Source of the DNA: Ruficoccus amylovorans
GTDB lineage: Bacteria; Verrucomicrobiota; Verrucomicrobiia; Opitutales; Cerasicoccaceae
Assembly: GCF_014230085.1 (NCBI RefSeq)
Contig: NZ_JACHVB010000035.1
Coordinates: 124,001-188,000 of the forward strand
Length of the DNA stretch: 64,000 nt
Direction: 5' to 3'
The translations under genes and the position numbers were made by a program. Positions 1 to 64,000 of the stretch are shown piece after piece. The notes beneath the pieces are model-generated. The model was given only the letters and a program-made list of their open reading frames with translations. It had not been told where the DNA came from and searched no databases. Position 1 is the first letter of the stretch; every line of letters starts with the position of its first letter.

Positions 1-1
1 C

Positions 2-973
2 GAAAACGTGGCCGTCGTGGACAACCACGGTCAGATGCTTTCCCGACGCGAGGACGAGAGCGGGCCGCTCACGGCCTCGGCGCGGGCGGTGGAGTACCGC
101 CGGATGCTGGAGGATTATTTTTCCAAGAAGGTCGAATCCATGCTGGAAGCGGTTCTCGGAGAAGACCGGGTGGTCGTGCGGGTCTCCGCCGACGTGGACG
201 CCGAGGCTGTCTCGCGGCAGGAAGAAAGCTTTGATCCCGATGGGACGGTCGTGCGCTCACAAACCACGGAGGAGGCGACGGACGAGAGCGTTGATCCGGC
301 CAAGAGCGTGCAGGCGGTGTCGATGGAGGCCGGGCAGGCAAGCACGACAGCGCCGGGCGTCTCCGGCAGTTCGCGCCAGGAGACAATTACGAAGCAGCAG
401 CAGTACGAGGTCGGCCGCACCGTGACCAGTATCACCCGCCCGGCGGGCTCGATACGGCGCCTCACGGTGTCCGTTCTGGTTGAGCCCCGGATGGAAGCGG
501 GTGCGGATGGTGTCGCCGCCCCCCGCGCGCGCACCCCAGAGGAGATTGACCGCCTGCGTCAGGTCGTGGCGGACGCCCTCGGCATCAAGCTGGACAGTCC
601 GGAAGCGGGATCGGTCACCGTGCAGGAGGTTTCGTTCGTCTCGGAGGAGCCCCCGCCGGAGCCCGGCTGGCTGGATTACTTCAGCTTATCCGGCCTGCTC
701 TCTTTCGGTCGCGAACTCAGTGGTACCATCCTGGCCATCGTCCTGTTTCTGGTTTTTCTGCGGCTGCTCAAGCGCATGCGCCATGAGCCCAACCCTTGGG
801 CTGAGTTTCAGCGCTCCCAGGACGCCCCGAATATCCCGGAGGGTTACCAGAACCAGACGGTTACGCCCGAACTGCTCAACGAAATGATTAAGCAGAAACC
901 CGCCAACGCCAGCGCCATGCTGCGTAACTGGCTCGAAAATCAAAGCAAGACCCCCAACGGCAATGGATCGTGA
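2..973 (+). CDS. fliF: Flagellar MS-ring protein FliF (C-terminal part, 5' truncated by window)
   Basis: This is the C-terminal part of the MS-ring protein of the flagellar basal body. The reading frame is open from base 2, so the gene starts upstream of the window. The visible part holds the end of the periplasmic region, beginning near the VVDNHGQMLS segment typical of FliF. A Ser/Thr-rich linker follows (about residues 95-130 of the visible 321), then a membrane helix at about 237-254. The cytoplasmic tail ends in SAMLRNWLEN, which resembles the FliG-binding tail of the family. Its end overlaps fliG by 11 bases, implying coupled translation. fliE, flgB and flgC usually precede fliF and are expected just upstream. 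Confidence 0.95.
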   Translation, partial: ENVAVVDNHGQMLSRREDESGPLTASARAVEYRRMLEDYFSKKVESMLEAVLGEDRVVVRVSADVDAEAVSRQEESFDPDGTVVRSQTTEEATDESVDPAKSVQAVSMEAGQASTTAPGVSGSSRQETITKQQQYEVGRTVTSITRPAGSIRRLTVSVLVEPRMEAGADGVAAPRARTPEEIDRLRQVVADALGIKLDSPEAGSVTVQEVSFVSEEPPPEPGWLDYFSLSGLLSFGRELSGTILAIVLFLVFLRLLKRMRHEPNPWAEFQRSQDAPNIPEGYQNQTVTPELLNEMIKQKPANASAMLRNWLENQSKTPNGNGS

Positions 974-1979
974 CAGTTACGACTCAATCCCGAAGATCAA
1001 GCGGCTGGCCATCTTTTTACTGATGATCGAGCCGGAGACGGCGGCGATGCTCCTACGGGATTTCGACGAGCAGGAACTCGAAGCGATCAGTCGTGAAATG
1101 GTGGCGCTGGACCTGGTCCACGAGGATCTTCAACAGGCCGTTTCGGATGAGTTCGCCTCACTGCTGGTGGAGGGCATCACTTCTGTGCGTGGTGGCTACG
1201 AGGCCGCCTTGCGCACGCTGGAGCAGGCCAAAGGTCCGTACCTGGCCCGTAACCTGGTCGGCAAGATGGAGCCCGCCCGCGACTCCCAGGACATTATCCA
1301 GGAGATCACAGAGATGGAGGCCCGCCAGATCGCGAACCTGATCAAGGCCGAGCAGCCGCAGACGATCGCTTTCCTGCTCGGGGCGATGGATGTCCATAAG
1401 GCCGCCGAGATTCTGCAACTGCTGAGTGTGTCGGTCCGGGGGGAGGTCGTTCGCCGGATGGGTTCCCTGGAACCCACGCCCGAGGCCATCCTCAACAAGG
1501 TCGTCAAGAACCTCTCACGCCACCTCGACTCCCGCGGACAGCAGCCGATCACGCATTTCGGCGGGGCCGCGCGCGTGGCCAAGGTGCTGAACCTGGTGGA
1601 CAAGACCACCAGCAAGAACGTACTGGCGGAACTGGAGGAAAGCGATCCCAAGCTCGGCGCCCTCGTCCGTCAGAAGATGTTCTCCTTTAACGACCTGGTT
1701 AACGTCAACGTTGTGGACATGCAGCGCATCCTGCGCGAGATCGATTCGCAGACGTTGGTACTCGCCATGAAACCGGCTTCGGCGACGCTGAAGGAAAAGA
1801 TTTTCTCCGCCCTCTCGAAACGTGCCGGCGACTCGCTGCGCGAGGAGCTGGATTTCCTCGGAGCAGTTCGCCTGAAGGAAGTCGAGGCCGCGCAGGATGT
1901 GGTTATCCAGGCCGTACGCCGGCTGGAGGAAGAGGGAGAGATCAACCTCGGAGTTGGGGAGGCCACTACCTATGTCTAG
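963..1979 (+). CDS. fliG: Flagellar motor switch protein FliG
   Basis: FliG is the C-ring protein that contacts both the MS ring and the MotA stator and transmits torque. The 338-residue length is usual for the family. The middle-domain motif normally written EHPQ appears as EQPQTIAFLLGAM near residue 138. The C-terminal torque helix region is well conserved, with DFLGAVRLKEVEAAQ near residues 300-315. The ATG at 963 lies inside the end of fliF, and the stop overlaps the start of fliH. The order fliF-fliG-fliH-fliI is the classic basal-body and export arrangement. Confidence 0.96.
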   Translation: MDRDSYDSIPKIKRLAIFLLMIEPETAAMLLRDFDEQELEAISREMVALDLVHEDLQQAVSDEFASLLVEGITSVRGGYEAALRTLEQAKGPYLARNLVGKMEPARDSQDIIQEITEMEARQIANLIKAEQPQTIAFLLGAMDVHKAAEILQLLSVSVRGEVVRRMGSLEPTPEAILNKVVKNLSRHLDSRGQQPITHFGGAARVAKVLNLVDKTTSKNVLAELEESDPKLGALVRQKMFSFNDLVNVNVVDMQRILREIDSQTLVLAMKPASATLKEKIFSALSKRAGDSLREELDFLGAVRLKEVEAAQDVVIQAVRRLEEEGEINLGVGEATTYV

Positions 1980-2571
1980 GACGCTTGATTTCAGGCTTCC
2001 GCTGCGCGGTGCCTGGCTGGCTGCGGCACCGCAGGACCAGTCCGATTGCCCGACGACCAACGAGGTCTCAACTGCGGAGGTCGAGGCGCAGCTGCGTCTG
2101 GAGACCGCCGTTAAGCAGGCCCGGGAGGAGGAGCGCCGCCAGGTCGAGGCCGAGTTGGCGAACGAGCGCGAGGCGCTGAACGCCCTGCGCGAGGGGCTAT
2201 TGGCCCGGCTGTCTGAAGTCGAGGCCGACTTGGCCGGCCAGGTCGAAGCGGTTTTGCCTGAGCTGATTATCGAAGGGGTGGGGCGGGTGTTGAAGGCCTG
2301 GCAGCCAGACGCCGACACCGTTCGCAAACTCGTGGTTGAGATTCTGGCTGAGCACGCAGAGAGCCACCAGGCTGCCCGGCTGTGGATATCCGTGCGCGAT
2401 CTCGATCTGCTCGAAGCCGCCGACGCTTCGCTGCGCAAGTCCTATCCGAATCTGACCCTCCTCGCCGACGCCGAACTGCGTTCTGGTGAATTTGTGCTGG
2501 AAAGCCGCTTTGGCCAGACCGACGGGCGCTTCGAGACGAAAGTGGAGAACCTGCGCAAAGTCCTTGTATGA
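1972..2571 (+). CDS. fliH: Flagellar export ATPase regulator FliH-like
   Basis: This is the likely FliH, the elongated coiled-coil protein that binds the FliI ATPase and docks it to the C ring and export gate. The start is placed at the ATG at 1972, which overlaps the fliG stop; the frame is open further upstream but that part lies inside fliG. The 199-residue product has a charged alpha-helical stretch rich in Glu, Arg and Ala (about residues 35-85). A globular C-terminal half follows, typical of FliH/YscL proteins. It ends with a 4-base overlap into fliI. Sequence conservation in this family is weak, so the call rests on both context and the helix pattern. Confidence 0.85.
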   Translation: MSRTLDFRLPLRGAWLAAAPQDQSDCPTTNEVSTAEVEAQLRLETAVKQAREEERRQVEAELANEREALNALREGLLARLSEVEADLAGQVEAVLPELIIEGVGRVLKAWQPDADTVRKLVVEILAEHAESHQAARLWISVRDLDLLEAADASLRKSYPNLTLLADAELRSGEFVLESRFGQTDGRFETKVENLRKVLV

Positions 2572-3893
2572 TTCCTTCCCCGACAGTTTTGAACTTTGAC
2601 CGTCTGCGGCATCGGCTGCGCCAAGCCGAGACGGTCGCCCATGCGGGCGCGGTCAGCGAGGTGCGCGGGCTTATCATCGAGGCGCACGGTCCGCAGGCTT
2701 CGCTGGGCGGACTTTGCCACCTCCTCAGTGACACAGGAGAGGAGCCGGTGTTGGCCGAGGTCGTCGGTTTCCGCGAAAATCGCATGCTCCTCATGCCGCT
2801 GGGCGAGTTGCGGTCCATCGGGCCGGGCTGCAAGGTCGTGCCGGCTCCGCATGCTGAAGCTGTGCCCGTGGGCAAGAGTGTGCTCGGGCGCGTCATCGAC
2901 GGCATGGGCCGCGCTCTCGACGCAGGGCCTCCGCTTGATTACGACTACAGCCTGCCCCTGCGCCGGCCCCCGCCGGATCCGCTTTCGCGCCGACCGATCG
3001 AGCGTGTGTTCGCAACGGGTGTGCGGGCGCTGGACTGCTTTACACCCGTCGGTGTGGGCCAGCGGCTGGGACTTTTTGCCGGCAGCGGCGTTGGTAAATC
3101 CACCCTTTTGGGCATGCTGATGCAGAGCGGCGCGGCCGACGTGAATGTCGTCGCGCTGATCGGCGAACGCGGACGCGAGGTGCGGGAGTTTATCGAGCAC
3201 TGTCTCACGCCCGAGGCTCGGGCGCGTTCCGTTATTGTGGTCTCGACGTCGGATCAGCCCGCGATGGTGCGGCTGCGTGCCGCCTACCTGGCCACCGGCA
3301 TTGCCGAGTGGTTCCGGGACCGCGGCTCGAACGTGCTTTTCCTGATGGACTCGGTCACGCGCTTCGCCATGGCTCAGCGCGAGATTGGCCTGTCGGTGGG
3401 CGAGGCTCCGGCCACCCGCGGCTATCCACCGTCGGTCTTCTCTTTGTTGCCACGATTATTAGAGCGCACCGGCAATGCGGCCGAGGGCACCATCACCGCT
3501 TTTTACACCGTACTGGTGGATGGCGACGATATGAACGAACCCATTGCCGACGCCGTCCGCGGGATTCTCGACGGCCATGTGGTGCTCTCCCGTGCGATTG
3601 CCAGCGCCAACCGTTATCCGGCGGTCGATGTGCTCGAAAGCGTGAGCCGCCTGACCACCCGGGTCTGCTCGGAAAAGGAGCTAACGCTTATGGCCCGGGC
3701 TCGTAATCTTTTGTCTCTGTACCGCAGCCACGAGGACCTGATCAACATCGGGGCCTATGTGGCGGGCAGCAACCCCCGCGTCGATGAAGCCATCGCCAAA
3801 CGCGAGGCGCTGGAGGAGTTCCTCCGGCAAGCCGTCCATGAAAAAGGCGACCGTATGGAAGCCTTCAAGAAGATGGCGGAGGTGTTGGCATGA
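2568..3893 (+). CDS. fliI: Flagellum-specific export ATPase FliI
   Basis: FliI is the hexameric ATPase that helps feed export substrates to the flagellar type III gate. It belongs to the F1-beta/YscN family. The Walker A P-loop is GSGVGKST at residues 172-179, and a Walker B-type segment VLFLMDSVTRFA lies near residues 257-268. The family signature with PPSVFSLLPRLLERTG follows. The 441-residue length is normal. The start overlaps the fliH stop (ATGA) and the end overlaps fliJ, so fliH, fliI and fliJ form a coupled export-ATPase module. Confidence 0.97.
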   Translation: MIPSPTVLNFDRLRHRLRQAETVAHAGAVSEVRGLIIEAHGPQASLGGLCHLLSDTGEEPVLAEVVGFRENRMLLMPLGELRSIGPGCKVVPAPHAEAVPVGKSVLGRVIDGMGRALDAGPPLDYDYSLPLRRPPPDPLSRRPIERVFATGVRALDCFTPVGVGQRLGLFAGSGVGKSTLLGMLMQSGAADVNVVALIGERGREVREFIEHCLTPEARARSVIVVSTSDQPAMVRLRAAYLATGIAEWFRDRGSNVLFLMDSVTRFAMAQREIGLSVGEAPATRGYPPSVFSLLPRLLERTGNAAEGTITAFYTVLVDGDDMNEPIADAVRGILDGHVVLSRAIASANRYPAVDVLESVSRLTTRVCSEKELTLMARARNLLSLYRSHEDLINIGAYVAGSNPRVDEAIAKREALEEFLRQAVHEKGDRMEAFKKMAEVLA

Positions 3894-4336
3894 AAGGCTA
3901 CCGCTTCAGTCTTGAGTCTGTGTTAAGGGTCCGGCGTTTCGAGAAGATGCTTCAGGCCCAGAAGCTGGCGGAGGCTTCCTGCGCCACGCTTGCGGCCTGC
4001 CGGACATTCGAGACCCTCCGGGACCAGCTTGAGCAGGACGACAAGCTGGCCGCGAGGGCGGCCTCGGCGGCGGACGCCCTCCGTCATCGCCAGGCGTTGG
4101 TGGTGCTGCGTGAGCGGGGCGAGCGGGCGCGCGCCGGGCTGGAAGAAGCCCATGAGACCGAGAAAAAAGCCCGCGAAGCAGTCAAGGAAGCGTGGCGCCG
4201 GGAGAAATCACTGGAAAAGCTCCAGGCGCGCGAGCACGTCCTTTTTCTGAGCAACCAGGAGGCGGTGGACCGGCTGGCGGCCGATGATTTTGTCAACGCC
4301 CTGTATTATCGGGCAAACGCGGAGGATAAACAATGA
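3890..4336 (+). CDS. fliJ: Flagellar export chaperone FliJ-like coiled-coil protein
   Basis: This is a 148-residue, highly charged and almost entirely helical protein. Its N-terminal segment YRFSLESVLRVRRFEKML matches the FliJ pattern (F.L..vL..R...E). FliJ forms an antiparallel coiled coil in the FliI hexamer and links the ATPase to FlhA. The position directly after fliI, with a 4-base overlap, fits. The sequence is too low in complexity for motif proof, so the call rests on length, coiled-coil character and gene order. Confidence 0.82.
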   Translation: MKGYRFSLESVLRVRRFEKMLQAQKLAEASCATLAACRTFETLRDQLEQDDKLAARAASAADALRHRQALVVLRERGERARAGLEEAHETEKKAREAVKEAWRREKSLEKLQAREHVLFLSNQEAVDRLAADDFVNALYYRANAEDKQ

Positions 4337-4941
4337 TGCTGCTCCGATATTGGCCCATTTTACTATTGGCCACCTTCATGAGCATTGCCGGGTCAGCCGG
4401 TCTGCTCTGGTTACGTCGCGAGGCCTGGATGCCCCCGGTGCCCGTTCCCGGTACGACAGATCCGACCGCCCTGCCGAAGGAACCGCTGCCGGGTATGTCC
4501 ATGGCTTTTACCGAATGGGACTTCCATGTCTCCGAGGTCGAGGCACTCCGGAAAAAGATGGAGGAGGAGCGAGCCGCCTTGGAAACTGAGCGAACCCGGC
4601 TCGCCCAGGAAGCTGCCCGTATTCGCGCCGAAAAAGAAGACCTTGAACGCATCCGTCAGGACATCAGCCAACTCCAGGACGACATCGGCAAACACCTCGT
4701 CGTGATCGAAGCCGGAGAAAAAGACAACCTGAAGAAGCTTGCCCAGGTATATGCCGGCATGAAAGCGAGCGAGGCCGAACAGATTATCAGTCGGCTGGAG
4801 ATTCCTGTTGCCGTCAAGATCATCGCCCTCATGCCCGAGGATGTCTCCTCACGCATTCTCGGCGTCATGGTGACCGGGGGCGAAGCATCCACCCAACGCG
4901 CGGCGGAAATCAGCGACGAAATCCGGAGGCTGAAGCCATGA
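4333..4941 (+). CDS. MotE-like flagellar protein with MgtE N-type domain
   Basis: This is a 202-residue protein. It has an N-terminal membrane anchor (about residues 3-25), a long coiled coil (about 60-130) and a C-terminal helical domain. The C-terminal part (LAQVYAGMKASEAEQIISRL, about residues 136-155, then IIALMPEDVSSRILGVM) resembles the MgtE intracellular N domain found in MotE proteins. MotE-type proteins are thought to act as periplasmic chaperones or scaffolds for the stator. The gene lies between fliJ and fliK, where this family often sits, with 4-base overlaps on both sides. The symbol is left blank because the family is heterogeneous. Confidence 0.75.
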   Translation: MMLLRYWPILLLATFMSIAGSAGLLWLRREAWMPPVPVPGTTDPTALPKEPLPGMSMAFTEWDFHVSEVEALRKKMEEERAALETERTRLAQEAARIRAEKEDLERIRQDISQLQDDIGKHLVVIEAGEKDNLKKLAQVYAGMKASEAEQIISRLEIPVAVKIIALMPEDVSSRILGVMVTGGEASTQRAAEISDEIRRLKP

Positions 4942-5999
4942 ACCCCCTTAATTCCACAGGCCCGGTGCCTGATCGCCCCGGCCCCGCCGGTGGCAACCCT
5001 GGCCGCGCCCCCGACAAGGACGCCCCGGCGGACGACTTCGAGCATTTCCTTAACCAGGAAAAGCGAGACCGGAAACAGCCGGAAATTTTTGCCGATGGAT
5101 GTGCGTCTTGGCTGACCAACATTCAGGTTGGTTTCTTAAAATGCTTGGGGTCAGGTGGTTATGGATATGTCATGGCCGGTGCTAAGTATCCAGCCATGCC
5201 TCCAGACGAACAATTTTTCCAGCCCGGCACCCCGGAAATGGCTTCCGCCGCGTCACGCCGCGATGCTGATACTCCGGTCCGTGGCAGCCAGGATGAAGGA
5301 GCCTCCAGTGCGACAGGTTCCAAGTCGCCGGGGGGCAAAAAAATGCAGGCCCCGGCAGACTCATCAGCCGCCCCCCGTTCGACTCCTGCCGTCCGGTCAG
5401 ATGAACCCGCACAGAACGTTTCGGGGGGAGCGGCTCGCGCCTCGACCGGGGTAAATATTTCCCCTGCCTGGTCCATCCGGCAACCCTCGCCGAAAGCTGT
5501 CACCAGCGGCAGCTTGTCCCCGCGTAACGCCGCCGCCCGGATTTCTGCCAGCCAGTCGTCTTCACTGAAAAACTCCGGCTCGTCACCGACGGCCACGACC
5601 TCGGCCTCGATGCTCCAAGCCCGGAGCGTTGATTCCGCTGGGGCCGAGACAGCCGCAGCGGTGGAGCCTTTGCGGGCTGTTGTCTCGCCCGCCGAGGGCA
5701 GGGCGGGTCGCCCGGTGACTGACGCTTCGTCCCTCCTTCGGCAGCAGATGGTGATCGCGCCCTTGCTCGATCATGCGGACCGGTTGCGCAAGCTCGGCCA
5801 AAACCGCGCCGAGCTGGACCTCTCCTCCCTCGACGGGGGCCAGGGCCGCGTGACGCTTACCCTGCGGCGCAATGTCCTGCACGCGGTATTTTCCGAGACC
5901 TCGCCCGCGCTCGAGTCCGCCTTCCGTCGCGGGTGGCAGGAACTCGAAGACAAACTTTCAACCTCTGGACTCTCCGTCCGCTCACCCGTGTTCCATTAA
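4938..5999 (+). CDS. fliK: Flagellar hook-length control protein FliK-like
   Basis: FliK is the secreted ruler that sets hook length and switches export specificity through FlhB. This 353-residue protein has a long, disordered N-terminal region rich in Pro, Ser and Ala. A compact C-terminal domain (about residues 255-353) contains RVTLTLRRNVLHAVF and ends with a helix resembling the FliK C-terminal domain. The position before flgD and flgE supports the call. Residues about 52-100 are oddly hydrophobic and Cys-containing, coded by less GC-rich DNA carrying two inverted repeats. This may be an inserted segment. Confidence 0.8.
   Translation: MNPLNSTGPVPDRPGPAGGNPGRAPDKDAPADDFEHFLNQEKRDRKQPEIFADGCASWLTNIQVGFLKCLGSGGYGYVMAGAKYPAMPPDEQFFQPGTPEMASAASRRDADTPVRGSQDEGASSATGSKSPGGKKMQAPADSSAAPRSTPAVRSDEPAQNVSGGAARASTGVNISPAWSIRQPSPKAVTSGSLSPRNAAARISASQSSSLKNSGSSPTATTSASMLQARSVDSAGAETAAAVEPLRAVVSPAEGRAGRPVTDASSLLRQQMVIAPLLDHADRLRKLGQNRAELDLSSLDGGQGRVTLTLRRNVLHAVFSETSPALESAFRRGWQELEDKLSTSGLSVRSPVFH
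5115..5198. repeat. Two short inverted repeats inside fliK
   Basis: ACCAAC (5115-5120) and GTTGGT (5127-5132) form a perfect 6-bp inverted repeat with a 6-nt loop. CATGGC (5171-5176) and GCCATG (5193-5198) form another with a 16-nt loop. They lie in a visibly less GC-rich patch of fliK that codes for an atypically hydrophobic stretch. This could be chance or a small in-frame inserted element. Confidence 0.35.
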
Positions 6000-6019
6000 T
6001 TTTAACTCCTACCCCTACC

Positions 6020-6448
6020 ATGATCGACGCAACGACCTCCTCCTCAGCCGCCGGGGCTTCCTCCGCCCAGGCCGCTTCGACCGGCAACGCTTTTCAGATC
6101 GAAGATTTCTTTAAATTACTCACCGCGCAGCTCACCGCGCAAGACCCGCTCAGGCCGATGGAGGACACCGAATTCATCAGCCAGATGGCGAACTTCAGCA
6201 GCCTCTCGCAGATGGAAGCGGTCTCGGACAACCTTCAGGCTCTCCGCAGTCAGCAGGACGGACTCGCCGTCCAGAGTCTGATCGGTCGCGACGTTACCGC
6301 CCTGACGGCGGGTGGCGCCTATATCCAGGGCGTCGTGGACCACGTGGAGTGGGTGGACGGCGAGCCGCGCCCGTTCATCGGCGACATTTCATTCTCCTAC
6401 GCCGAACTCGTCGCGGTGGGAAATGCCCCCGTGCAATCAGAAGCTTAA
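6020..6448 (+). CDS. flgD: Flagellar hook assembly (cap) protein FlgD
   Basis: FlgD is the scaffold that caps the growing hook and guides FlgE assembly. The start is set at the ATG at 6020, just downstream of the fliK stop; the frame is open upstream only within fliK. The 142-residue product has a Ser/Ala-rich N-terminus. The diagnostic FlgD N-terminal motif follows: FFKLLTAQLTAQDPLRPM then FISQMANFSSLSQMEAV. The length is short, so the C-terminal FnIII/Tudor-like part seen in enterobacterial FlgD is reduced or absent. flgE follows, as expected. Confidence 0.92.
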   Translation: MIDATTSSSAAGASSAQAASTGNAFQIEDFFKLLTAQLTAQDPLRPMEDTEFISQMANFSSLSQMEAVSDNLQALRSQQDGLAVQSLIGRDVTALTAGGAYIQGVVDHVEWVDGEPRPFIGDISFSYAELVAVGNAPVQSEA

Positions 6449-6461
6449 CCCCGCAAACATC

Positions 6462-7844
6462 ATGGGATTGACAGACAATTTATACATCGGCGCCAGCGCC
6501 ATGCAGTCCTTCACCAACGGGATGCAGGCCATCGGCAACAACATCTCCAACTCCAAGACGATCGGCTATAAAAAGCAGGACGTGCACTACAGCGACTCCT
6601 TCGGGGAAGCCCTGCGCGACGCCACTGTGAACGGAAACGGCACCGCCCACGGCGGCATCCAGATCGGCGACGGGGTCAAGGTCACCGCCTCCCGGCAGTT
6701 CTTTAAACAAGGCCCGATCGACTATACGGGCGTCTCCTCGGATCTCGCCATCGCCGGTGACGGTTTCTTTCGGCTGCTGGACGAGACGAACAACGTGCAG
6801 TACCTGACCCGGGACGGCTCGTTCCGGGTCGATCCGGAGGGCTACCTGGTGTCGCAGAGCGGGGGCTATCTCCTTGGGTTGACGGGGGGCACGCCGCTGT
6901 CCGATCCCGCGCAGTTGGACCGCATGCGGGTCAGCTACACCGATCAGGTTAAAGTTAACGCGAACGGCCAACCCATCGACGGCTCCAACCGCCTCGTTCT
7001 GGCGGATGGCTCGCGGGCGCTGGCCAGTCCGTCATCGGCCACCGGCTACTTCCGCTCGGATGCGGACGGTCACCTGCTCGACACCACAGGGACATTCGCC
7101 CCGAGTGACGCAGTGGTGCTGCGCCCGGTTTCGGGTAACGATTTGCGGGCCGTTTACCACGAACTCGACGGAACCAGCTACCTGGTAAACCTGGCCGGCA
7201 ATCTCGTCGATGCCAACGGGGCCGAACTCGATGCGGACTCCGCGACGGCGGGTGCGCAGGCTCTTGCCTTCGACCCCACGGTCTCACTCGCGGGGCAGGG
7301 AGTGGGCTGGTCTTCGTTCGACCTTCCGGCCGCCGTCGCCACGGATGCCGTGGCCTCCGCCGCCACCTGGAACCCGGCGAACCCCCTCGCAGGGCAGGCC
7401 GCCGCCCTGCCGGACCCGACCGACACGAACCAGGTGGTCCTCTCGTTGGACTCCTGGAACTTCACCCGGGATGGTTCGCTGATCATGAACCTGAGCGACG
7501 GGACCAGCTTCAAGAGCGGGCAAGTCCTGCTGCAACAGGTACAGGCGCCCGAGATGCTTCAGACTCTCGGGGACAACCAGTTCGGTGCGATCGCTCAGGC
7601 GGGCGCGCTGGGCATGACCGACTGGGCAGTCGGATCGTCGGTCAGCGCCGATCAGTTGCGCGACCATCTGCCCGACACCGGCGGCAACGCCGTGATCAAG
7701 GCCCAATCGCTCGAACAATCCAATACGGACCTGACGCGTGAGTTCGTCAACATGATCACCACCCAGCGGGCCTTTCAGGCCGGGTCTCGGATCATCTCCG
7801 TCATCGACGAAATGATGCAGGAAACGGTGAACCTCAAACGATAA
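6462..7844 (+). CDS. flgE: Flagellar hook protein FlgE
   Basis: FlgE is the structural subunit of the hook. The start is the ATG at 6462, giving 460 residues; the frame is open further upstream inside flgD, but the conserved N-terminus begins at MGLTDNLYIGASAMQSF. The rod/hook motif IGNNISNSKTIGYKKQDV lies at about residues 26-43. The D0 C-terminal helix contains LEQSNTDLTREFVNMITTQR and the usual terminal SRIISVIDEMMQE. The middle part is the variable surface domain. The neighbour flgD codes the hook scaffold. Confidence 0.95.
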   Translation: MGLTDNLYIGASAMQSFTNGMQAIGNNISNSKTIGYKKQDVHYSDSFGEALRDATVNGNGTAHGGIQIGDGVKVTASRQFFKQGPIDYTGVSSDLAIAGDGFFRLLDETNNVQYLTRDGSFRVDPEGYLVSQSGGYLLGLTGGTPLSDPAQLDRMRVSYTDQVKVNANGQPIDGSNRLVLADGSRALASPSSATGYFRSDADGHLLDTTGTFAPSDAVVLRPVSGNDLRAVYHELDGTSYLVNLAGNLVDANGAELDADSATAGAQALAFDPTVSLAGQGVGWSSFDLPAAVATDAVASAATWNPANPLAGQAAALPDPTDTNQVVLSLDSWNFTRDGSLIMNLSDGTSFKSGQVLLQQVQAPEMLQTLGDNQFGAIAQAGALGMTDWAVGSSVSADQLRDHLPDTGGNAVIKAQSLEQSNTDLTREFVNMITTQRAFQAGSRIISVIDEMMQETVNLKR

Positions 7845-7847
7845 GTC

Positions 7848-8423
7848 ATGGCAGAAGACACAGAAAATCCGCCCCCCGCGCCCGCTAAGGCACCGATCCC
7901 CTGGCTACCTCTTGGACTGGTGCTCTTGATTATCCCCGTCATCACACTGCTGCTGACCGAGTTCTTCGTCATTCCGCGGCTCAAGTCCAGCCTCGTCGCC
8001 GAGGTCAGGCCCGCTTCGGCGGAAGCCCCCGAGCCTCCGGCTGCGGAGGAGGAAAGCAGCGACGCTCATGCCGCCAAAACCGAATCTGCCGAAACCGGTG
8101 ATCACTCCACAGGTAAAAACAAAGGCGGAACAGTGACATTTGAGGAGATGATCTCGAACCTGTCGGGAACGATGGGCACGCGTTTCATCAAGGTCAGCTT
8201 CGAGATCAGCAGCAGCGATCAACGGCTGAGCGAACTGGTCGCCGCGCACCGTCCGCGTGTGCAGGACGCCATCATTACCACGCTCTCCAGCCACACGATT
8301 CAGCAGATCGAGGCGGTCGGCGGACGCGACGGCCTCCGGCTGGCCCTCATGGGCGCTATCAACGAAGCTCTGGGCGAACAGGTTGCCGACCATCTCTATT
8401 TTACCGAATTCATCATTCAATAA
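7848..8423 (+). CDS. fliL: Flagellar basal body-associated protein FliL
   Basis: FliL is a single-pass inner-membrane protein that surrounds and stabilises the stator. The product is 191 residues. It has a short, Pro-rich cytoplasmic N-terminus and one membrane helix at about residues 20-42 (PLGLVLLIIPVITLLLTEFF). An acidic, Ser/Ala-rich periplasmic linker follows, then a conserved FliL domain containing FIKVSFEI and ending in YFTEFIIQ. It sits between flgE and fliM with short spacing, in the usual fliL-fliM-fliN order. Confidence 0.92.
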   Translation: MAEDTENPPPAPAKAPIPWLPLGLVLLIIPVITLLLTEFFVIPRLKSSLVAEVRPASAEAPEPPAAEEESSDAHAAKTESAETGDHSTGKNKGGTVTFEEMISNLSGTMGTRFIKVSFEISSSDQRLSELVAAHRPRVQDAIITTLSSHTIQQIEAVGGRDGLRLALMGAINEALGEQVADHLYFTEFIIQ

Positions 8424-8431
8424 CCGTAGTT

Positions 8432-9466
8432 GTGGACAACGACGACAAATTCAACCTCGACGATCCCGGCGAGATTCTGAGCCAGGACGACATCGATTCC
8501 CTGCTGCTCCAGCGTTTCAGTCCGGAGGCGGTGGAGGCCGGGCGTTCGACGCGCATTATCGGCAAGAGCACGCCCGCCTCGACGGTGGAGGTCTACGACT
8601 TCCGGCAGCCCACCTTTATGGGCGAGACGGAAATGCGCCGCCTGCGGTTGATGCACGAGGACTTCATCCGGTTTCTGGAGGCCCGCCTGTCGCTGTTTCT
8701 GCGCAAGGACTTCAGCCTGAAAATGCTCAAGCTCGAAACCCTCAGCTACACCCGCGCGCTGGACACGATTGAGAGCCCGGCGCACCTCGCGCTCTTTCGC
8801 GCCAATCCGCTGCCGGGGATCGGTTTTCTGGAGATCAGCCCGCGGCTGGCCCTGACGGTCGCCAGCAGCATCCTCGGCGGCAAGGGCCAGGCACCCAACG
8901 AGGCCCGATTCCTGACCAAGATCGAGATCGATCTGATCGAGGAGTTTCTCTTTATCTTCCTGCAGGAGTGGTGCTCGCAGTGGAAGTTTAAGCAGCATCT
9001 GGAACCGCAGATCACAGGCCACGAGGTGGTCGCCTCGGTGCTTCAGATTTGCGAGCCCGACACGGTGCTCTTCCTGCTGGTCATGGAGGCGGAGGTGCGC
9101 GGCTGCTCCGGCCAGATCCAGGTCGGCGTCCCCCTCTACATGATCGAGCCGATGGTTCGGCACCTCAAGGAGGAGCGCCGCCGGGAGGAGAACTTCGACA
9201 CCGGGGAAAAAGTCATCACCTGGCGCCGCGGGTACAGCAATCTTCCCGTTACCGTGAAGGCGTCCTTCGAGGTGGGTAAAATGCCGGCCCGTAACTGCGC
9301 CCGGTGGCAGCCCGGCACTTTTATCCCGCTGGACGCGAAGGCCTTGAAAGATGTCACGCTATGGCTCTCGAATGTCGCGCTCTTCCAGGGGGAAGCCGGT
9401 GTCCAGGACGGAGCGGTAGCAGTAGCTTTAAAAGATACGATTAAGGAGACGAGCCATGTCCGATGA
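8432..9466 (+). CDS. fliM: Flagellar motor switch protein FliM
   Basis: FliM is the C-ring switch protein that receives phosphorylated CheY. The likely start is the GTG at 8432; no strong Shine-Dalgarno is visible. The 344-residue product carries the N-terminal CheY-binding motif EILSQDDIDSLL at about residues 11-22. The CheC-like middle domain and a C-terminal SpoA domain follow. The intact CheY-binding motif implies that chemotaxis genes exist elsewhere in the genome, although none are in this window. The end overlaps fliN by 11 bases. Confidence 0.94.
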   Translation: MDNDDKFNLDDPGEILSQDDIDSLLLQRFSPEAVEAGRSTRIIGKSTPASTVEVYDFRQPTFMGETEMRRLRLMHEDFIRFLEARLSLFLRKDFSLKMLKLETLSYTRALDTIESPAHLALFRANPLPGIGFLEISPRLALTVASSILGGKGQAPNEARFLTKIEIDLIEEFLFIFLQEWCSQWKFKQHLEPQITGHEVVASVLQICEPDTVLFLLVMEAEVRGCSGQIQVGVPLYMIEPMVRHLKEERRREENFDTGEKVITWRRGYSNLPVTVKASFEVGKMPARNCARWQPGTFIPLDAKALKDVTLWLSNVALFQGEAGVQDGAVAVALKDTIKETSHVR

Positions 9467-9731
9467 AGCATCAGTTGGAGCGCCCGGAAGCGCTGAAGAT
9501 AAAAATTGGGGCATCATTATGGATGTTCAGGTGGAAGTCACCGCGCTGCTGGGTACATGCAAGGTCGCCATGCGAGACGTGCTGGAGCTTAAGCCGGGCA
9601 CCATCCTGAAACTGGAGCAACGGGCCACGGACCCCATCGTCATTTGTCTGAACGGGCGGGCGGTCGCCCACGGCGAGGTCGTCGTCGTGGATGAGTGCTT
9701 CGGAATCAAAATCACCAAACTGTGCGAATGA
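9456..9731 (+). CDS. fliN: Flagellar motor switch protein FliN
   Basis: This 91-residue FliN has a short acidic N-terminus followed by a single SpoA domain. Motifs include MDVQVEVTALLGTCKVAMRD, then LKPGTILKL and a C-terminal VDECFGIKITKL, all matching the family. FliN forms the lower C ring and helps localise the FliH-FliI export complex. It overlaps fliM at the start, and its stop overlaps the fliO ATG. Confidence 0.94.
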   Translation: MSDEASVGAPGSAEDKNWGIIMDVQVEVTALLGTCKVAMRDVLELKPGTILKLEQRATDPIVICLNGRAVAHGEVVVVDECFGIKITKLCE

Positions 9732-10117
9732 TGCAATCCGGCGAATATACACTGGTGTCACTCGCTCAACTACTGGGGGAGGGAGGCGCGAAAGAGGCGG
9801 CGCCGCTGTTCCCTTCCGCATCGCTGGGGTTGCCGTTCATGTTCCTGGGGCTGATTCTTATCGGTGCGCTGGCTATCTGGCTCTTCAAGCGCCGCGGCAG
9901 CATGCTTACACGCCCGGGGCAGCTCAAGCTGCTGGAGAGTCGCAGCCTGGGCGGGCGGCAGTTCATCGTGGTTGCTGCCTACGGCAACGAGCGCTTCCTG
10001 CTGGGCGTGTGTCCCGGACGTATCGATTATCTGGGGACACTGCAATCACCGGAGGACGTCGAGCCATCCGAAACAATACCGCCCACCGGGCGGCTCTATG
10101 GGGAGGAACATCGGTGA
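9728..10117 (+). CDS. fliO: Flagellar biosynthetic protein FliO-like
   Basis: FliO is a small membrane protein that assists assembly of the FliP ring of the export gate. The start is placed at the ATG at 9728, overlapping the fliN stop; a second ATG follows at 9731. The product is 129 residues with one hydrophobic helix at about residues 30-55. A cytoplasmic domain with LKLLESRSLGGRQFIVVAAY follows, the typical FliO pattern of a basic segment followed by a short beta-rich domain. Gene order fliN-fliO-fliP supports the call. The stop overlaps the fliP GTG. Confidence 0.85.
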   Translation: MMQSGEYTLVSLAQLLGEGGAKEAAPLFPSASLGLPFMFLGLILIGALAIWLFKRRGSMLTRPGQLKLLESRSLGGRQFIVVAAYGNERFLLGVCPGRIDYLGTLQSPEDVEPSETIPPTGRLYGEEHR

Positions 10118-10881
10118 ACCGCTGGCGGTACATCCTCGGGATGGTTATTCTGGTTTGTCTGATTGGCTTGCCCGGCACGCTTCAGGCCCAGACCCAGGCA
10201 GCGACTGACCCCGGTGGGCTGAACCTGAGCCTGCGCCTGGGAGACGAAGCCGGCGACCTCGATATCGGCGTGGCCATTCAGATCGTGATCGTGATGACGC
10301 TTCTGGCGGTGGCACCGGCCCTGGTCATGCTGACGACGAGCTTTCTGCGGATCATCATCGTACTGGGCTTCCTGCGCAACGCGCTCGGCCTCCAGTCCAC
10401 CCCGCCGAACCAGGTCCTGGTCGGGATCGCGGTCTTTCTGTCGTTTTTCCTCATGATGCCGATTGCCGAGAAGATCAACCAGACGGCGCTCATTCCCCTG
10501 GAAAATAAAGCAATCAGCTCGACGGAGGCCCTGGAGCTGGCCAAGGAGCCACTGCGCGAGTTCATGCTCAAGCAGGCTTCCGCCGATGATCTTGAATACT
10601 TCATGCAACTGGCGAGCATGCCCCCGACCATGGCCGAAGATCTCCCCATGCGGGTGGTGATTCCAGCCTTCGTGGTGGGAGAGCTGCGGAGGGCCTTCCA
10701 GATGGGCTTCCTGATTTTCCTGCCGTTCCTGGTCGTCGATTTCGTCGTGGCCACGGTGCTGATGGCCATGGGCATGATGATGATGCCCCCGGTCATCGTC
10801 TCCTTGCCGTTTAAAATCCTTCTCTTCGTCCTGGCTGACGGATGGTTCCTCGTCCTGAGCAGTCTGGCTTCCAGTTTTTAA
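10114..10881 (+). CDS. fliP: Flagellar export gate protein FliP
   Basis: FliP forms the core ring of the flagellar type III export gate. The start is taken as the GTG at 10114, overlapping the fliO stop. It gives 255 residues with a cleavable signal peptide (MNRWRYILGMVILVCLIG, then LPGTLQAQ). The long frame upstream of this lies within fliN and fliO. The mature part has membrane helices and the family motif LMMPPVIVSLPFKILLF near the C-terminus. LRNALGLQSTPPNQVLVG is also highly conserved. fliQ begins 4 bases after its stop. Confidence 0.95.
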   Translation: MNRWRYILGMVILVCLIGLPGTLQAQTQAATDPGGLNLSLRLGDEAGDLDIGVAIQIVIVMTLLAVAPALVMLTTSFLRIIIVLGFLRNALGLQSTPPNQVLVGIAVFLSFFLMMPIAEKINQTALIPLENKAISSTEALELAKEPLREFMLKQASADDLEYFMQLASMPPTMAEDLPMRVVIPAFVVGELRRAFQMGFLIFLPFLVVDFVVATVLMAMGMMMMPPVIVSLPFKILLFVLADGWFLVLSSLASSF

Positions 10882-10885
10882 TCCT

Positions 10886-11155
10886 ATGGGCATCGAAGCA
10901 GCAGTCGAACTCCTTCAGGCGACCTTCTACACCGCGCTGGTCATGGTCGCGCCACTGTTGTTCACGGCGATGGCGGTGGGGCTGCTGATCAGCGTCGTGC
11001 AGGCGGCCACCAGCCTGCAGGAGCAGACACTCTCCTTCGTCCCCAAGCTGCTGGCGGTGGTGGGCGTCATGCTGTTTACCGCCTACTGGACGATCGAGAA
11101 GATTTTAGCGTTCACCCAGGCGATGTTCGATCGCGTTGCCGCCGGAGGATTTTGA
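10886..11155 (+). CDS. fliQ: Flagellar export gate protein FliQ
   Basis: FliQ is an 89-residue protein with two membrane helices that packs around the FliP-FliR core of the export gate. The conserved segment with ISVVQAATSLQEQTLSFVPK is clear at about residues 35-54. The gene lies between fliP and fliR with minimal spacing, as in most flagellar operons. Its 3' end contains the GGAGG that probably serves as the fliR ribosome-binding site (11144-11148). Confidence 0.95.
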   Translation: MGIEAAVELLQATFYTALVMVAPLLFTAMAVGLLISVVQAATSLQEQTLSFVPKLLAVVGVMLFTAYWTIEKILAFTQAMFDRVAAGGF

Positions 11156-11157
11156 AA

Positions 11158-11934
11158 ATGGGCGACGTCAACGGAATGATCCTGGTCGGCGGCGCGGTCT
11201 TCTTGCGGGCCGGTGCGTTCTTCGCCTTCGTGCCGTTCACGGGGCGTCCGGTCCCGGTATTCGTGCGCGTGGCCCTCGCGCTGTTCATGGCCATCGTGGC
11301 GCTGACGACCCTGCCGCGGATGTCGGTTCCTGAGGGGCCGTTGTTGTCGCTGCTCCCGCTCGTGCTGGTGGAGGCCCTTATCGGTCTGGCCATGGCCTTC
11401 GCGGTTCAGAAAATTTTCATCATCTGTCAGATCGCCGGCATCATGATCGCGCAGGAGATCGGGCTGATGCAGGGGGGCGTTTTTAATCCCTTGCTGGGCC
11501 AGCAGGAGAGTTTGGTGGGCTCCGGCATGAACCTGCTGGCGATCGTCCTGCTTTTCTCACTTGGACTGCACCGGGAGGTTATCTCGGCTTTTCTTGAGTC
11601 GCTGCGGCTGCTGCCTCCCATGAATATCCTCGGTTCGGGTGCCGCCGAAGAGGTGCTCAAAACGCTCAGTCGCTTGTTCTTATCAGCGGTGCAGATGGCC
11701 GCTCCCTTTATCGCGATGAACTTCATTGTCGTCCTGGCCTTTGGTGTGCTCGGTCGCGCGGCGCCCGCCATCAATGTCCTCTTTGTCAGTTTTCCGGTGC
11801 GTCTGCTGGTCGGACTATTGCTGCTGGCCGCACTGACGCCTTTCCTGGGGCGGCAAATCCTCATGCACTTGCAAAACGTGCCCGGTGATATGATCCGGCT
11901 GATCAACGTCGAGCACAACGGGAGGGCTGAGTAA
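11158..11934 (+). CDS. fliR: Flagellar export gate protein FliR
   Basis: FliR is the third core subunit of the export gate. The start is set at the ATG at 11158 because the GGAGG at 11144-11148 is 9 bases upstream. A TTG at 11152 in the same frame would be too close to it. The 258-residue product is strongly hydrophobic with several membrane helices. It has the family features GRPVPVFVRVALALFMA and GEIIG-like region IAQEIGLMQGG. It ends one base into the flhB start codon. Confidence 0.94.
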   Translation: MGDVNGMILVGGAVFLRAGAFFAFVPFTGRPVPVFVRVALALFMAIVALTTLPRMSVPEGPLLSLLPLVLVEALIGLAMAFAVQKIFIICQIAGIMIAQEIGLMQGGVFNPLLGQQESLVGSGMNLLAIVLLFSLGLHREVISAFLESLRLLPPMNILGSGAAEEVLKTLSRLFLSAVQMAAPFIAMNFIVVLAFGVLGRAAPAINVLFVSFPVRLLVGLLLLAALTPFLGRQILMHLQNVPGDMIRLINVEHNGRAE

Positions 11935-13028
11935 TGGCTGGTGACGAAGACAAGTCCTCAAAAACCGAAGAGCCGACCTACAAGCGGCTGCGGGACGCCC
12001 ACGAAAAGGGAAACTTCGCCCGGGCCGAGGAGATCGGAGTGGTGCTGGGGTTAGCGGCAGCGTTCGCCGTGCTCGTTCTGTACGGTAAGGATGCGGCGAT
12101 CTCGATACGCCGGATGGCCGTCTGGATGTTCAGTCACTGCGGAGAGATCGAGATCACGCCGAGTCTCGTCGTCGATCAGGCTTGGGCGGGGCTAGGTTAC
12201 ATGGGCGGGCTGCTGGCACCGCTGTTGGGGGCGGCTTTGGTTGCCGCGCTGCTGGCAGGCGGATTGCAGAGTGGCTTTCGCCCGACCCCGAAGGCGTTCG
12301 GGGTGAAGTTCGAAAAGCTCCACCCCGTCAACGGCCTCAAGCAGAAGTACTCGGGGCAGGCGCTGGCGAATTTCGCTTTCAATCTGCTCAAGTTGTTCGT
12401 GGTCGCCGGGGTCGTTTACGAGGGCTTTGAGCGCCTCTCCCACGATCCAATTTTCTTCACCGTAGTCGAGCCCGAGCGGATTCCGCAGTTTATGCTTTCT
12501 TCGACGCTTACGATGTTGGCGTTCCTGATCTTCGGCCTGGGGGCTATCGGCGGACTGCATTTCCTCTTTCAGAAGCACCGCACGCGGCAGAGCCTGCGGA
12601 TGAGCAAGCAGGAGATCAAGGACGAGCACCGGCAGCAGGAGGGCGACCCGCATATGAAGCAGATGCGGCGACAAATGGCGCGGCGGTTCGCCCAGCGTCA
12701 GATGATGACGGAAGTCCCCGGCGCCGACGTGGTCATCGTCAACCCGACCCACTATGCAGTGGCCCTGCGCTATGACCGTCAGCGGCACGCCGCCCCCATC
12801 GTGTTGGCCAAGGGCATGAACCTGGTGGCGGGGCGTATCCGCGAGATAGCCGGGCAGCACGCCGTCCCTATCATCGAAAACAAACCCGTCGCCCGGGCGC
12901 TCTTCAAGGTCGGAGAGCCGGGGCGGGAGATCCCTCCCGCGCTTTACCAGGCCGTGGCGGAAATTTTGTCCCTGGTTTACCGGCTTAAGCGCCGGGGCCT
13001 GGTCAGAGGAAGGATGGAGAACGTCTGA
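11934..13028 (+). CDS. flhB: Flagellar export switch protein FlhB
   Basis: FlhB is the export-gate protein whose self-cleavage changes substrate specificity from hook to filament. The 364-residue product starts with the typical DKSSKTEEPTYKRLRDAHEK and has four membrane helices. Its cytoplasmic tail carries the autocleavage NPTH motif in DVVIVNPTHYAVALRYD at about residues 264-280. All residues needed for cleavage appear intact. It partners with FliK, encoded upstream. The start overlaps the fliR stop by one base, and flhA follows after 2 bases. Confidence 0.96.
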   Translation: MAGDEDKSSKTEEPTYKRLRDAHEKGNFARAEEIGVVLGLAAAFAVLVLYGKDAAISIRRMAVWMFSHCGEIEITPSLVVDQAWAGLGYMGGLLAPLLGAALVAALLAGGLQSGFRPTPKAFGVKFEKLHPVNGLKQKYSGQALANFAFNLLKLFVVAGVVYEGFERLSHDPIFFTVVEPERIPQFMLSSTLTMLAFLIFGLGAIGGLHFLFQKHRTRQSLRMSKQEIKDEHRQQEGDPHMKQMRRQMARRFAQRQMMTEVPGADVVIVNPTHYAVALRYDRQRHAAPIVLAKGMNLVAGRIREIAGQHAVPIIENKPVARALFKVGEPGREIPPALYQAVAEILSLVYRLKRRGLVRGRMENV

Positions 13029-13030
13029 CC

Positions 13031-15217
13031 ATGCAAGCGGCCTCAAACAACGTGATCCCGCGCCTGATCCGCAACGGCGACTTTGTCCTGGCGGGGGTGC
13101 TCTTCATGGTCGTCGTGATCATGATCCTGCCCGTGCCGACCTTTGTCATGGACAGCCTGCTCGCGCTCAACCTGGCATTTTCGGCGCTCGTCCTGCTGGT
13201 CATCGTTTATGTGCGCGACCCGATCAGCTTCACGGTTTTTCCCTCTATTTTGCTGATCGCGACCTTGTTCCGGCTCTCCCTCAATATCGCTACGACGCGG
13301 CTCATCCTGCTCAATGGCGACGCCGGAAAGGTCGTCGCCTCGTTTGGTGAATTTGTAGTGGGCGGAAACTACATTGTGGGCGCGGTCGTCTTTCTGATCC
13401 TGGTCATCGTCAACTTCGTCGTCATCACGAAGGGCTCCGGACGCATCGCCGAGGTGGCCGCCCGCTTCACACTGGACGCCATGCCGGGCAAGCAGATGGC
13501 TATCGATGCCGAGCTCAACGCCGGCATCATCGACGAGGCCAAGGCCACCGTGCGGCGCCAGCGCATTCAGCGCGAGAGCGACTTTTACGGCAAGATGGAC
13601 GGGGCCAGCAAATTTGTTCGCGGCGACGCGGTAGCCGGTATCCTGATCACGCTGATCAACGTCGTGGCGGGAATTTCCATCGGCATGCTGCAGCGTGGCA
13701 TGGAGCTGGCCGACAGCCTGCGCTGGTACTCGCTCCTGTCTATCGGGGACGGTTTGGTCTCCCAGCTCCCGGCGCTAGTCCTGTCGCTGGCAGCCGGTCT
13801 GCTGACCACGCGCGCCTCCAATAGCCAGAACCTGGGCAGCAGCATGGGGCGCCAGTTGGGCTTTTACCCTCGGGCCTTCGCGGCGATCTCAGCCATCATG
13901 CTGGTTTTCGGACTCCTGCCGGGAATGCCCCTGTTGCCTTTTTCCGTCCTGGCCGTGGCCAGCGGATTTTTCGCCGTGATGCTCAAGCGAGCGAAACTCG
14001 ACGCAGTCAACTTCGAGAGCTTGCTTGACGATTCCGAGGAGTTGCTCTGGCCCGAGGACAAGCAGCTCGCGGACGCTGCCACCGGTGCCGCGCAGACTGC
14101 CCCGGGAGCAGACAAGGCCGAGGGTTCCCAGCCAGGCAGAGAGCTGACCGAGCATCTGCGGGAGGATGTCTTCGCTGTCGAACTCGGTTACTCGGCCTTG
14201 CGGCTGGCGGACAAGAACAAGGGTGGAGACTTGCTGGATAGGATCGCTGGCCTGAGACGGAGCTTTGTCCAGGAGCTGGGCGTGCTGCTTCCCACGGTCG
14301 CCGTGCGCGACAACTTCGAACTGGAGGCGAACGACTACCGCTTCCTCCTGCGCGGGCGGGCCGTAGCCCGTGGCAGCGTGGCGCCAAGCCGCTTCCTGGC
14401 GATGAACGTCTCCGGCAGTGAAGTCGAGCTGCCGGGCGAGCGCACACGCGAGCCCGTCTTCGGACTGGATGCAACCTGGGTAGATGAGGCGACCCGCGCC
14501 ACCGCCGAGATGAACGGATACACCGTAGTCGATGCGGCGACGGTCCTGTGCACGCACCTTTCCGAAGTTTTCCGTAAACACGCGCACGAGCTGATCGATC
14601 GTCAGATGACGCAGTCATTGATCGACGAGCGCAAGGAAGCGCACCCGGTCCTGGTGAACGAGACGCTCTCCGGCCAGATCTCGCTCGGCACCGTGCAGGC
14701 GGTCTTGAAGCTTCTGCTGCGGGAAGGGATTTCCATCCGCCACCTGGAGCTGATCCTTGAGGCGATCTGCGACCTGGCACCGCACACACAAGCTCCGCAC
14801 GAGCTGGCCGAGCACGCGCGCCGCCGTTTGGCCCCATACTTCATTCAGCGCTTTGAATATGAACCGGGCCGGATGAAAGTCATGACGCTGGAGCCCAGAC
14901 TCGAACGTGACCTCTGCGCCCGTATCCAGCGTACGAAGTTTGAAGTCGGGCTCGCCCTCGACCCGTCCACCGCCCAGCACGTACTCGGGCAGTTGGAACA
15001 CTTCGCATCTGAACTGACACGGGAGGGATACGAGCCGGTGCTCGTCACCATGCAGGAACTGCGCCTGGCGCTGAAAAACTTTTTCGAATCCTCGATCAGT
15101 CGGCTTGCCGTGCTCGCCTATCAGGAGATTCCGCCGGAAACCAAGCTGGAGAGCTACGGGCTGATCAGCTCAGCCGGACTCAAAATCCCCGCAGAGGAAA
15201 TGCTCGCCAGCGCTTAA
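13031..15217 (+). CDS. flhA: Flagellar export gate protein FlhA
   Basis: FlhA is the large nonameric export-gate subunit that binds chaperone-substrate complexes. The 728-residue length is normal. The N-terminal half has about eight membrane helices and the highly conserved loop with SLNIATTRLILLNGDAG and FTLDAMPGKQMAIDAELNAG. The C-terminal cytoplasmic domain (about residues 365-728) contains the usual conserved TVVDAATVLCTHLSEVF and LREGISIRHLELILEAI. It follows flhB closely and precedes flhF. Confidence 0.97.
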   Translation: MQAASNNVIPRLIRNGDFVLAGVLFMVVVIMILPVPTFVMDSLLALNLAFSALVLLVIVYVRDPISFTVFPSILLIATLFRLSLNIATTRLILLNGDAGKVVASFGEFVVGGNYIVGAVVFLILVIVNFVVITKGSGRIAEVAARFTLDAMPGKQMAIDAELNAGIIDEAKATVRRQRIQRESDFYGKMDGASKFVRGDAVAGILITLINVVAGISIGMLQRGMELADSLRWYSLLSIGDGLVSQLPALVLSLAAGLLTTRASNSQNLGSSMGRQLGFYPRAFAAISAIMLVFGLLPGMPLLPFSVLAVASGFFAVMLKRAKLDAVNFESLLDDSEELLWPEDKQLADAATGAAQTAPGADKAEGSQPGRELTEHLREDVFAVELGYSALRLADKNKGGDLLDRIAGLRRSFVQELGVLLPTVAVRDNFELEANDYRFLLRGRAVARGSVAPSRFLAMNVSGSEVELPGERTREPVFGLDATWVDEATRATAEMNGYTVVDAATVLCTHLSEVFRKHAHELIDRQMTQSLIDERKEAHPVLVNETLSGQISLGTVQAVLKLLLREGISIRHLELILEAICDLAPHTQAPHELAEHARRRLAPYFIQRFEYEPGRMKVMTLEPRLERDLCARIQRTKFEVGLALDPSTAQHVLGQLEHFASELTREGYEPVLVTMQELRLALKNFFESSISRLAVLAYQEIPPETKLESYGLISSAGLKIPAEEMLASA

Positions 15218-15229
15218 CGCGAAAATGCC

Positions 15230-16324
15230 ATGAGCCTTGCCCCAATAGAAGAGAACCAGAAAATCCGGTTTGTCGTGCGCAACGCCGAGGAAGCCGTCGC
15301 CCGCCTGCGGGAACGCTTCGGCGAGGAGGGCGAGGTCCTGTCGGTCAAGCAGGTCCGCTCCAGCGGACTGCGTTCGCTCCTGACAGCTCCACAGTTGGAG
15401 GTCATCGCCCGGCGCCGTCCGGCTGCACCTTCTGCACCGTCGCTGAGCCGCGCGGAGACCGGCCCCTCCGCGGAGGCCTCCGCCCTTGAGATTTCGCGTG
15501 AAGACGCCGATGGACGAGCGCGCAGGAGCGAGGGCGAAACCTCTCCCGCCATTGATCGGAAGCCCTGGATGAACGGACGCCGGAAGACGGCCAGGTCCTG
15601 CCGCCAGTTTCTGGAAGAGGCGGGCTTCGCCCCTGAGTTACTGGCCCGGCTGGAGGGGGCGCCCGAGTGGCGCAGTCTGCAAGAACTTTCGCCGGAGGAA
15701 GGGCTTCCGAAGGCGGCGGCCTGGCTGCGGCGGTATGCTGAGCGGGTGGGGCGTCCGCGCGTGCCACGCGTGCTGGCCTTTATCGGTGGAGCAGGCGCGG
15801 GAAAGACGACAGCCATCTGTAAGCTGCTCGCGCGTGATGTCTTCGAAAAGGGTATCAAGCCGCAGGTCGTGCGCCTCGAAGTGGACAAGCCGCATTTGGA
15901 CAATGGCCTTAACCTCTACGCCGACATCTTCGGCGTCGAGTGTCTGCCCTCCCCGGCGGACATCGATCCCCAGGGGCAGGAGCCCGTTTATATCGATATT
16001 CCCGGCTTCGCGTTGCAATCCGAGGCCGAACAGGGGCGGATTCGAGAGGTGCTCGACGACTTTGGGATCACTGGGCGCATCTTCGTGCAAAACGCTGCCT
16101 ACGGCCCTTCCGTGCACAAGCGTTTCAGCGAGGTGGGCAGACTCCTCAATGTGACGCACCAGGTTTATACACACCTGGACGAGTTGGTCTACTTTGGCGA
16201 CCTGTGGACACCGCTTCTGGATATCGAGCGTCCGATCTTGTTCTTCTCCACCGGGCCCAACGTAGCGGCCGATTACGTGGATGAGCGTTTCGATTACCTT
16301 TTATCCAAAACTTTTCCCCTATGA
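15230..16324 (+). CDS. flhF: FlhF-like SRP-family GTPase (degenerate G motifs)
   Basis: FlhF is an SRP-type GTPase that sets flagellar site and number at the pole. The N-terminal segment (KIRFVVRNAEEAVARLRERF) and the position after flhA fit FlhF. The NG domain has a good P-loop, GGAGAGKTT, at residues 186-194. The later motifs deviate. The usual DTYRIGA region reads EVDKPHLDNGLN, DTAG reads DIPG (256-259), and TKLDE reads THLDE (314-318). GTP binding may persist, but hydrolysis or dimer activation could be altered. The 364-residue length is normal. Its stop overlaps a small membrane gene rather than flhG. Confidence 0.85.
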   Translation: MSLAPIEENQKIRFVVRNAEEAVARLRERFGEEGEVLSVKQVRSSGLRSLLTAPQLEVIARRRPAAPSAPSLSRAETGPSAEASALEISREDADGRARRSEGETSPAIDRKPWMNGRRKTARSCRQFLEEAGFAPELLARLEGAPEWRSLQELSPEEGLPKAAAWLRRYAERVGRPRVPRVLAFIGGAGAGKTTAICKLLARDVFEKGIKPQVVRLEVDKPHLDNGLNLYADIFGVECLPSPADIDPQGQEPVYIDIPGFALQSEAEQGRIREVLDDFGITGRIFVQNAAYGPSVHKRFSEVGRLLNVTHQVYTHLDELVYFGDLWTPLLDIERPILFFSTGPNVAADYVDERFDYLLSKTFPL

Positions 16325-16542
16325 GCAATTTTTTCCTAGTCGGTGGCCTGATCGGGTTTTGCATGAGCTTCCTCGTCGTTTTCTTTCGCAGCGGTCAGAT
16401 CGATGACGCGCTCCGGGATGGGATGATCGGATGTCTCGTGATGGCCTTTTTATTTAAAAACCTCCAACGCGTCTTCATGCAGGCGTTGATAGAAGTGGCC
16501 CAGAAACGTCACAAGAGAAAGGAGCAGGTAGATGAGCAGTAA
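16321..16542 (+). CDS. Small membrane protein of unknown function between flhF and fliA
   Basis: I do not recognise this 73-residue protein. It has a hydrophobic N-terminal helix (FFLVGGLIGFCMSFLVVFF, residues 4-22) and a second hydrophobic stretch at about residues 35-46. A basic tail with several His, Lys and Arg follows (residues 62-73). Start and stop overlap flhF (4 bases) and fliA (11 bases), so it is surely translated as part of the operon. In many bacteria flhG, a MinD-like ATPase, occupies this slot; this protein has no such domain. Confidence 0.8.
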   Translation: MSNFFLVGGLIGFCMSFLVVFFRSGQIDDALRDGMIGCLVMAFLFKNLQRVFMQALIEVAQKRHKRKEQVDEQ

Positions 16543-17353
16543 GACATATCAGAATACCGCTGGTAGCGGCCAACTGGCCCACAGTGTGACGCAGGCCTAT
16601 CAGAGTAAAACCTGTTTGCCTGGCGACTCTCCCGACGCGCGTCGTTATGCAGTAGATTTCCTGCCCATCGTGCGTGAGGAGATTACCCGCGCCCGTGTTT
16701 ATCTGCCCGACTTCATCGACAGCGAGGAGTTGAACGGCGTCGCCGTATGCGCCTTGATGAAGGCCTTCAAGCGCTTCAAGGCCGACGACACGGTCGAGAG
16801 CTTCGGCGGGTACGTGCGGTTGCGCGTGCGGGGCGCCATTGTGGACGAACTGCGCCGACTCGACGTCATGTCGCGTTCGGTTCGCAAAAAGAAACGTCAG
16901 TACGACGCCGCCGTCCTCCAAGTCGAGCAGCACCACGGGCGGCCCGCGACAGAGGAGGAGATCCGCGCCGAGTTATCGCTGGACCGCGAAAGCTTCAATG
17001 TCTTGCTGGACCAACTGCGGCCGGTCAGTTTCCTTTCTTTCGACCAGCCGCTGAGTGATCACTCCAATGGCGGCACCATCGGCGAGACGATCGACGACCC
17101 CAACGAGACTTCGGCGGCAGAGCGTCTGGAAAAAGACGATTTCATCAAGCTGTTACGCCAACGCCTCGATCAGATGCCCGATCTGGAGAGGAAGATCCTG
17201 CACATGTATTACTTCAAAGACTTCCGCCTGTCCGAAATCGGGGAGGCGTTCGGGCTGAGCGAATCGAGGATCTGTCAGATTCACACCAAGGCGATCCGAA
17301 GCCTGCGCGTTTACATGAACGACCTGACAAAGGCGGACCTCAAAGCTTCCTAG
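16532..17353 (+). CDS. fliA: Flagellar sigma factor FliA (sigma-28)
   Basis: This 273-residue sigma-70 family protein is of the FliA/WhiG type and directs RNA polymerase to late flagellar promoters. Region 2 includes GVAVCALMKAFKRFKADD and then GYVRLRVRGAIVDELRRLD, the RGAI.DELR signature typical of sigma-28. Region 4 at the C-terminus contains LRQRLDQMPDLERKILHMYY and a helix-turn-helix with LSEIGEAFGLSESRICQIH. It sits ahead of motA and motB. The flagellins at 28.9-31.3 kb are its likely targets. No anti-sigma flgM gene was found in the window. Confidence 0.95.
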   Translation: MSSKTYQNTAGSGQLAHSVTQAYQSKTCLPGDSPDARRYAVDFLPIVREEITRARVYLPDFIDSEELNGVAVCALMKAFKRFKADDTVESFGGYVRLRVRGAIVDELRRLDVMSRSVRKKKRQYDAAVLQVEQHHGRPATEEEIRAELSLDRESFNVLLDQLRPVSFLSFDQPLSDHSNGGTIGETIDDPNETSAAERLEKDDFIKLLRQRLDQMPDLERKILHMYYFKDFRLSEIGEAFGLSESRICQIHTKAIRSLRVYMNDLTKADLKAS

Positions 17354-17377
17354 CGAACCCCCAACATCCCATTTGAT

Positions 17378-18241
17378 ATGATTGTCATCATCGGTTTCAT
17401 CGTCGTGCTCGGCTCGATCTACACGGGCCTGTCCATCGGGGGCGGGAACGTACTGGTCCTTTGGCACATCAGCGAGTTCATCACGGTGCTGGGGATCTGC
17501 CTGGGAGTGATGATCATCGCCAGTCCGTTGTCCGTCCTCAAGGCAATCATGGTGAAGGTGCTCCAGGCTTTCAGGGGTGGTCCGGTCCCCAAGCGCGCAT
17601 TCGACGACATCATGAAGATGCTCTATCAGTTCTTCATGTTGGCACGCAAAGACGGGCTCCTGGCGCTGGAAGAGCATCTGGCCAACCCGGAGGAAAGCAG
17701 TATCTGTTCAAAGTATCCGTCATTCTACAAGAACCCGCGCGCGGTTCAGTTCCTGTTCGACAACTTGCGCCCGATCGTCGATGGACGCATCAAGCCCGAG
17801 CAGGTCCAGGGAATGGTGCATGCGGAGATCGAGACCATCCGCGAAGAGCAGAAAAAACCGGTACACATTCTCCAGATGGTCGGCGACTCGTTTCCGGGCA
17901 TCGGGATTTGCGCGGCGGTGCTTGGCATCATCCTGACCATGGGCAGCGTGGCCGAAGGGGCCGAGACGGTCGGTCATAAGGTGGCAGCCGCGCTTACCGG
18001 AACCTTTCTGGGAGTGCTGGGCGCCTACGGCTTTATCAACCCGCTGACGACCCTGATCGAAACCAATAACGAGACCGAACTGCGCTACTACCGCCTCATC
18101 GGCAATGGCCTCGTCGGCTTTGCCAACGGACTGGCACCGCTGATGTCGGTGGAAATGGCCCGACGCGCGCTGCTCAGCTCTGAGCGCCCGGAGGCGGACG
18201 ACCTTGAGGTCCGGCTCAAGGAAATGATGAGCGCACGTTAA
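17378..18241 (+). CDS. motA: Flagellar stator protein MotA
   Basis: MotA is the ion-channel stator subunit that drives rotation by contacting FliG. The 287-residue product has four membrane helices. The cytoplasmic loop contains ARKDGLLALEEHLANPEES, with the charged residues that interact with FliG. The channel helices contain GIGICAAVLGIILTMGSV and TGTFLGVLGAYGFINPL, both strongly conserved in MotA. It is followed 13 bases later by motB. The lack of a polar-residue comparison prevents a firm call of proton versus sodium coupling. Confidence 0.95.
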   Translation: MIVIIGFIVVLGSIYTGLSIGGGNVLVLWHISEFITVLGICLGVMIIASPLSVLKAIMVKVLQAFRGGPVPKRAFDDIMKMLYQFFMLARKDGLLALEEHLANPEESSICSKYPSFYKNPRAVQFLFDNLRPIVDGRIKPEQVQGMVHAEIETIREEQKKPVHILQMVGDSFPGIGICAAVLGIILTMGSVAEGAETVGHKVAAALTGTFLGVLGAYGFINPLTTLIETNNETELRYYRLIGNGLVGFANGLAPLMSVEMARRALLSSERPEADDLEVRLKEMMSAR

Positions 18242-18254
18242 AGAGGATATTTCG

Positions 18255-18986
18255 ATGGCAAAAGGTGGAGCATGGAAAGTGGCCTACGCCGACTTTATCA
18301 CGGCGATGATGGCTTTGTTCATGGTGCTGTGGATACTGGGCTCCGAGCAAGATTTGCTGGAACATCTGCAAGAATACTTCCGAAATCCTCCCAGCCCCTT
18401 CGACCGCGAGTCCGGGCGCTCGCAGATAGACTTGGGAGATTACGACGGACGCGGCCAGCGGATGAATGAAGAGGCATTCTTCGACCGGGTGGACCCAGCC
18501 ATCCTCAAAAGCATCGTGCGGGACTTCTATCGCGCGCTGGAGATCGATCGCGAGCTGGAGAAATCCCCGGTCGAGATTTCCCTGACCGATGACGGCCTGC
18601 GCATGAAAATATTCGACCGCGAAGAGGTCTCGCTTTTCAAACAAGGCACCGACGAGTTGACTCCCTGGGGGACGTTCCTGGTCCAGAACCTGGCCTGGCT
18701 GTTGGTTCGCTACAATTTCTCCATTGTCATCGATGGACATGTGGTCCCCGCCGACATGAAGCCCGGGCAGGAGGGCTACAGCGTTTGGGAGTTGTCCGCC
18801 GACCGGGCTAACGCGATCCGCCGGGCGCTGGACTTTTACTCCGGCGGCGATCTGAAATTTTCGCGCGTGAGCGGTTACGGAGACAGCAAACTGCCGGCGG
18901 ATGGCAACCCGGATACCCGTCCGCAGCGTATTTCCCTGTCGCTCTCTTTGAACGATAATAAGCCCGAAAAAGATAACAATAAATAG
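18255..18986 (+). CDS. motB: Flagellar stator protein MotB
   Basis: MotB pairs with MotA and anchors the stator to peptidoglycan. The 243-residue protein has the typical N-terminus WKVAYADFITAMMALFMVLW. The ion-carrying Asp is at residue 13 within the single membrane helix. The C-terminal OmpA-like domain has VIDGHVVPAD and LSADRANAIRRALDF, and ends with a charged tail. A good ribosome-binding site AAAGAGG lies just upstream (about 18240). motA and motB form a stator pair. Confidence 0.95.
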   Translation: MAKGGAWKVAYADFITAMMALFMVLWILGSEQDLLEHLQEYFRNPPSPFDRESGRSQIDLGDYDGRGQRMNEEAFFDRVDPAILKSIVRDFYRALEIDRELEKSPVEISLTDDGLRMKIFDREEVSLFKQGTDELTPWGTFLVQNLAWLLVRYNFSIVIDGHVVPADMKPGQEGYSVWELSADRANAIRRALDFYSGGDLKFSRVSGYGDSKLPADGNPDTRPQRISLSLSLNDNKPEKDNNK

Positions 18987-18994
18987 TTACCAAG

Positions 18995-19306
18995 ATGGAT
19001 AGCTACCCCCTTCATTCATCGCAAAAGATCGCGGAAAAAACCTCCTCCGTGCCGGCAGAATATTCCTCCAGGTTCAAGAGCCTGGCGACTTACCTGACCG
19101 GAAAAAACAATGAAAATGAACCGCCCATGCCGCTGGCCAATGCCTGTTCTTTCGATAGCAAGAAGGATTTGGAAGTCATTGAAAAGAATGGCGTAATAGA
19201 ACTCATTCGCGTGCGGTGCGCGTGCGGTGAAGTCACCGAGATTCGTTGTTCCTACGACCTGGTTCAGCAGAATGGTACGGCGGATGCTCAGATGCAGGAG
19301 CAATGA
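18995..19306 (+). CDS. Small hypothetical protein with Cys cluster between motB and flgF
   Basis: I do not recognise this 103-residue soluble protein. The N-terminal half is polar and probably flexible. The C-terminal half has alternating hydrophobic beta-like segments. It includes RVRCACGEVTEIRC, whose three Cys residues (C.C and a later C) plus an earlier Cys might bind metal. The stop overlaps the flgF ATG by 4 bases and the start is 8 bases after motB, so it belongs to the operon. It could be a rod-assembly or regulatory accessory protein; no function can be assigned. Confidence 0.75.
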   Translation: MDSYPLHSSQKIAEKTSSVPAEYSSRFKSLATYLTGKNNENEPPMPLANACSFDSKKDLEVIEKNGVIELIRVRCACGEVTEIRCSYDLVQQNGTADAQMQEQ

Positions 19307-20034
19307 ATATCGGACTCCATACCGGCGCCTATCGGCTCTATTCCCTGGAGCGCTACCAGCAAGTGCTGGCGACCAACCTGGCCAACCTCACCACGCCCGG
19401 TTACCGGCCGGAAACTTTTGTGGTGGAAGGCAAGGCGCTTGAGGCCGATATGGGGGCGAATGCCCCGCAGGCGCTGCTGCCGATGCATACGCTCACCCGC
19501 ATCACCGAGGGTCCATCGCCGATGCGGGCCACGGGCAGCCCGTACGATTTCGCCCTGGAGGACGGGAGCTTTTTTGCCGTGCAGGACGGTGGCGGCAAGA
19601 CCCTTTATACCCGCGACGGGGAGTTTCACATCAACGCCGACGGCTTCCTTGTGAACAAATTTGGATACAAAGTACTCGGTGACGGCGGCCCGCTCGAAAT
19701 CCCGCCGGACGGGGCGGTTTTTTCCGTCTCGCGAGACGGCGCCATTACCGTCAACGACGAACTGGTCGGAAAATTAAGAGTCACCGATTTCAAGAATCCC
19801 GACGCGCTCCTGGTTCAGGGCGGAGGATTCTTCAGTGATGCCTCCGGGCAGGCCGGGGCCTTCCCGGTGGAGTACCCCTCCGTGGTCCAGGGAAGCCTGG
19901 CCGGAAGCCAGGTGCAGCCCATGCAGGAGATGGTGGGGCTCATTGATGCCGCCCGCTCCTACGAGTTGATCCAGAAGCTGATTGAAGAGGGAGACCAGCG
20001 GGCTCAGCAGGCGATCCGCACGTTCTCAGAATAA
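19303..20034 (+). CDS. flgF: Flagellar proximal rod protein FlgF
   Basis: FlgF is a rod protein of the flagellar basal body. The start is set at the ATG at 19303, overlapping the preceding small gene. This gives 243 residues and the expected short N-terminus NIGLHTGAYRLYSLERYQQV, followed by LATNLANLTTPGYRPETFVV. The C-terminal helix contains MQEMVGLIDAARSYELIQKL. The protein is less conserved than the neighbouring FlgG, as is usual, but the paired order flgF-flgG supports the call. Confidence 0.9.
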   Translation: MNIGLHTGAYRLYSLERYQQVLATNLANLTTPGYRPETFVVEGKALEADMGANAPQALLPMHTLTRITEGPSPMRATGSPYDFALEDGSFFAVQDGGGKTLYTRDGEFHINADGFLVNKFGYKVLGDGGPLEIPPDGAVFSVSRDGAITVNDELVGKLRVTDFKNPDALLVQGGGFFSDASGQAGAFPVEYPSVVQGSLAGSQVQPMQEMVGLIDAARSYELIQKLIEEGDQRAQQAIRTFSE

Positions 20035-20063
20035 CTTTACCCCCCCAAAAAAAAGGACAGACC

Positions 20064-20852
20064 ATGTTACTCTCGTTGCACAGTTCGGCCAGTGGGATGG
20101 AGGCCCAGCAGCTCCAGCTCAACACCATTGCCAACAACCTCGCCAATGCCAACACGACGGGGTTCAAGCGCGGTAAGATCGAGTTTCAGGACATGCTCTA
20201 CCAGCGCCAGCGCGAGGCCGGGAGCCAGACTGCCGACGGCGGTGTCTTGCCCTCCAACGTGGAGATGGGCAACGGCGCTCAGGTCGTGGCCACCTCCCGC
20301 GTCTTCACGCAGGGCACCATGCGTGAAACCGGTGAGCGCATGGACGTTGCCATCGACGGGCAGGGCTTCCTCGAAGTCCAGATGCCGGACGGCAGTACCG
20401 CCTACACGCGTGACGGTTCACTGAAAGTCTCCTCGGACGGCCAGATCACCAACAGCCAGGGGTACCCCATCCTCAGCGGTGCCGCCGCCATCCCGGAGGG
20501 GACGGTAGCGGTCACGATCGCGCCGACCGGAGAGGTCACGGTGACCGATGGCCAGGGTAACCAGAACCTGCTGTTCACTTTCCAACTGGTCCGCTTCAAC
20601 AATCCCGGCGGACTCCGCAGCATCGGCGGGAACCTCTACGAAGAGTCGGAGGCCAGCGGCACAGCGGTGCAGGGAACACCCGCGCAGGACGGCTACGGCC
20701 GCTTGCTCCAGGGCTACGTGGAGAGCTCCAACGTCAACGTCGTCGAGGAAATGGTGAACATGATCACGGCGCAGCGGGCCTACGAAATCAATTCCAAGGC
20801 CATCCAGACTTCTGAAGAAATGATGAAAATCGTCAGCCAGTTGAAGCGATGA
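20064..20852 (+). CDS. flgG: Flagellar distal rod protein FlgG
   Basis: FlgG forms the distal rod. The 262-residue product is a textbook match. The N-terminus is SLHSSASGMEAQQLQLNTIA followed by NNLANANTTGFKRGKIEF. The FlgG-specific tract near residues 44-65 contains DMLYQRQREAGSQT. The C-terminus has ESSNVNVVEEMVNMITAQRA and ends NSKAIQTSEEMMKIVSQL. A good AAGGA ribosome-binding site lies before the ATG. Its stop overlaps flgA by 4 bases. Confidence 0.97.
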   Translation: MLLSLHSSASGMEAQQLQLNTIANNLANANTTGFKRGKIEFQDMLYQRQREAGSQTADGGVLPSNVEMGNGAQVVATSRVFTQGTMRETGERMDVAIDGQGFLEVQMPDGSTAYTRDGSLKVSSDGQITNSQGYPILSGAAAIPEGTVAVTIAPTGEVTVTDGQGNQNLLFTFQLVRFNNPGGLRSIGGNLYEESEASGTAVQGTPAQDGYGRLLQGYVESSNVNVVEEMVNMITAQRAYEINSKAIQTSEEMMKIVSQLKR

Positions 20853-21685
20853 GATACGCCTGCCCGATTCTTGCCGCGGCGTCAGTCGTGGCACTGGCGG
20901 CTTCGGCTTACGCCGAATCCGTCGCCCCTCCGAGTCTGGCTGAGATTCTGCGTCCGCTGATCCAGCGTGAAACGCCCGCGCCGGAGCCGCCACAACCGCC
21001 GGTTGAGCCGACGAAGGCACCGGGACGCGTCATCGCGTTGGCCGATGTCGTGGAGGCATTGACCGGCGCGCTGAACCGGAACCTGTCGGAGGACGAGCGT
21101 ATCGAGATGAGTAGCACCGCAGCCTGGACGCCGCTTCCCCTGGAGCCCGACGCGGCCTGGGAGCTGTCTTTAAAGAACTCGTACGCGCCCAGCTATCAGG
21201 GCCTTTGGACGGCGCACTTCGGAATCAAAATCGACGGCGAGGCCGTAGGCAACTGGCGGCTGCCGATGCAGACGACGCATACCCGCAAGGTCTGGATGGC
21301 GGGCGAAAGCCTGGGGCGCGAGGCCGTGCCCGTCTCCCCGCAGATTTACACGGTCGAGATGTTGGATGCGCGCCTGCCGGACAAGGCCATCGCCGCGTCC
21401 ACTGACCTCAGCGGCTATGAGCTGGCCCGTCCGGTGTCCGTGAACCGCGTCCTGACCTGGGACGATGTGCGGGTGCGCCCGGCAATCCGGCGCGGCGATA
21501 TTGTGCAGGTCAATGTCAACCACGGCGCCCTGTCCATCCGCATGCCGGCGGTAGCGCTGGAGGACGGCCAGGTCGGCGATCAGGTCCGCCTGCGCAACAT
21601 CGATACCAGCCGCGAGATTTCAGGTACCGTCACAGAGTCGCAAAAAGTAAACATCCAGCTTCGGAAAAATCATGAAACTCCCTGA
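20849..21685 (+). CDS. flgA: Flagellar P-ring assembly chaperone FlgA
   Basis: FlgA is the periplasmic chaperone for P-ring formation by FlgI. The 278-residue protein has a signal peptide (about residues 1-23) ending near ASAYAES, and a Pro-rich spacer. An SAF-type beta-clip domain lies in the C-terminal half, with YELARPVSVNRVLTWDDV. A C-terminal region with GDIVQVNVNHGALSIRM and then GDQVRLRNIDTSREISGTV is typical of FlgA. Its gene is next to flgH and flgI, which encode the L and P rings. The end overlaps flgH by 14 bases. Confidence 0.9.
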   Translation: MRYACPILAAASVVALAASAYAESVAPPSLAEILRPLIQRETPAPEPPQPPVEPTKAPGRVIALADVVEALTGALNRNLSEDERIEMSSTAAWTPLPLEPDAAWELSLKNSYAPSYQGLWTAHFGIKIDGEAVGNWRLPMQTTHTRKVWMAGESLGREAVPVSPQIYTVEMLDARLPDKAIAASTDLSGYELARPVSVNRVLTWDDVRVRPAIRRGDIVQVNVNHGALSIRMPAVALEDGQVGDQVRLRNIDTSREISGTVTESQKVNIQLRKNHETP

Positions 21686-22310
21686 TATCCCTACAGCTTC
21701 AGCCTTGGTTCTACTTTGCCTGCCGGTCTCCGCGATTGCTATCGACGGGCGCACGGGCTCGCTCTGGAACGCCCGCGTGGGCGCCAGGAATATGTTTGCC
21801 GACCGCATCGCCAGCAACATCGGCGACATCGTGACGGTGGTGATCGAGGAGCGGGCCGCCATATCCTCGAAGAAGGAAAGCAACGTGGACAAGAGCAGTT
21901 CGGTCAACGACGGGATCACCCGCTTCTTTTACTCGCCCGCCGTTTACCCGGCTCTGACTATGGGAGGCGAGTTGCCAGCCCTGGGGTGGGGGGCCAACCG
22001 CGAATTCTCCGGCGGCGGTTCGATCACCGATCAGCAGCGGGTGGACTCTCATATTTCCGTGGTGGTGATTGACCGCTTGCCCAACGGCGTGCTCGTGGTC
22101 GAGGGATTGCGTCGCGTCGTTCTCGCCAACGAGATCAACTACGCGGTCCTGCGCGGCCAGATTCGTCCGGATGACATTTCCCCGGATAACATGGTGAGCT
22201 CGTCGCGCATCGCCGACGCTGAGGTCGAGTTTGTCGCCGAGGGTTCGCTTACCGAGGCCCAGCGCGAGGGTTGGCTCAACCGCATCTACGATTACCTCAG
22301 CCCCTTTTAA
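21672..22310 (+). CDS. flgH: Flagellar L-ring protein FlgH (no clear lipobox)
   Basis: FlgH builds the L ring in the outer membrane. The 212-residue protein carries conserved segments including GSLWNARVGARNMFADRIAS and NIGDIVTVVIEERAAI. Later parts contain ISVVVIDRLPNGVLVVEG and end ANRI.DYL-like WLNRIYDYLSPF. FlgH is normally a lipoprotein. Here the N-terminal signal contains one Cys (VLLCLP) inside the hydrophobic core, with Leu rather than a small residue before it. Signal peptidase I cleavage after VSAIA is more likely. The start overlaps flgA. Confidence 0.92.
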   Translation: MKLPDIPTASALVLLCLPVSAIAIDGRTGSLWNARVGARNMFADRIASNIGDIVTVVIEERAAISSKKESNVDKSSSVNDGITRFFYSPAVYPALTMGGELPALGWGANREFSGGGSITDQQRVDSHISVVVIDRLPNGVLVVEGLRRVVLANEINYAVLRGQIRPDDISPDNMVSSSRIADAEVEFVAEGSLTEAQREGWLNRIYDYLSPF

Positions 22311-22331
22311 CCGATTCGTGTAACTCTCACC

Positions 22332-23423
22332 ATGGTTAAGCGCCTGTACATCCTCCTCTTTTTGATGCTGGCTGGCACGGCTTCCGCCGGGGCCTCGCGC
22401 ATCAAGGACGTCACCACGCTGCAGGGAGACCGCGAGAACCAGCTCGTCGGCTACGGGCTGGTCGTTGGGCTGGCCGGGGATGGCGACAGCCAGCAGTCCA
22501 CCTTTACCGTGCAGAGCATTGCCAACATGCTCCAGCGCTTCGGAGTGTCCGTGCCCGCCGACAAACTCCGGTCCAAGAATGTGGCCGCGGTCATGATCAC
22601 GGTGGACATTCCCGCCTTCGTTAAGCCGGGCGAGCGGCTCGATGTTCTCGTTTCCTCGCTCGGTGACGCCGACAGTATTTACGGCGGCACGCTCTTGCAG
22701 ACACCGCTGCTGGGTGCGGATGAGCAGGTGTACGCGGTTGCGCAGGGTGCGGTGCTGGTGGGCGGTTTTTCCGTCGGTGACCAGCAGGCATCCGTCCAGC
22801 AGAATCATCCCACGGTGGGTATTATTCCCGGAGGGGCGATTGTGGAACGGGAGATTCAGACGCGCGTGCTCGATAACCAGGCGTTCACCCTTTTTCTGCA
22901 AAATCCTGACTATGTCTCAGCCGTATCGATGGCTGAAAAAATCAACACGTATTTTCCGGCTGCTGCCCGTGCGCTTTCTCCCAACGCGATTCGGGTGCAG
23001 GTGCCCGCTCAGTACCAGGGCGAGGAGATGACGTTTATCGCCTCCGTGCAGTCGATCGAAGTCGAACCGGACACGGTCGCGCGGGTGGTGGTTAACGAGC
23101 GCAGCGGGACGATCGTGGCGACGGCGGAGGTGCGCCTTTCGGAGGTCGCCATCAACCACGGCAATATCACCGTGTCGGTGGCGCGTACGCCGGTCGTCAG
23201 CCAGCCCAATGCCTTCAGCAACGGCAAGACGGTTGTCACCAGTTCCACGGACCTGAACGTAACCGAGCGTGCCGGTGGATTCCGCTATCTGGATAAAGCG
23301 CCGACCCTTCAAGACCTCACGACGGCTCTGAATTCGCTCGGCGTCAGTCCCCGCGACATGATGTCTATCCTCCAGGCCCTGAAAACCGCCGGCGCCCTCC
23401 AGGCCGAACTTATCATCGAATGA
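22332..23423 (+). CDS. flgI: Flagellar P-ring protein FlgI
   Basis: FlgI forms the P ring in the peptidoglycan layer. The 363-residue protein has a signal peptide (about residues 1-20), followed by the conserved SRIKDVTTLQGDRENQLVGY and GLVVGLAGDGD. Later segments include NVAAVMITVDIPAF, GDADSIYGGTLLQTPL and GGAIVEREI. The C-terminus ends with LQDLTTALNSLGVSPRDMMS and a final helix, as in the family. P and L rings imply a Gram-negative envelope with an outer membrane. Overlaps flgJ by 4 bases. Confidence 0.96.
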   Translation: MVKRLYILLFLMLAGTASAGASRIKDVTTLQGDRENQLVGYGLVVGLAGDGDSQQSTFTVQSIANMLQRFGVSVPADKLRSKNVAAVMITVDIPAFVKPGERLDVLVSSLGDADSIYGGTLLQTPLLGADEQVYAVAQGAVLVGGFSVGDQQASVQQNHPTVGIIPGGAIVEREIQTRVLDNQAFTLFLQNPDYVSAVSMAEKINTYFPAAARALSPNAIRVQVPAQYQGEEMTFIASVQSIEVEPDTVARVVVNERSGTIVATAEVRLSEVAINHGNITVSVARTPVVSQPNAFSNGKTVVTSSTDLNVTERAGGFRYLDKAPTLQDLTTALNSLGVSPRDMMSILQALKTAGALQAELIIE

Positions 23424-23749
23424 ACCCTGTCACACCCAGTGTCACCGCGTCGTCCGCTCCGGCTTCTCAGCCGGGTGACGGGCCACCTGTAACCAATTTG
23501 GCCGAGGCCTCCCAGCAGTTCGAGGCCGTATTCCTGCGCCAGTTTCTCGGGGACGCGCTCAAGCCCCTGCTCTCGGCCACCCCGGAAGGCGAGGGCGGCA
23601 ATGCGCACGTGTACCAGTACATGGTGACCCAAGTATTATCCGACAGTCTCGCGGAACGCGAGGTCTTCGGCTTGGCCACACTGCTCCAGCACCAGCTTTC
23701 CGGATTTGCCGAACAGGACCCATCGCCATCTAACCAGAACAACCAATGA
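23420..23749 (+). CDS. flgJ: Rod-binding protein, FlgJ N-terminal domain only
   Basis: This 109-residue protein matches the N-terminal rod-binding domain of FlgJ. It has LAEASQQFEAVFLRQFLGDA, then YQYMVTQVLSDSLAEREVFG and a final LATLLQHQL. The peptidoglycan-hydrolase half found in enterobacterial FlgJ is absent. This is a common arrangement, in which a separate muramidase opens the wall. It is coupled by overlaps to flgI and flgN. Confidence 0.9.
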   Translation: MNPVTPSVTASSAPASQPGDGPPVTNLAEASQQFEAVFLRQFLGDALKPLLSATPEGEGGNAHVYQYMVTQVLSDSLAEREVFGLATLLQHQLSGFAEQDPSPSNQNNQ

Positions 23750-24264
23750 ACAATAATGAGGTATGTATCGCCGGCTGGGATGAGCTGGCAGAGTTGTTGC
23801 GTGAAGAAGTGGCTCAGTACGGGCGGCTTTTTCGGCACCTCGAAGATCAACGCGCCGCCCTGATCGCTCAGGACCCACCCGCCATTCTCGAATTAAACGT
23901 GCAACTGGAAAAACAGGCCGTCGTGCTCAACGAATTACAACAACGGCGCGGGGAGTTGGTCACTGCTTTGCGGGAGGATCTCGGGCTGTCCGGCGAGATG
24001 GGCATTATCGAGATGACCCAGGCGGCGCTCCCTGAAAACGCCCCCTTGATCGAGGAGCGGCTGCGCGAGGTCAACCGCCTGATTCGGGAGACTCGCCGCT
24101 ATCTTTCTTCTAGCCGTGTGCTTTATCGTAAGGCCTGGGAAATCGGGCAGGCGGTTCTGGCTGCCGCCGGTTTCCAGCAACAGTCGCTCTCCCTCTACTC
24201 GCAAGGAGGCGTCGCCAGTGCCCCAAAGGCAGCAGCGGGGAGCTTAACCAACCAACACGCTTAA
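23746..24264 (+). CDS. flgN: FlgN-like export chaperone
   Basis: FlgN is the cytoplasmic chaperone for the hook-filament junction proteins FlgK and FlgL. The 172-residue product is helical and hydrophilic. It has long N-terminal helices (WDELAELLREEVAQYGRLF) and a mid-region rich in Glu, Gln and Leu. The C-terminal tail is disordered with Ser and Ala. The position directly before flgK and flgL is diagnostic, since the sequence family itself is weakly conserved. Confidence 0.85.
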   Translation: MNNNEVCIAGWDELAELLREEVAQYGRLFRHLEDQRAALIAQDPPAILELNVQLEKQAVVLNELQQRRGELVTALREDLGLSGEMGIIEMTQAALPENAPLIEERLREVNRLIRETRRYLSSSRVLYRKAWEIGQAVLAAAGFQQQSLSLYSQGGVASAPKAAAGSLTNQHA

Positions 24265-24268
24265 ACCT

Positions 24269-25729
24269 ATGTCGGGCCTCTTCTCCAGTTTGTCATCGAC
24301 CGCAGGTGCTCTGCGCGCTCACGGACTGGCGGTTGAACTGACGGGCAAGAACATCGCCAATGTCAACAACGCCGCCTACGCGCGGCAGCGGGTCACGACA
24401 GGGGCGAATGTTTACACCGGAGGGGCATCCGTCTCCATCGAGCAGGTCCGCAACAGGTTGCTGGATGCCCAGATCGCGGCCCAGGGTGGCACCCGGGCCG
24501 GGCTGGAGGTTCGGGCGGACATCGCCTCGCAGACGTTGACGGCTCTGGGGGAATCCATCGACCGGCTCGACGATCCGCAGTTCATTGATGATGCCGCCGA
24601 GGGAGGGAACGGTATCCGTAGCGCCCTGGATGGTTTTTTCAACGCGTTCGAGGAGTGGTCGTCCAACCCCGGGGACGCCGCCCGTCGCACCCAGGTGATG
24701 GCAAGCGCCGAAACCCTCGTGGACACTTTTCACCGCGTCGATCAGCAACTTGGAGAGATCGAGAAAAACGCACGCCAGAGCGCGGCTTCGGAGGTGGAGT
24801 CGCTCAACGGGCAGCTCGCCGAAGTCCATGAGCTGAATCTGCGCATCGCCCGCGTGGAAAGCGGCGGGCGGGAAACGGCCGCGGACCTGCGTGACCGCCG
24901 ACAGCAACTGCTGGAGAACCTGGCCCAGAGCGCGGGGATCCATGCGAACGAGCAGGCCAACGGGACCGTCACTCTCAGCCTGACGACCTCCGTTGGCGAG
25001 GACCGGATTCTGCTGGACGCGGCTGGCCCCCGGACTCTGAGCTACGATGCCGAGTCTGACCGTTACCAGCTTCCGGGAGGGGGGGAGGCTTTTCAGCCCG
25101 AACAGGGCAGGCTGGGGGCCCTTTCGCGTTCGCTGAAAGAAGTGACAGGCCAGGCCCGCTCGGACCTGGACGCGCTGGCCGCTTCGGTGGCGGAGCAGGT
25201 CAACACTCTGTACCATCGTCCGTATGCGGCCGCCACCGCCGGACCTCCGGCCACTGGCGAGGTTTCCGAGGCCAACTTTTTTGGCCAGCCCACGCCGCCC
25301 GGCGTTGGAACCGCGGTTACCGCCGCCTCGATCGCACTCTTTGAGCATAGCGACTCGCCGGCCTTCGAGGCCCTCAGCGCGTCCAGCCTGCGCAGCGCCA
25401 CCGGTGAGAGCGGTAACGACCTCGCCCGAGCCCTCGCGGACCTGCGCGATGCCCGGCCATCGACCTTGGGCGGGAACAGCCTGGGAGACTTTCCGCGTAG
25501 CCTGGTGAGCAAGCTCGCCGTGCAGACGTCCCAGTTGCAGGATAGCCTGAATGCCCAAGGTGACATCGAAGAGCTTTTGCTGTCTCGTCGGGCGGGTGAA
25601 AGCGGTGTCTCCATGGACGAGGAGGTCGCCAACCTCGTGCAGTACCAGCAGGCCTTTCAGGCGAGTTCGCGCGTGTTCAACACCCTTTCGGAAATGCTCG
25701 ATACCGTCATTAACCAGCTTAGAAGCTGA
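24269..25729 (+). CDS. flgK: Flagellar hook-associated protein FlgK (HAP1)
   Basis: FlgK is the first hook-filament junction protein. The 486-residue protein has the conserved N-terminus LFSSLSSTAGALRAHGLAVE, then LTGKNIANVNNAAYARQRV. A long helical D1 region follows. The C-terminal D0 contains GVSMDEEVANLVQYQQAFQA and ends FNTLSEMLDTVINQL, the standard FlgK ending. It lies between its chaperone gene flgN and flgL. Confidence 0.96.
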   Translation: MSGLFSSLSSTAGALRAHGLAVELTGKNIANVNNAAYARQRVTTGANVYTGGASVSIEQVRNRLLDAQIAAQGGTRAGLEVRADIASQTLTALGESIDRLDDPQFIDDAAEGGNGIRSALDGFFNAFEEWSSNPGDAARRTQVMASAETLVDTFHRVDQQLGEIEKNARQSAASEVESLNGQLAEVHELNLRIARVESGGRETAADLRDRRQQLLENLAQSAGIHANEQANGTVTLSLTTSVGEDRILLDAAGPRTLSYDAESDRYQLPGGGEAFQPEQGRLGALSRSLKEVTGQARSDLDALAASVAEQVNTLYHRPYAAATAGPPATGEVSEANFFGQPTPPGVGTAVTAASIALFEHSDSPAFEALSASSLRSATGESGNDLARALADLRDARPSTLGGNSLGDFPRSLVSKLAVQTSQLQDSLNAQGDIEELLLSRRAGESGVSMDEEVANLVQYQQAFQASSRVFNTLSEMLDTVINQLRS

Positions 25730-25749
25730 CTCTCCAGCCTCTCTTGCCC

Positions 25750-26751
25750 ATGAGAATATCTTACAACCAGAACAATAACCAACTGATCGGCCAGCTCAGC
25801 CGGCTCAATCAGGAGCAGAACCGTTTACAGATTCAGCTCAGCAGTGGTCAGCGCATCCAGAGCGCAGCTGAGGCGCCCGCCACAGCCGACCGGGTGATGG
25901 GCATTTCCAGCCGCAAGGGACAGTTGCAGGCCTTATCCAATAACTTGAACCAAGCCCGCGGTGTCGCAGAGGGAGCTTTGTTCGCGATGGAGCAGCTCAA
26001 GTCCGTGGCGGACAAGGCTATCGGCAGCTTGCAACGCATGGCCGAAATGACGGACGCCACCGAACTGGCGGGCCAGGCTTCGCAGATGGACCAACTGCTT
26101 GAGCAGGCTATTCCTCTCGGCAATACCGATGTCGATGGCCAGTATGTTTTCGGCGGCGGGCACGCGTCCGTACCACCTTACACGGTGGTACGTTATCAGG
26201 CGGGTGACGTGCTTGTGGACGCGACTCAACCAGTGGACCCGGCCACCGGGCTGCCACCAGCGCAGTCGGGGCCCGTTACCGTGCCGGACGAACTGGTGGG
26301 GCGGATCGCCTTTGTGCGTTTCACCGGCACCGCGCAGGCCGGGCAGGAACTGACCTACCGGGTGGGGGAACGCTCGGAGCTTTCACCTTTTCCAGACGTG
26401 ACCGCCAGCCAGGAGCAGGCGGCGTATTTTAATCGGATGATTGCCGCCCGCGACGCCGGCTTTCAGGAAGACCACGCGGCACTGGAAGGCATGGCCGACA
26501 GCCTTGACGATGGGCAGGAGGCGCTGAACCTCGGCATGCTCGAAACCGGCACGCTTATCAACGGGATCGAAACGCTCGAAGGCATCAACGCGAGCCGTTT
26601 TCAGCAACTGGAGGATACCGTCTCAAAGGAACTCGATATCGACCTGGCGGAGACAATCGTCCGCTTTCGAAACAGCCAGAGCGCCTATGAGGCGGCTCTC
26701 AGTTCCAGCTCACGGATCATGGGTCTTTCGCTGCTTGATTATCTGCGCTAA
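25750..26751 (+). CDS. flgL: Flagellar hook-associated protein FlgL (HAP3)
   Basis: FlgL is the second junction protein, related to flagellin. The start is the ATG at 25750 rather than an upstream TTG. The 333-residue product begins MRISYNQNNNQLIGQLSRLN, followed by EQNRLQIQLSSGQRIQSAAE, as in FlgL and flagellin D0/D1. The C-terminus contains ETIVRFRNSQSAYEAALSSS and ends SRIMGLSLLDYLR. A variable middle domain is present. The stop codon TAA overlaps a possible -35 element for the next gene. Confidence 0.94.
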   Translation: MRISYNQNNNQLIGQLSRLNQEQNRLQIQLSSGQRIQSAAEAPATADRVMGISSRKGQLQALSNNLNQARGVAEGALFAMEQLKSVADKAIGSLQRMAEMTDATELAGQASQMDQLLEQAIPLGNTDVDGQYVFGGGHASVPPYTVVRYQAGDVLVDATQPVDPATGLPPAQSGPVTVPDELVGRIAFVRFTGTAQAGQELTYRVGERSELSPFPDVTASQEQAAYFNRMIAARDAGFQEDHAALEGMADSLDDGQEALNLGMLETGTLINGIETLEGINASRFQQLEDTVSKELDIDLAETIVRFRNSQSAYEAALSSSSRIMGLSLLDYLR

Positions 26752-26783
26752 ATATTTTGTCCCCGCAACCGTAGAAACCGACG

Positions 26784-28355
26784 ATGGACTCTCTCTCATC
26801 GACGCAAATCGCCGATTTTCTCAATCCGCTGGCATTTGCCCGGACGCGGGAGAACCGTGTCGGACAGTCGAAACTGGGAGAAGAGACCGGCACGATCCGC
26901 AGTCCGGATATCGAGGCTTCGTATCGGCTGGTTACCGGGGCCTCCACGCGTCTCGAAACGCTTGAGGGGAATCTGTTCACCATGCTGGAGCTGGCGGGAA
27001 AGGGCGCGTCCGCCCGTACCGAACGCGCGCGGCAGGATATCTACGGGCAATTGCGCAGCCTGGGCGCGGGCTTCGACCAGGTGGTGGAAGCGATCCGGTT
27101 CAATGACCGGGCGGTGTTCACCGGCGACCCCATCTCTCTGAGCCTGGGGGAGGGTTTTTCAGATATCCAGCTCAATCCCGACAAGCTCCTGACGTACGGC
27201 GAGGACTCGCTGAACCTTTCCCAGACCCGGGTCGGGGCCGAAGTCGCGGTTAGCTACGGGCTGGAGGACGCGATCGTCAACCAGGCCTATGACATCGTCG
27301 GTCTGGACATCGAAAGCGCCGCTTTCCTGCCCGGCGGAAATCCCGCTCTGGAATTGGAGAGCGGCGCCTACAAGCTCGGCATCACCTATCAGGGGGCGAA
27401 CTCCAGTGTCGAGTTGCGCGACCTCGAAGGGAACCTGATCGAAAAGCAGGACGGGGTGGACCTCTCCGGTGACGGGCGGGAGTGGGTGGATTTTGACGCG
27501 GGCATACGCCTTTCCTTTGAAAAATTCAACCTCTTCGCCACCTACGATAAATACGATTACGAGCGCAACGGGCCGGCGAAGCTTTCGGCGACGCTCAACT
27601 ACCGGCGCATCGACGAGTACATCCTGCGCACCGGCGATGAACCGCCTGAAGACTCGGTTACTATGTCCTTTCCGGGCAGAATCCGAATCGGCAGCACCAG
27701 CCTGGAGGCGCTCGCCCCGCACATGAACCCGATCGCCACCGGGGTCACGGCTGCCGAGGGCGGACGCTACACCGTGGAGGTGGACTACAACGGTGCGCAG
27801 TCGCGGGTGCGCCTCAAGGACGAACTGGGTCGATTGCAGAGATACCTCTTCGATGTGGACCTTTCAGCCGAGGGCACGACTGAGGTCGATTTCGGCAACG
27901 GCCTGGCCTTCGACTGGAAGAACACGGGCTTTGGCGATCAGAAGGCGAGCTTGACCGCTTTCCTCGATTACCGGCTGGCGAAGCCCCCGGTGGAAGAGTT
28001 TGATTTCAAGGCCTACGCCGATCAGTTGGCGGACGCGATCGAGATTATTCAGGCGCAGCGCGAGATGATTGATACCGCCAAGGCGCAGATCGAGCAAAGC
28101 TACAGCTCCCGTAATTCGGGTGGGGCCGGAGGGCAGGTGCTTCCGCTTAATCTATCGGGGATTTCGACTATCCTCGGGGGGGCGAGCGCCGATAGCTTTT
28201 TTGCCTCCACCACTTCTCAGGCGCGACTCGGCGTTATCAGCGATCAGATTTTTAGCGCGGCCTCCGCCTTCGCCGTGCAGCGCGGGCTCGATGAGTCCAC
28301 ACTCGCGCAGTTGGAAAATTCCGCGGCCAATGGCAGGTGGTTCGCAAGCGGCTGA
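26784..28355 (+). CDS. Flagellin-like axial protein with two internal beta repeats (unassigned, fliD position)
   Basis: I cannot assign this 523-residue protein to a named family. Residues about 55-115 look like the D1 helix of flagellins and FlgL. A helical RLETLEGNLFTMLELAGKGA leads to GAGFDQVVEAIRFNDRAVF, echoing the flagellin pattern of FDQ...FN..LF. Two related beta-rich modules follow, at about residues 193-275 and 326-397. Both share a Y.GA.S.V.L.D..G.L pattern, then DLS..G and VDF..G. A long helix (about 405-440) and a polar C-terminus close the protein. The helix-beta-beta-helix layout fits an axial or hook-associated protein. It sits between flgL and fliS, where fliD often lies. It could be a cap, junction or minor filament protein. 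Confidence 0.65.
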   Translation: MDSLSSTQIADFLNPLAFARTRENRVGQSKLGEETGTIRSPDIEASYRLVTGASTRLETLEGNLFTMLELAGKGASARTERARQDIYGQLRSLGAGFDQVVEAIRFNDRAVFTGDPISLSLGEGFSDIQLNPDKLLTYGEDSLNLSQTRVGAEVAVSYGLEDAIVNQAYDIVGLDIESAAFLPGGNPALELESGAYKLGITYQGANSSVELRDLEGNLIEKQDGVDLSGDGREWVDFDAGIRLSFEKFNLFATYDKYDYERNGPAKLSATLNYRRIDEYILRTGDEPPEDSVTMSFPGRIRIGSTSLEALAPHMNPIATGVTAAEGGRYTVEVDYNGAQSRVRLKDELGRLQRYLFDVDLSAEGTTEVDFGNGLAFDWKNTGFGDQKASLTAFLDYRLAKPPVEEFDFKAYADQLADAIEIIQAQREMIDTAKAQIEQSYSSRNSGGAGGQVLPLNLSGISTILGGASADSFFASTTSQARLGVISDQIFSAASAFAVQRGLDESTLAQLENSAANGRWFASG

Positions 28356-28363
28356 GATCACTC

Positions 28364-28717
28364 ATGGGACAGGAAAATTCGCAACGTGCTTCTATGATTT
28401 ACCGCCGCCATCAGGCCGACAAGCCCGAGGCCCGTAAAAAGCGTTTGTTGCGTCTGTACGCATTAGCCATCCGTGCGGCTGAGGAACATCGGTGCGACGA
28501 CTTGGTGCATTGCCTGGATATTCTACGGGCGGGGCTGAACCCAATCGCCGGGCTCGACCTGGCGCTCAGCCTGCACGAATTATACGGCGATATCGAGCGC
28601 GCCGCCCGGTCCGGTCAATATGCGGAAGCGGCGCATAGCCTGGAATCGCTCAAGGGTCTCTGGGATGCTCGTGCCCGCCTGGACCATGCCCTGATCGCTC
28701 CCCATCGCGGCGAATAG
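28364..28717 (+). CDS. fliS: FliS-like flagellin export chaperone
   Basis: This 117-residue helical protein matches the FliS pattern. The segment LLRLYALAIRAAEEHRCDDL corresponds to the FliS LLxLYDGAI helix. It is followed by ILRAGLNPIAGLDLALSLHE and LYGDIERAARSGQYAEAAHS, then a terminal LKGLWDARARL. FliS binds the C-terminus of flagellin and prevents early polymerisation. The start is set at the ATG at 28364, 8 bases after the preceding stop. The location just before the flagellin genes supports the call; sequence similarity is moderate. Confidence 0.75.
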   Translation: MGQENSQRASMIYRRHQADKPEARKKRLLRLYALAIRAAEEHRCDDLVHCLDILRAGLNPIAGLDLALSLHELYGDIERAARSGQYAEAAHSLESLKGLWDARARLDHALIAPHRGE

Positions 28718-28921
28718 CGTGCAGGGACGCGCGAAAGCTCTCATCCCAATTACGGGATGAATAGAGCTGTGCACCATAACAGATGCGCCTTCATGCCGGC
28801 AGGTTTGCGGCAGACGATTCGCTGACGCATCCAGCCGGGTCACGGTGATGCTGCCCCTTCTTAAGCAACGCCTGAGCGCTGGAAGGGCGAACTAATGAGG
28901 AATGTTTGATTACCCTGATGA
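28718..28921. other. Intergenic region with strong predicted RNA hairpins between fliS and flagellin genes
   Basis: This 204-base stretch lies between convergent genes and codes for nothing I can support. It holds three inverted repeats. AGCTCTCATCCC (736-747 of kilobase 28) pairs with GGGATG (754-759) and AGAGCT (763-768). GATGCG (28782-28787) pairs with CGCATC (28826-28831) and encloses GCCG/CGGC (28795-28798 and 28808-28811). GCCCCTTC (28853-28860) pairs with GAAGGGC (28882-28888) with one bulged C. None has a clear T tract, so this could be bidirectional termination, a small RNA or an mRNA tail structure. Confidence 0.45.
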
Positions 28922-30040
28922 CTAGCCGAGCAACTGAAGCACCTGCTGGGACTGCTGAGAGGCCAGCGAGAGCGTCTGCGTGGCGAGTTGGTTGGAGGTT
29001 TGCAGGGCAAGCAGGTTGGCACCTTCCTCGTTGAGGTCGGCGAGCGTCAGCTTGTCCGCGCCTTCTTCGAGGGTGTTAATGAGCTCGTTGGCGAAGTCTT
29101 CGCGGGTACTGATCGTAGCGAGGTTTTGGGTCAGGTCGGTGGCCTGTGCCTTGAGCGCCGCGTCAAAGGCCTCAATCTCTTCGGTCAGCCTTGTGAGCGT
29201 GGCCATGTAGTCGTCGTCGCCCCAGTCGATCATGCCGTCCCCGCCACCAGCTTTCGCCCCCTTGATGCCGAAGATGGCACCCTGGGTGTCCTCAATAGCG
29301 ATCGCGAAACCTTCCGACGCGCTACTTGCGGAGTTGGCGGCTGTGCCGATGACGGCCGAGTTGGTGTCGCCACCGAGTTCGGTGTAACCCGTTCCGCCGG
29401 TGAGGGCGACAGAGGTGTTCCCGGCGGAGGTCGCGGTGTAGCCCGAGGCGGAAACCGCCGCGGTGGAGTTGACGGTAACGCTCGCGGTCAGGTTATTGGA
29501 AGCGATTTCCCCATTACTGTCGAGACGTCCACGCCCGTCGGTGCCGGCGCCCTGAAGGTTGAAGCCCTTCACCTTCAGCTCGGAGTCACCGTAGTGGACA
29601 CCGAACTGCACCGTCTGCACGGCGTTACGCTCCAGCAGGTTAATGCCCTGGTAGCCGGAGTCCTTGGCGATTTCGCTGACCTGGACGAGCAATTCGTTGA
29701 ACTGCTGCCCCAGGCCTTCGCGTGAGCTTGCATCGGAGTCACCGAGCGCATTGTTGACCACCCCCCGCATCGAGCTGATGAAGCTGCGGATGGTGCTGAT
29801 GCCGTTGTCAGCGGCCTTGATCTGTTGCACCGCCTGTCCAAGCCCGTCGAGTCGGGAACTCAGGGCCGAGGCCCGGTCTTGGAGGTTCACAGCTGCGAAA
29901 AAGTTGGTGGGGTTCTCGACCGCGCTGTTGACTTTCTTACCGGTCGAGAGGCGGTCGGCGGTACGCTCGAACAGTTTTGAGGAGTGCTGCAGTCGATTCA
30001 GGTTGGCCCGAATGCCGGCACTTAGGGATATCTCTGCCAT
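28922..30040 (-). CDS. Flagellin (downstream copy)
   Basis: This 372-residue flagellin would polymerise into the filament. D0/D1 N-terminal motifs are clear: AEISLSAGIRANLNRLQHSS, ERTADRLSTGKKVNSAVENP, and later GYQGINLLERN. The C-terminus has ANLLALQTSNQLATQTLSLA and ends SQQVLQLLG. The centre (about residues 180-260) is rich in Ser, Thr, Ala and Gly and is the likely surface-exposed, glycosylated part. It closely resembles the second flagellin upstream on the same strand. A weak sigma-28 -10 element is at 30060-30067. The AGGA of AGGATAAGCA serves as ribosome-binding site. Confidence 0.95.
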   Translation of the reverse strand: MAEISLSAGIRANLNRLQHSSKLFERTADRLSTGKKVNSAVENPTNFFAAVNLQDRASALSSRLDGLGQAVQQIKAADNGISTIRSFISSMRGVVNNALGDSDASSREGLGQQFNELLVQVSEIAKDSGYQGINLLERNAVQTVQFGVHYGDSELKVKGFNLQGAGTDGRGRLDSNGEIASNNLTASVTVNSTAAVSASGYTATSAGNTSVALTGGTGYTELGGDTNSAVIGTAANSASSASEGFAIAIEDTQGAIFGIKGAKAGGGDGMIDWGDDDYMATLTRLTEEIEAFDAALKAQATDLTQNLATISTREDFANELINTLEEGADKLTLADLNEEGANLLALQTSNQLATQTLSLASQQSQQVLQLLG

Positions 30041-30059
30041 TGCTTATCCTGTGTTGAGA

Positions 30060-30067
30060 TTATCGGT
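30060..30067 (-). promoter_or_regulatory. Possible sigma-28 -10 element before downstream flagellin
   Basis: On the minus strand the sequence reads ACCGATAA, one base off the sigma-28 -10 consensus GCCGATAA. It lies 19 bases before the flagellin start codon. No good TAAA -35 element is at the usual 15-base spacing, so it may be a weak or accidental match. Confidence 0.3.
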
Positions 30068-30160
30068 GGGTATGGGGAAATCAGGCCGGAGGAATTTTTT
30101 GCCTACCTGTGGCCTGTTTTGTTGTTTCACCCCCTTCTAATCAAAAATCGTGCCAGAGAT

Positions 30161-30188
30161 AAAAAAAAGGGCCGGTTGCCCGGCCCTT
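30161..30188 (-). terminator. Rho-independent terminator after upstream flagellin
   Basis: On the minus strand GGGCCGG, loop GCAA, CCGGCCC forms a perfect 7-bp GC stem, extended by two A:T pairs. It is followed by a run of eight T. The hairpin sits about 30 bases after the stop of the flagellin gene at 30219. It shows that the upstream flagellin is transcribed as its own unit, separate from the downstream copy. Confidence 0.9.
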
Positions 30189-30218
30189 GCATGTGGGTTG
30201 AGTGTGAAATCAGCTTTT

Positions 30219-31334
30219 TTAGCCGACCAGAGACAGCACGGTCTGGGACTGCTGCGAGGCCAGCGAGAGCGAGGTCGTCGCGAGCTGGTTGGAGGTCTGC
30301 AGGGCGAGCAGGTTGGCACCTTCGGCGTTGAGGTCTGCCAGGGTCAGCTTGTCCGCGCCTTCTTCCAGCGTGTTGATCATCTCATTGGAGAAGTCTTCGC
30401 GCGCGGTGATCGTGGCGAGGTTCTGGGCGAGGTCGCTGGCCTGGCTCTTGAGCGCTGCGTCGAACTGCTCGAGGTCCTTGGTCAGGCCGGCCAGGGAGCT
30501 CTGGTAATCATCGCCACCCCAGTCGATCATGCCGTCGCCGCCGCCGGACTTGGCGCCCTTGATGCCGCTGATGTTGCCGTCCTGGTCTTCGATCGCGATG
30601 GCGTAGCCTTCGGACACCGTGGTGTTGGTGTTCTGGGCGGTGCCAATCTCGGCCGATTCGGTCGCAGCCAGTGCGCTGTAACCGCTCGCTCCGTTGAAGG
30701 AGACGGTCGTGTTCCCGGCGGAGGTCGCGGTGTAGCCGCTGGCCGAAACCGAGCTGGTGGAGTTGACCGTGACGCTCGCGGTCAGGTTGTTGGAGGCGAT
30801 TTCGCCGTTGGTGTCGAGGCGTCCGCGCCCGTCGGTGCCGGCACCCTGGAGGTTGAACCCTTTGACCTGCAGGACGGAGTCGTCGTGGTTTTCGCCGAAC
30901 TGTACGGTCTGGGTTTCATTACGCTCCAGCAGGTTGATGCCCTGGTAGCCGGAGTCCTTGGCGATTTCACTGGTCTGCACCAGCAGTTCGTTGAACTGTT
31001 TGCCGAGGTCGTCGCGGGCGCTGGCATCGGTGTTGCCAATCGCGTTGTTGACCACACCCTTCATCGAGCTGACGAAGCTGCGGATGGTCGAGATACCGTT
31101 GTCGGCGGCTTTGATCGACTGGACCGCCTGGCCCAAGCCGTCGAGGCGCGCGTTCAAGCTGCTGGCCCGGTCCTGAAGATTGACCGAGGCGAAGAAGTTG
31201 GTCGGGTTATCGATAGCAGAGTTAACGCGCTTGCCGGAAGCGAGGCGGTCAGCCGTGCGGTCGAACAGTTTGGAGCTCTGTTGCAGACGGGTAAGATTCG
31301 AACGAATCCCCGCGGTGATTGAGATTTCTGACAT
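30219..31334 (-). CDS. Flagellin (upstream copy)
   Basis: This 371-residue flagellin paralogue has the same D0/D1 ends as its neighbour: SEISITAGIRSNLTRLQQSS, FDRTADRLASGKRVNSAIDN, and GYQGINLLERNETQTVQFGE. The C-terminus has ANLLALQTSNQLATTSLSLA and ends SQTVLSLVG. The two copies agree over most of their length; changes concentrate in the Ser/Thr-rich centre at about residues 195-265. It has its own strong terminator and a candidate sigma-28 promoter at 31393-31419. It is divergent from the putative modification genes. Confidence 0.95.
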   Translation of the reverse strand: MSEISITAGIRSNLTRLQQSSKLFDRTADRLASGKRVNSAIDNPTNFFASVNLQDRASSLNARLDGLGQAVQSIKAADNGISTIRSFVSSMKGVVNNAIGNTDASARDDLGKQFNELLVQTSEIAKDSGYQGINLLERNETQTVQFGENHDDSVLQVKGFNLQGAGTDGRGRLDTNGEIASNNLTASVTVNSTSSVSASGYTATSAGNTTVSFNGASGYSALAATESAEIGTAQNTNTTVSEGYAIAIEDQDGNISGIKGAKSGGGDGMIDWGGDDYQSSLAGLTKDLEQFDAALKSQASDLAQNLATITAREDFSNEMINTLEEGADKLTLADLNAEGANLLALQTSNQLATTSLSLASQQSQTVLSLVG

Positions 31335-31392
31335 GGTGATACCTTTCTGGTTTTTTGTTGATGCCGGCTGAATTCTTCGGCCGACACATCCC

Positions 31393-31419
31393 TCTACGAC
31401 GGGCGTTCAGGAGGCTTTA
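31393..31419 (-). promoter_or_regulatory. Candidate sigma-28 promoter for upstream flagellin
   Basis: On the minus strand a perfect TAAA (31416-31419) is followed by exactly 15 bases and then GTCGTAGA (31393-31400), a partial match to GCCGATAA. It lies about 58 bases before the flagellin start. Spacing and -35 fit sigma-28; the -10 element is poor (four of eight). It lies in the divergent intergenic region shared with the gene at 31426. Confidence 0.4.
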
Positions 31420-31425
31420 GAACGA

Positions 31426-33060
31426 ATGCGGAAAGCCCGAAAAAAGTTTTTGGCATGGGAATTGATTAGTAGGGCCATGCAGATGATTAAACGCGAAGAG
31501 AGGCAAAATTTTCCGGAAGACTCGGCAGTGTCTGCCGATGCGGAGAACACTTATGCCGCTGTGACCGGCCTGCAGCGGAGGATCACACACGAGTCTCTCG
31601 ATCACGTCGCCTTCGCGGAACTCGGCGAGGCTTGGCAGCAGGCCGGCCACCTGGGCGAAGCTATCGTAGCCTTCGAGCGCGCTTTGCAGTTGAAGGAGTA
31701 CTCCGTCCAGCGGAAGCTCTCGGACGGAGCGGCCAGACTCATGGACCTTGAAGCAGCCGCGCGCACTCCCGGTCAGGTTTTGACGCTTGGTGGCTATGCG
31801 TTCCCGAGGCTCCTGATCCACCATACAGGCGGGCTCATCCTCGAAGGTCGAAGTGCTGACGGACAGGCCTTGCTCAAACTTTATTTGAATCCCGAAGGTC
31901 GCGAAACAGTTACTCGCGAGGCCAGGACTCTGAAAATCCTCAACCGTGCGGAGGTCCTGGCGGCCCCTCGGCTGTTAGCCGTGGGAGAAGTTTCCGGCAC
32001 GCAGTTGCCGGACACCCTCGACGAGGCCTGCCGGGCAATCCTGCGGACGGCAGGTACGGAAAAGTTTTCCTTTCTTATCCACAGCTTCCAGAAACAGGAC
32101 GCGGGCTGGAACTTCGCGGATGTTGCCCTGGCGATGCTCGAACTACGCGCTTGCGGAATTATCAATCCCGGCCTTACCGCCGCCGATATCCGCTACGATG
32201 CGGAGGCCGGTGTTTGCGGCTTTGCGGGATTCGCCGGCGCGCAGCAGGCTCCGGAGCAACTTCGCTCACTGCCTGCCCGGGAATTTTTCCGCGAGCTGGC
32301 CCGGCAAGCTTCGGAGTGCTCACAGGAAAGTTTCAGTGCCACCCTGCAAGGCATCGAGCAGGACGGACGATGGGCGGAATATTTTGCCGCCGACGCCCTC
32401 GACCTGTTTCGCACCCATGCTTTCGTCCCGCAATGGACGACGGGCTGCCCGCGCCGGGTTTATCATACGGTGACCGAGCGGGACGTGGCCATTACCGGCG
32501 GGCGCGAGCTGTCAGTGGAGCGGCGGGCGCTGCTTGAGCAGATCGCATTTGAGCCGGACGAAAGCGTATTGGACGCGGGCTGTGCCGGTGGCCAGATCAG
32601 CGTTTGGCTGGCGCGTCGGGGGTGTCGTGTCGTGGCCGCTGATGTGGACCGCCGGCTGATGCACGGCTGCCAGATGGTCGCAAACATCACCGGACTCGAT
32701 GTTACGTATCTCGAAGTCGATTTTGACTACGACGAGGTGCCGGGGGCGTTCCGGACCACGTTCGCCCTGGGGCTGCTGCCACATCTGCGCCGGCGTGAAG
32801 AGGCCTGTGCTAAATTGGCTGCCGCCACCACGCACCGGCTGATCGTCGAGGCCGCTTTGGCTGAAGACGGCTACAAGTGGGTCAATCAAGGCTTCGTGAA
32901 ACTGGAGCCGTGGGCGTTCCCGGACACGGAAGCACTGGTGGACGAACTGGAGCGGCTGTTTCCCGGCTTCACTCATGAGCGAACCCTCGGGATGTGCGAC
33001 GAGGATCGCTACCTCTTGGAATTTAAACGCAAAAGCACAAAGGAGGGCGACGGATGTTAG
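31426..33060 (+). CDS. TPR - kinase-like - SAM methyltransferase fusion protein
   Basis: This 544-residue protein joins three parts. A TPR-like helical pair lies at about 61-92 (FAELGEAWQQAGHLGEAIVA). Residues 120-275 look like a degenerate protein-kinase fold. LLKLY with Lys151 resembles the beta-3 lysine, REARTLKIL the C helix, and GIINPGLTAADI (244-255) the catalytic loop with HRD and its Asp lost. GFAGFAG stands where DFG is expected. Residues 365-510 form a class I SAM methyltransferase, with motif I VLDAGCAGGQ (381-390) followed by VVAADVD. The start could also be one of the in-frame ATGs at 31477 or 31486. The divergent flagellins and the downstream glycosyltransferase suggest a role in flagellin or glycan modification. 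Confidence 0.75.
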   Translation: MRKARKKFLAWELISRAMQMIKREERQNFPEDSAVSADAENTYAAVTGLQRRITHESLDHVAFAELGEAWQQAGHLGEAIVAFERALQLKEYSVQRKLSDGAARLMDLEAAARTPGQVLTLGGYAFPRLLIHHTGGLILEGRSADGQALLKLYLNPEGRETVTREARTLKILNRAEVLAAPRLLAVGEVSGTQLPDTLDEACRAILRTAGTEKFSFLIHSFQKQDAGWNFADVALAMLELRACGIINPGLTAADIRYDAEAGVCGFAGFAGAQQAPEQLRSLPAREFFRELARQASECSQESFSATLQGIEQDGRWAEYFAADALDLFRTHAFVPQWTTGCPRRVYHTVTERDVAITGGRELSVERRALLEQIAFEPDESVLDAGCAGGQISVWLARRGCRVVAADVDRRLMHGCQMVANITGLDVTYLEVDFDYDEVPGAFRTTFALGLLPHLRRREEACAKLAAATTHRLIVEAALAEDGYKWVNQGFVKLEPWAFPDTEALVDELERLFPGFTHERTLGMCDEDRYLLEFKRKSTKEGDGC

Positions 33061-35390
33061 TGGCGAAACCGGATCTTTTCGAAGAAGCGCGGCTCTTGCA
33101 CCAGAGCGGCGATATCGCTGGTGCTATCGCCGGCTACCGGCAACTGCTGGCGAACCAGGCGCATCCGCACGCGCCGTATTTGCTGGGTGTAGCTTTGATC
33201 CAAAGCGGTCAGGAGGCCGAAGCGCTGGAACCTTTGGAAACAATGCGGCGGCAGCGTCCCGGTCATGCCCCGACCTGGTGCGCTCTGGGCGAAGCCTTGG
33301 GGGGGCTCGAGCGGTACGAAGAATCGCACGTCGCCTATGCGCACGCGCTTCAGCTCGATGCGAACTCCCTTCCTGCCGCCCGCGGTAGCGCCGCTATCCT
33401 TGAGCTTGAGGGCGATTGGGAAGCGCTCGCGGTCTTCGCCGACGAGGCGGCGGACAAGCACCCGGACGACGCGGAGATCCTCCGCTTCCGCATCCGCGCG
33501 CTCAAGGAAATGAACCGCGCGCCCGAGGCGATGCTGCTGTGCGTGCGATTCCTCGTCGAATATCCGGGGCAGGCGGACGCTCTCCGCTATTTTGAAGACC
33601 TCTTTCATCTCATCCGTACGCCGGGCGACGATTTGCTCGCGCTCATGGATACACTGCCGGACGCGCGCGGACAGACCCTCTACATCCGCGCCCTCGCGCG
33701 GCGAAAAGACCCCGCCGGAGCCATCGCCGCGTTCCAGCGGCTGGGCCGGCTCCACCCGACACAGACGCTTCTCAAAGCGGAGAACCTGGGCTTCATCCTT
33801 CAAGGAGAGGACTTGGCCGGAGCGGCTGAGCCGTTCTTGCGGGCCGAGGCCGAGAAGGCCCCGCTCGACGATGCCCGTCTGCGCCGCTTGATCGAGAACC
33901 TGCTCCTGCAGGCCAAGAACGAAACCCCGCGCAAGTTCGACGAAGCCCGCGATCTGGCGCGTATCCTTCTTCAGCGTAATCCGGACGACCCCGATGCCCT
34001 GACCACGATGGGCAACGTGCTTATGGGCGCGTCCCGGCCCCAGTTGGCCCTGCCGTATTACGACAGGCTCATTGAAAAAAATCCCGATCACCCGTTGCGC
34101 GCGTCCCGCCTGTTCAGCCTCAACTATGACGACGCTCGCAGCCCCGAGGAAATCTTCGAGGCGCACCGCAGTTGGGGCGAGCGATTTGAGGAGGCGAACC
34201 CCGTGATGGACGAGCCGTTCGAAAATGACCGCGACCCGGAGCGGCGGTTGCGAATCGCCTACCTTTCGCCGGACCTGGGATACCATCCGGTCGGCACCTT
34301 TTTCATCAACATCTTCCCTCAGCACGATTCCGCAGCGGTGGAAGTTTTCCTGTACTCCAACCGGTACGCGCAGGACGGGGACGATCCCCGCTCGCAGGAG
34401 TTTCGTCGGATCGCGGGTGAGGACCACTGGCTGTGGACGCGGGGCCTCTCAGCCGAGCGTCTGGCCCGCCGTATCCGGCGTGACCGTATAGATATTCTTA
34501 TTGATCTGGCCGGGCACACCTCGCACTCGCGGCTGGACGTGCTGGCCCGCCGGGCCGCGCCCGTTCAGGTCTCGTGGCTCGGTTATGCGAACACGACCGG
34601 CTTGACCCGCGTGGACTACCGCTTCTCCGACGCCATCGTCGAGCCCCCGGGTGAGGCGGACCAGCGCAGCACGGAGGAAATCTACCGACTGCCCAACGGC
34701 TTTCACGTCTTTGCACTACCCGCGCACACGCCCGAGGTTGCGTCGCCGCCTTGCCTGAAACGGGGCTACGTAACCTTCGGCACTTACAACAATATGAATA
34801 AGCTGGGCGCGGCCAGCGTGGAGCTGTGGGCGCGGCTGTTGAAGAAAACGCCCGGCTCGCGCATCCTGATCAAGCACTCGACCCTGGCCGTCCTGGACAA
34901 CCGCGAGTCTCTGCGCTCTCTTTTCGCCATGCATGGGATCCAGGCCTGGCGCGTCGATCTGCGAGAGACCACCGCCGGCCATCAGGAACACTTGCGCTCC
35001 TATGAGGAGATCGACATCGCCCTTGACCCGCTCTCTTACAACGGCACGACCACGACCTGCGACGCGCTGACGATGGGCGTTCCGGTACTGACCTTGCCCG
35101 GTCGTACGCATGCCTCGCGCGTGTCGGCCAGCCTGATGCACCGCGTCGGTCTCGACGGGTGGGTGGCACGCGATGAGGAGCACTTTATCGAGATCGGGGC
35201 CCTTGCTGCGCAAAACCCCGAGGCTCTTGCTCAGTTGCGGCAGGACTTGCGAGCCCGGTTCCTGGCCTCCCCGCTGAGCGACGGAGCCTCGATGGCGCGG
35301 GACCTCGAATTTGCTTACCGCCGGATGTGGCGTCGCTGGTGCGAGGCTGTATCCACGGACCCTCACACCCCTAAAGCTGATAAATTATGA
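33054..35390 (+). CDS. TPR O-GlcNAc transferase-like glycosyltransferase (GT41 type)
   Basis: This 778-residue protein has an N-terminal TPR superhelix (about residues 1-370) and a C-terminal OGT/SPINDLY-type catalytic domain (about 395-760). Family hallmarks include LRIAYLSPDLGYHPVG with the conserved His, and DILIDLAGHTSHSRLDVLAR. QVSWLGYANTTGL and DPLSYNGTTTTCDALTMGVP with the following VLTLPG also match. Such enzymes transfer a sugar from a nucleotide sugar to Ser/Thr of proteins, and homologues beside flagellin genes glycosylate flagellin. The start overlaps the preceding methyltransferase gene, and the end overlaps the Sel1-repeat gene. The donor sugar cannot be told from sequence. Confidence 0.9.
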   Translation: MLVAKPDLFEEARLLHQSGDIAGAIAGYRQLLANQAHPHAPYLLGVALIQSGQEAEALEPLETMRRQRPGHAPTWCALGEALGGLERYEESHVAYAHALQLDANSLPAARGSAAILELEGDWEALAVFADEAADKHPDDAEILRFRIRALKEMNRAPEAMLLCVRFLVEYPGQADALRYFEDLFHLIRTPGDDLLALMDTLPDARGQTLYIRALARRKDPAGAIAAFQRLGRLHPTQTLLKAENLGFILQGEDLAGAAEPFLRAEAEKAPLDDARLRRLIENLLLQAKNETPRKFDEARDLARILLQRNPDDPDALTTMGNVLMGASRPQLALPYYDRLIEKNPDHPLRASRLFSLNYDDARSPEEIFEAHRSWGERFEEANPVMDEPFENDRDPERRLRIAYLSPDLGYHPVGTFFINIFPQHDSAAVEVFLYSNRYAQDGDDPRSQEFRRIAGEDHWLWTRGLSAERLARRIRRDRIDILIDLAGHTSHSRLDVLARRAAPVQVSWLGYANTTGLTRVDYRFSDAIVEPPGEADQRSTEEIYRLPNGFHVFALPAHTPEVASPPCLKRGYVTFGTYNNMNKLGAASVELWARLLKKTPGSRILIKHSTLAVLDNRESLRSLFAMHGIQAWRVDLRETTAGHQEHLRSYEEIDIALDPLSYNGTTTTCDALTMGVPVLTLPGRTHASRVSASLMHRVGLDGWVARDEEHFIEIGALAAQNPEALAQLRQDLRARFLASPLSDGASMARDLEFAYRRMWRRWCEAVSTDPHTPKADKL

Positions 35391-36160
35391 CAACCGATAA
35401 TAACACTGTCAGCGGGTTACCCGCTGAAGCCGTAGAAGCTTACGAGCAAGGTCTGGCCCTGGCCCGCGCCAGCGGCGATGCCCGCAAGATCGAGGAAGCC
35501 GCCGCACTCTTTCTCAAGGCGGCCGAAGCGGGTCACCCCATGGCCCAGTGCAACCTGGGATTCCTCCACACCATTGGCGACGGCGTGCCCGTCGATCATG
35601 CCAAGGCCGCCGGCTATTTCCTGGCTGCCGCCCAGCAGGGGCTGCCACAGGCGATGTTTAACCTGGCGCGTTTTTATGTCGCCGGCAGCGGTGTCAAAAA
35701 GGACTTGCCCACGGCGCTGGGGCTCTACCGCAAGGCGGCTCAGATGGGCCACCCGGACGCGCTCTATAATCTCGGCATTTTCCACTACAGCGGCGACTGC
35801 GGAGCGGAGCAGGACCATGCGGTGGCGGCGGTATTTTTTGAAAACGCGGCCAATGCCGGGCATATAAAATCCTGCTACAGCCTCGGCGTGTGCTATAGTC
35901 TCGGCCACGGCGTGGAACAAGACGAGGTTCAGGCGGTTGCGTGGTACGAAAAAGCCGCCGCTGGCGGCGAGGTGAATGCCGCCTTCAACCTCGGCCTTTA
36001 CTATTACTACGGCCAGGGCGGGTTACCCGAAGACCGTGATCGGGCACAGGAACTTTTTGCCGCCGCCGCCGCGCATGGCCATCTCAAGGCTGAGGCGGCG
36101 CTGGCCTCGCTCGCCGCCGAGAAAGAAGCTGCTGAAGCTCAATACGACGTCGTCCTCTAG
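35387..36160 (+). CDS. Sel1-like repeat protein
   Basis: This 257-residue protein is made of about six Sel1-like (SLR) repeats. Their pattern is seen in AAEAGHPMAQCNLGFLHTIG, KAAQMGHPDALYNLGIFHYS and KAAAGGEVNAAFNLGLYYYY. SLR proteins act as adaptors and scaffolds in protein complexes. No signal peptide is visible, so a cytoplasmic place is likely. The 4-base overlap with the OGT-like gene suggests that it helps the modification machinery bind flagellin or partner enzymes. That role is inference. Confidence 0.85.
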   Translation: MTTDNNTVSGLPAEAVEAYEQGLALARASGDARKIEEAAALFLKAAEAGHPMAQCNLGFLHTIGDGVPVDHAKAAGYFLAAAQQGLPQAMFNLARFYVAGSGVKKDLPTALGLYRKAAQMGHPDALYNLGIFHYSGDCGAEQDHAVAAVFFENAANAGHIKSCYSLGVCYSLGHGVEQDEVQAVAWYEKAAAGGEVNAAFNLGLYYYYGQGGLPEDRDRAQELFAAAAAHGHLKAEAALASLAAEKEAAEAQYDVVL

Positions 36161-36185
36161 TTTAACCGCCGAACATGTCTGCCCT

Positions 36186-38594
36186 ATGAAACCTCCATGT
36201 CCTCCCGGCCCAGCAACCCCGGCCAAAACGCTGACCCTCACTCTGCCCGGCGATGTCAAGATCTGCGTTCGCGCGGACATCCGCCAGATGACGACCTTCG
36301 TCCTCCTGGAGCAGGAGGACTGGTTCGAAGACGAGATGGCCTTCGTCCGGCGCCTGGCCAAACCGGGCATGCGGATGCTCGATGTCGGGGCCAATCACGG
36401 CGTTTACAGCCTCACGGTAGCCCGTCAGCTCAACGGGGAAGGGCGTATCTGGTCGGTCGAGCCGGCTTCCGAGCCGGGCTCGCTGCTCCAGCAGAGCATC
36501 GGGGAGAATGGATTCGGGATGGTGATGAGCTGGGTTCGGGCTGCACTCTCCGACCACGAAGGTGAGGCAACTTTGACTCTGGGGGATTCCAGCGAGTTGA
36601 ACAGCCTGCAAGGCAATGGCGGCGGACGCCGAACCGAAACGGTGGCGCTGCGAACGTTGGATTCGCTGCTGCCGGATATTGGCGATCAGCCGATCGATTT
36701 TATGAAGCTGGATGCCGAGGGTGAGGAGTTACGGGTGCTGGCCGGAGGCCGGGAGTTCTTCGCTCGCCATTCGCCGCTGGTCATGTTCGAGCTGAAGCAC
36801 TCGTCCACGATCAACTGGGGGCTGATCGATGCCTTCAAGGCTCTCGGGATGACCGTTTATCAATACCTGCCCGGACTCCGGGCGCTCGTCCCGGTGGAGG
36901 ACGCTCAGACTCTCGACGGGTATGTGCTCAACCTCTTTGCCGCGCGCCCTGAACGTGCCGCGCAGCTCGCCAGAGAGGGACTTCTGTACGAAGGCGACAC
37001 GGTGGTCGGCCCGCAGGAAGGAGATCGGCCTGACTGGAGCGAACAGCTCCTGGGCAAGCCCTTCGGCCGCCCGATGGCCGCCGCATGGGCCCGGACGCTG
37101 AAGGACCGTGCCGCCCTCGCTCTCCACGCGGAGACGCTGGCCCTCGCTCTGGATTTTGAAAACCCGCAGTTCGACCTCGGCTACCGCCTGGAGGCGGGGA
37201 GGCGGGCGAAACTGGCTTTTGAGAAGAAATTCGCCGCCGGTCAGGGCACGGTGACGATGGTCGCCACGTACTCGCGGGTGCTTCGGAGCCTCGGCTACCG
37301 CACCGGGGCAGTCAACGTGATGGGTGGAAGCCTTGAGCGACTCATGCAGGTGATGCCGGCGGACCTGACTCAGCCGTTTTTGCCCCCGGACCCGGCCAGT
37401 GATGTCGCCGTTCCCGCCGGCTCGCTCGAATCCTGGTTCCGCACGCAGTGCCTCCAATTCCTTGAGCGTATTCGTACGCTCTCCAGTTATTTCACGCCGG
37501 ATACCGGCCTAATGGAAAAGGTCCTGCGCGAAGAGAGCAGGGGGGTGGAGATGGAGCGCCGCTTCGCCCTGCGCTCAGCCCTGTCCGGGCGATCCATCCA
37601 TGTGCGTCCCGACAGCCGCCTTTTGAAGGTCGGCCCGGAGCACCGTAACGCCGCGAGCTGGGAATGGCTGGCGAAAACGTGGAAGTCCTCCGCGCTGAGA
37701 AAAACCTCCGCCGGAACGCCGAGGCCGCCAGCCGCGCCCCGAAGTTTCGAGAGCCTGGCCGAGCTGTTGCCCGCCCCACTGGAAACCGTTCGTGTGGTCG
37801 ATGTCGGCGCGTGCAGTCACGGCGAAGGCACTGAACCCTATGCTCCGCTCGTGAAGCGCTCCCTGGCGGTTGTGACCGGCTTTGAGCCGAACCCGGAAGA
37901 GTGCGCCAAAGTGCAGGCGCTCCACGGTGACGGCCACCGCTTTTTGCCTTACTTTATCGGGGCGGGTGGTCCGGCCACCTACCACGAGACCCACTGGGTA
38001 CAGACGGGTTCGCTTTATCGGCCGGACGCCGAAATCATCGATGCGTTCGGCTTGCGTGAGCTCGTTCAGCTCAAGCAAACCCATCCCGTTACGACGCACG
38101 CGCTCGATGATCTGCCCGATCTCGGTGAGATCGACCTGCTCAAACTCGACATCCAGGGGGGCGAGCTGGACGCTCTGCGGCACGGGGTGCGCGTGCTTTC
38201 CGATGTCCTGGTGATTCAGGTTGAGGTCGAGTTTATTCCCCTTTACGAGGGGCAGCCGCTGTTCGCGGACATCGATACTTTCTTGCGTGGGCAGGGTTTT
38301 CTCTTGCACACGTTTGTGGATATCGCACCGGGCTATTTCGCCCCGCTTGCTCGTCCGCAAGTCCCCAAAGGCATTACGCAGGCGCTATGGTCGGACGCAT
38401 TGTACGTTCGCGATTTCCGCCGGTTACGGGGACTGCCGCCAACCCGGTTAAAGAAACTCGCGCTGATCCTTCATGATGTTTATCGCGCTTACAATCTGTG
38501 CCACAAAGTCCTCCAGATTCTGGACCAGCGCGAGCCCTTGCCCGGCAGTGCTTCCGCTTACCGGGCGTGGCTGGAGGCAAACGAAGGCCATTGA
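36186..38594 (+). CDS. Protein with two FkbM-family methyltransferase domains
   Basis: The start is the ATG at 36186, giving 802 residues; the frame is open upstream only inside the Sel1 gene. Residues about 55-260 form a first FkbM methyltransferase with motif I MLDVGANHGVYSL (64-76) and FMKLDAEGEELRVLAGG. Residues about 535-740 form a second one with VVDVGACSHGEG near 537-548 and LLKLDIQGGELDALRHG. A helical linker of about 270 residues with no clear family lies between. FkbM enzymes O-methylate sugars and other hydroxyls. The location suggests methylation of a flagellin-linked glycan. Confidence 0.85.
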   Translation: MKPPCPPGPATPAKTLTLTLPGDVKICVRADIRQMTTFVLLEQEDWFEDEMAFVRRLAKPGMRMLDVGANHGVYSLTVARQLNGEGRIWSVEPASEPGSLLQQSIGENGFGMVMSWVRAALSDHEGEATLTLGDSSELNSLQGNGGGRRTETVALRTLDSLLPDIGDQPIDFMKLDAEGEELRVLAGGREFFARHSPLVMFELKHSSTINWGLIDAFKALGMTVYQYLPGLRALVPVEDAQTLDGYVLNLFAARPERAAQLAREGLLYEGDTVVGPQEGDRPDWSEQLLGKPFGRPMAAAWARTLKDRAALALHAETLALALDFENPQFDLGYRLEAGRRAKLAFEKKFAAGQGTVTMVATYSRVLRSLGYRTGAVNVMGGSLERLMQVMPADLTQPFLPPDPASDVAVPAGSLESWFRTQCLQFLERIRTLSSYFTPDTGLMEKVLREESRGVEMERRFALRSALSGRSIHVRPDSRLLKVGPEHRNAASWEWLAKTWKSSALRKTSAGTPRPPAAPRSFESLAELLPAPLETVRVVDVGACSHGEGTEPYAPLVKRSLAVVTGFEPNPEECAKVQALHGDGHRFLPYFIGAGGPATYHETHWVQTGSLYRPDAEIIDAFGLRELVQLKQTHPVTTHALDDLPDLGEIDLLKLDIQGGELDALRHGVRVLSDVLVIQVEVEFIPLYEGQPLFADIDTFLRGQGFLLHTFVDIAPGYFAPLARPQVPKGITQALWSDALYVRDFRRLRGLPPTRLKKLALILHDVYRAYNLCHKVLQILDQREPLPGSASAYRAWLEANEGH

Positions 38595-38910
38595 GCAATA
38601 GCCAGCTGGGTAGGTTGGAGGACAGGTGACGTGATGGAAGGGCGAGAGCAGCGCCGCAGGAAACCGCCATGCGCAGTTGCCTATCGCCGAGAATACCTGG
38701 GAGGTGGTGATATTTCCTTACTTCTACGCGAAGCACATGCTCGGGCTGCAGGGAAATAGTTACGAACCGATTCGCCTCCTCCGGCGTATCCCGCAACGTT
38801 GTGGTTTAATTCCAAGAAATCCTTGAAACTCGCTGTAACCGGCTGGAGTTGACTGCGAAGCAGCGTCTGGAAAAACCTACCGTAACCCGCTCAAATCCTG
38901 ACATTTAGGC
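38595..38910. other. Non-coding stretch between the modification genes and tRNA-Ala
   Basis: About 315 bases without a supportable gene. One frame (roughly 38625-38828) is open without a start codon and would encode a plausible-looking peptide including IAENTWEVVIFPYFYAKHML. I do not recognise it. It may be a worn gene fragment or chance. No insertion-sequence ends or tRNA-derived direct repeats were seen. The tRNA terminator begins at 38911. Confidence 0.4.
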
Positions 38911-38940
38911 ATAAATAAAGCCCTCCCGGGCAGGGAGGGC
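38911..38940 (-). terminator. Rho-independent terminator of tRNA-Ala
   Basis: On the minus strand GCCCTCCC, a 5-base loop and GGGAGGGC form a perfect 8-bp stem (38920-38927 with 38933-38940). It is followed by TTTATTTAT. It lies 10 bases after the tRNA 3' end. Confidence 0.9.
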
Positions 38941-38949
38941 GAAAAGTGA

Positions 38950-39025
38950 TGGTGGAGCCGATCGGGATCGAACCGACGACCTCTTGCATGCCATGCAAGC
39001 GCTCTTCCAACTGAGCTACGGCCCC
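38950..39025 (-). tRNA. tRNA-Ala (anticodon GGC)
   Basis: The minus strand reads a complete cloverleaf. The acceptor starts GGGGCCG and pairs with CGGCTCC (with G:T). The D arm is GCTC...GAGC. The anticodon stem CTTGC/GCAAG surrounds the loop ATGGCAT with anticodon GGC (Ala). The T arm contains GGTTCGATCC. CCA is encoded at the 3' end, giving 76 bases. It is a single tRNA transcript with its own terminator. Confidence 0.97.
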
Positions 39026-39153
39026 ATCAGAGAAAGCGGATAGGCAAACCATCTGTCCGCCTCTAGTCAACCTTATATGCCGCACTTTTTTGAAAAAAAC
39101 AGGGCGGGCTTTGGCTAGGTTGTTTTTCCCGTAGGCATGGGCTCTGGGGACTG

Positions 39154-41325
39154 ATGTGGTGCGGTTGTTTGCTCCCGCTGAATATTTGTTGCGAGTGGAC
39201 GGGCTGGGGAGGGAGACTAATTGTCATCCCGCTTGAAATTTATGGGCGGGTGTTTACACTGCGGCCTGTTTTGCCTGCTACCGTTCAAATCGCTTCGCCC
39301 ACCGGCACCACGACATCCTGCTGCTGTCATGATGATGCCGCGCCCGGGCTAGGGGTGTCTGACGAGCGTTGGAGCCGGACCTGGCTGAAGGTCGCGATTG
39401 CACTTGTTATTGCCGGTCAGGGGATGATTTTCGGGCTCGGCTACAATACCGCCGACCCGCGTCCGGAGTTCGGGACGCCGGTCTACTGGCTGCTCAATGG
39501 CGGGCTTTTTCTCTCGGCAGTGGTGGTGATGACCCTGCTTGGACCGCCGCTTTTTGCCGAGACCTGGCAAACGCTTCGCCGGGGGAGATTGACGGTAGAG
39601 TCACTCTTTACCCTGACCATGCTCGGGGCTTTTGGCGGGTCGCTGCTGTCCACCCTGACAGGCGAGGGGAACCTCTATTACGAGGTCGTGGCCATCGTGT
39701 TGTCTATATATACAATAGGGAAGACGCTGGGCGCCCGCTCACGGCAGCGGGCGCTGGAGGCGGCGCAGCGTCTGCGGACGGATTTCGACCACGCCTGGAT
39801 CGCGGCCTGCGGGCCGGAAGGCCGTCGCCGGGTGCCGCTGGCGCAATTAAAGCCCGGCCAGCGCGTGCTGGTCGCGCCGGGCGAGCCAGTCACGGTGGAC
39901 GGCCACATCGTCCGGGGCGGGGGCTATGTGGCCGAGACCGCCATCAACGGCGAGACCGAGCCGGTCCGTCGCGGGGTGGGGCAGGAGGTCTTCGCGGGCA
40001 GCTACGCGGTGGACGCGATGCTGGAGATTGAGGCGTACGGGTTGGTCGGGGCGCGCAAGCTCGACGCGATCCTGGCCACGATTGAATCCGCCCGCCTGCG
40101 TCCGTCGCGGCTCCAGGCCCAGGCTGACCGCCTGACCCGCTACTTCGTGCCCTTCGTGCTGACCGTGGCGGTGGGGACTTTTCTGGGCTGGTCGGCGTAT
40201 GTTTCGTGGCAAAAGGCGCTCTTTGACTCGATGGCAGTCCTGCTTGTGGCCTGCCCCTGTGCCCTCGGGCTGGCCACGCCCATTGCGGTCTGGACCGGCC
40301 TGATGAATCTGTCCCGGCTCGGGCTGGTCTGTGGCTCGGGTGATTTTCTCGATGTCATGGCGGGGGCGCGGCATCTGGTCTTTGATAAGACCGGCACTCT
40401 CTCGGGAGAACGCCTTTCGCTGGCGGCGTTCCGGGTGCTGGGCGGGGCGGACGAGCAACGCCTGCGCGCATTGATTGAAGCGGCCGAGCGGCCCATTCGC
40501 CATCCGGTAGCCGAGCCACTCAAGGAGTTGGGCGCGTCGCCGGAATTGGTGGCGGCCTGCGCGGTGGCGGATTCGCAGGTTGTGCCGGGGCTCGGGCTGA
40601 AGGCCGTGGTGAACGGGCCGGACGGGAAGGTGCATTCACTGTTAATAGGCACCCTGGAGTTGATGTCCGAGGCCGCGCGCGCGGTCTTTAATAAAGAGGC
40701 AGTGGATTTTGAGGCCAAGCGGCTGGTTTTTGTCAGTTGTGATGGACAGGCGGCGGCGATCATCGCGCTGGAGGAAAAGCTTAGGGCCGACGCCGAGGCC
40801 ATGATCGGGGAGCTGCGCGAGCTCGGCACGGGTCTGGCCATTGTCAGCGGGGACCCGCAGCCGCGCTGGAAAGACCTGGCTGGGGTCACGGTGATGGGAG
40901 GGATGTTACCGGAGGCCAAGGTACGCTTTGTGCAGGAGCTGGAAGCTCGCCATGAGCCGGTTATTTTTATCGGAGACGGGGTCAACGACGCTGCCGCCAT
41001 GGCGGTGAGCTCGGGCGGAATTGCCATGGGCGCGGGGGCGGATTTGACCAAGGCGGCCGCTTCGGCTGTGCTGGCCGGGGAAAGCTTGCGGGCGCTTCCG
41101 GCGGCGATCCGCGTCTGCCGTCGTATCCGCCAGGCGGTGCGCGGAAACCTGGTTTTCGCCTTCTCCTACAACGTGCTTGGCATGGGACTGGCGGCGGCGG
41201 GCGTCCTGCATCCCGTTGTGGCCGCCCTACTTATGCTTGGGTCGAGCGTTTTTGTTTCGTGGCGGGCGGCCCGTTCGGCCCGTATTGAAGAACCCGCAGC
41301 CATGATCGAAATAGATGACAAATAG
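39154..41325 (+). CDS. Heavy-metal (copper-type) P1B ATPase
   Basis: This 723-residue membrane ATPase moves a soft metal ion, most likely copper, across the inner membrane. It shows the P1B hallmarks. The channel motif is ACPCALGLATP (CPC at 367-369). The phosphorylation loop is FDKTGTLSG with Asp411. The HP motif is in RHPVAEPL, and the hinge is GDGVNDAAAMAVS. The TGE actuator motif is NGETEPV. No CxxC heavy-metal-associated domain is present; instead a Cys cluster SCCCHDD lies at about residues 55-61. Just downstream is a cbb3 oxidase locus, so a CcoI-like role in supplying copper to that oxidase is plausible. The exact N-terminus is uncertain. Confidence 0.88.
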   Translation: MWCGCLLPLNICCEWTGWGGRLIVIPLEIYGRVFTLRPVLPATVQIASPTGTTTSCCCHDDAAPGLGVSDERWSRTWLKVAIALVIAGQGMIFGLGYNTADPRPEFGTPVYWLLNGGLFLSAVVVMTLLGPPLFAETWQTLRRGRLTVESLFTLTMLGAFGGSLLSTLTGEGNLYYEVVAIVLSIYTIGKTLGARSRQRALEAAQRLRTDFDHAWIAACGPEGRRRVPLAQLKPGQRVLVAPGEPVTVDGHIVRGGGYVAETAINGETEPVRRGVGQEVFAGSYAVDAMLEIEAYGLVGARKLDAILATIESARLRPSRLQAQADRLTRYFVPFVLTVAVGTFLGWSAYVSWQKALFDSMAVLLVACPCALGLATPIAVWTGLMNLSRLGLVCGSGDFLDVMAGARHLVFDKTGTLSGERLSLAAFRVLGGADEQRLRALIEAAERPIRHPVAEPLKELGASPELVAACAVADSQVVPGLGLKAVVNGPDGKVHSLLIGTLELMSEAARAVFNKEAVDFEAKRLVFVSCDGQAAAIIALEEKLRADAEAMIGELRELGTGLAIVSGDPQPRWKDLAGVTVMGGMLPEAKVRFVQELEARHEPVIFIGDGVNDAAAMAVSSGGIAMGAGADLTKAAASAVLAGESLRALPAAIRVCRRIRQAVRGNLVFAFSYNVLGMGLAAAGVLHPVVAALLMLGSSVFVSWRAARSARIEEPAAMIEIDDK

Positions 41326-41450
41326 CATTCGATTTTCTAATGGCCGACAAAACAAATACTTATGAAAAAGCCGAAAAATAAGTTTTATGAATTTGTTCCA
41401 TTTTTTTCTTTGCTAAAGCAGGGCTTTCACCTTTCATAAGCAGCGTTGAA

Positions 41451-41636
41451 ATGAGGGACACATCAACGACACGTAAGACTTTTCTGAAGGGATTGGGACT
41501 TGCCGCACTTGCGACTGCCCTGTTTCCTCGTTCGGGCCTGCAGGCTCGCGAGGAAAAAGGTAACGGTGAGGTGAAACTGCCGATGGCCGCCCACAAGGCG
41601 CCAAAGGCCGTATCTCGCGGCAGGACCCGGGCCTGA
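41451..41636 (+). CDS. Tiny Tat-signal-like peptide preceding ACIII genes
   Basis: This 61-residue reading frame begins 31 bases before actA on the same strand. It encodes TTRKTFLKGLGLAALATALF (residues 6-25), which resembles a Tat signal with RK in place of RR. A short polar tail with several Lys and Arg follows. Small Tat-signal proteins accompany some molybdopterin-family oxidoreductases, such as formate dehydrogenases. ActB of this locus belongs to that fold. It might aid ActB export or maturation. Coding status is not certain. Confidence 0.5.
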   Translation: MRDTSTTRKTFLKGLGLAALATALFPRSGLQAREEKGNGEVKLPMAAHKAPKAVSRGRTRA

Positions 41637-41667
41637 AGTTCGTTACGGTTGTCATCAGTACGGGACT

Positions 41668-42321
41668 ATGGCCAATATTTACCCCAAGTGGACGAATACG
41701 GCGCCCCTTAAAATCGCAGCGTGCGCGTTGCTGGTTCTGGGGACGGTGGTGCTTGGCGTCACCTATTACGCTACACCGAAGTGGACCGAGGTCGGTCATC
41801 AGCCGATCCAGCCGGTTGCGTTCAGCCACAACCTTCACGTGAGTCAGATCGGCCTGGACTGCCGCTACTGCCACACCTATGTGGACCGCTCGGAGCACTC
41901 GAATGTGCCCGGAGCGAACACCTGCATGAACTGCCACAACCAGGTGCTGGCCAACGACGACCGCCTGGCCCCGGTGCGTGAGAGCTTCGACACTGGCCAG
42001 CCGGTGCCGTGGGTCCGTGTTCACGACACGCCGGACTACGTCTATTTCAACCACTCCGTACACGTGAACCGCGGCGTGAGCTGCGTGGAGTGCCACGGGC
42101 AGGTCAACGAGATGGAGATCGTCGAGCAGCGCCAGCCGCTGAGCATGGCCTTCTGCCTGGACTGCCACCGCAACCCCGAGAATTTCCTCCGGCCCCCGGA
42201 TGAGGTCTACAACCTCAACTGGAAGCCCGAAAACACCACTGCCCAGCTTGAAATGGGCGAAAAATTTGTCCACGACTGGAAGGTTCAGCCGCCTGAGAGC
42301 TGTTCCGGCTGCCACCGATGA
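41668..42321 (+). CDS. actA: Alternative complex III pentahaem cytochrome ActA
   Basis: ActA is the periplasmic pentahaem cytochrome c of alternative complex III, which oxidises quinol and reduces c-type carriers or an attached oxidase. The 217-residue protein has an N-terminal membrane anchor (about residues 13-35). It carries exactly five CxxCH haem sites: CRYCH, CMNCH, CVECH, CLDCH and CSGCH. Additional His residues in FSHNLHVSQ and FNHSVHVN are likely distal ligands. It is the first structural gene of the ACIII operon, and its stop overlaps actB by 4 bases. Confidence 0.95.
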   Translation: MANIYPKWTNTAPLKIAACALLVLGTVVLGVTYYATPKWTEVGHQPIQPVAFSHNLHVSQIGLDCRYCHTYVDRSEHSNVPGANTCMNCHNQVLANDDRLAPVRESFDTGQPVPWVRVHDTPDYVYFNHSVHVNRGVSCVECHGQVNEMEIVEQRQPLSMAFCLDCHRNPENFLRPPDEVYNLNWKPENTTAQLEMGEKFVHDWKVQPPESCSGCHR

Positions 42322-45300
42322 AACGCAAAGTACAGCACCCCGAGCCCACCGCACGCGAACTGGCCGGACCGCGCTACTGGCGCAGCCCGGACGAGCTGGC
42401 CGATACGCCCGAGTTCCGCGTGTTGCTGGAGCGTGAATTTCCCGAAGGCGCTTCCGAGACGACCGAAGCCGACCGCCGCACCTTCCTGAAGCTGATGGGG
42501 GCGTCCGCCGCCTTCGCCGGCCTCGGGTTGACCGGTTGCCGCCAGCCCACCCAGCACATCCTGCCGTATTCGAAGTCACCGGAGCGCATGGTGCCGGGCG
42601 TGCCGATCTTTTACGCCAGCTCACAGCCGGAGGCGCACGGGAACATCCCGCTCGTGGTCGAGACCCACGACGCCCGCCCGACCAAGATCGAGGGCAACCC
42701 CAGCTACCTCCCCTACGGCGGTGGCACCACGGGCTACGCCCAGGCGAGCGTGCTTGATCTTTACGACCCGGACCGCCTGCAAAAAAGTCAGGCCAAGGAC
42801 GGACGCCAGCTCAACAAAGCTTCGGTCGTCACCTCCCTGTCCGAAGTCAACAAGGCTTATATAAAGAACAAGGGCAAGGGGCTGGTCTTCCTGGCTGAGC
42901 CGTCCACCTCGCCCAGCCGCGCCAAGCTTGTGGCACAGATCCGCGAGGCCATGCCGGAAGCCGTCTGGGCCGAGTACGAGGCCGTCGATACGGAAAACCC
43001 GGCTCGCGCGCTCAAGGATATTTCCGGCAAAAACCTGCGCCCGGTTTACGATCTTTCTAAAGCCAAGCGCGTGCTGGCGCTGGATTCCGACTTTCTCGGC
43101 TCCGAGCCCGGCCACCTTGGCAACTCCCGCGGTTTCGCCAAGGGCCGCAAGGTCAAGACCAAGGACGAGGCCGAGAAAATGAGCCGCCTCTACGCGGTGG
43201 AGTCGAACTTCACCGTCACCGGCGGCCAGGCTGACCACCGCCTGCGTGCCGCCACCAGCCAGATGCCCGCCATCACGGCGCTCATTCTGGCCGAAGTGCT
43301 TACGCAAACCGACGGCGCCAACGATATTGCCAGCTCCCTGCGTGAGCAGGCCGCCGGGGTCGAAGTTGACCCGGCCTGGATCTCCGAGTGCGTGAAGGAC
43401 CTGGTGGCCGCTTCCGCCGGGCATCAGTCGCTCGTCGTGGCCGGTTCACACCTGCCGGTGGGCGTTCACGCCATGGTGGCCGCGATCAACGAATTGCTCA
43501 AGGCCTCCGGCCACACCGTCAACTACGTCGAACTGCCCGCGCAGGAAGATGTGGCCGACATCAAGCAAGTGGCCGACCTGCTCAACGCGGGCGAAGTCAA
43601 GACGCTGGTCATTCTCGGCGGCAACCCCGCCTACGACGCCCCGGCCGACCTCGATTGGCCCACGCTCCAGCAAAAGGCGGGCAAGGTCGTCCGCTACGGC
43701 TATTATGCCGACGAGACTTCGGAGCTGGCCGACCTGACGGTGGCCGCTGCCCATTATCTCGAAAGCTGGGGTGACGGGCGCACGCTGGATGGCGTTTACG
43801 TGCCGGTCCAGCCGATGATCTTGCCGCTCTTTGACGGCTTCAGCGAACTCGAGATACTCGAAATCGTCGCCACCGGCCAGAGCACGGGCGATCAGGGCTA
43901 TGGGCGCGTACGCAAGGCTTTTTCAGAGCTTTCCGGCAAGACGGACGACGTTTCTTTCAACGCCTGGTTGACCGAGGGCGTGCTCAAGGACAGCGCGTTC
44001 AAGACCGCCAAGCTCCCCGCCTCAGAAAAACTCTGGGTCGCCGTCGGCACCGCCGCCAGCGGCGGCAAGCTCAAGGCCCCGGTCCTGAGCGCCGAGTCGC
44101 TCGAAGTCCGCATCGTTCCCAGCTCGCACTTCTACGACGGCCGTTACAACAACAACGGCTGGCTGGCGGAAGCGCCGGACCCGATGACGAAGCTGACCTG
44201 GGACAACACGATTTCCATCAGCCCGAAGCTGGCCAAGCACCTCGGCGTCACGCCGAAGCCGATCACGATGGACAAGATCGGCCAGCTTCACATGGACGCC
44301 AACCAGTTCAAGCGCGGCCAGGAGCAGGCTCCCGTCGCCACGCTGAGCGTCGGCGGCAAGAAAATTACCGGCCCGATCCACATCCAGCCCGGACTGGCTG
44401 ACTACACCGTCGTCATTGCGCTCGGCTTTGGCCGCCGCAAGACGGGCCGCGTCGGCACCCGCCTGCCGGATTATCCCGGTTTCGGCCCCGGTATCGGCTT
44501 CGACGCCTACCCGCTGACCACGCTGGCCTCCCGCGCGCTCGCGCTGGGCGGCATCATCGGCGTGACTGGAGAGATTTACCCGCTGGCCAATACCCAGCAG
44601 CACTGGTCGATGGAAGGCCGCGCCATTCTGCGCGAAGGCACCGCCGACGAGTTCGCCCACGACCCGAAGTTCGTCAGCCGCATGGGGGCCGAGGCGCACT
44701 CGCCGCCCGTTCTGGGGAACGCCCGCAAGGACCCGCTGGCCGAGGTGGTTCGCGAAATCCCGCGCGGCGGCTCCATGTACAAGACGCCGGAGTTCAAGGC
44801 CGAACAGCAGTGGGGGATGAGCATCGACCTCAACTCCTGCACCGGCTGCAACGCTTGCGTTATTGCCTGCCAGAGCGAAAACAACATTCCGATTGTCGGC
44901 AAGGATCAGGTCCTGCGTGGCCGTGAACTTCACTGGCTGCGCCTTGACCGTTACTACTCGGTCGAGCCGGACTACCCGACGACCGAAATCCCCGAGGACC
45001 CACAGGTTTCCTTCATGGGCGTGGCCTGCCAGCACTGCGAACTAGCTCCCTGCGAAAGCGTCTGCCCGGTCAACGCGACCGTCCACGACGAGCAGGGGCT
45101 CAACGTCATGGCCTACAACCGCTGCGTGGGGACGCGCTATTGCGCGAACAACTGCCCGTACAAGGTCCGCCGGTTCAACTTCTTTGATTACAACAAGCGC
45201 GAGCGCGGCGAGCTCTACAAGGGCCCGCTCGGGACCGACCGCAACAAGACGGAAGCCTCCCAGCTCACCCGCATGCAGAAGAACCCGAACGTCACCGTCC

Positions 45301-45806
45301 GCATGCGCGGGGTGATGGAAAAGTGCACTTACTGCGTGCAGCGCATCGAGCAGGCCAAGATCGACCAGAAGGTCAAAGCCGGTGCCAGCCCGAATGTCAA
45401 GGTGCCCGACGGCACGATCAAGGTTGCCTGCCAGCAGGTTTGCCCGACCGAGGCGATTGTCTTCGGCGACGTGGCCGACCCGAACTCCGAGGTTTCCAAG
45501 ATCAAGACAGAGAACGACCGCAACTACTCGGTCCTGGGCTACCTGAACGTGCGTCCGCGCACCACCTACCTGGCCCGTCTGCGTAACCCGAACCCGGCCA
45601 TGCCCGACGCCTATAAGCAGCCGCTCAGCCGCGCTGACTACGAGGCGCGCTACGGCCACGGCGGCGGTCACCATGACGAGGGGCACGGCTCCGCGCACGG
45701 CGACTCGCACGACACGCTCCCGACCGGCCATGACACCGCCGGGGTGGCAGCCCCGCAGGGCGCTTCCGGTGGCCACGGTGCCGCCGAGCCTCCCGCGCAC
45801 CATTGA
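42318..45806 (+). CDS. actB: Alternative complex III iron-sulfur subunit ActB
   Basis: ActB is the large periplasmic subunit, a fusion of a molybdopterin-oxidoreductase-like half (which holds no Mo in known ACIII) and a ferredoxin-like half. The 1162-residue protein has a Tat motif RRTFLKLMGASAAF at 53-66 and a lipobox-like LTGC at 71-74. The C-terminal half carries four Cys groups: CTGCNACVIACQ, CQHCELAPCESVCP, CVGTRYCANNCP and CTYC with CQQVCPTEA. These fit one [3Fe-4S] and three [4Fe-4S] clusters. The last 50 residues are unusually His- and Gly-rich. A His-rich tail of this kind might bind metal. Confidence 0.94.
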   Translation: MKRKVQHPEPTARELAGPRYWRSPDELADTPEFRVLLEREFPEGASETTEADRRTFLKLMGASAAFAGLGLTGCRQPTQHILPYSKSPERMVPGVPIFYASSQPEAHGNIPLVVETHDARPTKIEGNPSYLPYGGGTTGYAQASVLDLYDPDRLQKSQAKDGRQLNKASVVTSLSEVNKAYIKNKGKGLVFLAEPSTSPSRAKLVAQIREAMPEAVWAEYEAVDTENPARALKDISGKNLRPVYDLSKAKRVLALDSDFLGSEPGHLGNSRGFAKGRKVKTKDEAEKMSRLYAVESNFTVTGGQADHRLRAATSQMPAITALILAEVLTQTDGANDIASSLREQAAGVEVDPAWISECVKDLVAASAGHQSLVVAGSHLPVGVHAMVAAINELLKASGHTVNYVELPAQEDVADIKQVADLLNAGEVKTLVILGGNPAYDAPADLDWPTLQQKAGKVVRYGYYADETSELADLTVAAAHYLESWGDGRTLDGVYVPVQPMILPLFDGFSELEILEIVATGQSTGDQGYGRVRKAFSELSGKTDDVSFNAWLTEGVLKDSAFKTAKLPASEKLWVAVGTAASGGKLKAPVLSAESLEVRIVPSSHFYDGRYNNNGWLAEAPDPMTKLTWDNTISISPKLAKHLGVTPKPITMDKIGQLHMDANQFKRGQEQAPVATLSVGGKKITGPIHIQPGLADYTVVIALGFGRRKTGRVGTRLPDYPGFGPGIGFDAYPLTTLASRALALGGIIGVTGEIYPLANTQQHWSMEGRAILREGTADEFAHDPKFVSRMGAEAHSPPVLGNARKDPLAEVVREIPRGGSMYKTPEFKAEQQWGMSIDLNSCTGCNACVIACQSENNIPIVGKDQVLRGRELHWLRLDRYYSVEPDYPTTEIPEDPQVSFMGVACQHCELAPCESVCPVNATVHDEQGLNVMAYNRCVGTRYCANNCPYKVRRFNFFDYNKRERGELYKGPLGTDRNKTEASQLTRMQKNPNVTVRMRGVMEKCTYCVQRIEQAKIDQKVKAGASPNVKVPDGTIKVACQQVCPTEAIVFGDVADPNSEVSKIKTENDRNYSVLGYLNVRPRTTYLARLRNPNPAMPDAYKQPLSRADYEARYGHGGGHHDEGHGSAHGDSHDTLPTGHDTAGVAAPQGASGGHGAAEPPAHH

Positions 45807-45856
45807 TCTATCGACTGTAAGGAACCTCACACTTTGAAACTCTCAAACTTCTAGGA

Positions 45857-47347
45857 ATGGCCGAAATCTCACCAGACATGTCCTTTGCCGCCACCGACGC
45901 GGCCTCGCGCGAGCAGTTGCTCGCCAAGGTCAAGCCGGTGGACGTGCCGCGGAAGGAGCTTGTCACCGGCGACAAGGACTTCCACTGGGTCACGGAAAAG
46001 ATCTGCGGCATCCCCGAAAGCAAGACCCCCCGCTGGTGGTGGGTGTGCTTCTGTGTCGCGGGCTGTATGGCCACCTTCACGCTCTTCGGCTTGGTCTGGC
46101 TGGTCTCAACCGGCGTCGGTGTCTGGGGCCTGGCCAACCCGATCAACTGGGGGTGGGCCATCGTGAACTTCGTGTTCTGGATCGGTATCGGCCACGCCGG
46201 GACGCTTATTTCCGCCATTCTATGCCTCTTGCGCCAGAAGTGGCGCGTGTCCATTAACCGGGCGGCTGAGGCGATGACGATTTTCGCCGTGGTTTGCGCG
46301 GGTATCTTCCCGCTTTTCCACGTCGGCCGCGTGTGGTTCGCCTGGTGGCTGTTCCCGCTGCCGAACGCGAACTGGATCTGGCCGCAGTTCCGCTCCCCGC
46401 TGGAGTGGGACGTGTTCGCGGTCTCGACCTACGGGACGGTTTCGGTGCTGTTCTGGTACATGGGGCTGATCCCCGACCTGGGCACGATGCGCGACCGCGC
46501 CTTCAAGGCCGGCAAACTGATCAAAGCCTGGGCCTACGGCGCTTTCGCCATGGGCTGGCGGCAGAGCAACCGCCACTGGAGCAACTACGAAATGGCCTAC
46601 CTGCTGCTCGCCGGTCTGTCCACCCCGCTGGTGCTCTCCGTGCACACGATCGTGTCGTTCGACTTCGCCGCCTCGCAGTTACCGGGCTGGCACACGACGA
46701 TTTTCCCGCCGTACTTTGTGGCCGGGGCCATTTTCTCCGGTTTCGGCATGGTGCTGACCCTGATGCTGCCGCTGCGGGCGCTCTTCGGGCTGCACAACCT
46801 GATTACGCAGTACCACATCGACTGCATGTGTAAGATCATCCTGGCGACCGGCTCGATGGTCGGCTACGCCTACATGATGGAGTTCTTCATCGCCTGGTAC
46901 GGCGCGAACCCCTACGAAGGCTTCGCCTTCATCAACCGCGCACTCGGCCAGTACGCTTGGAGCTACTACATCATGGTCGGGTGCAACGTCATCACCCCGC
47001 ACCTGTTCTGGTTCAAGAAAGTCCGCGAAAACACCGCCCTGGTGTGGATCATCTGCGGCTTCGTCAACGTCGGGATGTGGTTCGAGCGCTTCGTCATCAC
47101 CGTCACCTCGCTGGCGAACGACTTCCTGCCGTCGAGCTGGGGCTACTACTCGCCGACGATCATCGACATCTTTACTTTCTTCGGCACCTTCGGGCTGTTC
47201 TCCGTGCTGTTCCTGCTGTTCATCCGCTTCCTGCCCATGATGCCGATGGGTGAAATCAAGGCCGTGATGAAGGCGGGCGACGCCCACGGGCACGGCACCG
47301 GCACGCAGGCCGTTCCGCACTCAACCACCGGGGGAGGGCACCACTAA
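45857..47347 (+). CDS. actC: Alternative complex III quinol-binding membrane subunit ActC
   Basis: ActC is the NrfD-like integral membrane subunit that binds quinol and accepts its electrons. The 496-residue protein has about ten membrane helices. NrfD/ActC-type segments include [36 protein letters not shown] and [19 protein letters not shown]. It ends with a short His-rich tail. It is followed without a gap by actD; its stop overlaps the actD ATG. Confidence 0.93.
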
Positions 47348-47889
47348 TGTCAGAGCACAAGCGCGACACTTACGGTATCCTGGCCGAGTTCACCGAGACG
47401 CCCGCCTTTTACGAGGCCGTGGGCAAGGTGAAGGATGCCGGTTACAAGAAATTCGACTGCTTCACGCCGTTCCCGGTTCACGGGCTGGATGGCCAGATGG
47501 GCATTGGCCGCTCGAAGGTTCCGATCTTCACCGCCATCGGCGGGGTGACCGGTTTCTGCACCGGGATGCTCATCACCTGGTACATGAACGGCTTCAACTA
47601 CCCGCTGATCGTCGGCGGCAAGCCGTTCTGGAGCCCGATTTTCCCGTTCCCGATCATGTACGAGCTGACTATCCTGCTGGCCGCCTTCGGCACGCTCTTC
47701 GGGATGTTCGCGACCAACCTGCTGCCGCGCCACAACCACCCGGTCTTCGAGTACGAGGACTACATCAAGTGCGGCGACGACACCTTCTTTCTCGTGATTG
47801 AAAAAGCTGATCCCAAGTTCGACCTTGAGCAAACGCTCGCCTTTGTCGAAAGCCTCGGGAGCACCAAAGTGGAGGTCTTGAAAGCCTGA
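47347..47889 (+). CDS. actD: Alternative complex III subunit ActD
   Basis: ActD is a small membrane subunit of ACIII (DUF3341 family). The 180-residue protein has a cytoplasmic N-terminal domain with YGILAEFTETPAFYEAVGKV and DCFTPFPVHGLD. Two membrane helices (about 60-130) follow. The C-terminal soluble part is FFLVIEKADPKFDLEQTLAF. It is a standard member between actC and actE. Confidence 0.92.
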   Translation: MSEHKRDTYGILAEFTETPAFYEAVGKVKDAGYKKFDCFTPFPVHGLDGQMGIGRSKVPIFTAIGGVTGFCTGMLITWYMNGFNYPLIVGGKPFWSPIFPFPIMYELTILLAAFGTLFGMFATNLLPRHNHPVFEYEDYIKCGDDTFFLVIEKADPKFDLEQTLAFVESLGSTKVEVLKA

Positions 47890-47890
47890 T

Positions 47891-48547
47891 ATGCGCTACT
47901 TCTTCGCCATATGGATTTTCTCGATCGTGGCCGTGGTCTCGATCCTGGGCTTTCGCGGGGACAAAAGTACCCGCAACCCGATCTATGTCTTTCCGGACAT
48001 GGATTGGCAGGCCAAGTATCTGCCCCAGGGCCAGAACGAGTTCTTCGCCGACGGTCGCAACGACCGTCCCGTCATCCCCGGTACCGCTGGTCGTGGTTAT
48101 GGCTGGGACATTAAAGAGGTCTTCAGCCCCGACTACACCGACCCGGTCAGCCTGAACCCGACCCTGTACTCCGGCAAGGATGCGGACGGCCAATGGCATC
48201 GCGGTTTCCCGATTGAGGTGACGGACGAGGTCATGCACCTGGGCCAGCAGAAGTTCACCATCTTCTGCGCCGTCTGTCACGGTGCCGGCGGTGATGGTAA
48301 CGGCATCACCAAGCAGTTTGGTATGGCCGCCACCCCGACTTACCACGACGACCGCATCCGCGGCATGGCCGAAGGGGAAATCTTTAACACCATTACGCAC
48401 GGCAAGAACCTGATGGGCGCCTACGGCATGAAGCTGCGCCCCGAGGAGCGCTGGGCCGTCATCGCCTACGTGCGCGCTCTCCAGCTCTCCCACCAGGTCA
48501 GCATCGAGGACGTGCCCGAACAATTTAAACCGGAGCTTGGATTGTAA
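47891..48547 (+). CDS. actE: Alternative complex III mono-haem cytochrome ActE
   Basis: ActE is the second cytochrome of ACIII and takes electrons onward. The 218-residue protein has one CAVCH haem site at about residues 130-134, and a Met-bearing LMGAYGMKLRPEERWAVIAY as the likely sixth ligand region. Lipidated ActE is common in studied complexes. Here the N-terminal helix (residues 2-19) has no Cys, so it is probably held by an uncleaved membrane helix. It overlaps no neighbour but follows actD by one base. Confidence 0.92.
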   Translation: MRYFFAIWIFSIVAVVSILGFRGDKSTRNPIYVFPDMDWQAKYLPQGQNEFFADGRNDRPVIPGTAGRGYGWDIKEVFSPDYTDPVSLNPTLYSGKDADGQWHRGFPIEVTDEVMHLGQQKFTIFCAVCHGAGGDGNGITKQFGMAATPTYHDDRIRGMAEGEIFNTITHGKNLMGAYGMKLRPEERWAVIAYVRALQLSHQVSIEDVPEQFKPELGL

Positions 48548-48548
48548 T

Positions 48549-49868
48549 ATGAGCAGTAACGCCGCAACAGCATCCGTGCCTGCCGCGGCGGCCGCTTCTG
48601 GCGGTCGCAAGCCTCTGGCTACGATTTTCCTTATCATCGGTATTCTCGGCCTGGTCGTCGCCCTGGTGGGCATGGTCATGGGCCTGAGTGAGGACACCCC
48701 CAACGGCCGTCCCGTGATGAGCTGGCTGGTGGGCTACACCTTCTGGTTCGGCATGCTTATCGGCATGCTCCTGCTGGTGCAGATTTCCTACATCTTCGAT
48801 GCGGGCTGGTCCACCATCATCCGCCGCCAGTTGGAGCACTTCCTGGCCGCGTTCCCGTGGATGTTCCTGCTGTTGATCCCGATGGTTGCGCTGCCCTTCT
48901 TCGTCGGGGACAACCCCGGCGCGCTGTGGAAGTGGATGAACCTCGACAACATCCTGCCCGGTGCCCATCCGGTGCGGGTGGGGGATGACCCGCTCTACCT
49001 GCACAAGGCCGGGCTGCTCAACCTACCGTTCTTTATCGTGCGGCTGTGCATCTACTTCGCGATTTTCTGCGGGCTGTCCCGTGTCCTGCGCAAGCACTCC
49101 TTCACCAACGACCTGCATCCGGACCCGAAGCACTACATCGCCTGCCGCAAGTGGTCGGGCGCGGGTCTGTTCCTGACGCCGATGGCGCTGACTTTCGCGG
49201 CTTTCGACCTGCTGATGAGCCTGAGTTACCACTGGTTTTCGACCATGTACGGGGTGTGGTTCTTCGCCGTGTCGATGCGCATCGCGCTGGCCGTGATCGT
49301 AATCACGCTATACTTCCTGAGCACCCGGGGCCGCCTCAAGGGCATTCTCAATGAGAGCCACTTCTACATGCTCGGGTGTATCTTCCTGGCCTTCACGATC
49401 TTCTGGGCCTACATCAGCTTCTCGCAGTTCTTCCTGATCTACAACGCGAACATCCCGGAAGAAACCTTCTGGTACAACATGCGCCAGCTCAACGCGGATG
49501 GCACCTACAACCAGTGGTGGTGGGTCGGCCTGAGCCTGATCTTCTGCATGTTCCTGTTCCCGTTCCTGTTCCTGCTGCGTTACAAGAACAAGGTCATCCC
49601 GCGTAACATGGTCTTCATCAGCGTGTGGATCCTGGTCTTTGCGGTGGTGGACTTGTACTTTAACATCGTCCCGACGGCCAAGCCCGCGGATAACATCCTC
49701 GGCTTTTACGTCACGCCCTTCCTGAGCGGTTACATGTTCTTCGACCTGGCCGCGCTGATCGGCGTCGGCGGGATCGTCCTGTGGGCCGCCCTGCGTAGCA
49801 TGGCCACGACCTATCCCATTCCTATCCACGACCCGCGCATCCGCGAGTCCATCGCCAGCGTTCAGTAA
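48549..49868 (+). CDS. actF: Alternative complex III membrane subunit ActF
   Basis: ActF is the second large NrfD-like membrane subunit, a paralogue of ActC. The start is the ATG at 48549, right after the actE stop, giving 439 residues. The N-terminus is Ala-rich and polar. About ten membrane helices follow, with conserved TFWFGMLIGMLLLVQISYIF, and WKWMNLDNILPGAHP in a loop. Context alone is decisive: it closes the canonical order actA-actB-actC-actD-actE-actF. Confidence 0.93.
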   Translation: MSSNAATASVPAAAAASGGRKPLATIFLIIGILGLVVALVGMVMGLSEDTPNGRPVMSWLVGYTFWFGMLIGMLLLVQISYIFDAGWSTIIRRQLEHFLAAFPWMFLLLIPMVALPFFVGDNPGALWKWMNLDNILPGAHPVRVGDDPLYLHKAGLLNLPFFIVRLCIYFAIFCGLSRVLRKHSFTNDLHPDPKHYIACRKWSGAGLFLTPMALTFAAFDLLMSLSYHWFSTMYGVWFFAVSMRIALAVIVITLYFLSTRGRLKGILNESHFYMLGCIFLAFTIFWAYISFSQFFLIYNANIPEETFWYNMRQLNADGTYNQWWWVGLSLIFCMFLFPFLFLLRYKNKVIPRNMVFISVWILVFAVVDLYFNIVPTAKPADNILGFYVTPFLSGYMFFDLAALIGVGGIVLWAALRSMATTYPIPIHDPRIRESIASVQ

Positions 49869-49870
49869 TC

Positions 49871-50386
49871 ATGTCCAACACGGCACCGGAAACCAGCCAC
49901 TCCAACTACCTGTTCTCCATCTTCGGGGCACTGGGGAGCATGCTGCTGTTCTTCATCATCATCCTGATCGCGTATGTGTACATGCAGCGGCCTTCGCCCG
50001 TCGATCAGCAGACGATTGACAACCGCCTGGCCAAGTTCGCCGACGTCACCGCCAAGGAGACGGCGCTGACCACGCAGTACGCCTGGGTGAACCAGAAGGA
50101 AGGCATCGTGCGTGTCCCGGTTGACTTGGCGATGCAGCTCGCGGTGAAGGAAATCGCCGCCAAGCCCGACGGTATTTTCCCCCCGGCTGAGGCCACTCCT
50201 CCCGCGCCCGCCTCCGATGACAAGGCGTCCGCCGACGCTGAGCAGGCATCCGCCGACGCAGGCTCGAGCGACGAGAAACCCGCCGATGAGTCCAAGTCCG
50301 CCGCCGAGGAAACCTCCGGGGATAAACCGGCTGCTGACACGGCCGCCCAGAGCGCGTCCGGGGAGGGCGCCCAGGAGGCCAAGTAA
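49871..50386 (+). CDS. ACIII-linked small membrane protein with acidic Ala-rich tail
   Basis: This 171-residue protein has one membrane helix (about residues 17-38). A short domain with YAWVNQKEGIVRVPVDLAMQ follows, resembling a motif of small proteins often seen next to ACIII and oxidase genes. The last 75 residues are a low-complexity, acidic tail of Ala, Ser, Asp and Glu. It may bridge ACIII and the oxidase or help assembly. The function is unproven. It starts 3 bases after actF. Confidence 0.75.
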   Translation: MSNTAPETSHSNYLFSIFGALGSMLLFFIIILIAYVYMQRPSPVDQQTIDNRLAKFADVTAKETALTTQYAWVNQKEGIVRVPVDLAMQLAVKEIAAKPDGIFPPAEATPPAPASDDKASADAEQASADAGSSDEKPADESKSAAEETSGDKPAADTAAQSASGEGAQEAK

Positions 50387-50388
50387 AA

Positions 50389-50664
50389 ATGCAGCAGTGG
50401 AGCGGTTATCTGATCTTTATCGCGGCGCTGGGGTGCGTATTTTTCTTCACTGCGGTCGGAGCCCTGTACTGGGCGGTTCGGCACGGTGAGTTTAAAAAGC
50501 TGGAAAAAACCTCGCGACAGATTTTCGATGAGGAGGAGCCCGAAGGCGTCCACACGGACTACTTCCCCGGCGAAGCCGAGAAAATGCGCCGCAAACTCGC
50601 CAGCAGCCGCAAGCCAAAGGCCAAAAAGACCGGCCAATCCAACGCCCCCCGCCTGAACGCCTGA
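50389..50664 (+). CDS. ccoS: CcoS-like cbb3 oxidase assembly protein
   Basis: This 91-residue protein has one N-terminal membrane helix (about residues 6-30), followed by GALYWAVRHGEFKKLEKTSR and FDEEEP. These are the CcoS/FixS-type features (a W..R.GQFDDL-like segment and an acidic FDE motif). CcoS is needed to insert haem and copper into cbb3 oxidase. The basic C-terminal extension (residues 65-91) is longer than usual. It precedes the oxidase gene ccoN. Confidence 0.7.
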   Translation: MQQWSGYLIFIAALGCVFFFTAVGALYWAVRHGEFKKLEKTSRQIFDEEEPEGVHTDYFPGEAEKMRRKLASSRKPKAKKTGQSNAPRLNA

Positions 50665-50684
50665 CCGCTTCGGATCACAGCCCA

Positions 50685-52181
50685 ATGAGCCCGCTATTAT
50701 CCTTTTTCACCTCCATCGACCCCCGGCCCAAAACCGGGGTGCCGCTCAAGGTGCAGTTGAGTGAGATCGACCGCGAGATGCGCGTGCCGGTCGTGCTCTT
50801 TGTCACCTCGGCCATTCTTTGGCTCCAGGTCGGGACGATCTTCGCCATGATCGCCTCGATCAAGCTGCACAACCCGGAGTTCCTTCAGGGCTTTGAGTGG
50901 TTGACCTTCGGGCGCGCCCGCTCGGCCCACCTCAACGCCATGGCCTTTGGCTGGGGCAACAACGCGATTTTCGCCGTTGCCCTGTGGATCATGGCGCGGC
51001 TGAGCAAGGTCTCCGTCAAACACGGGGGCATTCTCGTGGTGGCGGGAGCTTTCTGGAATATTGGAGTTACAGCCGGGATCGTCGGCATCCTGACCGGCGG
51101 GTTGACCTCGGTTGAGTGGCTGGAAATGCCGCCACAGGTGGCTCCGCTGCTGGGGATTTCCTACGTGCTGGTCGCGGTCTGGGGCGTAATCATGTTCCGC
51201 TTCCGCGCGATGGGGCATGTCTATGTTTCCCAGTGGTACATCCTCGGGGCGCTGTTTTGGTTCCCTTGGCTCTACATCATCGCCCAGACCCTGATCTTGT
51301 GGGTGCCCGCGCGCGGCACGGTCCAGGCCATCACCAACTGGTGGTTCGGGCACAACGTGCTCGGTCTGTGGCTGACCCCGATGGGGCTCGGCGCGATCTA
51401 CTATTTTCTGCCCAAAGTGCTGGGGCGTCCGATCCACAGCTATTACCTGTCGGTACTCGGTTTCTGGTCGCTGGCGCTGTTTTACAACTGGGCCGGTGTC
51501 CACCACCTGATCGGCGGGCCGATTCCGGTCTGGCTCGTCTCGGCAGGTATCGTAGGCAGCATTATGATGGTCATCCCCGTTGTGGTCACGGCCATCAATC
51601 ACCATATGACCGCCGCTGGTAACTGGCGTGCCGTCTGGTGCAGCCCGACGCTGCGGTTCATCGTGTTTGGCGGCATGTCGTACACATTGGCCTCGCTGGC
51701 CGGTTCGGCCATGGCCCTGCGCGACGTGAACGTCATCACGCACTTCACGCAGTTCACGATCGGGCACGCCCACCACGGGGTATACGCTTTCTTCACCATG
51801 ACGATGTTTGGCGGTATTTACTTTATGATGCCCCGCATCCTCAACCGCGAATGGCCCTCGGCCGCGCTCATCCGCACGCACTTCTGGTGCGCGGCGATTG
51901 GCATCACCATCATGATGGTCGCGCTGCACGTGGGCGGTTGGATTCAGGGCGAAATGATGATCGCTCTCGACGCCGACGGGAACCCCAAGTACGCCTTCCT
52001 CGAAATCGTGGCCATGCTCGTGCCGTGGCTGTTCTCGCGTTCGGTCTCGGGGATGCTCCTGGCCATCGGTCACCTGGCGTTTCTGGTGAACTTCTTCTGG
52101 ATGCTGGCTGGCCGCCGTTCGGCCAAGTCTCAGGAGGGGCCGACCCTCCTGCTTAAGGAAAATGAGGAGGAGGTTCGCTAA
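50685..52181 (+). CDS. ccoN: cbb3-type cytochrome c oxidase subunit I (CcoN)
   Basis: CcoN is the catalytic subunit of the C-family haem-copper oxidase that reduces oxygen and pumps protons. The 498-residue protein has about twelve membrane helices. Metal ligands can be seen: SAHLNAMAFGWGNN for low-spin haem, FGHNVLGLWLTPMG and AGVHHLIGG for CuB, and FTIGHAHHGVYAFF for the two haems. The active-site Tyr is expected in IHSYYLSVLGFW. The order with ccoO and a cytochrome c gene confirms the cbb3 type rather than the aa3 type. Confidence 0.94.
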   Translation: MSPLLSFFTSIDPRPKTGVPLKVQLSEIDREMRVPVVLFVTSAILWLQVGTIFAMIASIKLHNPEFLQGFEWLTFGRARSAHLNAMAFGWGNNAIFAVALWIMARLSKVSVKHGGILVVAGAFWNIGVTAGIVGILTGGLTSVEWLEMPPQVAPLLGISYVLVAVWGVIMFRFRAMGHVYVSQWYILGALFWFPWLYIIAQTLILWVPARGTVQAITNWWFGHNVLGLWLTPMGLGAIYYFLPKVLGRPIHSYYLSVLGFWSLALFYNWAGVHHLIGGPIPVWLVSAGIVGSIMMVIPVVVTAINHHMTAAGNWRAVWCSPTLRFIVFGGMSYTLASLAGSAMALRDVNVITHFTQFTIGHAHHGVYAFFTMTMFGGIYFMMPRILNREWPSAALIRTHFWCAAIGITIMMVALHVGGWIQGEMMIALDADGNPKYAFLEIVAMLVPWLFSRSVSGMLLAIGHLAFLVNFFWMLAGRRSAKSQEGPTLLLKENEEEVR

Positions 52182-52892
52182 ATGAAAAACCTGCCACTCC
52201 TTTTCACCGGGATCTTCTTCTGCCTGGCCTTTTCCTTCAGCGGGCTGATCCTGAGTAGCCTCATTCAGTACGGGCACCTGGAGCCCGTCACCGAGTTTGT
52301 CAACCATCCCGACAGCGGAGAACAGATCCCCGGCGCTTTCGTCGAAATCGGCGGCCACTGGGTCGAGGGCGTCAATCAGCCCGACGAGCAGACCTTCCCG
52401 ATCCCGAGCGTGGGCCTGGCCCAGCAGGGCAAGCAAATCTACATCGAGATGGGCTGTCTGTACTGCCATTCGCAGCAGGTGCGCCGGAAGGGCTTCGGGG
52501 CCGACTTCGAGCGCGGCTGGGGCGAGCGCCAAACGGTTCCCCGCGACTACATCCTCCAGGAGCGCGTGCTGCTGGGCACCAGCCGCACCGGCCCGGACCT
52601 CATGTCCATCGGAATGCGTCAGCCCAGCGCGGAATGGCACAACCTGCACCTGTTTAATCCGCAGATCACCTCGCCCGGTTCAATCATGCCGCCGTTTCGT
52701 TTCCTGTACCGCACACAGAAGATCGGCGACACACCCTCGCCGGACGCGCTCAAGATCCCCGACGAGTTTCCCGACGACCAGCCGCCGCCCGGCTACGAGA
52801 TTGTCCCGACCGACCGTGGCAAAGCACTTGTCGCTTACATGCTGAGTCTTAAACTCAACTACGAACTTCCCGAATCCCGTTTCTCCCAATAG
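52182..52892 (+). CDS. ccoO: cbb3-type cytochrome c oxidase subunit II (CcoO)
   Basis: CcoO is the membrane-anchored mono-haem cytochrome c subunit of cbb3 oxidase. The 236-residue protein has an N-terminal membrane helix (about residues 7-30) and one haem site, CLYCH, near residue 94. The family-typical segments RTGPDLMSIGMRQPSAEWHN and SPGSIMPPFRFLY follow; the Met in SIMPPF is the likely axial ligand. It follows ccoN directly, and the next gene is the third subunit. Confidence 0.94.
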   Translation: MKNLPLLFTGIFFCLAFSFSGLILSSLIQYGHLEPVTEFVNHPDSGEQIPGAFVEIGGHWVEGVNQPDEQTFPIPSVGLAQQGKQIYIEMGCLYCHSQQVRRKGFGADFERGWGERQTVPRDYILQERVLLGTSRTGPDLMSIGMRQPSAEWHNLHLFNPQITSPGSIMPPFRFLYRTQKIGDTPSPDALKIPDEFPDDQPPPGYEIVPTDRGKALVAYMLSLKLNYELPESRFSQ

Positions 52893-52898
52893 CCGTCC

Positions 52899-53603
52899 AT
52901 GAGCGACCTGGAAAAATCTTTATCCCATCCTGATGACCCGGCCAGCAAGCCCGGGCACGTGCAGCATGAGGCGGCCGCTTACGGAGACGAGGAAATCGTG
53001 CACGTCCACAAGCAGCTTGAGCGCGAGAACGGCGAGCCCGAAGAAGGCTTCACGCCCGTGCCGATGGTGCTCATGGTCTGCTTTGGCCTGCTGTTTTTCT
53101 GGGCCGGCATGTACTTCAACAAGTACAACGGCGATTTCCGCCCTGACGTATTCAACCCGGACTGGACCCCCGGCGGTGGTGGTGAACAGGCCGAAGTGGC
53201 CTTTGACCCGATCAAGCGTGGCGACCGGCTTTTCCGCAATAATTGCGCTGCCTGCCACCAGGCCGATGGCAAGGGCGTTCCGGGGGCCTTCCCCCCGCTG
53301 GACGGCTCCCCTTGGGTAGTCGGTGCTCCTGAGCGCTTTGTAAAGATTGTCATGCGGGGCCTGCAAGGACCGGTTGAAGTCAATGGCAACACCTATAACG
53401 GTAATATGCCCTCGTACGGCGAGAACGGTCTCGACTGGAGCGACCAGGACATTGCCGCGATCACGACTTACGTGCGCCAGTCCTGGAGCAACGAGGCCCC
53501 TGCTGTAGCCGAGGAACTCGTGGCTGAAGTCCGCTCATCCATTGCAGACAAGTCCGGAGCCTGGAGCTCGCAGGAACTTCTCGACATGCACCCGATGGAA
53601 TAA
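52899..53603 (+). CDS. Mono-haem membrane cytochrome c in CcoP position
   Basis: This 234-residue protein has a polar, His/Glu-rich N-terminus, one membrane helix (about residues 55-75) and a single haem c domain. The haem site is CAACH, and the likely Met ligand is in GNMPSYGENG. Canonical CcoP of cbb3 oxidase has two haems, so this is a reduced third subunit or a separate electron carrier linking ACIII to CcoO. It is the last gene of the respiratory cluster; a terminator follows 50 bases later. Confidence 0.85.
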   Translation: MSDLEKSLSHPDDPASKPGHVQHEAAAYGDEEIVHVHKQLERENGEPEEGFTPVPMVLMVCFGLLFFWAGMYFNKYNGDFRPDVFNPDWTPGGGGEQAEVAFDPIKRGDRLFRNNCAACHQADGKGVPGAFPPLDGSPWVVGAPERFVKIVMRGLQGPVEVNGNTYNGNMPSYGENGLDWSDQDIAAITTYVRQSWSNEAPAVAEELVAEVRSSIADKSGAWSSQELLDMHPME

Positions 53604-53654
53604 GGGCCGAACGGTCCGCTTGTTGGGCTCAGGCAGTCGATGTCTCCAAGTTGT

Positions 53655-53690
53655 CTCTGGTCGCCTCATGTGACCAGAGTTTGGCTCTTT
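53655..53690 (+). terminator. Likely terminator of ACIII-cbb3 operon
   Basis: CTCTGGTC (53655-53662), a 9-base loop and GACCAGAG (53672-53679) form a perfect 8-bp stem. It is followed by TTTGGCTCTTTT. It lies about 50 bases after the last respiratory gene. Confidence 0.8.
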
Positions 53691-54385
53691 TGCGTTTCCT
53701 CAGCTCGACAACTCTAAGATTGGTCTCGCTCCGGCAGTTGAATAACGACCTTAAAACCTGTCTGAGCTGTTGCCTTCCGTAGCTTGAAGGCATGGCCTGG
53801 AGATTTGCTTTGGCCTTTGGAAATCGTCGTACTCGTGAGCTTAGACATTGCAGTTTAGGGGATTACGCAATTGGGCGAATATGTGTCTTTCTCTGACACG
53901 CGTTTGAACGAATTAGCGTTAAAATGCTCACTTTTGATCCTGATTTGAGCTTGGCGTGTCAATGTAGGGTATGATTTTCCCGCCGGACGGGATTGAATAG
54001 CTAATTCAGGATTTTGTTGAGTAAGTTGTTTTCAGTTAGTGTTTTAATGATTTTTGTGTGGCGAGAATTCAACGTTTCCTGATCAAGGAATTTGCATGAT
54101 CGGGTGAGATCAATCTTGATGACCGCATGAAGTTTCATGGCTGTAAACCTCGACTAGTCCTGTACTGATTCATTGGTTTCAGTGGCTTTCACGCCAATTT
54201 TGGGCATGATATGTTTACGGTCATGGATTTTTTTAGAATCGAGCATTATTTTTTTATAAAAATATCATTTATGGTCATTTATGCTTGACTGAGGCCTGGT
54301 TCTTTATCTACTTTTTCCACCGTCATATTTAGCGGCCATTTACGTGGCTTTCTTCTTCATCCTGTTTCCGTAACCCTATATACCT
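53691..54385. other. Long AT-richer non-coding region before PEP-CTERM gene
   Basis: About 700 bases with no supportable gene. Base composition is clearly more AT-rich than the flanks, with T and A tracts such as TTTTTTTATAAAAATAT near 54250. It holds an 8-bp direct repeat CATTTATG at 54266-54273 and 54276-54283. It may be the regulatory leader of the PEP-CTERM gene at 54386. No sigma-54 box with proper spacing, no tRNA and no insertion-sequence end was found. Confidence 0.5.
54266..54283. repeat. Tandem CATTTATG direct repeat (possible regulator site)
   Basis: CATTTATG occurs twice with a 2-base gap, giving a 10-bp period close to one DNA turn. It sits about 105 bases before the PEP-CTERM gene. 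Such phased direct repeats are often bound by response regulators; no regulator can be named. Confidence 0.35.
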
Positions 54386-55225
54386 ATGAAAAATCCTTTT
54401 GTGATCCTCGCGTTCATTCTCCTGGCAGTAATGTCCCATGTGTCTGCCCAAACCACGGTCTTTTACGATGATTTTGCCGGGACCGGTGCCCAGAGCATAC
54501 AAGGTCGCAGCCCTATAGTCGGGGGAGATTGGGTGACCTTTTCCAACTCTACCAATGCGCCCATTTCCTATGGTACTTTTGACGGCGAGGGTAAGGTATT
54601 CGTCAATTCCAGCGATCCCGGCGCGCCTGCTGCAAATCTTCGTGCCTATGCACCTCTGAGCAGCCCGGTCAACCTCGGGACGGATGTGGTTACCGTCAGC
54701 GGGACGGTGCGAGTCGCTACGCTGACAACTCCAGAGCAGGGAGCGTTTATTTTCGTCGGATTCACGGATAGCACTATCCTCAGTACTTATACATCCTATG
54801 CACCCAGCCTTCAGTTCTTTGCTAATGCTGCGAACCAAATGTCGGTACGGATTAATACGCTCGGCACCAACAACCTCGTGACTTATACCAGCCCCAGCAT
54901 TATGGGGAACGAGGTTGTTAGCTATGAATTCATTTGGGATACCGTGAATAAGCAAATTTCACTCAGCCTCAATGGGACTATCGTGATTTCGGATTATGCG
55001 ATGGGAGAGGACCCGGAGGGAGGTTACAATGTCGATTCTATTGGTATCACACAGCGTCTGATCGACTATGACACCAGCACCCTGGATGGCAGCTATCACG
55101 GCCCGTTGACAGTGACGGTCAACTCAGTGCCGGAGCCTGCGACGTTTGGTATTATTGGTGGGGTTTTGCTGATCGGCTTTGTCTGTTTTGCGCGTCGTCA
55201 AGGCAAGGCTCCGCGACAATCCTAG
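54386..55225 (+). CDS. PEP-CTERM sorting domain surface protein
   Basis: This 279-residue exported protein has a signal peptide (residues 1-21, ending VSAQ). A beta-rich body resembles a concanavalin-like lectin fold (about residues 22-245). The PEP-CTERM sorting tail is VPEPATFGIIGGVLLIGFVC plus the basic FARRQGK. Exosortase cleaves such tails and anchors or releases the protein at the cell surface. Exosortase itself is not in the window. A nested hairpin follows the stop. Base composition is lower in GC than the neighbours, like its leader. Confidence 0.88.
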   Translation: MKNPFVILAFILLAVMSHVSAQTTVFYDDFAGTGAQSIQGRSPIVGGDWVTFSNSTNAPISYGTFDGEGKVFVNSSDPGAPAANLRAYAPLSSPVNLGTDVVTVSGTVRVATLTTPEQGAFIFVGFTDSTILSTYTSYAPSLQFFANAANQMSVRINTLGTNNLVTYTSPSIMGNEVVSYEFIWDTVNKQISLSLNGTIVISDYAMGEDPEGGYNVDSIGITQRLIDYDTSTLDGSYHGPLTVTVNSVPEPATFGIIGGVLLIGFVCFARRQGKAPRQS

Positions 55226-55240
55226 TCCGCATTGATGGAC

Positions 55241-55288
55241 GGCCCCCTGCTTTTGCCTGCCGAATTTGCCGGCACAAAAGCGCGGGGT
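55241..55288 (+). terminator. Nested hairpin after PEP-CTERM gene
   Basis: GCTTTTG (55249-55255) pairs with CAAAAGC (55275-55281), and the inner TGCCG (55258-55262) pairs with CGGCA (55270-55274). Outer C and G runs extend it (55243-55246 with 55284-55287). There is no T tract after it, so termination may be factor-dependent, or it may protect the transcript end. Confidence 0.4.
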
Positions 55289-55371
55289 CTGTCCGGGACT
55301 TTTGGGGCAGCCCTTTCGGGTGAATATCGGCCCGCGTTGTGCAAAGAAAGACTATTATACCGCTTGTTGTC

Positions 55372-56937
55372 ATGAAAGATACCTCATCGTTGTTTCTTAG
55401 CCTTGTCTTGGGGCTTGTATTAATGTTGCCCGGCAAGGATCTCTCGGGTGCCGAGTTGACGCTGCCGAGTATCTTCGGTGACCACATGGTGTTGCAACGA
55501 GACCTGGATAACCCCGTCTGGGGCAAGGCCAACCCTGGTGAGCATATCTCGGTGACGATTGCGGACCAGAGGCACGAGACACAAGCCGATGCGGCTGGCA
55601 ACTGGAAGCTCAAGCTTGATCCGCTTGCCGCTGGTGGGCCTTTCGAGATGGTGGTCGAGGGTGAAAGTGATACCAAGCGGTTTGAGGATGTCCTTGTGGG
55701 GGAAGTCTGGTTCTGCTCGGGGCAGTCCAATATGTTTAATCCCGTCGTCCATGCCTATGATGCGGATCTGGATATCGCGACGGCGAACTATCCTGAGATC
55801 CGGCTGCTAACGGTTCCGCGCCGTGGCACGCTTGAACCCACGGATGATTTTGAAGGCAGGTGGTTCGTTTGTTCCCCACGAACGGTCCCGCCGTTTTCCG
55901 CGGTTGGGTATTATTTCGGGCGTCGTATCCATAATGCACTCGGAGTTCCTGTCGGGCTGGTGTCCAACAGTTGGGGAGGCTCTTCGGCCGAGGCCTGGTT
56001 GCCCCGGGAATTTCTTGAAGCCGACCCGGAGAGCGCCGAAGTCGTCGAAGAATGGGACAAGTTGGCGGCCGAGTACACCGATGAACGGGTGCAAAAAGAG
56101 GCCGAAGAGTACGAGCGCCGCCTTGCGATTTGGCAGGAAAACGGTGAACAGGGAGTGCGCCCCAACCCATCTTTTGATCCGCGTAACTGCCAGCGCCGGC
56201 CGGGGACGATTTTTAATGGCATGGTGTATCCAACCATTGGATACGGCATGCGCGGTATGATCTGGTATCAGGGGGAGTCCAATGCCATGGCTGACCGCCC
56301 TGAAGAGTACAGGCGCCTTTTCCCCGCATTGATCGAGTACTACCGCGACATCTGGGGGCAGGGAGATTTTCCTTTCTATTGGGTTCAGCTTGCAGGCTTT
56401 GGCCCGAAGCTGGAAGAACCGGAAGGGGAGCCGCCCGCGCGTAGTTGGGCAGTACTGAGGGAATCTCAGACTGAGACGCTCTCGCTGCCAAATACCGGAG
56501 AAGCTGTTATCTTCGAGACCGGTGAGGTCAAAGAAATTCACCCGCGCGACAAACAGACGGTTGCTGACCGCCTGGCCCGCCATGCCCTCGCCAAAGACTA
56601 CGGCATCCCGATGGCGACGGAGAGTCCCCGCTTTAAATCCTTAGAAGTGAAGGACGGAAAGGTCTTGGTCAGCTTTGATAATGTGGGCAAGCGCGGGCTG
56701 TACACGTTCGATGTCGACGAAGTAGAGGGCTTTTCCATCGCCGGCGCTGATGGTAAATTTTATTGGGCAGAGGCAAAGATAACCGGCAAAGACAAGGTTA
56801 CTGTGTCCCACCCGGAGGTTCCGCACCCAACGGAAGTACGCTATGCCTGGGGGAACAACCCTGATGGCAACCTCCGTGACTGGGTTGGGGGATTGCCGGT
56901 AACTCCATTTCGTGCGAAAGTGGACGAGGTGAGATAA
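55372..56937 (+). CDS. Sialate O-acetylesterase-like SGNH hydrolase
   Basis: This 521-residue secreted hydrolase removes acetyl groups from sialic acid or from acetylated plant or algal polysaccharides. The start is the ATG at 55372, giving a clear signal peptide (about residues 1-26). Family marks are LPSIFGDHMVLQRD, the nucleophile motif WFCSGQSNM, IWYQGESNAMADRP, and EIHPRDKQTVADRLA with the catalytic Asp/His region. A C-terminal beta domain ends the protein. It lies beside a LacI regulator on the opposite strand, which suggests carbohydrate-responsive control. Confidence 0.9.
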   Translation: MKDTSSLFLSLVLGLVLMLPGKDLSGAELTLPSIFGDHMVLQRDLDNPVWGKANPGEHISVTIADQRHETQADAAGNWKLKLDPLAAGGPFEMVVEGESDTKRFEDVLVGEVWFCSGQSNMFNPVVHAYDADLDIATANYPEIRLLTVPRRGTLEPTDDFEGRWFVCSPRTVPPFSAVGYYFGRRIHNALGVPVGLVSNSWGGSSAEAWLPREFLEADPESAEVVEEWDKLAAEYTDERVQKEAEEYERRLAIWQENGEQGVRPNPSFDPRNCQRRPGTIFNGMVYPTIGYGMRGMIWYQGESNAMADRPEEYRRLFPALIEYYRDIWGQGDFPFYWVQLAGFGPKLEEPEGEPPARSWAVLRESQTETLSLPNTGEAVIFETGEVKEIHPRDKQTVADRLARHALAKDYGIPMATESPRFKSLEVKDGKVLVSFDNVGKRGLYTFDVDEVEGFSIAGADGKFYWAEAKITGKDKVTVSHPEVPHPTEVRYAWGNNPDGNLRDWVGGLPVTPFRAKVDEVR

Positions 56938-57089
56938 TTTGAAGACACGACTTAGTGCCATGTACGCAACCCAGGGTCATTTCATCTTATATCTGATTTT
57001 CTATTAGACCGGGGTGGTGATACCGCAGGGGTGGTATCGGTTCTCGCCGGAGCCGACACCGGGCATGTCACGACCGACGGCGCGTTCCT

Positions 57090-58148
57090 TTACCGCTTCC
57101 GGGTATTAACAGGCGCGGGACCGGTACTCTGGCCGTCAAAGAAGCTCGCGGGGACGACAATGTCCTGAAAAAAGGAGGGCTGTTTTTCAGCCATGATTAA
57201 CTCCCCGGCGAGACGCCCCATCTCTTCAGGGATGGCTCCGGAGGCGGTCAGTGTCGGCCACTCCGAGTCGCGCACGCGGGTGCAGTCCACCGCACACACG
57301 CTGATGTCGCGGCCCACTTCGTAGCCCTGCTTGTGCAGATAGGCGATGGTGCCGCGGGCCATGAGGCCGTTGAAGCAGACCCAGGCGGTGGCCGGTTTGT
57401 TTTTCTTGTTGGCCAGGAGTTGTTCGGCGCACTCGTAGCCTTCTTTCCAGTCGGCACCGCCGATGGCCGGAAGCTGCTTGGCCAGGAGGGGGAGGTTGCG
57501 CTGGGCGAGCGCGGCTTCCAGCGATTCGAGGCGGCTTTTGTGCCGCATGGTACCGGGCGAGCCGCCGATCCAGGCAAAGGAGCGGTGCCCCAGATCACTG
57601 AGATGTTCGACGAGTTTGCGGGTAGCGTCCACATCGTTGGAAGTAATCGAGTGGCAAACACCGGGAAGGCGCGCTGCGATGTAAACAACGTGCCCGAAAA
57701 TATCCGACAGGCGACGGACGAGCTCGGTATTGATTTCCCCCATGATGACGAGGCCGCGCATACTCAAACGGATCTTTTTGAATTGGGCGAAGTCCTCATC
57801 CGTGAGCAAATCCTCCGAGCCGAGGAAGACGGTCTTGGCTCCACTTTCGGTCAGGTAATCGTGGAGTCCCTGATGGACGTGGCTATAGAAGTTACTTTTG
57901 TTGGCGAGCCTTAGCGGAGCCCGCAAGATGTAGCCGACGGTCGGCAGCCCCATTTGCATCTGGCTGGAGATATCCACCTCCATCTTCATCCCGCGGGGGG
58001 AGTACCCCTGCGACAAGGCGTATTCCCAGATCTTCTCGTAGGAAGATTTTGCAATCCCTTCCGTCCGCCCGTTCAGCACCATCGAGACCAGGGTTTGGGA
58101 GACGCCCAGGTCCTCCGCGATTTTTTTCTGCGATAGTCTCTTTCCCAT
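57090..58148 (-). CDS. LacI/GalR-family transcriptional regulator
   Basis: This 352-residue regulator has an N-terminal helix-turn-helix, LSQKKIAEDLGVSQTLVSMV, with the LacI hinge region after it. A periplasmic-binding-protein-like sensor domain (about residues 65-340) binds a sugar effector. The family signature DLGHRSFAWIGG is present. It faces the esterase gene at 55372 tail to tail and probably regulates sugar-use genes elsewhere or nearby. The upstream region (58149-58200) is AT-rich and likely holds its promoter. No operator palindrome was certain. Confidence 0.9.
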   Translation of the reverse strand: MGKRLSQKKIAEDLGVSQTLVSMVLNGRTEGIAKSSYEKIWEYALSQGYSPRGMKMEVDISSQMQMGLPTVGYILRAPLRLANKSNFYSHVHQGLHDYLTESGAKTVFLGSEDLLTDEDFAQFKKIRLSMRGLVIMGEINTELVRRLSDIFGHVVYIAARLPGVCHSITSNDVDATRKLVEHLSDLGHRSFAWIGGSPGTMRHKSRLESLEAALAQRNLPLLAKQLPAIGGADWKEGYECAEQLLANKKNKPATAWVCFNGLMARGTIAYLHKQGYEVGRDISVCAVDCTRVRDSEWPTLTASGAIPEEMGRLAGELIMAEKQPSFFQDIVVPASFFDGQSTGPAPVNTRKR

Positions 58149-58296
58149 ACTCTCCAGCTTGCGGTTCTATTTTTATAAATACTTATTAAACAAAAACACG
58201 TAGCAGGCAAGAAGGGAGATGCCCGAAAGCACGCAACAGGCCGACGCGATGAGTGATCCCTGGGGCCTGTGGTGGCAAGCAGCCCGGTGGCGGTGT

Positions 58297-58962
58297 TTAT
58301 TCGAGGCCCAGCTGTTGCTTGATGAAGCTCACGATCTGGTCTCGGGCTTCCCAGCCGTGCTCGCGGACCAGCAAGATGACAAAGTAGATAACAACAGCAT
58401 AGATCAGTGCCGCCACCAGCCCCAGGGCGCATGCGCCGATGGCGAACAGCCCGTCGTCTTCGCATAGCCCGACACCGATCAGAAAAATAACCATGGCCGG
58501 GGCGGTATTGGTGGAGGGGATCGGCAGACACATCAGCAAGCTCATGAAGATGACAAGGACGGCCATCAGGCGGTAGCCGCCGCTGCTGTTGATCCAGCGC
58601 AGGCGCGGGCGGACGAGTTTCTCGACCCAGCGGAAAAAGACACTGGCTTTACCGACCATACCGGCCAGCTTCGCGCGAGTGAAGCTCTTGTCGCGCATTT
58701 TCTGCGGCAGCCACGGCGTACGCCGCCCCCGGAGCATTTGCAGGCCCAGGATGAGGATGGCGATGCCAAAAGGGGTGCTGTACCCGGCGGCGGGCAAGGG
58801 GAGCGCACTGGGGATGGAGAGCAGGACAAGAAGCATCCCGAACTGCTTGTCTTTGATGGCATCGACGATCTCGCCGAGGCTGACCTTTTCGCTCTGGCCG
58901 GAGACGATGGACTGGAGATTGGCGGAGAGGCTGGAATGTTCCTGGTGGTCAGCGCTTGTCAT
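58297..58962 (-). CDS. ExoD-family membrane protein
   Basis: This 221-residue inner-membrane protein matches the ExoD family, named for exopolysaccharide synthesis in rhizobia. The conserved N-terminal part (SLGEIVDAIKDKQFGMLLVL) leads to LSIPSALPLPAAGYSTPFGI. ILILGLQMLRGRRTPWLPQK follows, then three to four more membrane helices, including LPIPSTNTAPAMVIFLIGVG. The molecular function of ExoD is not settled. It is divergent from the sigma factor gene at 59169. Confidence 0.85.
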   Translation of the reverse strand: MTSADHQEHSSLSANLQSIVSGQSEKVSLGEIVDAIKDKQFGMLLVLLSIPSALPLPAAGYSTPFGIAILILGLQMLRGRRTPWLPQKMRDKSFTRAKLAGMVGKASVFFRWVEKLVRPRLRWINSSGGYRLMAVLVIFMSLLMCLPIPSTNTAPAMVIFLIGVGLCEDDGLFAIGACALGLVAALIYAVVIYFVILLVREHGWEARDQIVSFIKQQLGLE

Positions 58963-59123
58963 GCTGGCCTTGAAAAATGGAGAAAAAGGGGATAATTACA
59001 AGACAGTGGCGTTCTACCCCGGTAAAAAAGACGCTAAAGTCCATGCGGAGGCAGCGTGGGCGGGCTTTTTTGTGCATATTACTGCTAATAAGCATAAATT
59101 TTTCTTTGCGCAGTCGCAAAAAA

Positions 59124-59155
59124 TCATTAACTTTTGCAGTCTTAGTTCATTAACT
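59124..59155. repeat. TCATTAACT direct repeat upstream of sigma factor gene
   Basis: TCATTAACT occurs at 59124-59132 and again at 59147-59155. The spacing is 23 bases from start to start, about two helical turns, ending 13 bases before the sigma gene. It could be an operator for autoregulation or part of a promoter. Confidence 0.35.
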
Positions 59156-59168
59156 GAATAAATCGCCT

Positions 59169-60287
59169 ATGGCTCAGGACGCCACAGTTTATTCCCGAAA
59201 AAACGATTCTGCATTACCGCGAATCACGGGGAAAGATCGTGTGCTTAGCGAAAGAGCCTGCCGGGGAATTATCGCGGCGTACCGGCGCAGTCTGGACTGG
59301 GTATTGCATCTTCCCCTTTGGGAAGGACTGGACGAGCAAGGGCTGCGCGAGCTCGGGCTGCCGCAGCCGAGACGGGGCATTAACCTGCGCGCGGTGGTGG
59401 ATTCGCTCCTGTTGGAGAACAAGCATGAGCTGATCAACTGGCTGATGGAGCGCTTCGAGGGGCGTTTCCCCTCGAAGGTCGCGCTGGCCTTTGATGACCG
59501 TTTTGCCCTGGACTTGTGGAGCAGCCGCTCGCTGGATGTGTACCTGAGCCAGGCCCAGTGGGCCGAGTTCCGCGAAAAGGTTCTCTTTACCATGAGCACC
59601 CGGCACCGCCAGTACAAGCGGGCGCAGACGGTGCTTTTCCGCCGCTACCAGTCCCTGACCCACAAGCTGGTCAACCGCCAGGTCTTCGACCCGAACCTGC
59701 GTCCTGACGCCTTTCAGGAGGCGAGCATCGGGCTCATCCACGCCATCGATAAGGTGGAGGACAACAAGGCCTCTTTCGGCAGCTACGCCCGCACCTGGAT
59801 TTCCCGGCACATCCGCAACTACCTGATGGAAGAGCACTTCCCGGTGCATGTGCCGATCAACCTTGCCTCCCGCATCCTGACCGAATCGAGCAAGGGCGGG
59901 GCCACCCCCGAGCAGGAAAAGGCGCGCGAACCCTCCAAGTACGAGGGCCTGCTCAAGCCGCGCCTCTCGCTCGACGACATGGCGGACGATTCCGAGGGCA
60001 ACACCCCGCGCCACCTCAGCGACGAGGAGGCGGTGGCCCCTTCGGATTCGCTGACCGAGAAAGACCTTTACCGCACGCTTCTGGAGGTGCTCGACGGGCT
60101 CACGGACAAGCAGCGCGAAGTCTTGGCCCTGCGCTTCGGACTGGAGCCGGGGACCGATCCGCGCACCCTGGCCAGTATTGCCTCGGAGGTGGGAATTTCG
60201 CACCAGCAGGTGAGCATGCGTGAAAAACGGGCACTACAGAAGCTTGAATCCGCGCTCAAGCCGGTGTATCAAGAAATCTATGATTGA
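59169..60287 (+). CDS. Sigma-70 family RNA polymerase sigma factor (unusual type)
   Basis: This 372-residue protein has sigma region 2 at about residues 156-222 (LFRRYQSLTHKLVNRQVFDP, then DAFQEASIGLIHAIDKVEDN and YARTWISRHIRN). Region 4 is at about 303-362 (LTDKQREVLALRFGL and IASEVGISHQQVSMREKRAL). Unlike RpoD or SigB types, it has a long N-terminal domain (residues 1-150) with no region 1.2 pattern that I recognise. A short acidic linker replaces much of region 3. It heads an operon with nadD, rsfS, yraN, zwf and opcA. It may be a lineage-specific general stress or housekeeping-type alternative sigma factor. Confidence 0.85.
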   Translation: MAQDATVYSRKNDSALPRITGKDRVLSERACRGIIAAYRRSLDWVLHLPLWEGLDEQGLRELGLPQPRRGINLRAVVDSLLLENKHELINWLMERFEGRFPSKVALAFDDRFALDLWSSRSLDVYLSQAQWAEFREKVLFTMSTRHRQYKRAQTVLFRRYQSLTHKLVNRQVFDPNLRPDAFQEASIGLIHAIDKVEDNKASFGSYARTWISRHIRNYLMEEHFPVHVPINLASRILTESSKGGATPEQEKAREPSKYEGLLKPRLSLDDMADDSEGNTPRHLSDEEAVAPSDSLTEKDLYRTLLEVLDGLTDKQREVLALRFGLEPGTDPRTLASIASEVGISHQQVSMREKRALQKLESALKPVYQEIYD

Positions 60288-60888
60288 GGCGCAAGCCCCC
60301 CAACCCCGACGCATTGGATTTCTTGGCGGCAGTTTCGACCCGGTTCATTACGGGCATCTGCTGATCGCTCAGGACGCTCAGGAGCAGTTGGCCCTGGACC
60401 GAGTTTACTTCGTGCCCTCGCCGCATACGCCCTTGCGGGATGAAGCCCCGTCGGTGGACAGTGTTCACCGCGTGGCTATGCTCGACCTGGCCCTGCAGGG
60501 GGACGAGCGTCTGCAGGTCGAGGAATGTGAAATCCGCCTGCCAGAACCCTCCTACACGGTCGATACCCTGACGCGCCTGCGCCGCAAGCATGCCGATGCC
60601 CGGTTGTTCTGGATCGTGGGGGCGGACCATGTGGCCAAGTTCGCCCGCTGGCACGAACCACAGCGACTGCTGGAGTTGGCGGAGATCATTGTCGTGTCCC
60701 GGCCGGGAGACGAACTGGCCGTGCCGGAAGGGTTCCCCTCCGAGCGTTTCCACCTGGTCCTGGGGCATCCCTTCGCGGTTTGTTCGAGCGAAATCCGCCA
60801 GCGTTTTGCCGATGGGAAGAGTGCGAGGTTTTTCTTGCCGCCCACGGTTGAGGCCTATATCGAAACTCACAGACTTTATTGTGACTGA
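60280..60888 (+). CDS. nadD: Nicotinate-nucleotide adenylyltransferase NadD
   Basis: NadD joins ATP and nicotinate mononucleotide to form deamido-NAD in NAD biosynthesis. The start is the ATG at 60280, overlapping the end of the sigma gene; it gives 202 residues. The nucleotidyltransferase motif is GGSFDPVHYGHLLIAQ at about residues 15-30. Later motifs include YFVPSPHTPLRDE, FWIVGADHVAKFARWHEP and the C-terminal SSEIRQRFADGKSARFFLPP. Its stop overlaps the rsfS GTG. Confidence 0.95.
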   Translation: MIEAQAPQPRRIGFLGGSFDPVHYGHLLIAQDAQEQLALDRVYFVPSPHTPLRDEAPSVDSVHRVAMLDLALQGDERLQVEECEIRLPEPSYTVDTLTRLRRKHADARLFWIVGADHVAKFARWHEPQRLLELAEIIVVSRPGDELAVPEGFPSERFHLVLGHPFAVCSSEIRQRFADGKSARFFLPPTVEAYIETHRLYCD

Positions 60889-61255
60889 ATCCGCAACTGA
60901 CACCCAATCCATCCCCGCAGGGGACAAATCGCGCATCCGGCAATGTCTGGACGCGCTCGAAGACCGCAAGGCGGAGGACTTGAAAGTCCTCGATGTTCGC
61001 GGGCAATCCACCGTAACCGATTACCTGATCCTGGCCACGGGCAATTCCCAACCGCACCTGCGTGCCCTGCGCACAGCGGCGGAAAAAGCCTTCAAGGAGC
61101 AGGGGGCGGACGTGCTCGGGGTGGACAACATCCCCGAAAGCGGCTGGCTCGTGGTGGACGCCTATGACATTATGGTCCATTTATTTACGACCGAGCAGCG
61201 CGGTAATTACCGGCTCGAGTCCCTCTGGAAAGACGCGGTCGAAGTCGAGATCTGA
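60881..61255 (+). CDS. rsfS: Ribosome silencing factor RsfS
   Basis: RsfS binds ribosomal protein L14 and blocks joining of the ribosomal subunits when nutrients are low. The best start is the GTG at 60881, overlapping the nadD stop, giving 124 residues. Typical motifs are AEDLKVLDVRGQSTVTDYLI, LATGNSQPHLRALR and SGWLVVDAYDIMVHLF. nadD-rsfS is a widespread gene pair. Confidence 0.93.
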   Translation: MTESATDTQSIPAGDKSRIRQCLDALEDRKAEDLKVLDVRGQSTVTDYLILATGNSQPHLRALRTAAEKAFKEQGADVLGVDNIPESGWLVVDAYDIMVHLFTTEQRGNYRLESLWKDAVEVEI

Positions 61256-61300
61256 GGCGGTTGACGCCCTGAGGCCTACCGCCTCGCAAGCAGACAAATC

Positions 61301-61717
61301 ATGGACCTGCGGCGCATGATGCTTGAAAAACTTGGCCTGCGGGCACCGTCTGACCGGGCGGGCAGGGGGCGTTTTGGCGAGCGCAAGGCGGCGGCGTTTT
61401 TACGCAAAAAGGGCTACCGTGTCCTCGTGCGCAACTGGCGGGCCGGCCATGACGAACTCGACCTGGTCTGCCAGGAGGGCGAGGTGCTGGTCTTCGTCGA
61501 GGTGCGCACGCGGGACGAGTCGGCGCTGGTGGGCGGTTTCCACTCCGTCACAGAGGAGAAAAAAACGCGCCTGCGGCGTGCCTGCCGGGCTTATCTGAAG
61601 CAACTTCGGAAACATCCCGCCCACACACGTTTTGATATTGTGGAACTTAGGCTTGGCCAGCGGGGGGATTTCGCTTTATACCATCACCCGAACGTATCTC
61701 TGTTTAACCAGACCTAG
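61301..61717 (+). CDS. UPF0102 / YraN-family endonuclease-like protein
   Basis: This 138-residue protein belongs to the YraN (UPF0102) family, which has a restriction-endonuclease-like fold and unclear cellular role. Diagnostic segments are RFGERKAAAFLRKKGYRVL, HDELDLVCQEGEVLVFVEVR and FDIVELRL. The usual E..A, DE.D and VEVR active-site pattern appears intact. It is in line with the rsfS and zwf genes. Confidence 0.9.
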   Translation: MDLRRMMLEKLGLRAPSDRAGRGRFGERKAAAFLRKKGYRVLVRNWRAGHDELDLVCQEGEVLVFVEVRTRDESALVGGFHSVTEEKKTRLRRACRAYLKQLRKHPAHTRFDIVELRLGQRGDFALYHHPNVSLFNQT

Positions 61718-61828
61718 ATTTGACTCTCACATGCTCGCAAGGCTGTCCCAACCGATCCACCGGGCTGTTCCGGCTCGTGGGTGGAGTCGGCTCTTGCGTG
61801 CGTGCGGATTAACCTCAGCATTGATTTT

Positions 61829-63373
61829 ATGAGCGAAGACCGTCACCCGTTCCTTCAGGGATTGAGCAAGCACCGCGGTGCGCCGCCCACGATTATCGTG
61901 ATTTTCGGGGCCTCCGGCGACCTGACCGCCCGCAAGCTTATCCCCGCCCTCTACAACCTCGGCCTGGACAACCTGCTGCCGGGCGATTTCCACCTCATCG
62001 GCTACGGACGCAAACCGATCCCCGACGAGGAATTCCAGGCCGACGCGGAGAAGGACGTTAACGAGTTCTCCCGCCGCCCGCTCAACCCCGACATCTGGCC
62101 CCAGCTCAAGGCCAACATCCACTACCACGCGGGCGGTTACGACGACCCCAAGGCCTTCGCCGAGCTGCGCGAGAAGTGCCTCGACATCGAGAAAAAGGCC
62201 GGGCGCGACCTCCAATTCGTGTTCTACATTTCGACCCCGCCCTCGGTTTTCAAGCCGATCCTCGAAAACCTCGGCTCCAGCGGCCTGGCCGCTCACGGCA
62301 AGGGCACCCCGCTGGCCTCGAAGATGATTATCGAGAAGCCCTTCGGGCGCGACCTGGCCACCGCTCAGGAGTTGAACCAGATCATAGCCAACCAGTTTGA
62401 CGAGCATCAGGTCTTCCGCATCGACCACTACCTGGGTAAGGAAACCGTGCAGGACCTCATGGTGCTGCGTTTTGCCAACACTATCTTTGAACCGATCTGG
62501 AACCGTCGCTACGTGGACTGCGTGCAGATCACCGTGGCCGAAGACCTCGGTGTGGGAACGCGCGGGGGCTACTACGACACCAGCGGGGCGACCCGCGATA
62601 TGCTCCAGAACCACACCATGCAGCTTCTCGCTCTCACGGCGATGGAGGCCCCGGTCTCGCTCGGGGCCGAGGACATCCGCGATGAGAAGGTCAAGCTGCT
62701 CAAGTCCATCCAGCCCCTCAGGCTCGATCCGAAGGACGGCGACGCCGTGCGCGCCCAGTACGCCGAGGGCCTGATCGGCGGCGAGAAGGTGCCCGGCTAC
62801 CTGCAGGAGAAGGACATCCCGGCGACTTCCTCGACCGAGACTTTTGCCGCGCTGCGCATGTCGATCAACAACTGGCGCTGGCAGGGGGTTCCTTTCTACC
62901 TGCGCTCGGGTAAGCGCCTCGCGCGCCGCGTCTCCGAGATTGCTATCCAGTTTAAGCAGCCGCCCGGCGGCTTGTTCACGGACCCGTCGCGCTTCGACAT
63001 GGCCGCGAACACCCTCGTCATCCAGATCCAGCCGGACGAAGGCACGACCTTCCTGCTCAATTCGAAAATTCCTGGCCTGGAAACGCGTACTCAGCCGGTC
63101 AAGATGCACTTCCGCTACGCCACGACCTTTGGCTCGAACACGCCGGAGGCTTACGAGCGACTCATCCTCGACGCCATGGTCGGCGACTCCACGCTGTTCA
63201 TTCGCGGGGACGAGACTGAGACTTCGTGGAAGCTCTACACGCCGCTGCTTGAGTACTGGGAGGAATGCGGGCGCAAGGGGCTCGACTCCTACGCCTGCGG
63301 CTCGTGGGGACCGCTTTCGGCCGACCGCCTGCTGTGGGAGAGCAACCACGAGTGGCGCCGCGCCGGTCCCTGA
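61829..63373 (+). CDS. zwf: Glucose-6-phosphate 1-dehydrogenase
   Basis: Zwf oxidises glucose-6-phosphate to 6-phosphogluconolactone and makes NADPH for the pentose phosphate pathway. The start is the ATG at 61829, giving 514 residues; the frame is open a little upstream but lacks conservation. The coenzyme motif is IFGASGDLTARKLIPAL. The substrate-binding and catalytic motif is RIDHYLGKETVQ with the active-site His and Lys. Further conserved parts are MLQNHTMQLLAL, YLRSGKRLARR and AYERLILDAMVGD. opcA, coding for its assembly factor, follows. Confidence 0.97.
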   Translation: MSEDRHPFLQGLSKHRGAPPTIIVIFGASGDLTARKLIPALYNLGLDNLLPGDFHLIGYGRKPIPDEEFQADAEKDVNEFSRRPLNPDIWPQLKANIHYHAGGYDDPKAFAELREKCLDIEKKAGRDLQFVFYISTPPSVFKPILENLGSSGLAAHGKGTPLASKMIIEKPFGRDLATAQELNQIIANQFDEHQVFRIDHYLGKETVQDLMVLRFANTIFEPIWNRRYVDCVQITVAEDLGVGTRGGYYDTSGATRDMLQNHTMQLLALTAMEAPVSLGAEDIRDEKVKLLKSIQPLRLDPKDGDAVRAQYAEGLIGGEKVPGYLQEKDIPATSSTETFAALRMSINNWRWQGVPFYLRSGKRLARRVSEIAIQFKQPPGGLFTDPSRFDMAANTLVIQIQPDEGTTFLLNSKIPGLETRTQPVKMHFRYATTFGSNTPEAYERLILDAMVGDSTLFIRGDETETSWKLYTPLLEYWEECGRKGLDSYACGSWGPLSADRLLWESNHEWRRAGP

Positions 63374-63414
63374 GTTCGCACCCTGCCGGAAAATCACCAA
63401 ACAAAGGCTGTTTT

Positions 63415-64000
63415 ATGACAGAGGATATGACCATTTTCGACGCGTTGCCGGGACAGCTCATGGATGTCTCCGAGGTGACGCACTCGCTCACCCAGATGTG
63501 GGCGGGTACGCCCAGCCTCGATCAGGAGGCTCCCTCCGAGTTCCGGGCCTCGCAGATGAACATCGTGCTGCACTTCGGCCTGAAAACCTCGCCCGACGAG
63601 GCTTTCGACCGGTTCAATACCGCCATTGCCTTTGCTCAGCGCTATCCGTGCCGCATCGTGGTCCTGTGCCCGATGGGGCGGGAGTCAAGCGACCGGCTGC
63701 TCCAGGGCAAGCTCTTCGCCCAGTGCTACGTCGGCTCCAGCATGCGCGAGATGTGCTGCTGCGAGGCGCTCATGCTCGGCTACCCGACGCGTGAGGCGGG
63801 CTTCCTCTCCAACCAGGTCTCGATCTGGCTGGAGAACGACCTGCCGACCTACCACTGGTTCAACCGCATCCCGGCCGAGCGCATCACGACCATGCACATG
63901 GACTTCGTGAAGCGTTGCCGCCGTGTCATCTACGACTCCGACATCGAGGAGGCGGACATTCTCAACGTGAAGTGGCCGCGCCCCGAGGCGGCGGTGGACC
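63415..64000 (+). CDS. opcA: Glucose-6-phosphate dehydrogenase assembly protein OpcA (3' truncated by window)
   Basis: The first 195 residues of an OpcA-family protein are visible; the frame is still open at the end of the window. OpcA activates or assembles G6PD in cyanobacteria and actinobacteria. Visible traits include SEFRASQMNIVLHFGLKTSP, YPCRIVVLCPMGRESS and WLENDLPTYHWFNRIPAERI. The position directly after zwf is the standard arrangement and supports the call. Confidence 0.9.
   Translation, partial: MTEDMTIFDALPGQLMDVSEVTHSLTQMWAGTPSLDQEAPSEFRASQMNIVLHFGLKTSPDEAFDRFNTAIAFAQRYPCRIVVLCPMGRESSDRLLQGKLFAQCYVGSSMREMCCCEALMLGYPTREAGFLSNQVSIWLENDLPTYHWFNRIPAERITTMHMDFVKRCRRVIYDSDIEEADILNVKWPRPEAAVD

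Follow-up and report, generated by a model that had tools for sequence, protein, structure and literature searches.

The locus considered here is compared below with that of the filament cap protein FliD (HAP2), among others. As described in one article, the Salmonella cap is a FliD pentamer in which domains D2 and D3 form a star-shaped plane and the D0 and D1 helices form a plug beneath it (PMC12221982). According to two other articles, filaments require FliD to grow in vivo (PMC8781033; PMC8306008). A further source reports swimming Rhizobiaceae that lack FliD (PMC6913195), and Brucella is said, in a section of another, to have no FliD homologue (PMC3017070); one table of a review lists a Brucella gene as FliD (PMC8781033). 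Among the open-licence literature searched, we found no title or abstract opening on a FliD substitute in Verrucomicrobiota or on a protein such as the one described below.

We analysed a 64,000 nt stretch of Ruficoccus amylovorans DNA (the window) that carries a large flagellar gene cluster. In this cluster, a gene that we term X occupies the position in which fliD might be expected. Its product appears to be a flagellar axial protein and is a candidate filament cap.

Gene organization

X stands fourth in a closely spaced series of genes, flgN-flgK-flgL-X-fliS-like (Table 1). The gaps separating flgN, flgK, flgL and X are 4, 14 and 32 nt in order, and the FliS-like gene begins 8 nt past the X stop codon. 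The X open reading frame starts with ATG, and its stop-to-stop frame comprises 526 codons, which therefore leaves no space for an N-terminal extension. The reading frame and its Pfam-named neighbours agree with the initial annotation, which had placed a 523-residue protein between flgL and a fliS-like gene. Both flagellin genes of the window lie downstream of the X/fliS-like pair on the opposite strand.

All 10 of the upstream reading frames that were scanned are flagellar by Pfam or consistent with that context, and correspond to FliG, the type III ATPase (FliI), the hook protein (FlgE), FliM, FlhB, FlhA, a sigma factor (FliA by sequence reading), MotB, FlgG and FlgI. FlhF, MotA, FlgF, FlgA, FlgH, FlgJ, FliP and FliR were also named in the cluster, from sequence reading only. 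Beyond the flagellins are two large genes (31426-33060 and 33054-35390) that we guess by eye to encode flagellin-modifying enzymes. Relatives of these genes occur near X in other genomes (both in L131, L140 and L141; only the second in L132 and L133).

Table 1. Features of the X locus, in window coordinates.
Feature	Coordinates	Strand	Basis and remarks
flgN	23746..24264	+	Pfam; same gene run as X
flgK (HAP1)	24269..25729	+	Pfam; same gene run as X
flgL (HAP3)	25744..26751	+	Pfam Flagellin_N and position after flgK; same gene run as X
X (candidate filament cap, flagellar axial protein, 523 aa)	26784..28355	+	ORF, homologues, predicted structure
X residues 1-40, short N-terminus without counterpart of flagellin residues 1-64	26784..26903	+	alignment, fold alignment
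X residues 41-119, N-terminal helices and hairpin of the flagellin-type D1	26904..27140	+	PDB profile search, model, Pfam Flagellin_N in relatives
X residues 189-275, beta module 1, FlgL/FlgK-D2-like	27348..27608	+	profile-profile, models
X residues 322-398, beta module 2, homologous to module 1	27747..27977	+	profile-profile, BLASTP, models
X residues 408-445, C-terminal D1 helix	28005..28118	+	model, fold alignment
X residues 446-523, tail, poorly conserved, pLDDT <50, putative D0 equivalent at most	28119..28352	+	model, profile comparison
FliS-like chaperone gene (117 aa)	28364..28717	+	profile; ATG at 28364, mechanical ORF from GTG at 28337
flagellin 1 (372 aa)	28922..30040	-	Pfam; alignment
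flagellin 2 (371 aa)	30219..31334	-	Pfam; alignment; plasmid matches

Sequence relations of the X family

X alone has no supported match in Pfam, NCBIfam, PDB sequences or PHROGs. An alignment was built from 17 full-length members, of which the other 16 are 26-38% identical to the window protein. The resulting profile recovers 14 PDB sequences at E <= 10, and 10 of these are flagellins or flagellin homologues (E 2.4e-8 to 0.055) that match profile positions 32-187. They include 2zbi (the best, at 2.4e-8), 3k8w, 3k8v, 8jmv and 9atl; the first three, which are the top matches, represent a cell-surface flagellin homologue. By name, FliD, FlgL and FlgK do not feature among the 14. The matches outside the flagellins are two designed Ig-like proteins (the better, 8bl6, at 4.7e-4 over the second beta module), an adhesin and an mRNA export factor. 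Pfam Flagellin_N (PF00669) matches 7 of the 17 members at E <= 1 (best 4.3e-7), X itself not being among them; of six members examined individually, three matched, from profile position 55 or 61 onwards, one of these matches lying above the cut-off. The NCBIfam flagellin-domain model NF009444 matches four members (best 6.4e-8). Comparison of the X profile with two local flagellin alignments gave weak signals (19.9% and 3.4%) in the expected register, and Pfam Flagellin_C matches neither X nor any of the 17 members.

The FliD models FliD_N (PF02465) and FliD_C (PF07195) match neither X nor any aligned member, and both were detected in all 14 local FliDs that served as a positive control. Profile-profile comparison (hhalign) of X with 14 FliDs of relatives yielded 0.9% in the wrong register. 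The corresponding value for the window FlgL is 0.1%, from a single-sequence template that makes this a weak test. The X family is real and unnamed in the libraries searched. The statement in the initial annotation that X belongs to no family it knows holds for the lone sequence, but the family as a whole has the flagellin D1. Of the profile comparisons that it proposed, that with flagellin was positive over D1, and those with FliD and, in the weak single-sequence test, FlgL were negative.

Some further candidates were set aside. Searches of Pfam, NCBIfam and PHROGs gave no supported match of X to a non-flagellar family. Lipoprotein_18 matches 9 of the 17 members (best 6e-4) in short pieces, which fall on the beta modules where examined and are below the cut-off in the four members examined, and FliC_D2 matches two members (best 7.4e-4), also in short pieces; both were disregarded.

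Predicted structure of X

We modelled X as a monomer with AlphaFold2 using the 17-row alignment (mean pLDDT 75.6, pTM 0.63). The model contains helices at residues 43-76, 80-103 and 408-445, as anticipated by the proposal of a D1-like helical N-terminus and a helical C-terminal part. When the whole model was searched with Foldseek, 29 PDB matches were obtained at E <= 0.001, all of them flagellin, FlgL/HAP-3 or hook-filament-junction chains. The TM-scores of these 29 best rows are low (0.14-0.27 by query length), which may reflect domains that are shifted relative to each other or different.

VIA-align placed residues 41 to about 446 of the model on the D1 domain of axial proteins. The top match is flagellin (3k8v_B, Z 15.1, rmsd 3.1 A, 156 residues aligned), followed by FlgL (5zj0, Z 10.0, 4.0 A, 160), FliD (6sih, Z 8.1, 2.9 A, 135, from FliD residue 34) and FlgK (4ut1, Z 7.3, 20.6 A, 202). 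For helical folds, a Z under about 13 may indicate a mere common arrangement, and only the flagellin rows stand clear of this value.

The N-terminus of the family has the consensus MxxLTxxQIxEFNxxxAFAxxR. In the X model D1 begins at residue 41; the matched D1 starts at residue 62-69 of the flagellins and FlgL, at 88 of FlgK 4ut1 and at 34 of FliD 6sih. X has 40 residues ahead of D1, which is nearer the 33 of FliD 6sih than the 61-68 of the flagellin and FlgL matches. The flagellin-type segment of about 64 residues ahead of D1, which we take to be ND0/ND1a, is not present in X. A hint by eye in three members that the C-terminal tail might correspond to flagellin CD0 was not supported by profile comparison: the tail profile does not resemble CD0 of two flagellin alignments (0.2% each) or FliD (1.6%).

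The two beta modules are true repeats (99.3%, E 8.6e-21, 35% identity over 77 columns in an hhalign profile-profile comparison). A control comparison of the beta-module profile with the FliS-like profile gave 0.2%. The two copies in the window protein also match each other by BLASTP (E 4e-9), the residues aligned lie close to those first proposed by eye (about 193-275 and 326-397), and invariant residues are maintained in the modules across the 17 members. The beta region was modelled separately (pLDDT 82.9, pTM 0.52). Its top seven fold matches (Z 8.3 to 5.5; values below 8 may represent a common arrangement) comprise three FlgL chains (5ziz, Z 8.3, 3.8 A, 94 residues; 5zj0, Z 7.9, 2.8 A, 88; 5yti, Z 6.9, 3.2 A, 91), FlgK 4ut1 (Z 8.0, 10.2 A, 170), a single flagellin and a pair of 552-residue chains, from junction or filament-assembly complexes, that we took for FlgK. 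FliD 6sih scores lower than the FlgL and FlgK rows (Z 4.0, 3.8 A, 74 residues), and the best row outside flagellar proteins reaches Z 3.5. We therefore assign the modules to the FlgL/FlgK D2 fold with moderate confidence, because Foldseek found no PDB match for the beta region alone at E <= 0.001 and the assignment comes from a second-look aligner. The FlgL chain aligned to module 1 is 5zj0 and the one aligned to module 2 is 5ziz, so the simplest history may be that a FlgL-type D2 was duplicated within a flagellin- or FlgL-type protein that had lost its N-terminal helix.

X can be compared with three kinds of known protein. It has in common with flagellin (FliC/FlaA; closest solved structures 2zbi and 3k8v) the N-terminal D1 helices and hairpin, by both profile and fold, but differs in its short N-terminus, its undetectable CD0 and Flagellin_C and its D2-like modules. 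Like the junction proteins FlgL and FlgK, it has a D1 fold and D2-like modules and is encoded in the same gene run; unlike them, it has two tandem modules after a short N-terminus and no sequence match to the window FlgL. FlgL has a single D2. As in FliD, a helical D1 with two beta domains between its helical halves follows a short N-terminus in the predicted model, and the gene lies next to a FliS-type neighbour; in contrast with FliD, the D1 and beta folds are nearer those of flagellin and FlgL, respectively. Prediction of the structure of X alone, one of the checks suggested at the outset, points to a flagellin-type D1 carrying two FlgL/FlgK-D2-like modules.

A divergent FliS accompanies X

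Judging from its sequence, the gene downstream of X is a divergent FliS. The family profile of this partner matches FliS in the PDB (1ory, E 3.2e-7) and, by hhalign, a local FliS profile whose seven members are all Pfam FliS (95.9%). Pfam FliS (PF02561) matches 8 of 14 partner members at E <= 1 (best 2.3e-6), and the window's own copy has no match at this threshold. The FliS proteins of FliD-bearing relatives are unlike the partner in this respect, all seven matching Pfam FliS (best 2.6e-35). Of 20 FliD-bearing loci read, at least 7 have a FliS gene no more than about 1.3 kb downstream of fliD (all seven Pfam FliS). The proposal of a fliS-like gene downstream of X was thus upheld by family-level comparison.

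A FliS-like gene is located immediately 3' of X in 15 of 18 homologues (17 full-length and one split between contigs). In G163 and G438 it is a few kb from X, past a flagellin array, and on the 7.8-kb contig that carries X in G423 none was found. At E <= 0.01, the 15 genomes that carry X contain four Pfam FliS matches, namely three X partners and the displaced gene of G438; all four are of the partner type, and therefore no other FliS was seen in the carriers. The FliS-like protein may serve X, flagellin or both. In G163 (L048/L127) and G438 (L051/L130), a gene of 317-320 residues, acetyltransferase-like by eye, directly follows X, and the FliS-like gene is placed beyond three flagellins in tandem.

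X loci in other genomes

The flanks of X were read with tblastn using 28 window proteins as references; the FliP piece was out of frame and unusable. X adjoins flagellin genes in 7 of the 15 carriers (G000, which is the window genome, G163, G438, G440, G455, G577 and G607), two of which also have flgF-flgG-flgA-flgH-flgI nearby. In the other eight, X occurs with or without a FliS-like gene, and the flank read holds no recognisable filament or hook gene, several of the contigs being short.

Eight flagellins from five carriers have a distinctive N- and C-terminus in common. The flagellins of X carriers (window 28922-31334 (-); L048, L051, L066, L067, L021 and L032) appear as a distinct kind, with the C-terminal pattern SLSLASQ-x-x-Q-x-VL-x-L-x-G. 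A carrier flagellin used as query at 1e-5 matched only carriers' flagellins among the flagellin loci examined. A classical flagellin matched the flagellins of FliD-bearing genomes, some from genomes with neither protein and, weakly, one carrier flagellin. Among plasmids, window flagellin 2 matched flagellins of Azospirillum, Methylobacterium, Pelagibacterium and Methylorubrum (18 records, <=46% of the query covered). The annotated neighbours in two such regions, checked by eye, included no X-like gene, and a tblastn search of plasmids at E 0.01 found no X homologue.

In three of the carriers X is present as two full-length paralogues (L010/L063 in G472, L052/L062 in G482 and L059/L064 in G514), every one followed by a FliS-like gene. 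The second copies of these genomes form a clade of their own with the only copy of G462. In G577 (L140, C24, about 11810-12553), a shortened second copy, in which the N-terminus is missing and both beta modules are mostly absent, lies between two flagellins and has its own FliS-like gene after it.

X and FliD were not found together

X was found in 15 of 372 genomes of the same order, including the window's own, and in 10 of 100 genera. A homologue in the MAG Puniceicoccales bacterium Verruco_02 was taken as G472 and counted once. A phylum-wide search of 387 genomes with the first profile gave matches in five, of which three (G000, G012 and G163) have full-length X; no full-length X was found outside the order. 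The remaining two matches were rejected, the one in G111 as ordinary flagellins matched over D1 only and the one in G121 as weak and judged spurious. The 17-row profile, run against 42 chosen genomes (32 with flagellin and without FliD_N or X, and 10 others), recovered only the same G111 flagellins.

Within the 372 genomes, Flagellin_N, a model that is also triggered by FlgL, occurs in 113 and FliD_N in 66. All 66 FliD_N genomes and all 15 X genomes fall within the Flagellin_N set, with no overlap between them. The chance of no overlap is 4e-7 by genome, a value that treats kin as independent. Counted by taxonomic family, with Flagellin_N in 16, FliD_N in 8, X in 5 and both X and FliD_N in none, exclusion has only P = 0.013. 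The FliD_C search covered 47 of the 113 genomes with flagellin, namely the 15 carriers (none matched) and the 32 without FliD_N and X (seven matched). Thus, 25 of the 113 have neither FliD, by both models, nor X, and therefore a cap is not visible in every flagellin-bearing genome. These genomes, nine of them listed at >= 90% completeness, may have another cap type or assembly gaps. Examples with Flagellin_N but neither FliD nor X are G010, G011, G021, G608 and G629. A control genome, Caulobacter vibrioides, has a Flagellin_N match and no FliD_N match.

The possibility that a FliD is hidden elsewhere in the window genome was examined by searching the whole assembly (64 contigs, 97.8% complete); neither FliD_N nor FliD_C was found, which agrees with the lack of a visible fliD remarked on at the outset. 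Three genomes of the window's genus (G001, G002 and G003) have no Flagellin_N, FliD_N or X, and flagella seem patchy within this genus.

Discussion

The profile matches, predicted fold, operon position, neighbouring flagellins (7 of 15 carriers) and presence of Flagellin_N in every carrier support the assignment of X as a flagellar axial protein. Neither a supported non-flagellar family for X nor a FliD in its genome, the two findings that would count against such a role, was encountered. Among the three roles that the initial annotation had offered for a new protein (hook-associated, cap-like or in the filament as a minor component), we rank the cap first because X does not co-occur with FliD, because it and a FliS-like partner take the HAP2/FliD slot and because its N-terminus before D1 is short. 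Capping is also the most economical role given that FliD was not found and that the gene occupies the HAP slot next to a FliS-like gene. Without the N-terminal segment, a flagellin-type protein would probably not extend a filament but could sit on its end. On balance we read X as a hook-associated axial protein. Its most likely role, favoured only slightly, is that of a filament cap that does not descend from FliD and takes up the FliD slot.

For this function, we infer export, ring formation, location at the tip and capping. X would be secreted and built in the manner of flagellin and FlgL, with a short N-terminus, D1, two tandem D2-like beta domains, the C-terminal D1 helix and a flexible tail, an order of parts that would parallel the FliD cap with its D2-D3 plane over a D0-D1 plug. 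With its FliS-like partner, X would occupy the fliD-fliS slot in Verrucomicrobiota lineages where FliD was not found. It may oligomerise into a small ring at the far end of the filament, where the D1 helices and tail would plug into the filament and the two beta domains would form a lid, and flagellin would fold and insert beneath this ring.

Several observations count against a cap or a link to FliD. There is no sequence relation between X and FliD, and the D1 of X is nearer to flagellin, and its beta modules nearer to FlgL and FlgK, than to FliD. Further points are that the exclusion follows taxonomic family, with the P value given above, the 25 flagellin-bearing genomes with neither protein, a tail unlike CD0 or FliD and the eight flanks devoid of filament and hook genes. 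We also count on this side the Foldseek null result on the beta region, the low TM-scores, the 8bl6 match and the paralogue pairs in three carriers.

Other roles would suit some of the observations. The location of X directly after flgK-flgL, and beta modules most like the D2 of the encoded proteins, would fit an additional protein of the hook-filament junction, descended from FlgL or flagellin, that forms a third HAP layer between FlgL and flagellin. This is the foremost of the alternatives and is nevertheless unlikely, as X lacks the segment that flagellin and FlgL have before D1 and a new layer leaves the absence of FliD from X-bearing genomes unexplained. Ranked after it, and also unlikely, is a minor filament subunit, surface decoration or adhesin with exposed beta domains, comparable to the 2zbi homologue. 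That the top PDB sequence matches are to this cell-surface protein, that two beta domains would be exposed and that three genomes have paralogue pairs argue for such a role, but the missing N-terminal segment probably makes packing in the lattice unlikely, the beta modules have invariant residues across 17 members, and the tie to a FliS-like partner and the absence of FliD are left unexplained.

It is also improbable, and we place this third among the alternatives, that X is a true FliD orthologue diverged past recognition in a slot that was never replaced. The shared slot and partner, the short N-terminus and the broad helix-beta-beta-helix order are all as this would predict, but the FliD_N model finds 66 genomes of the order and no X carrier, the profile-profile comparison with 14 FliDs of relatives gave 0.9%, and X D1 is nearer flagellin than FliD (Z 15.1 versus 8.1). 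Least probable, and in our estimate very unlikely, is a non-structural exported protein, such as a secreted flagellin-like protein or a late-export regulator. The low-confidence tail and the eight carriers in which X, alone or with its FliS-like partner, has no recognisable flagellar neighbours speak for it; the conserved axial-protein D1 and D2-like modules and the HAP-operon position in the window speak against it.

We hold it slightly less likely than not that X represents a second, independently evolved bacterial filament cap, derived from a flagellin that lost its N-terminal polymerisation helix and duplicated a FlgL-type D2, and that it displaced FliD in Verrucomicrobiota lineages. Were this true, capping would need only a D1 plug and a beta lid and not the FliD family. 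X offers a concrete and testable candidate substitute for FliD in another phylum, recognisable by its gene order and chaperone-like partner, and allows one to ask which components of a cap are indispensable.
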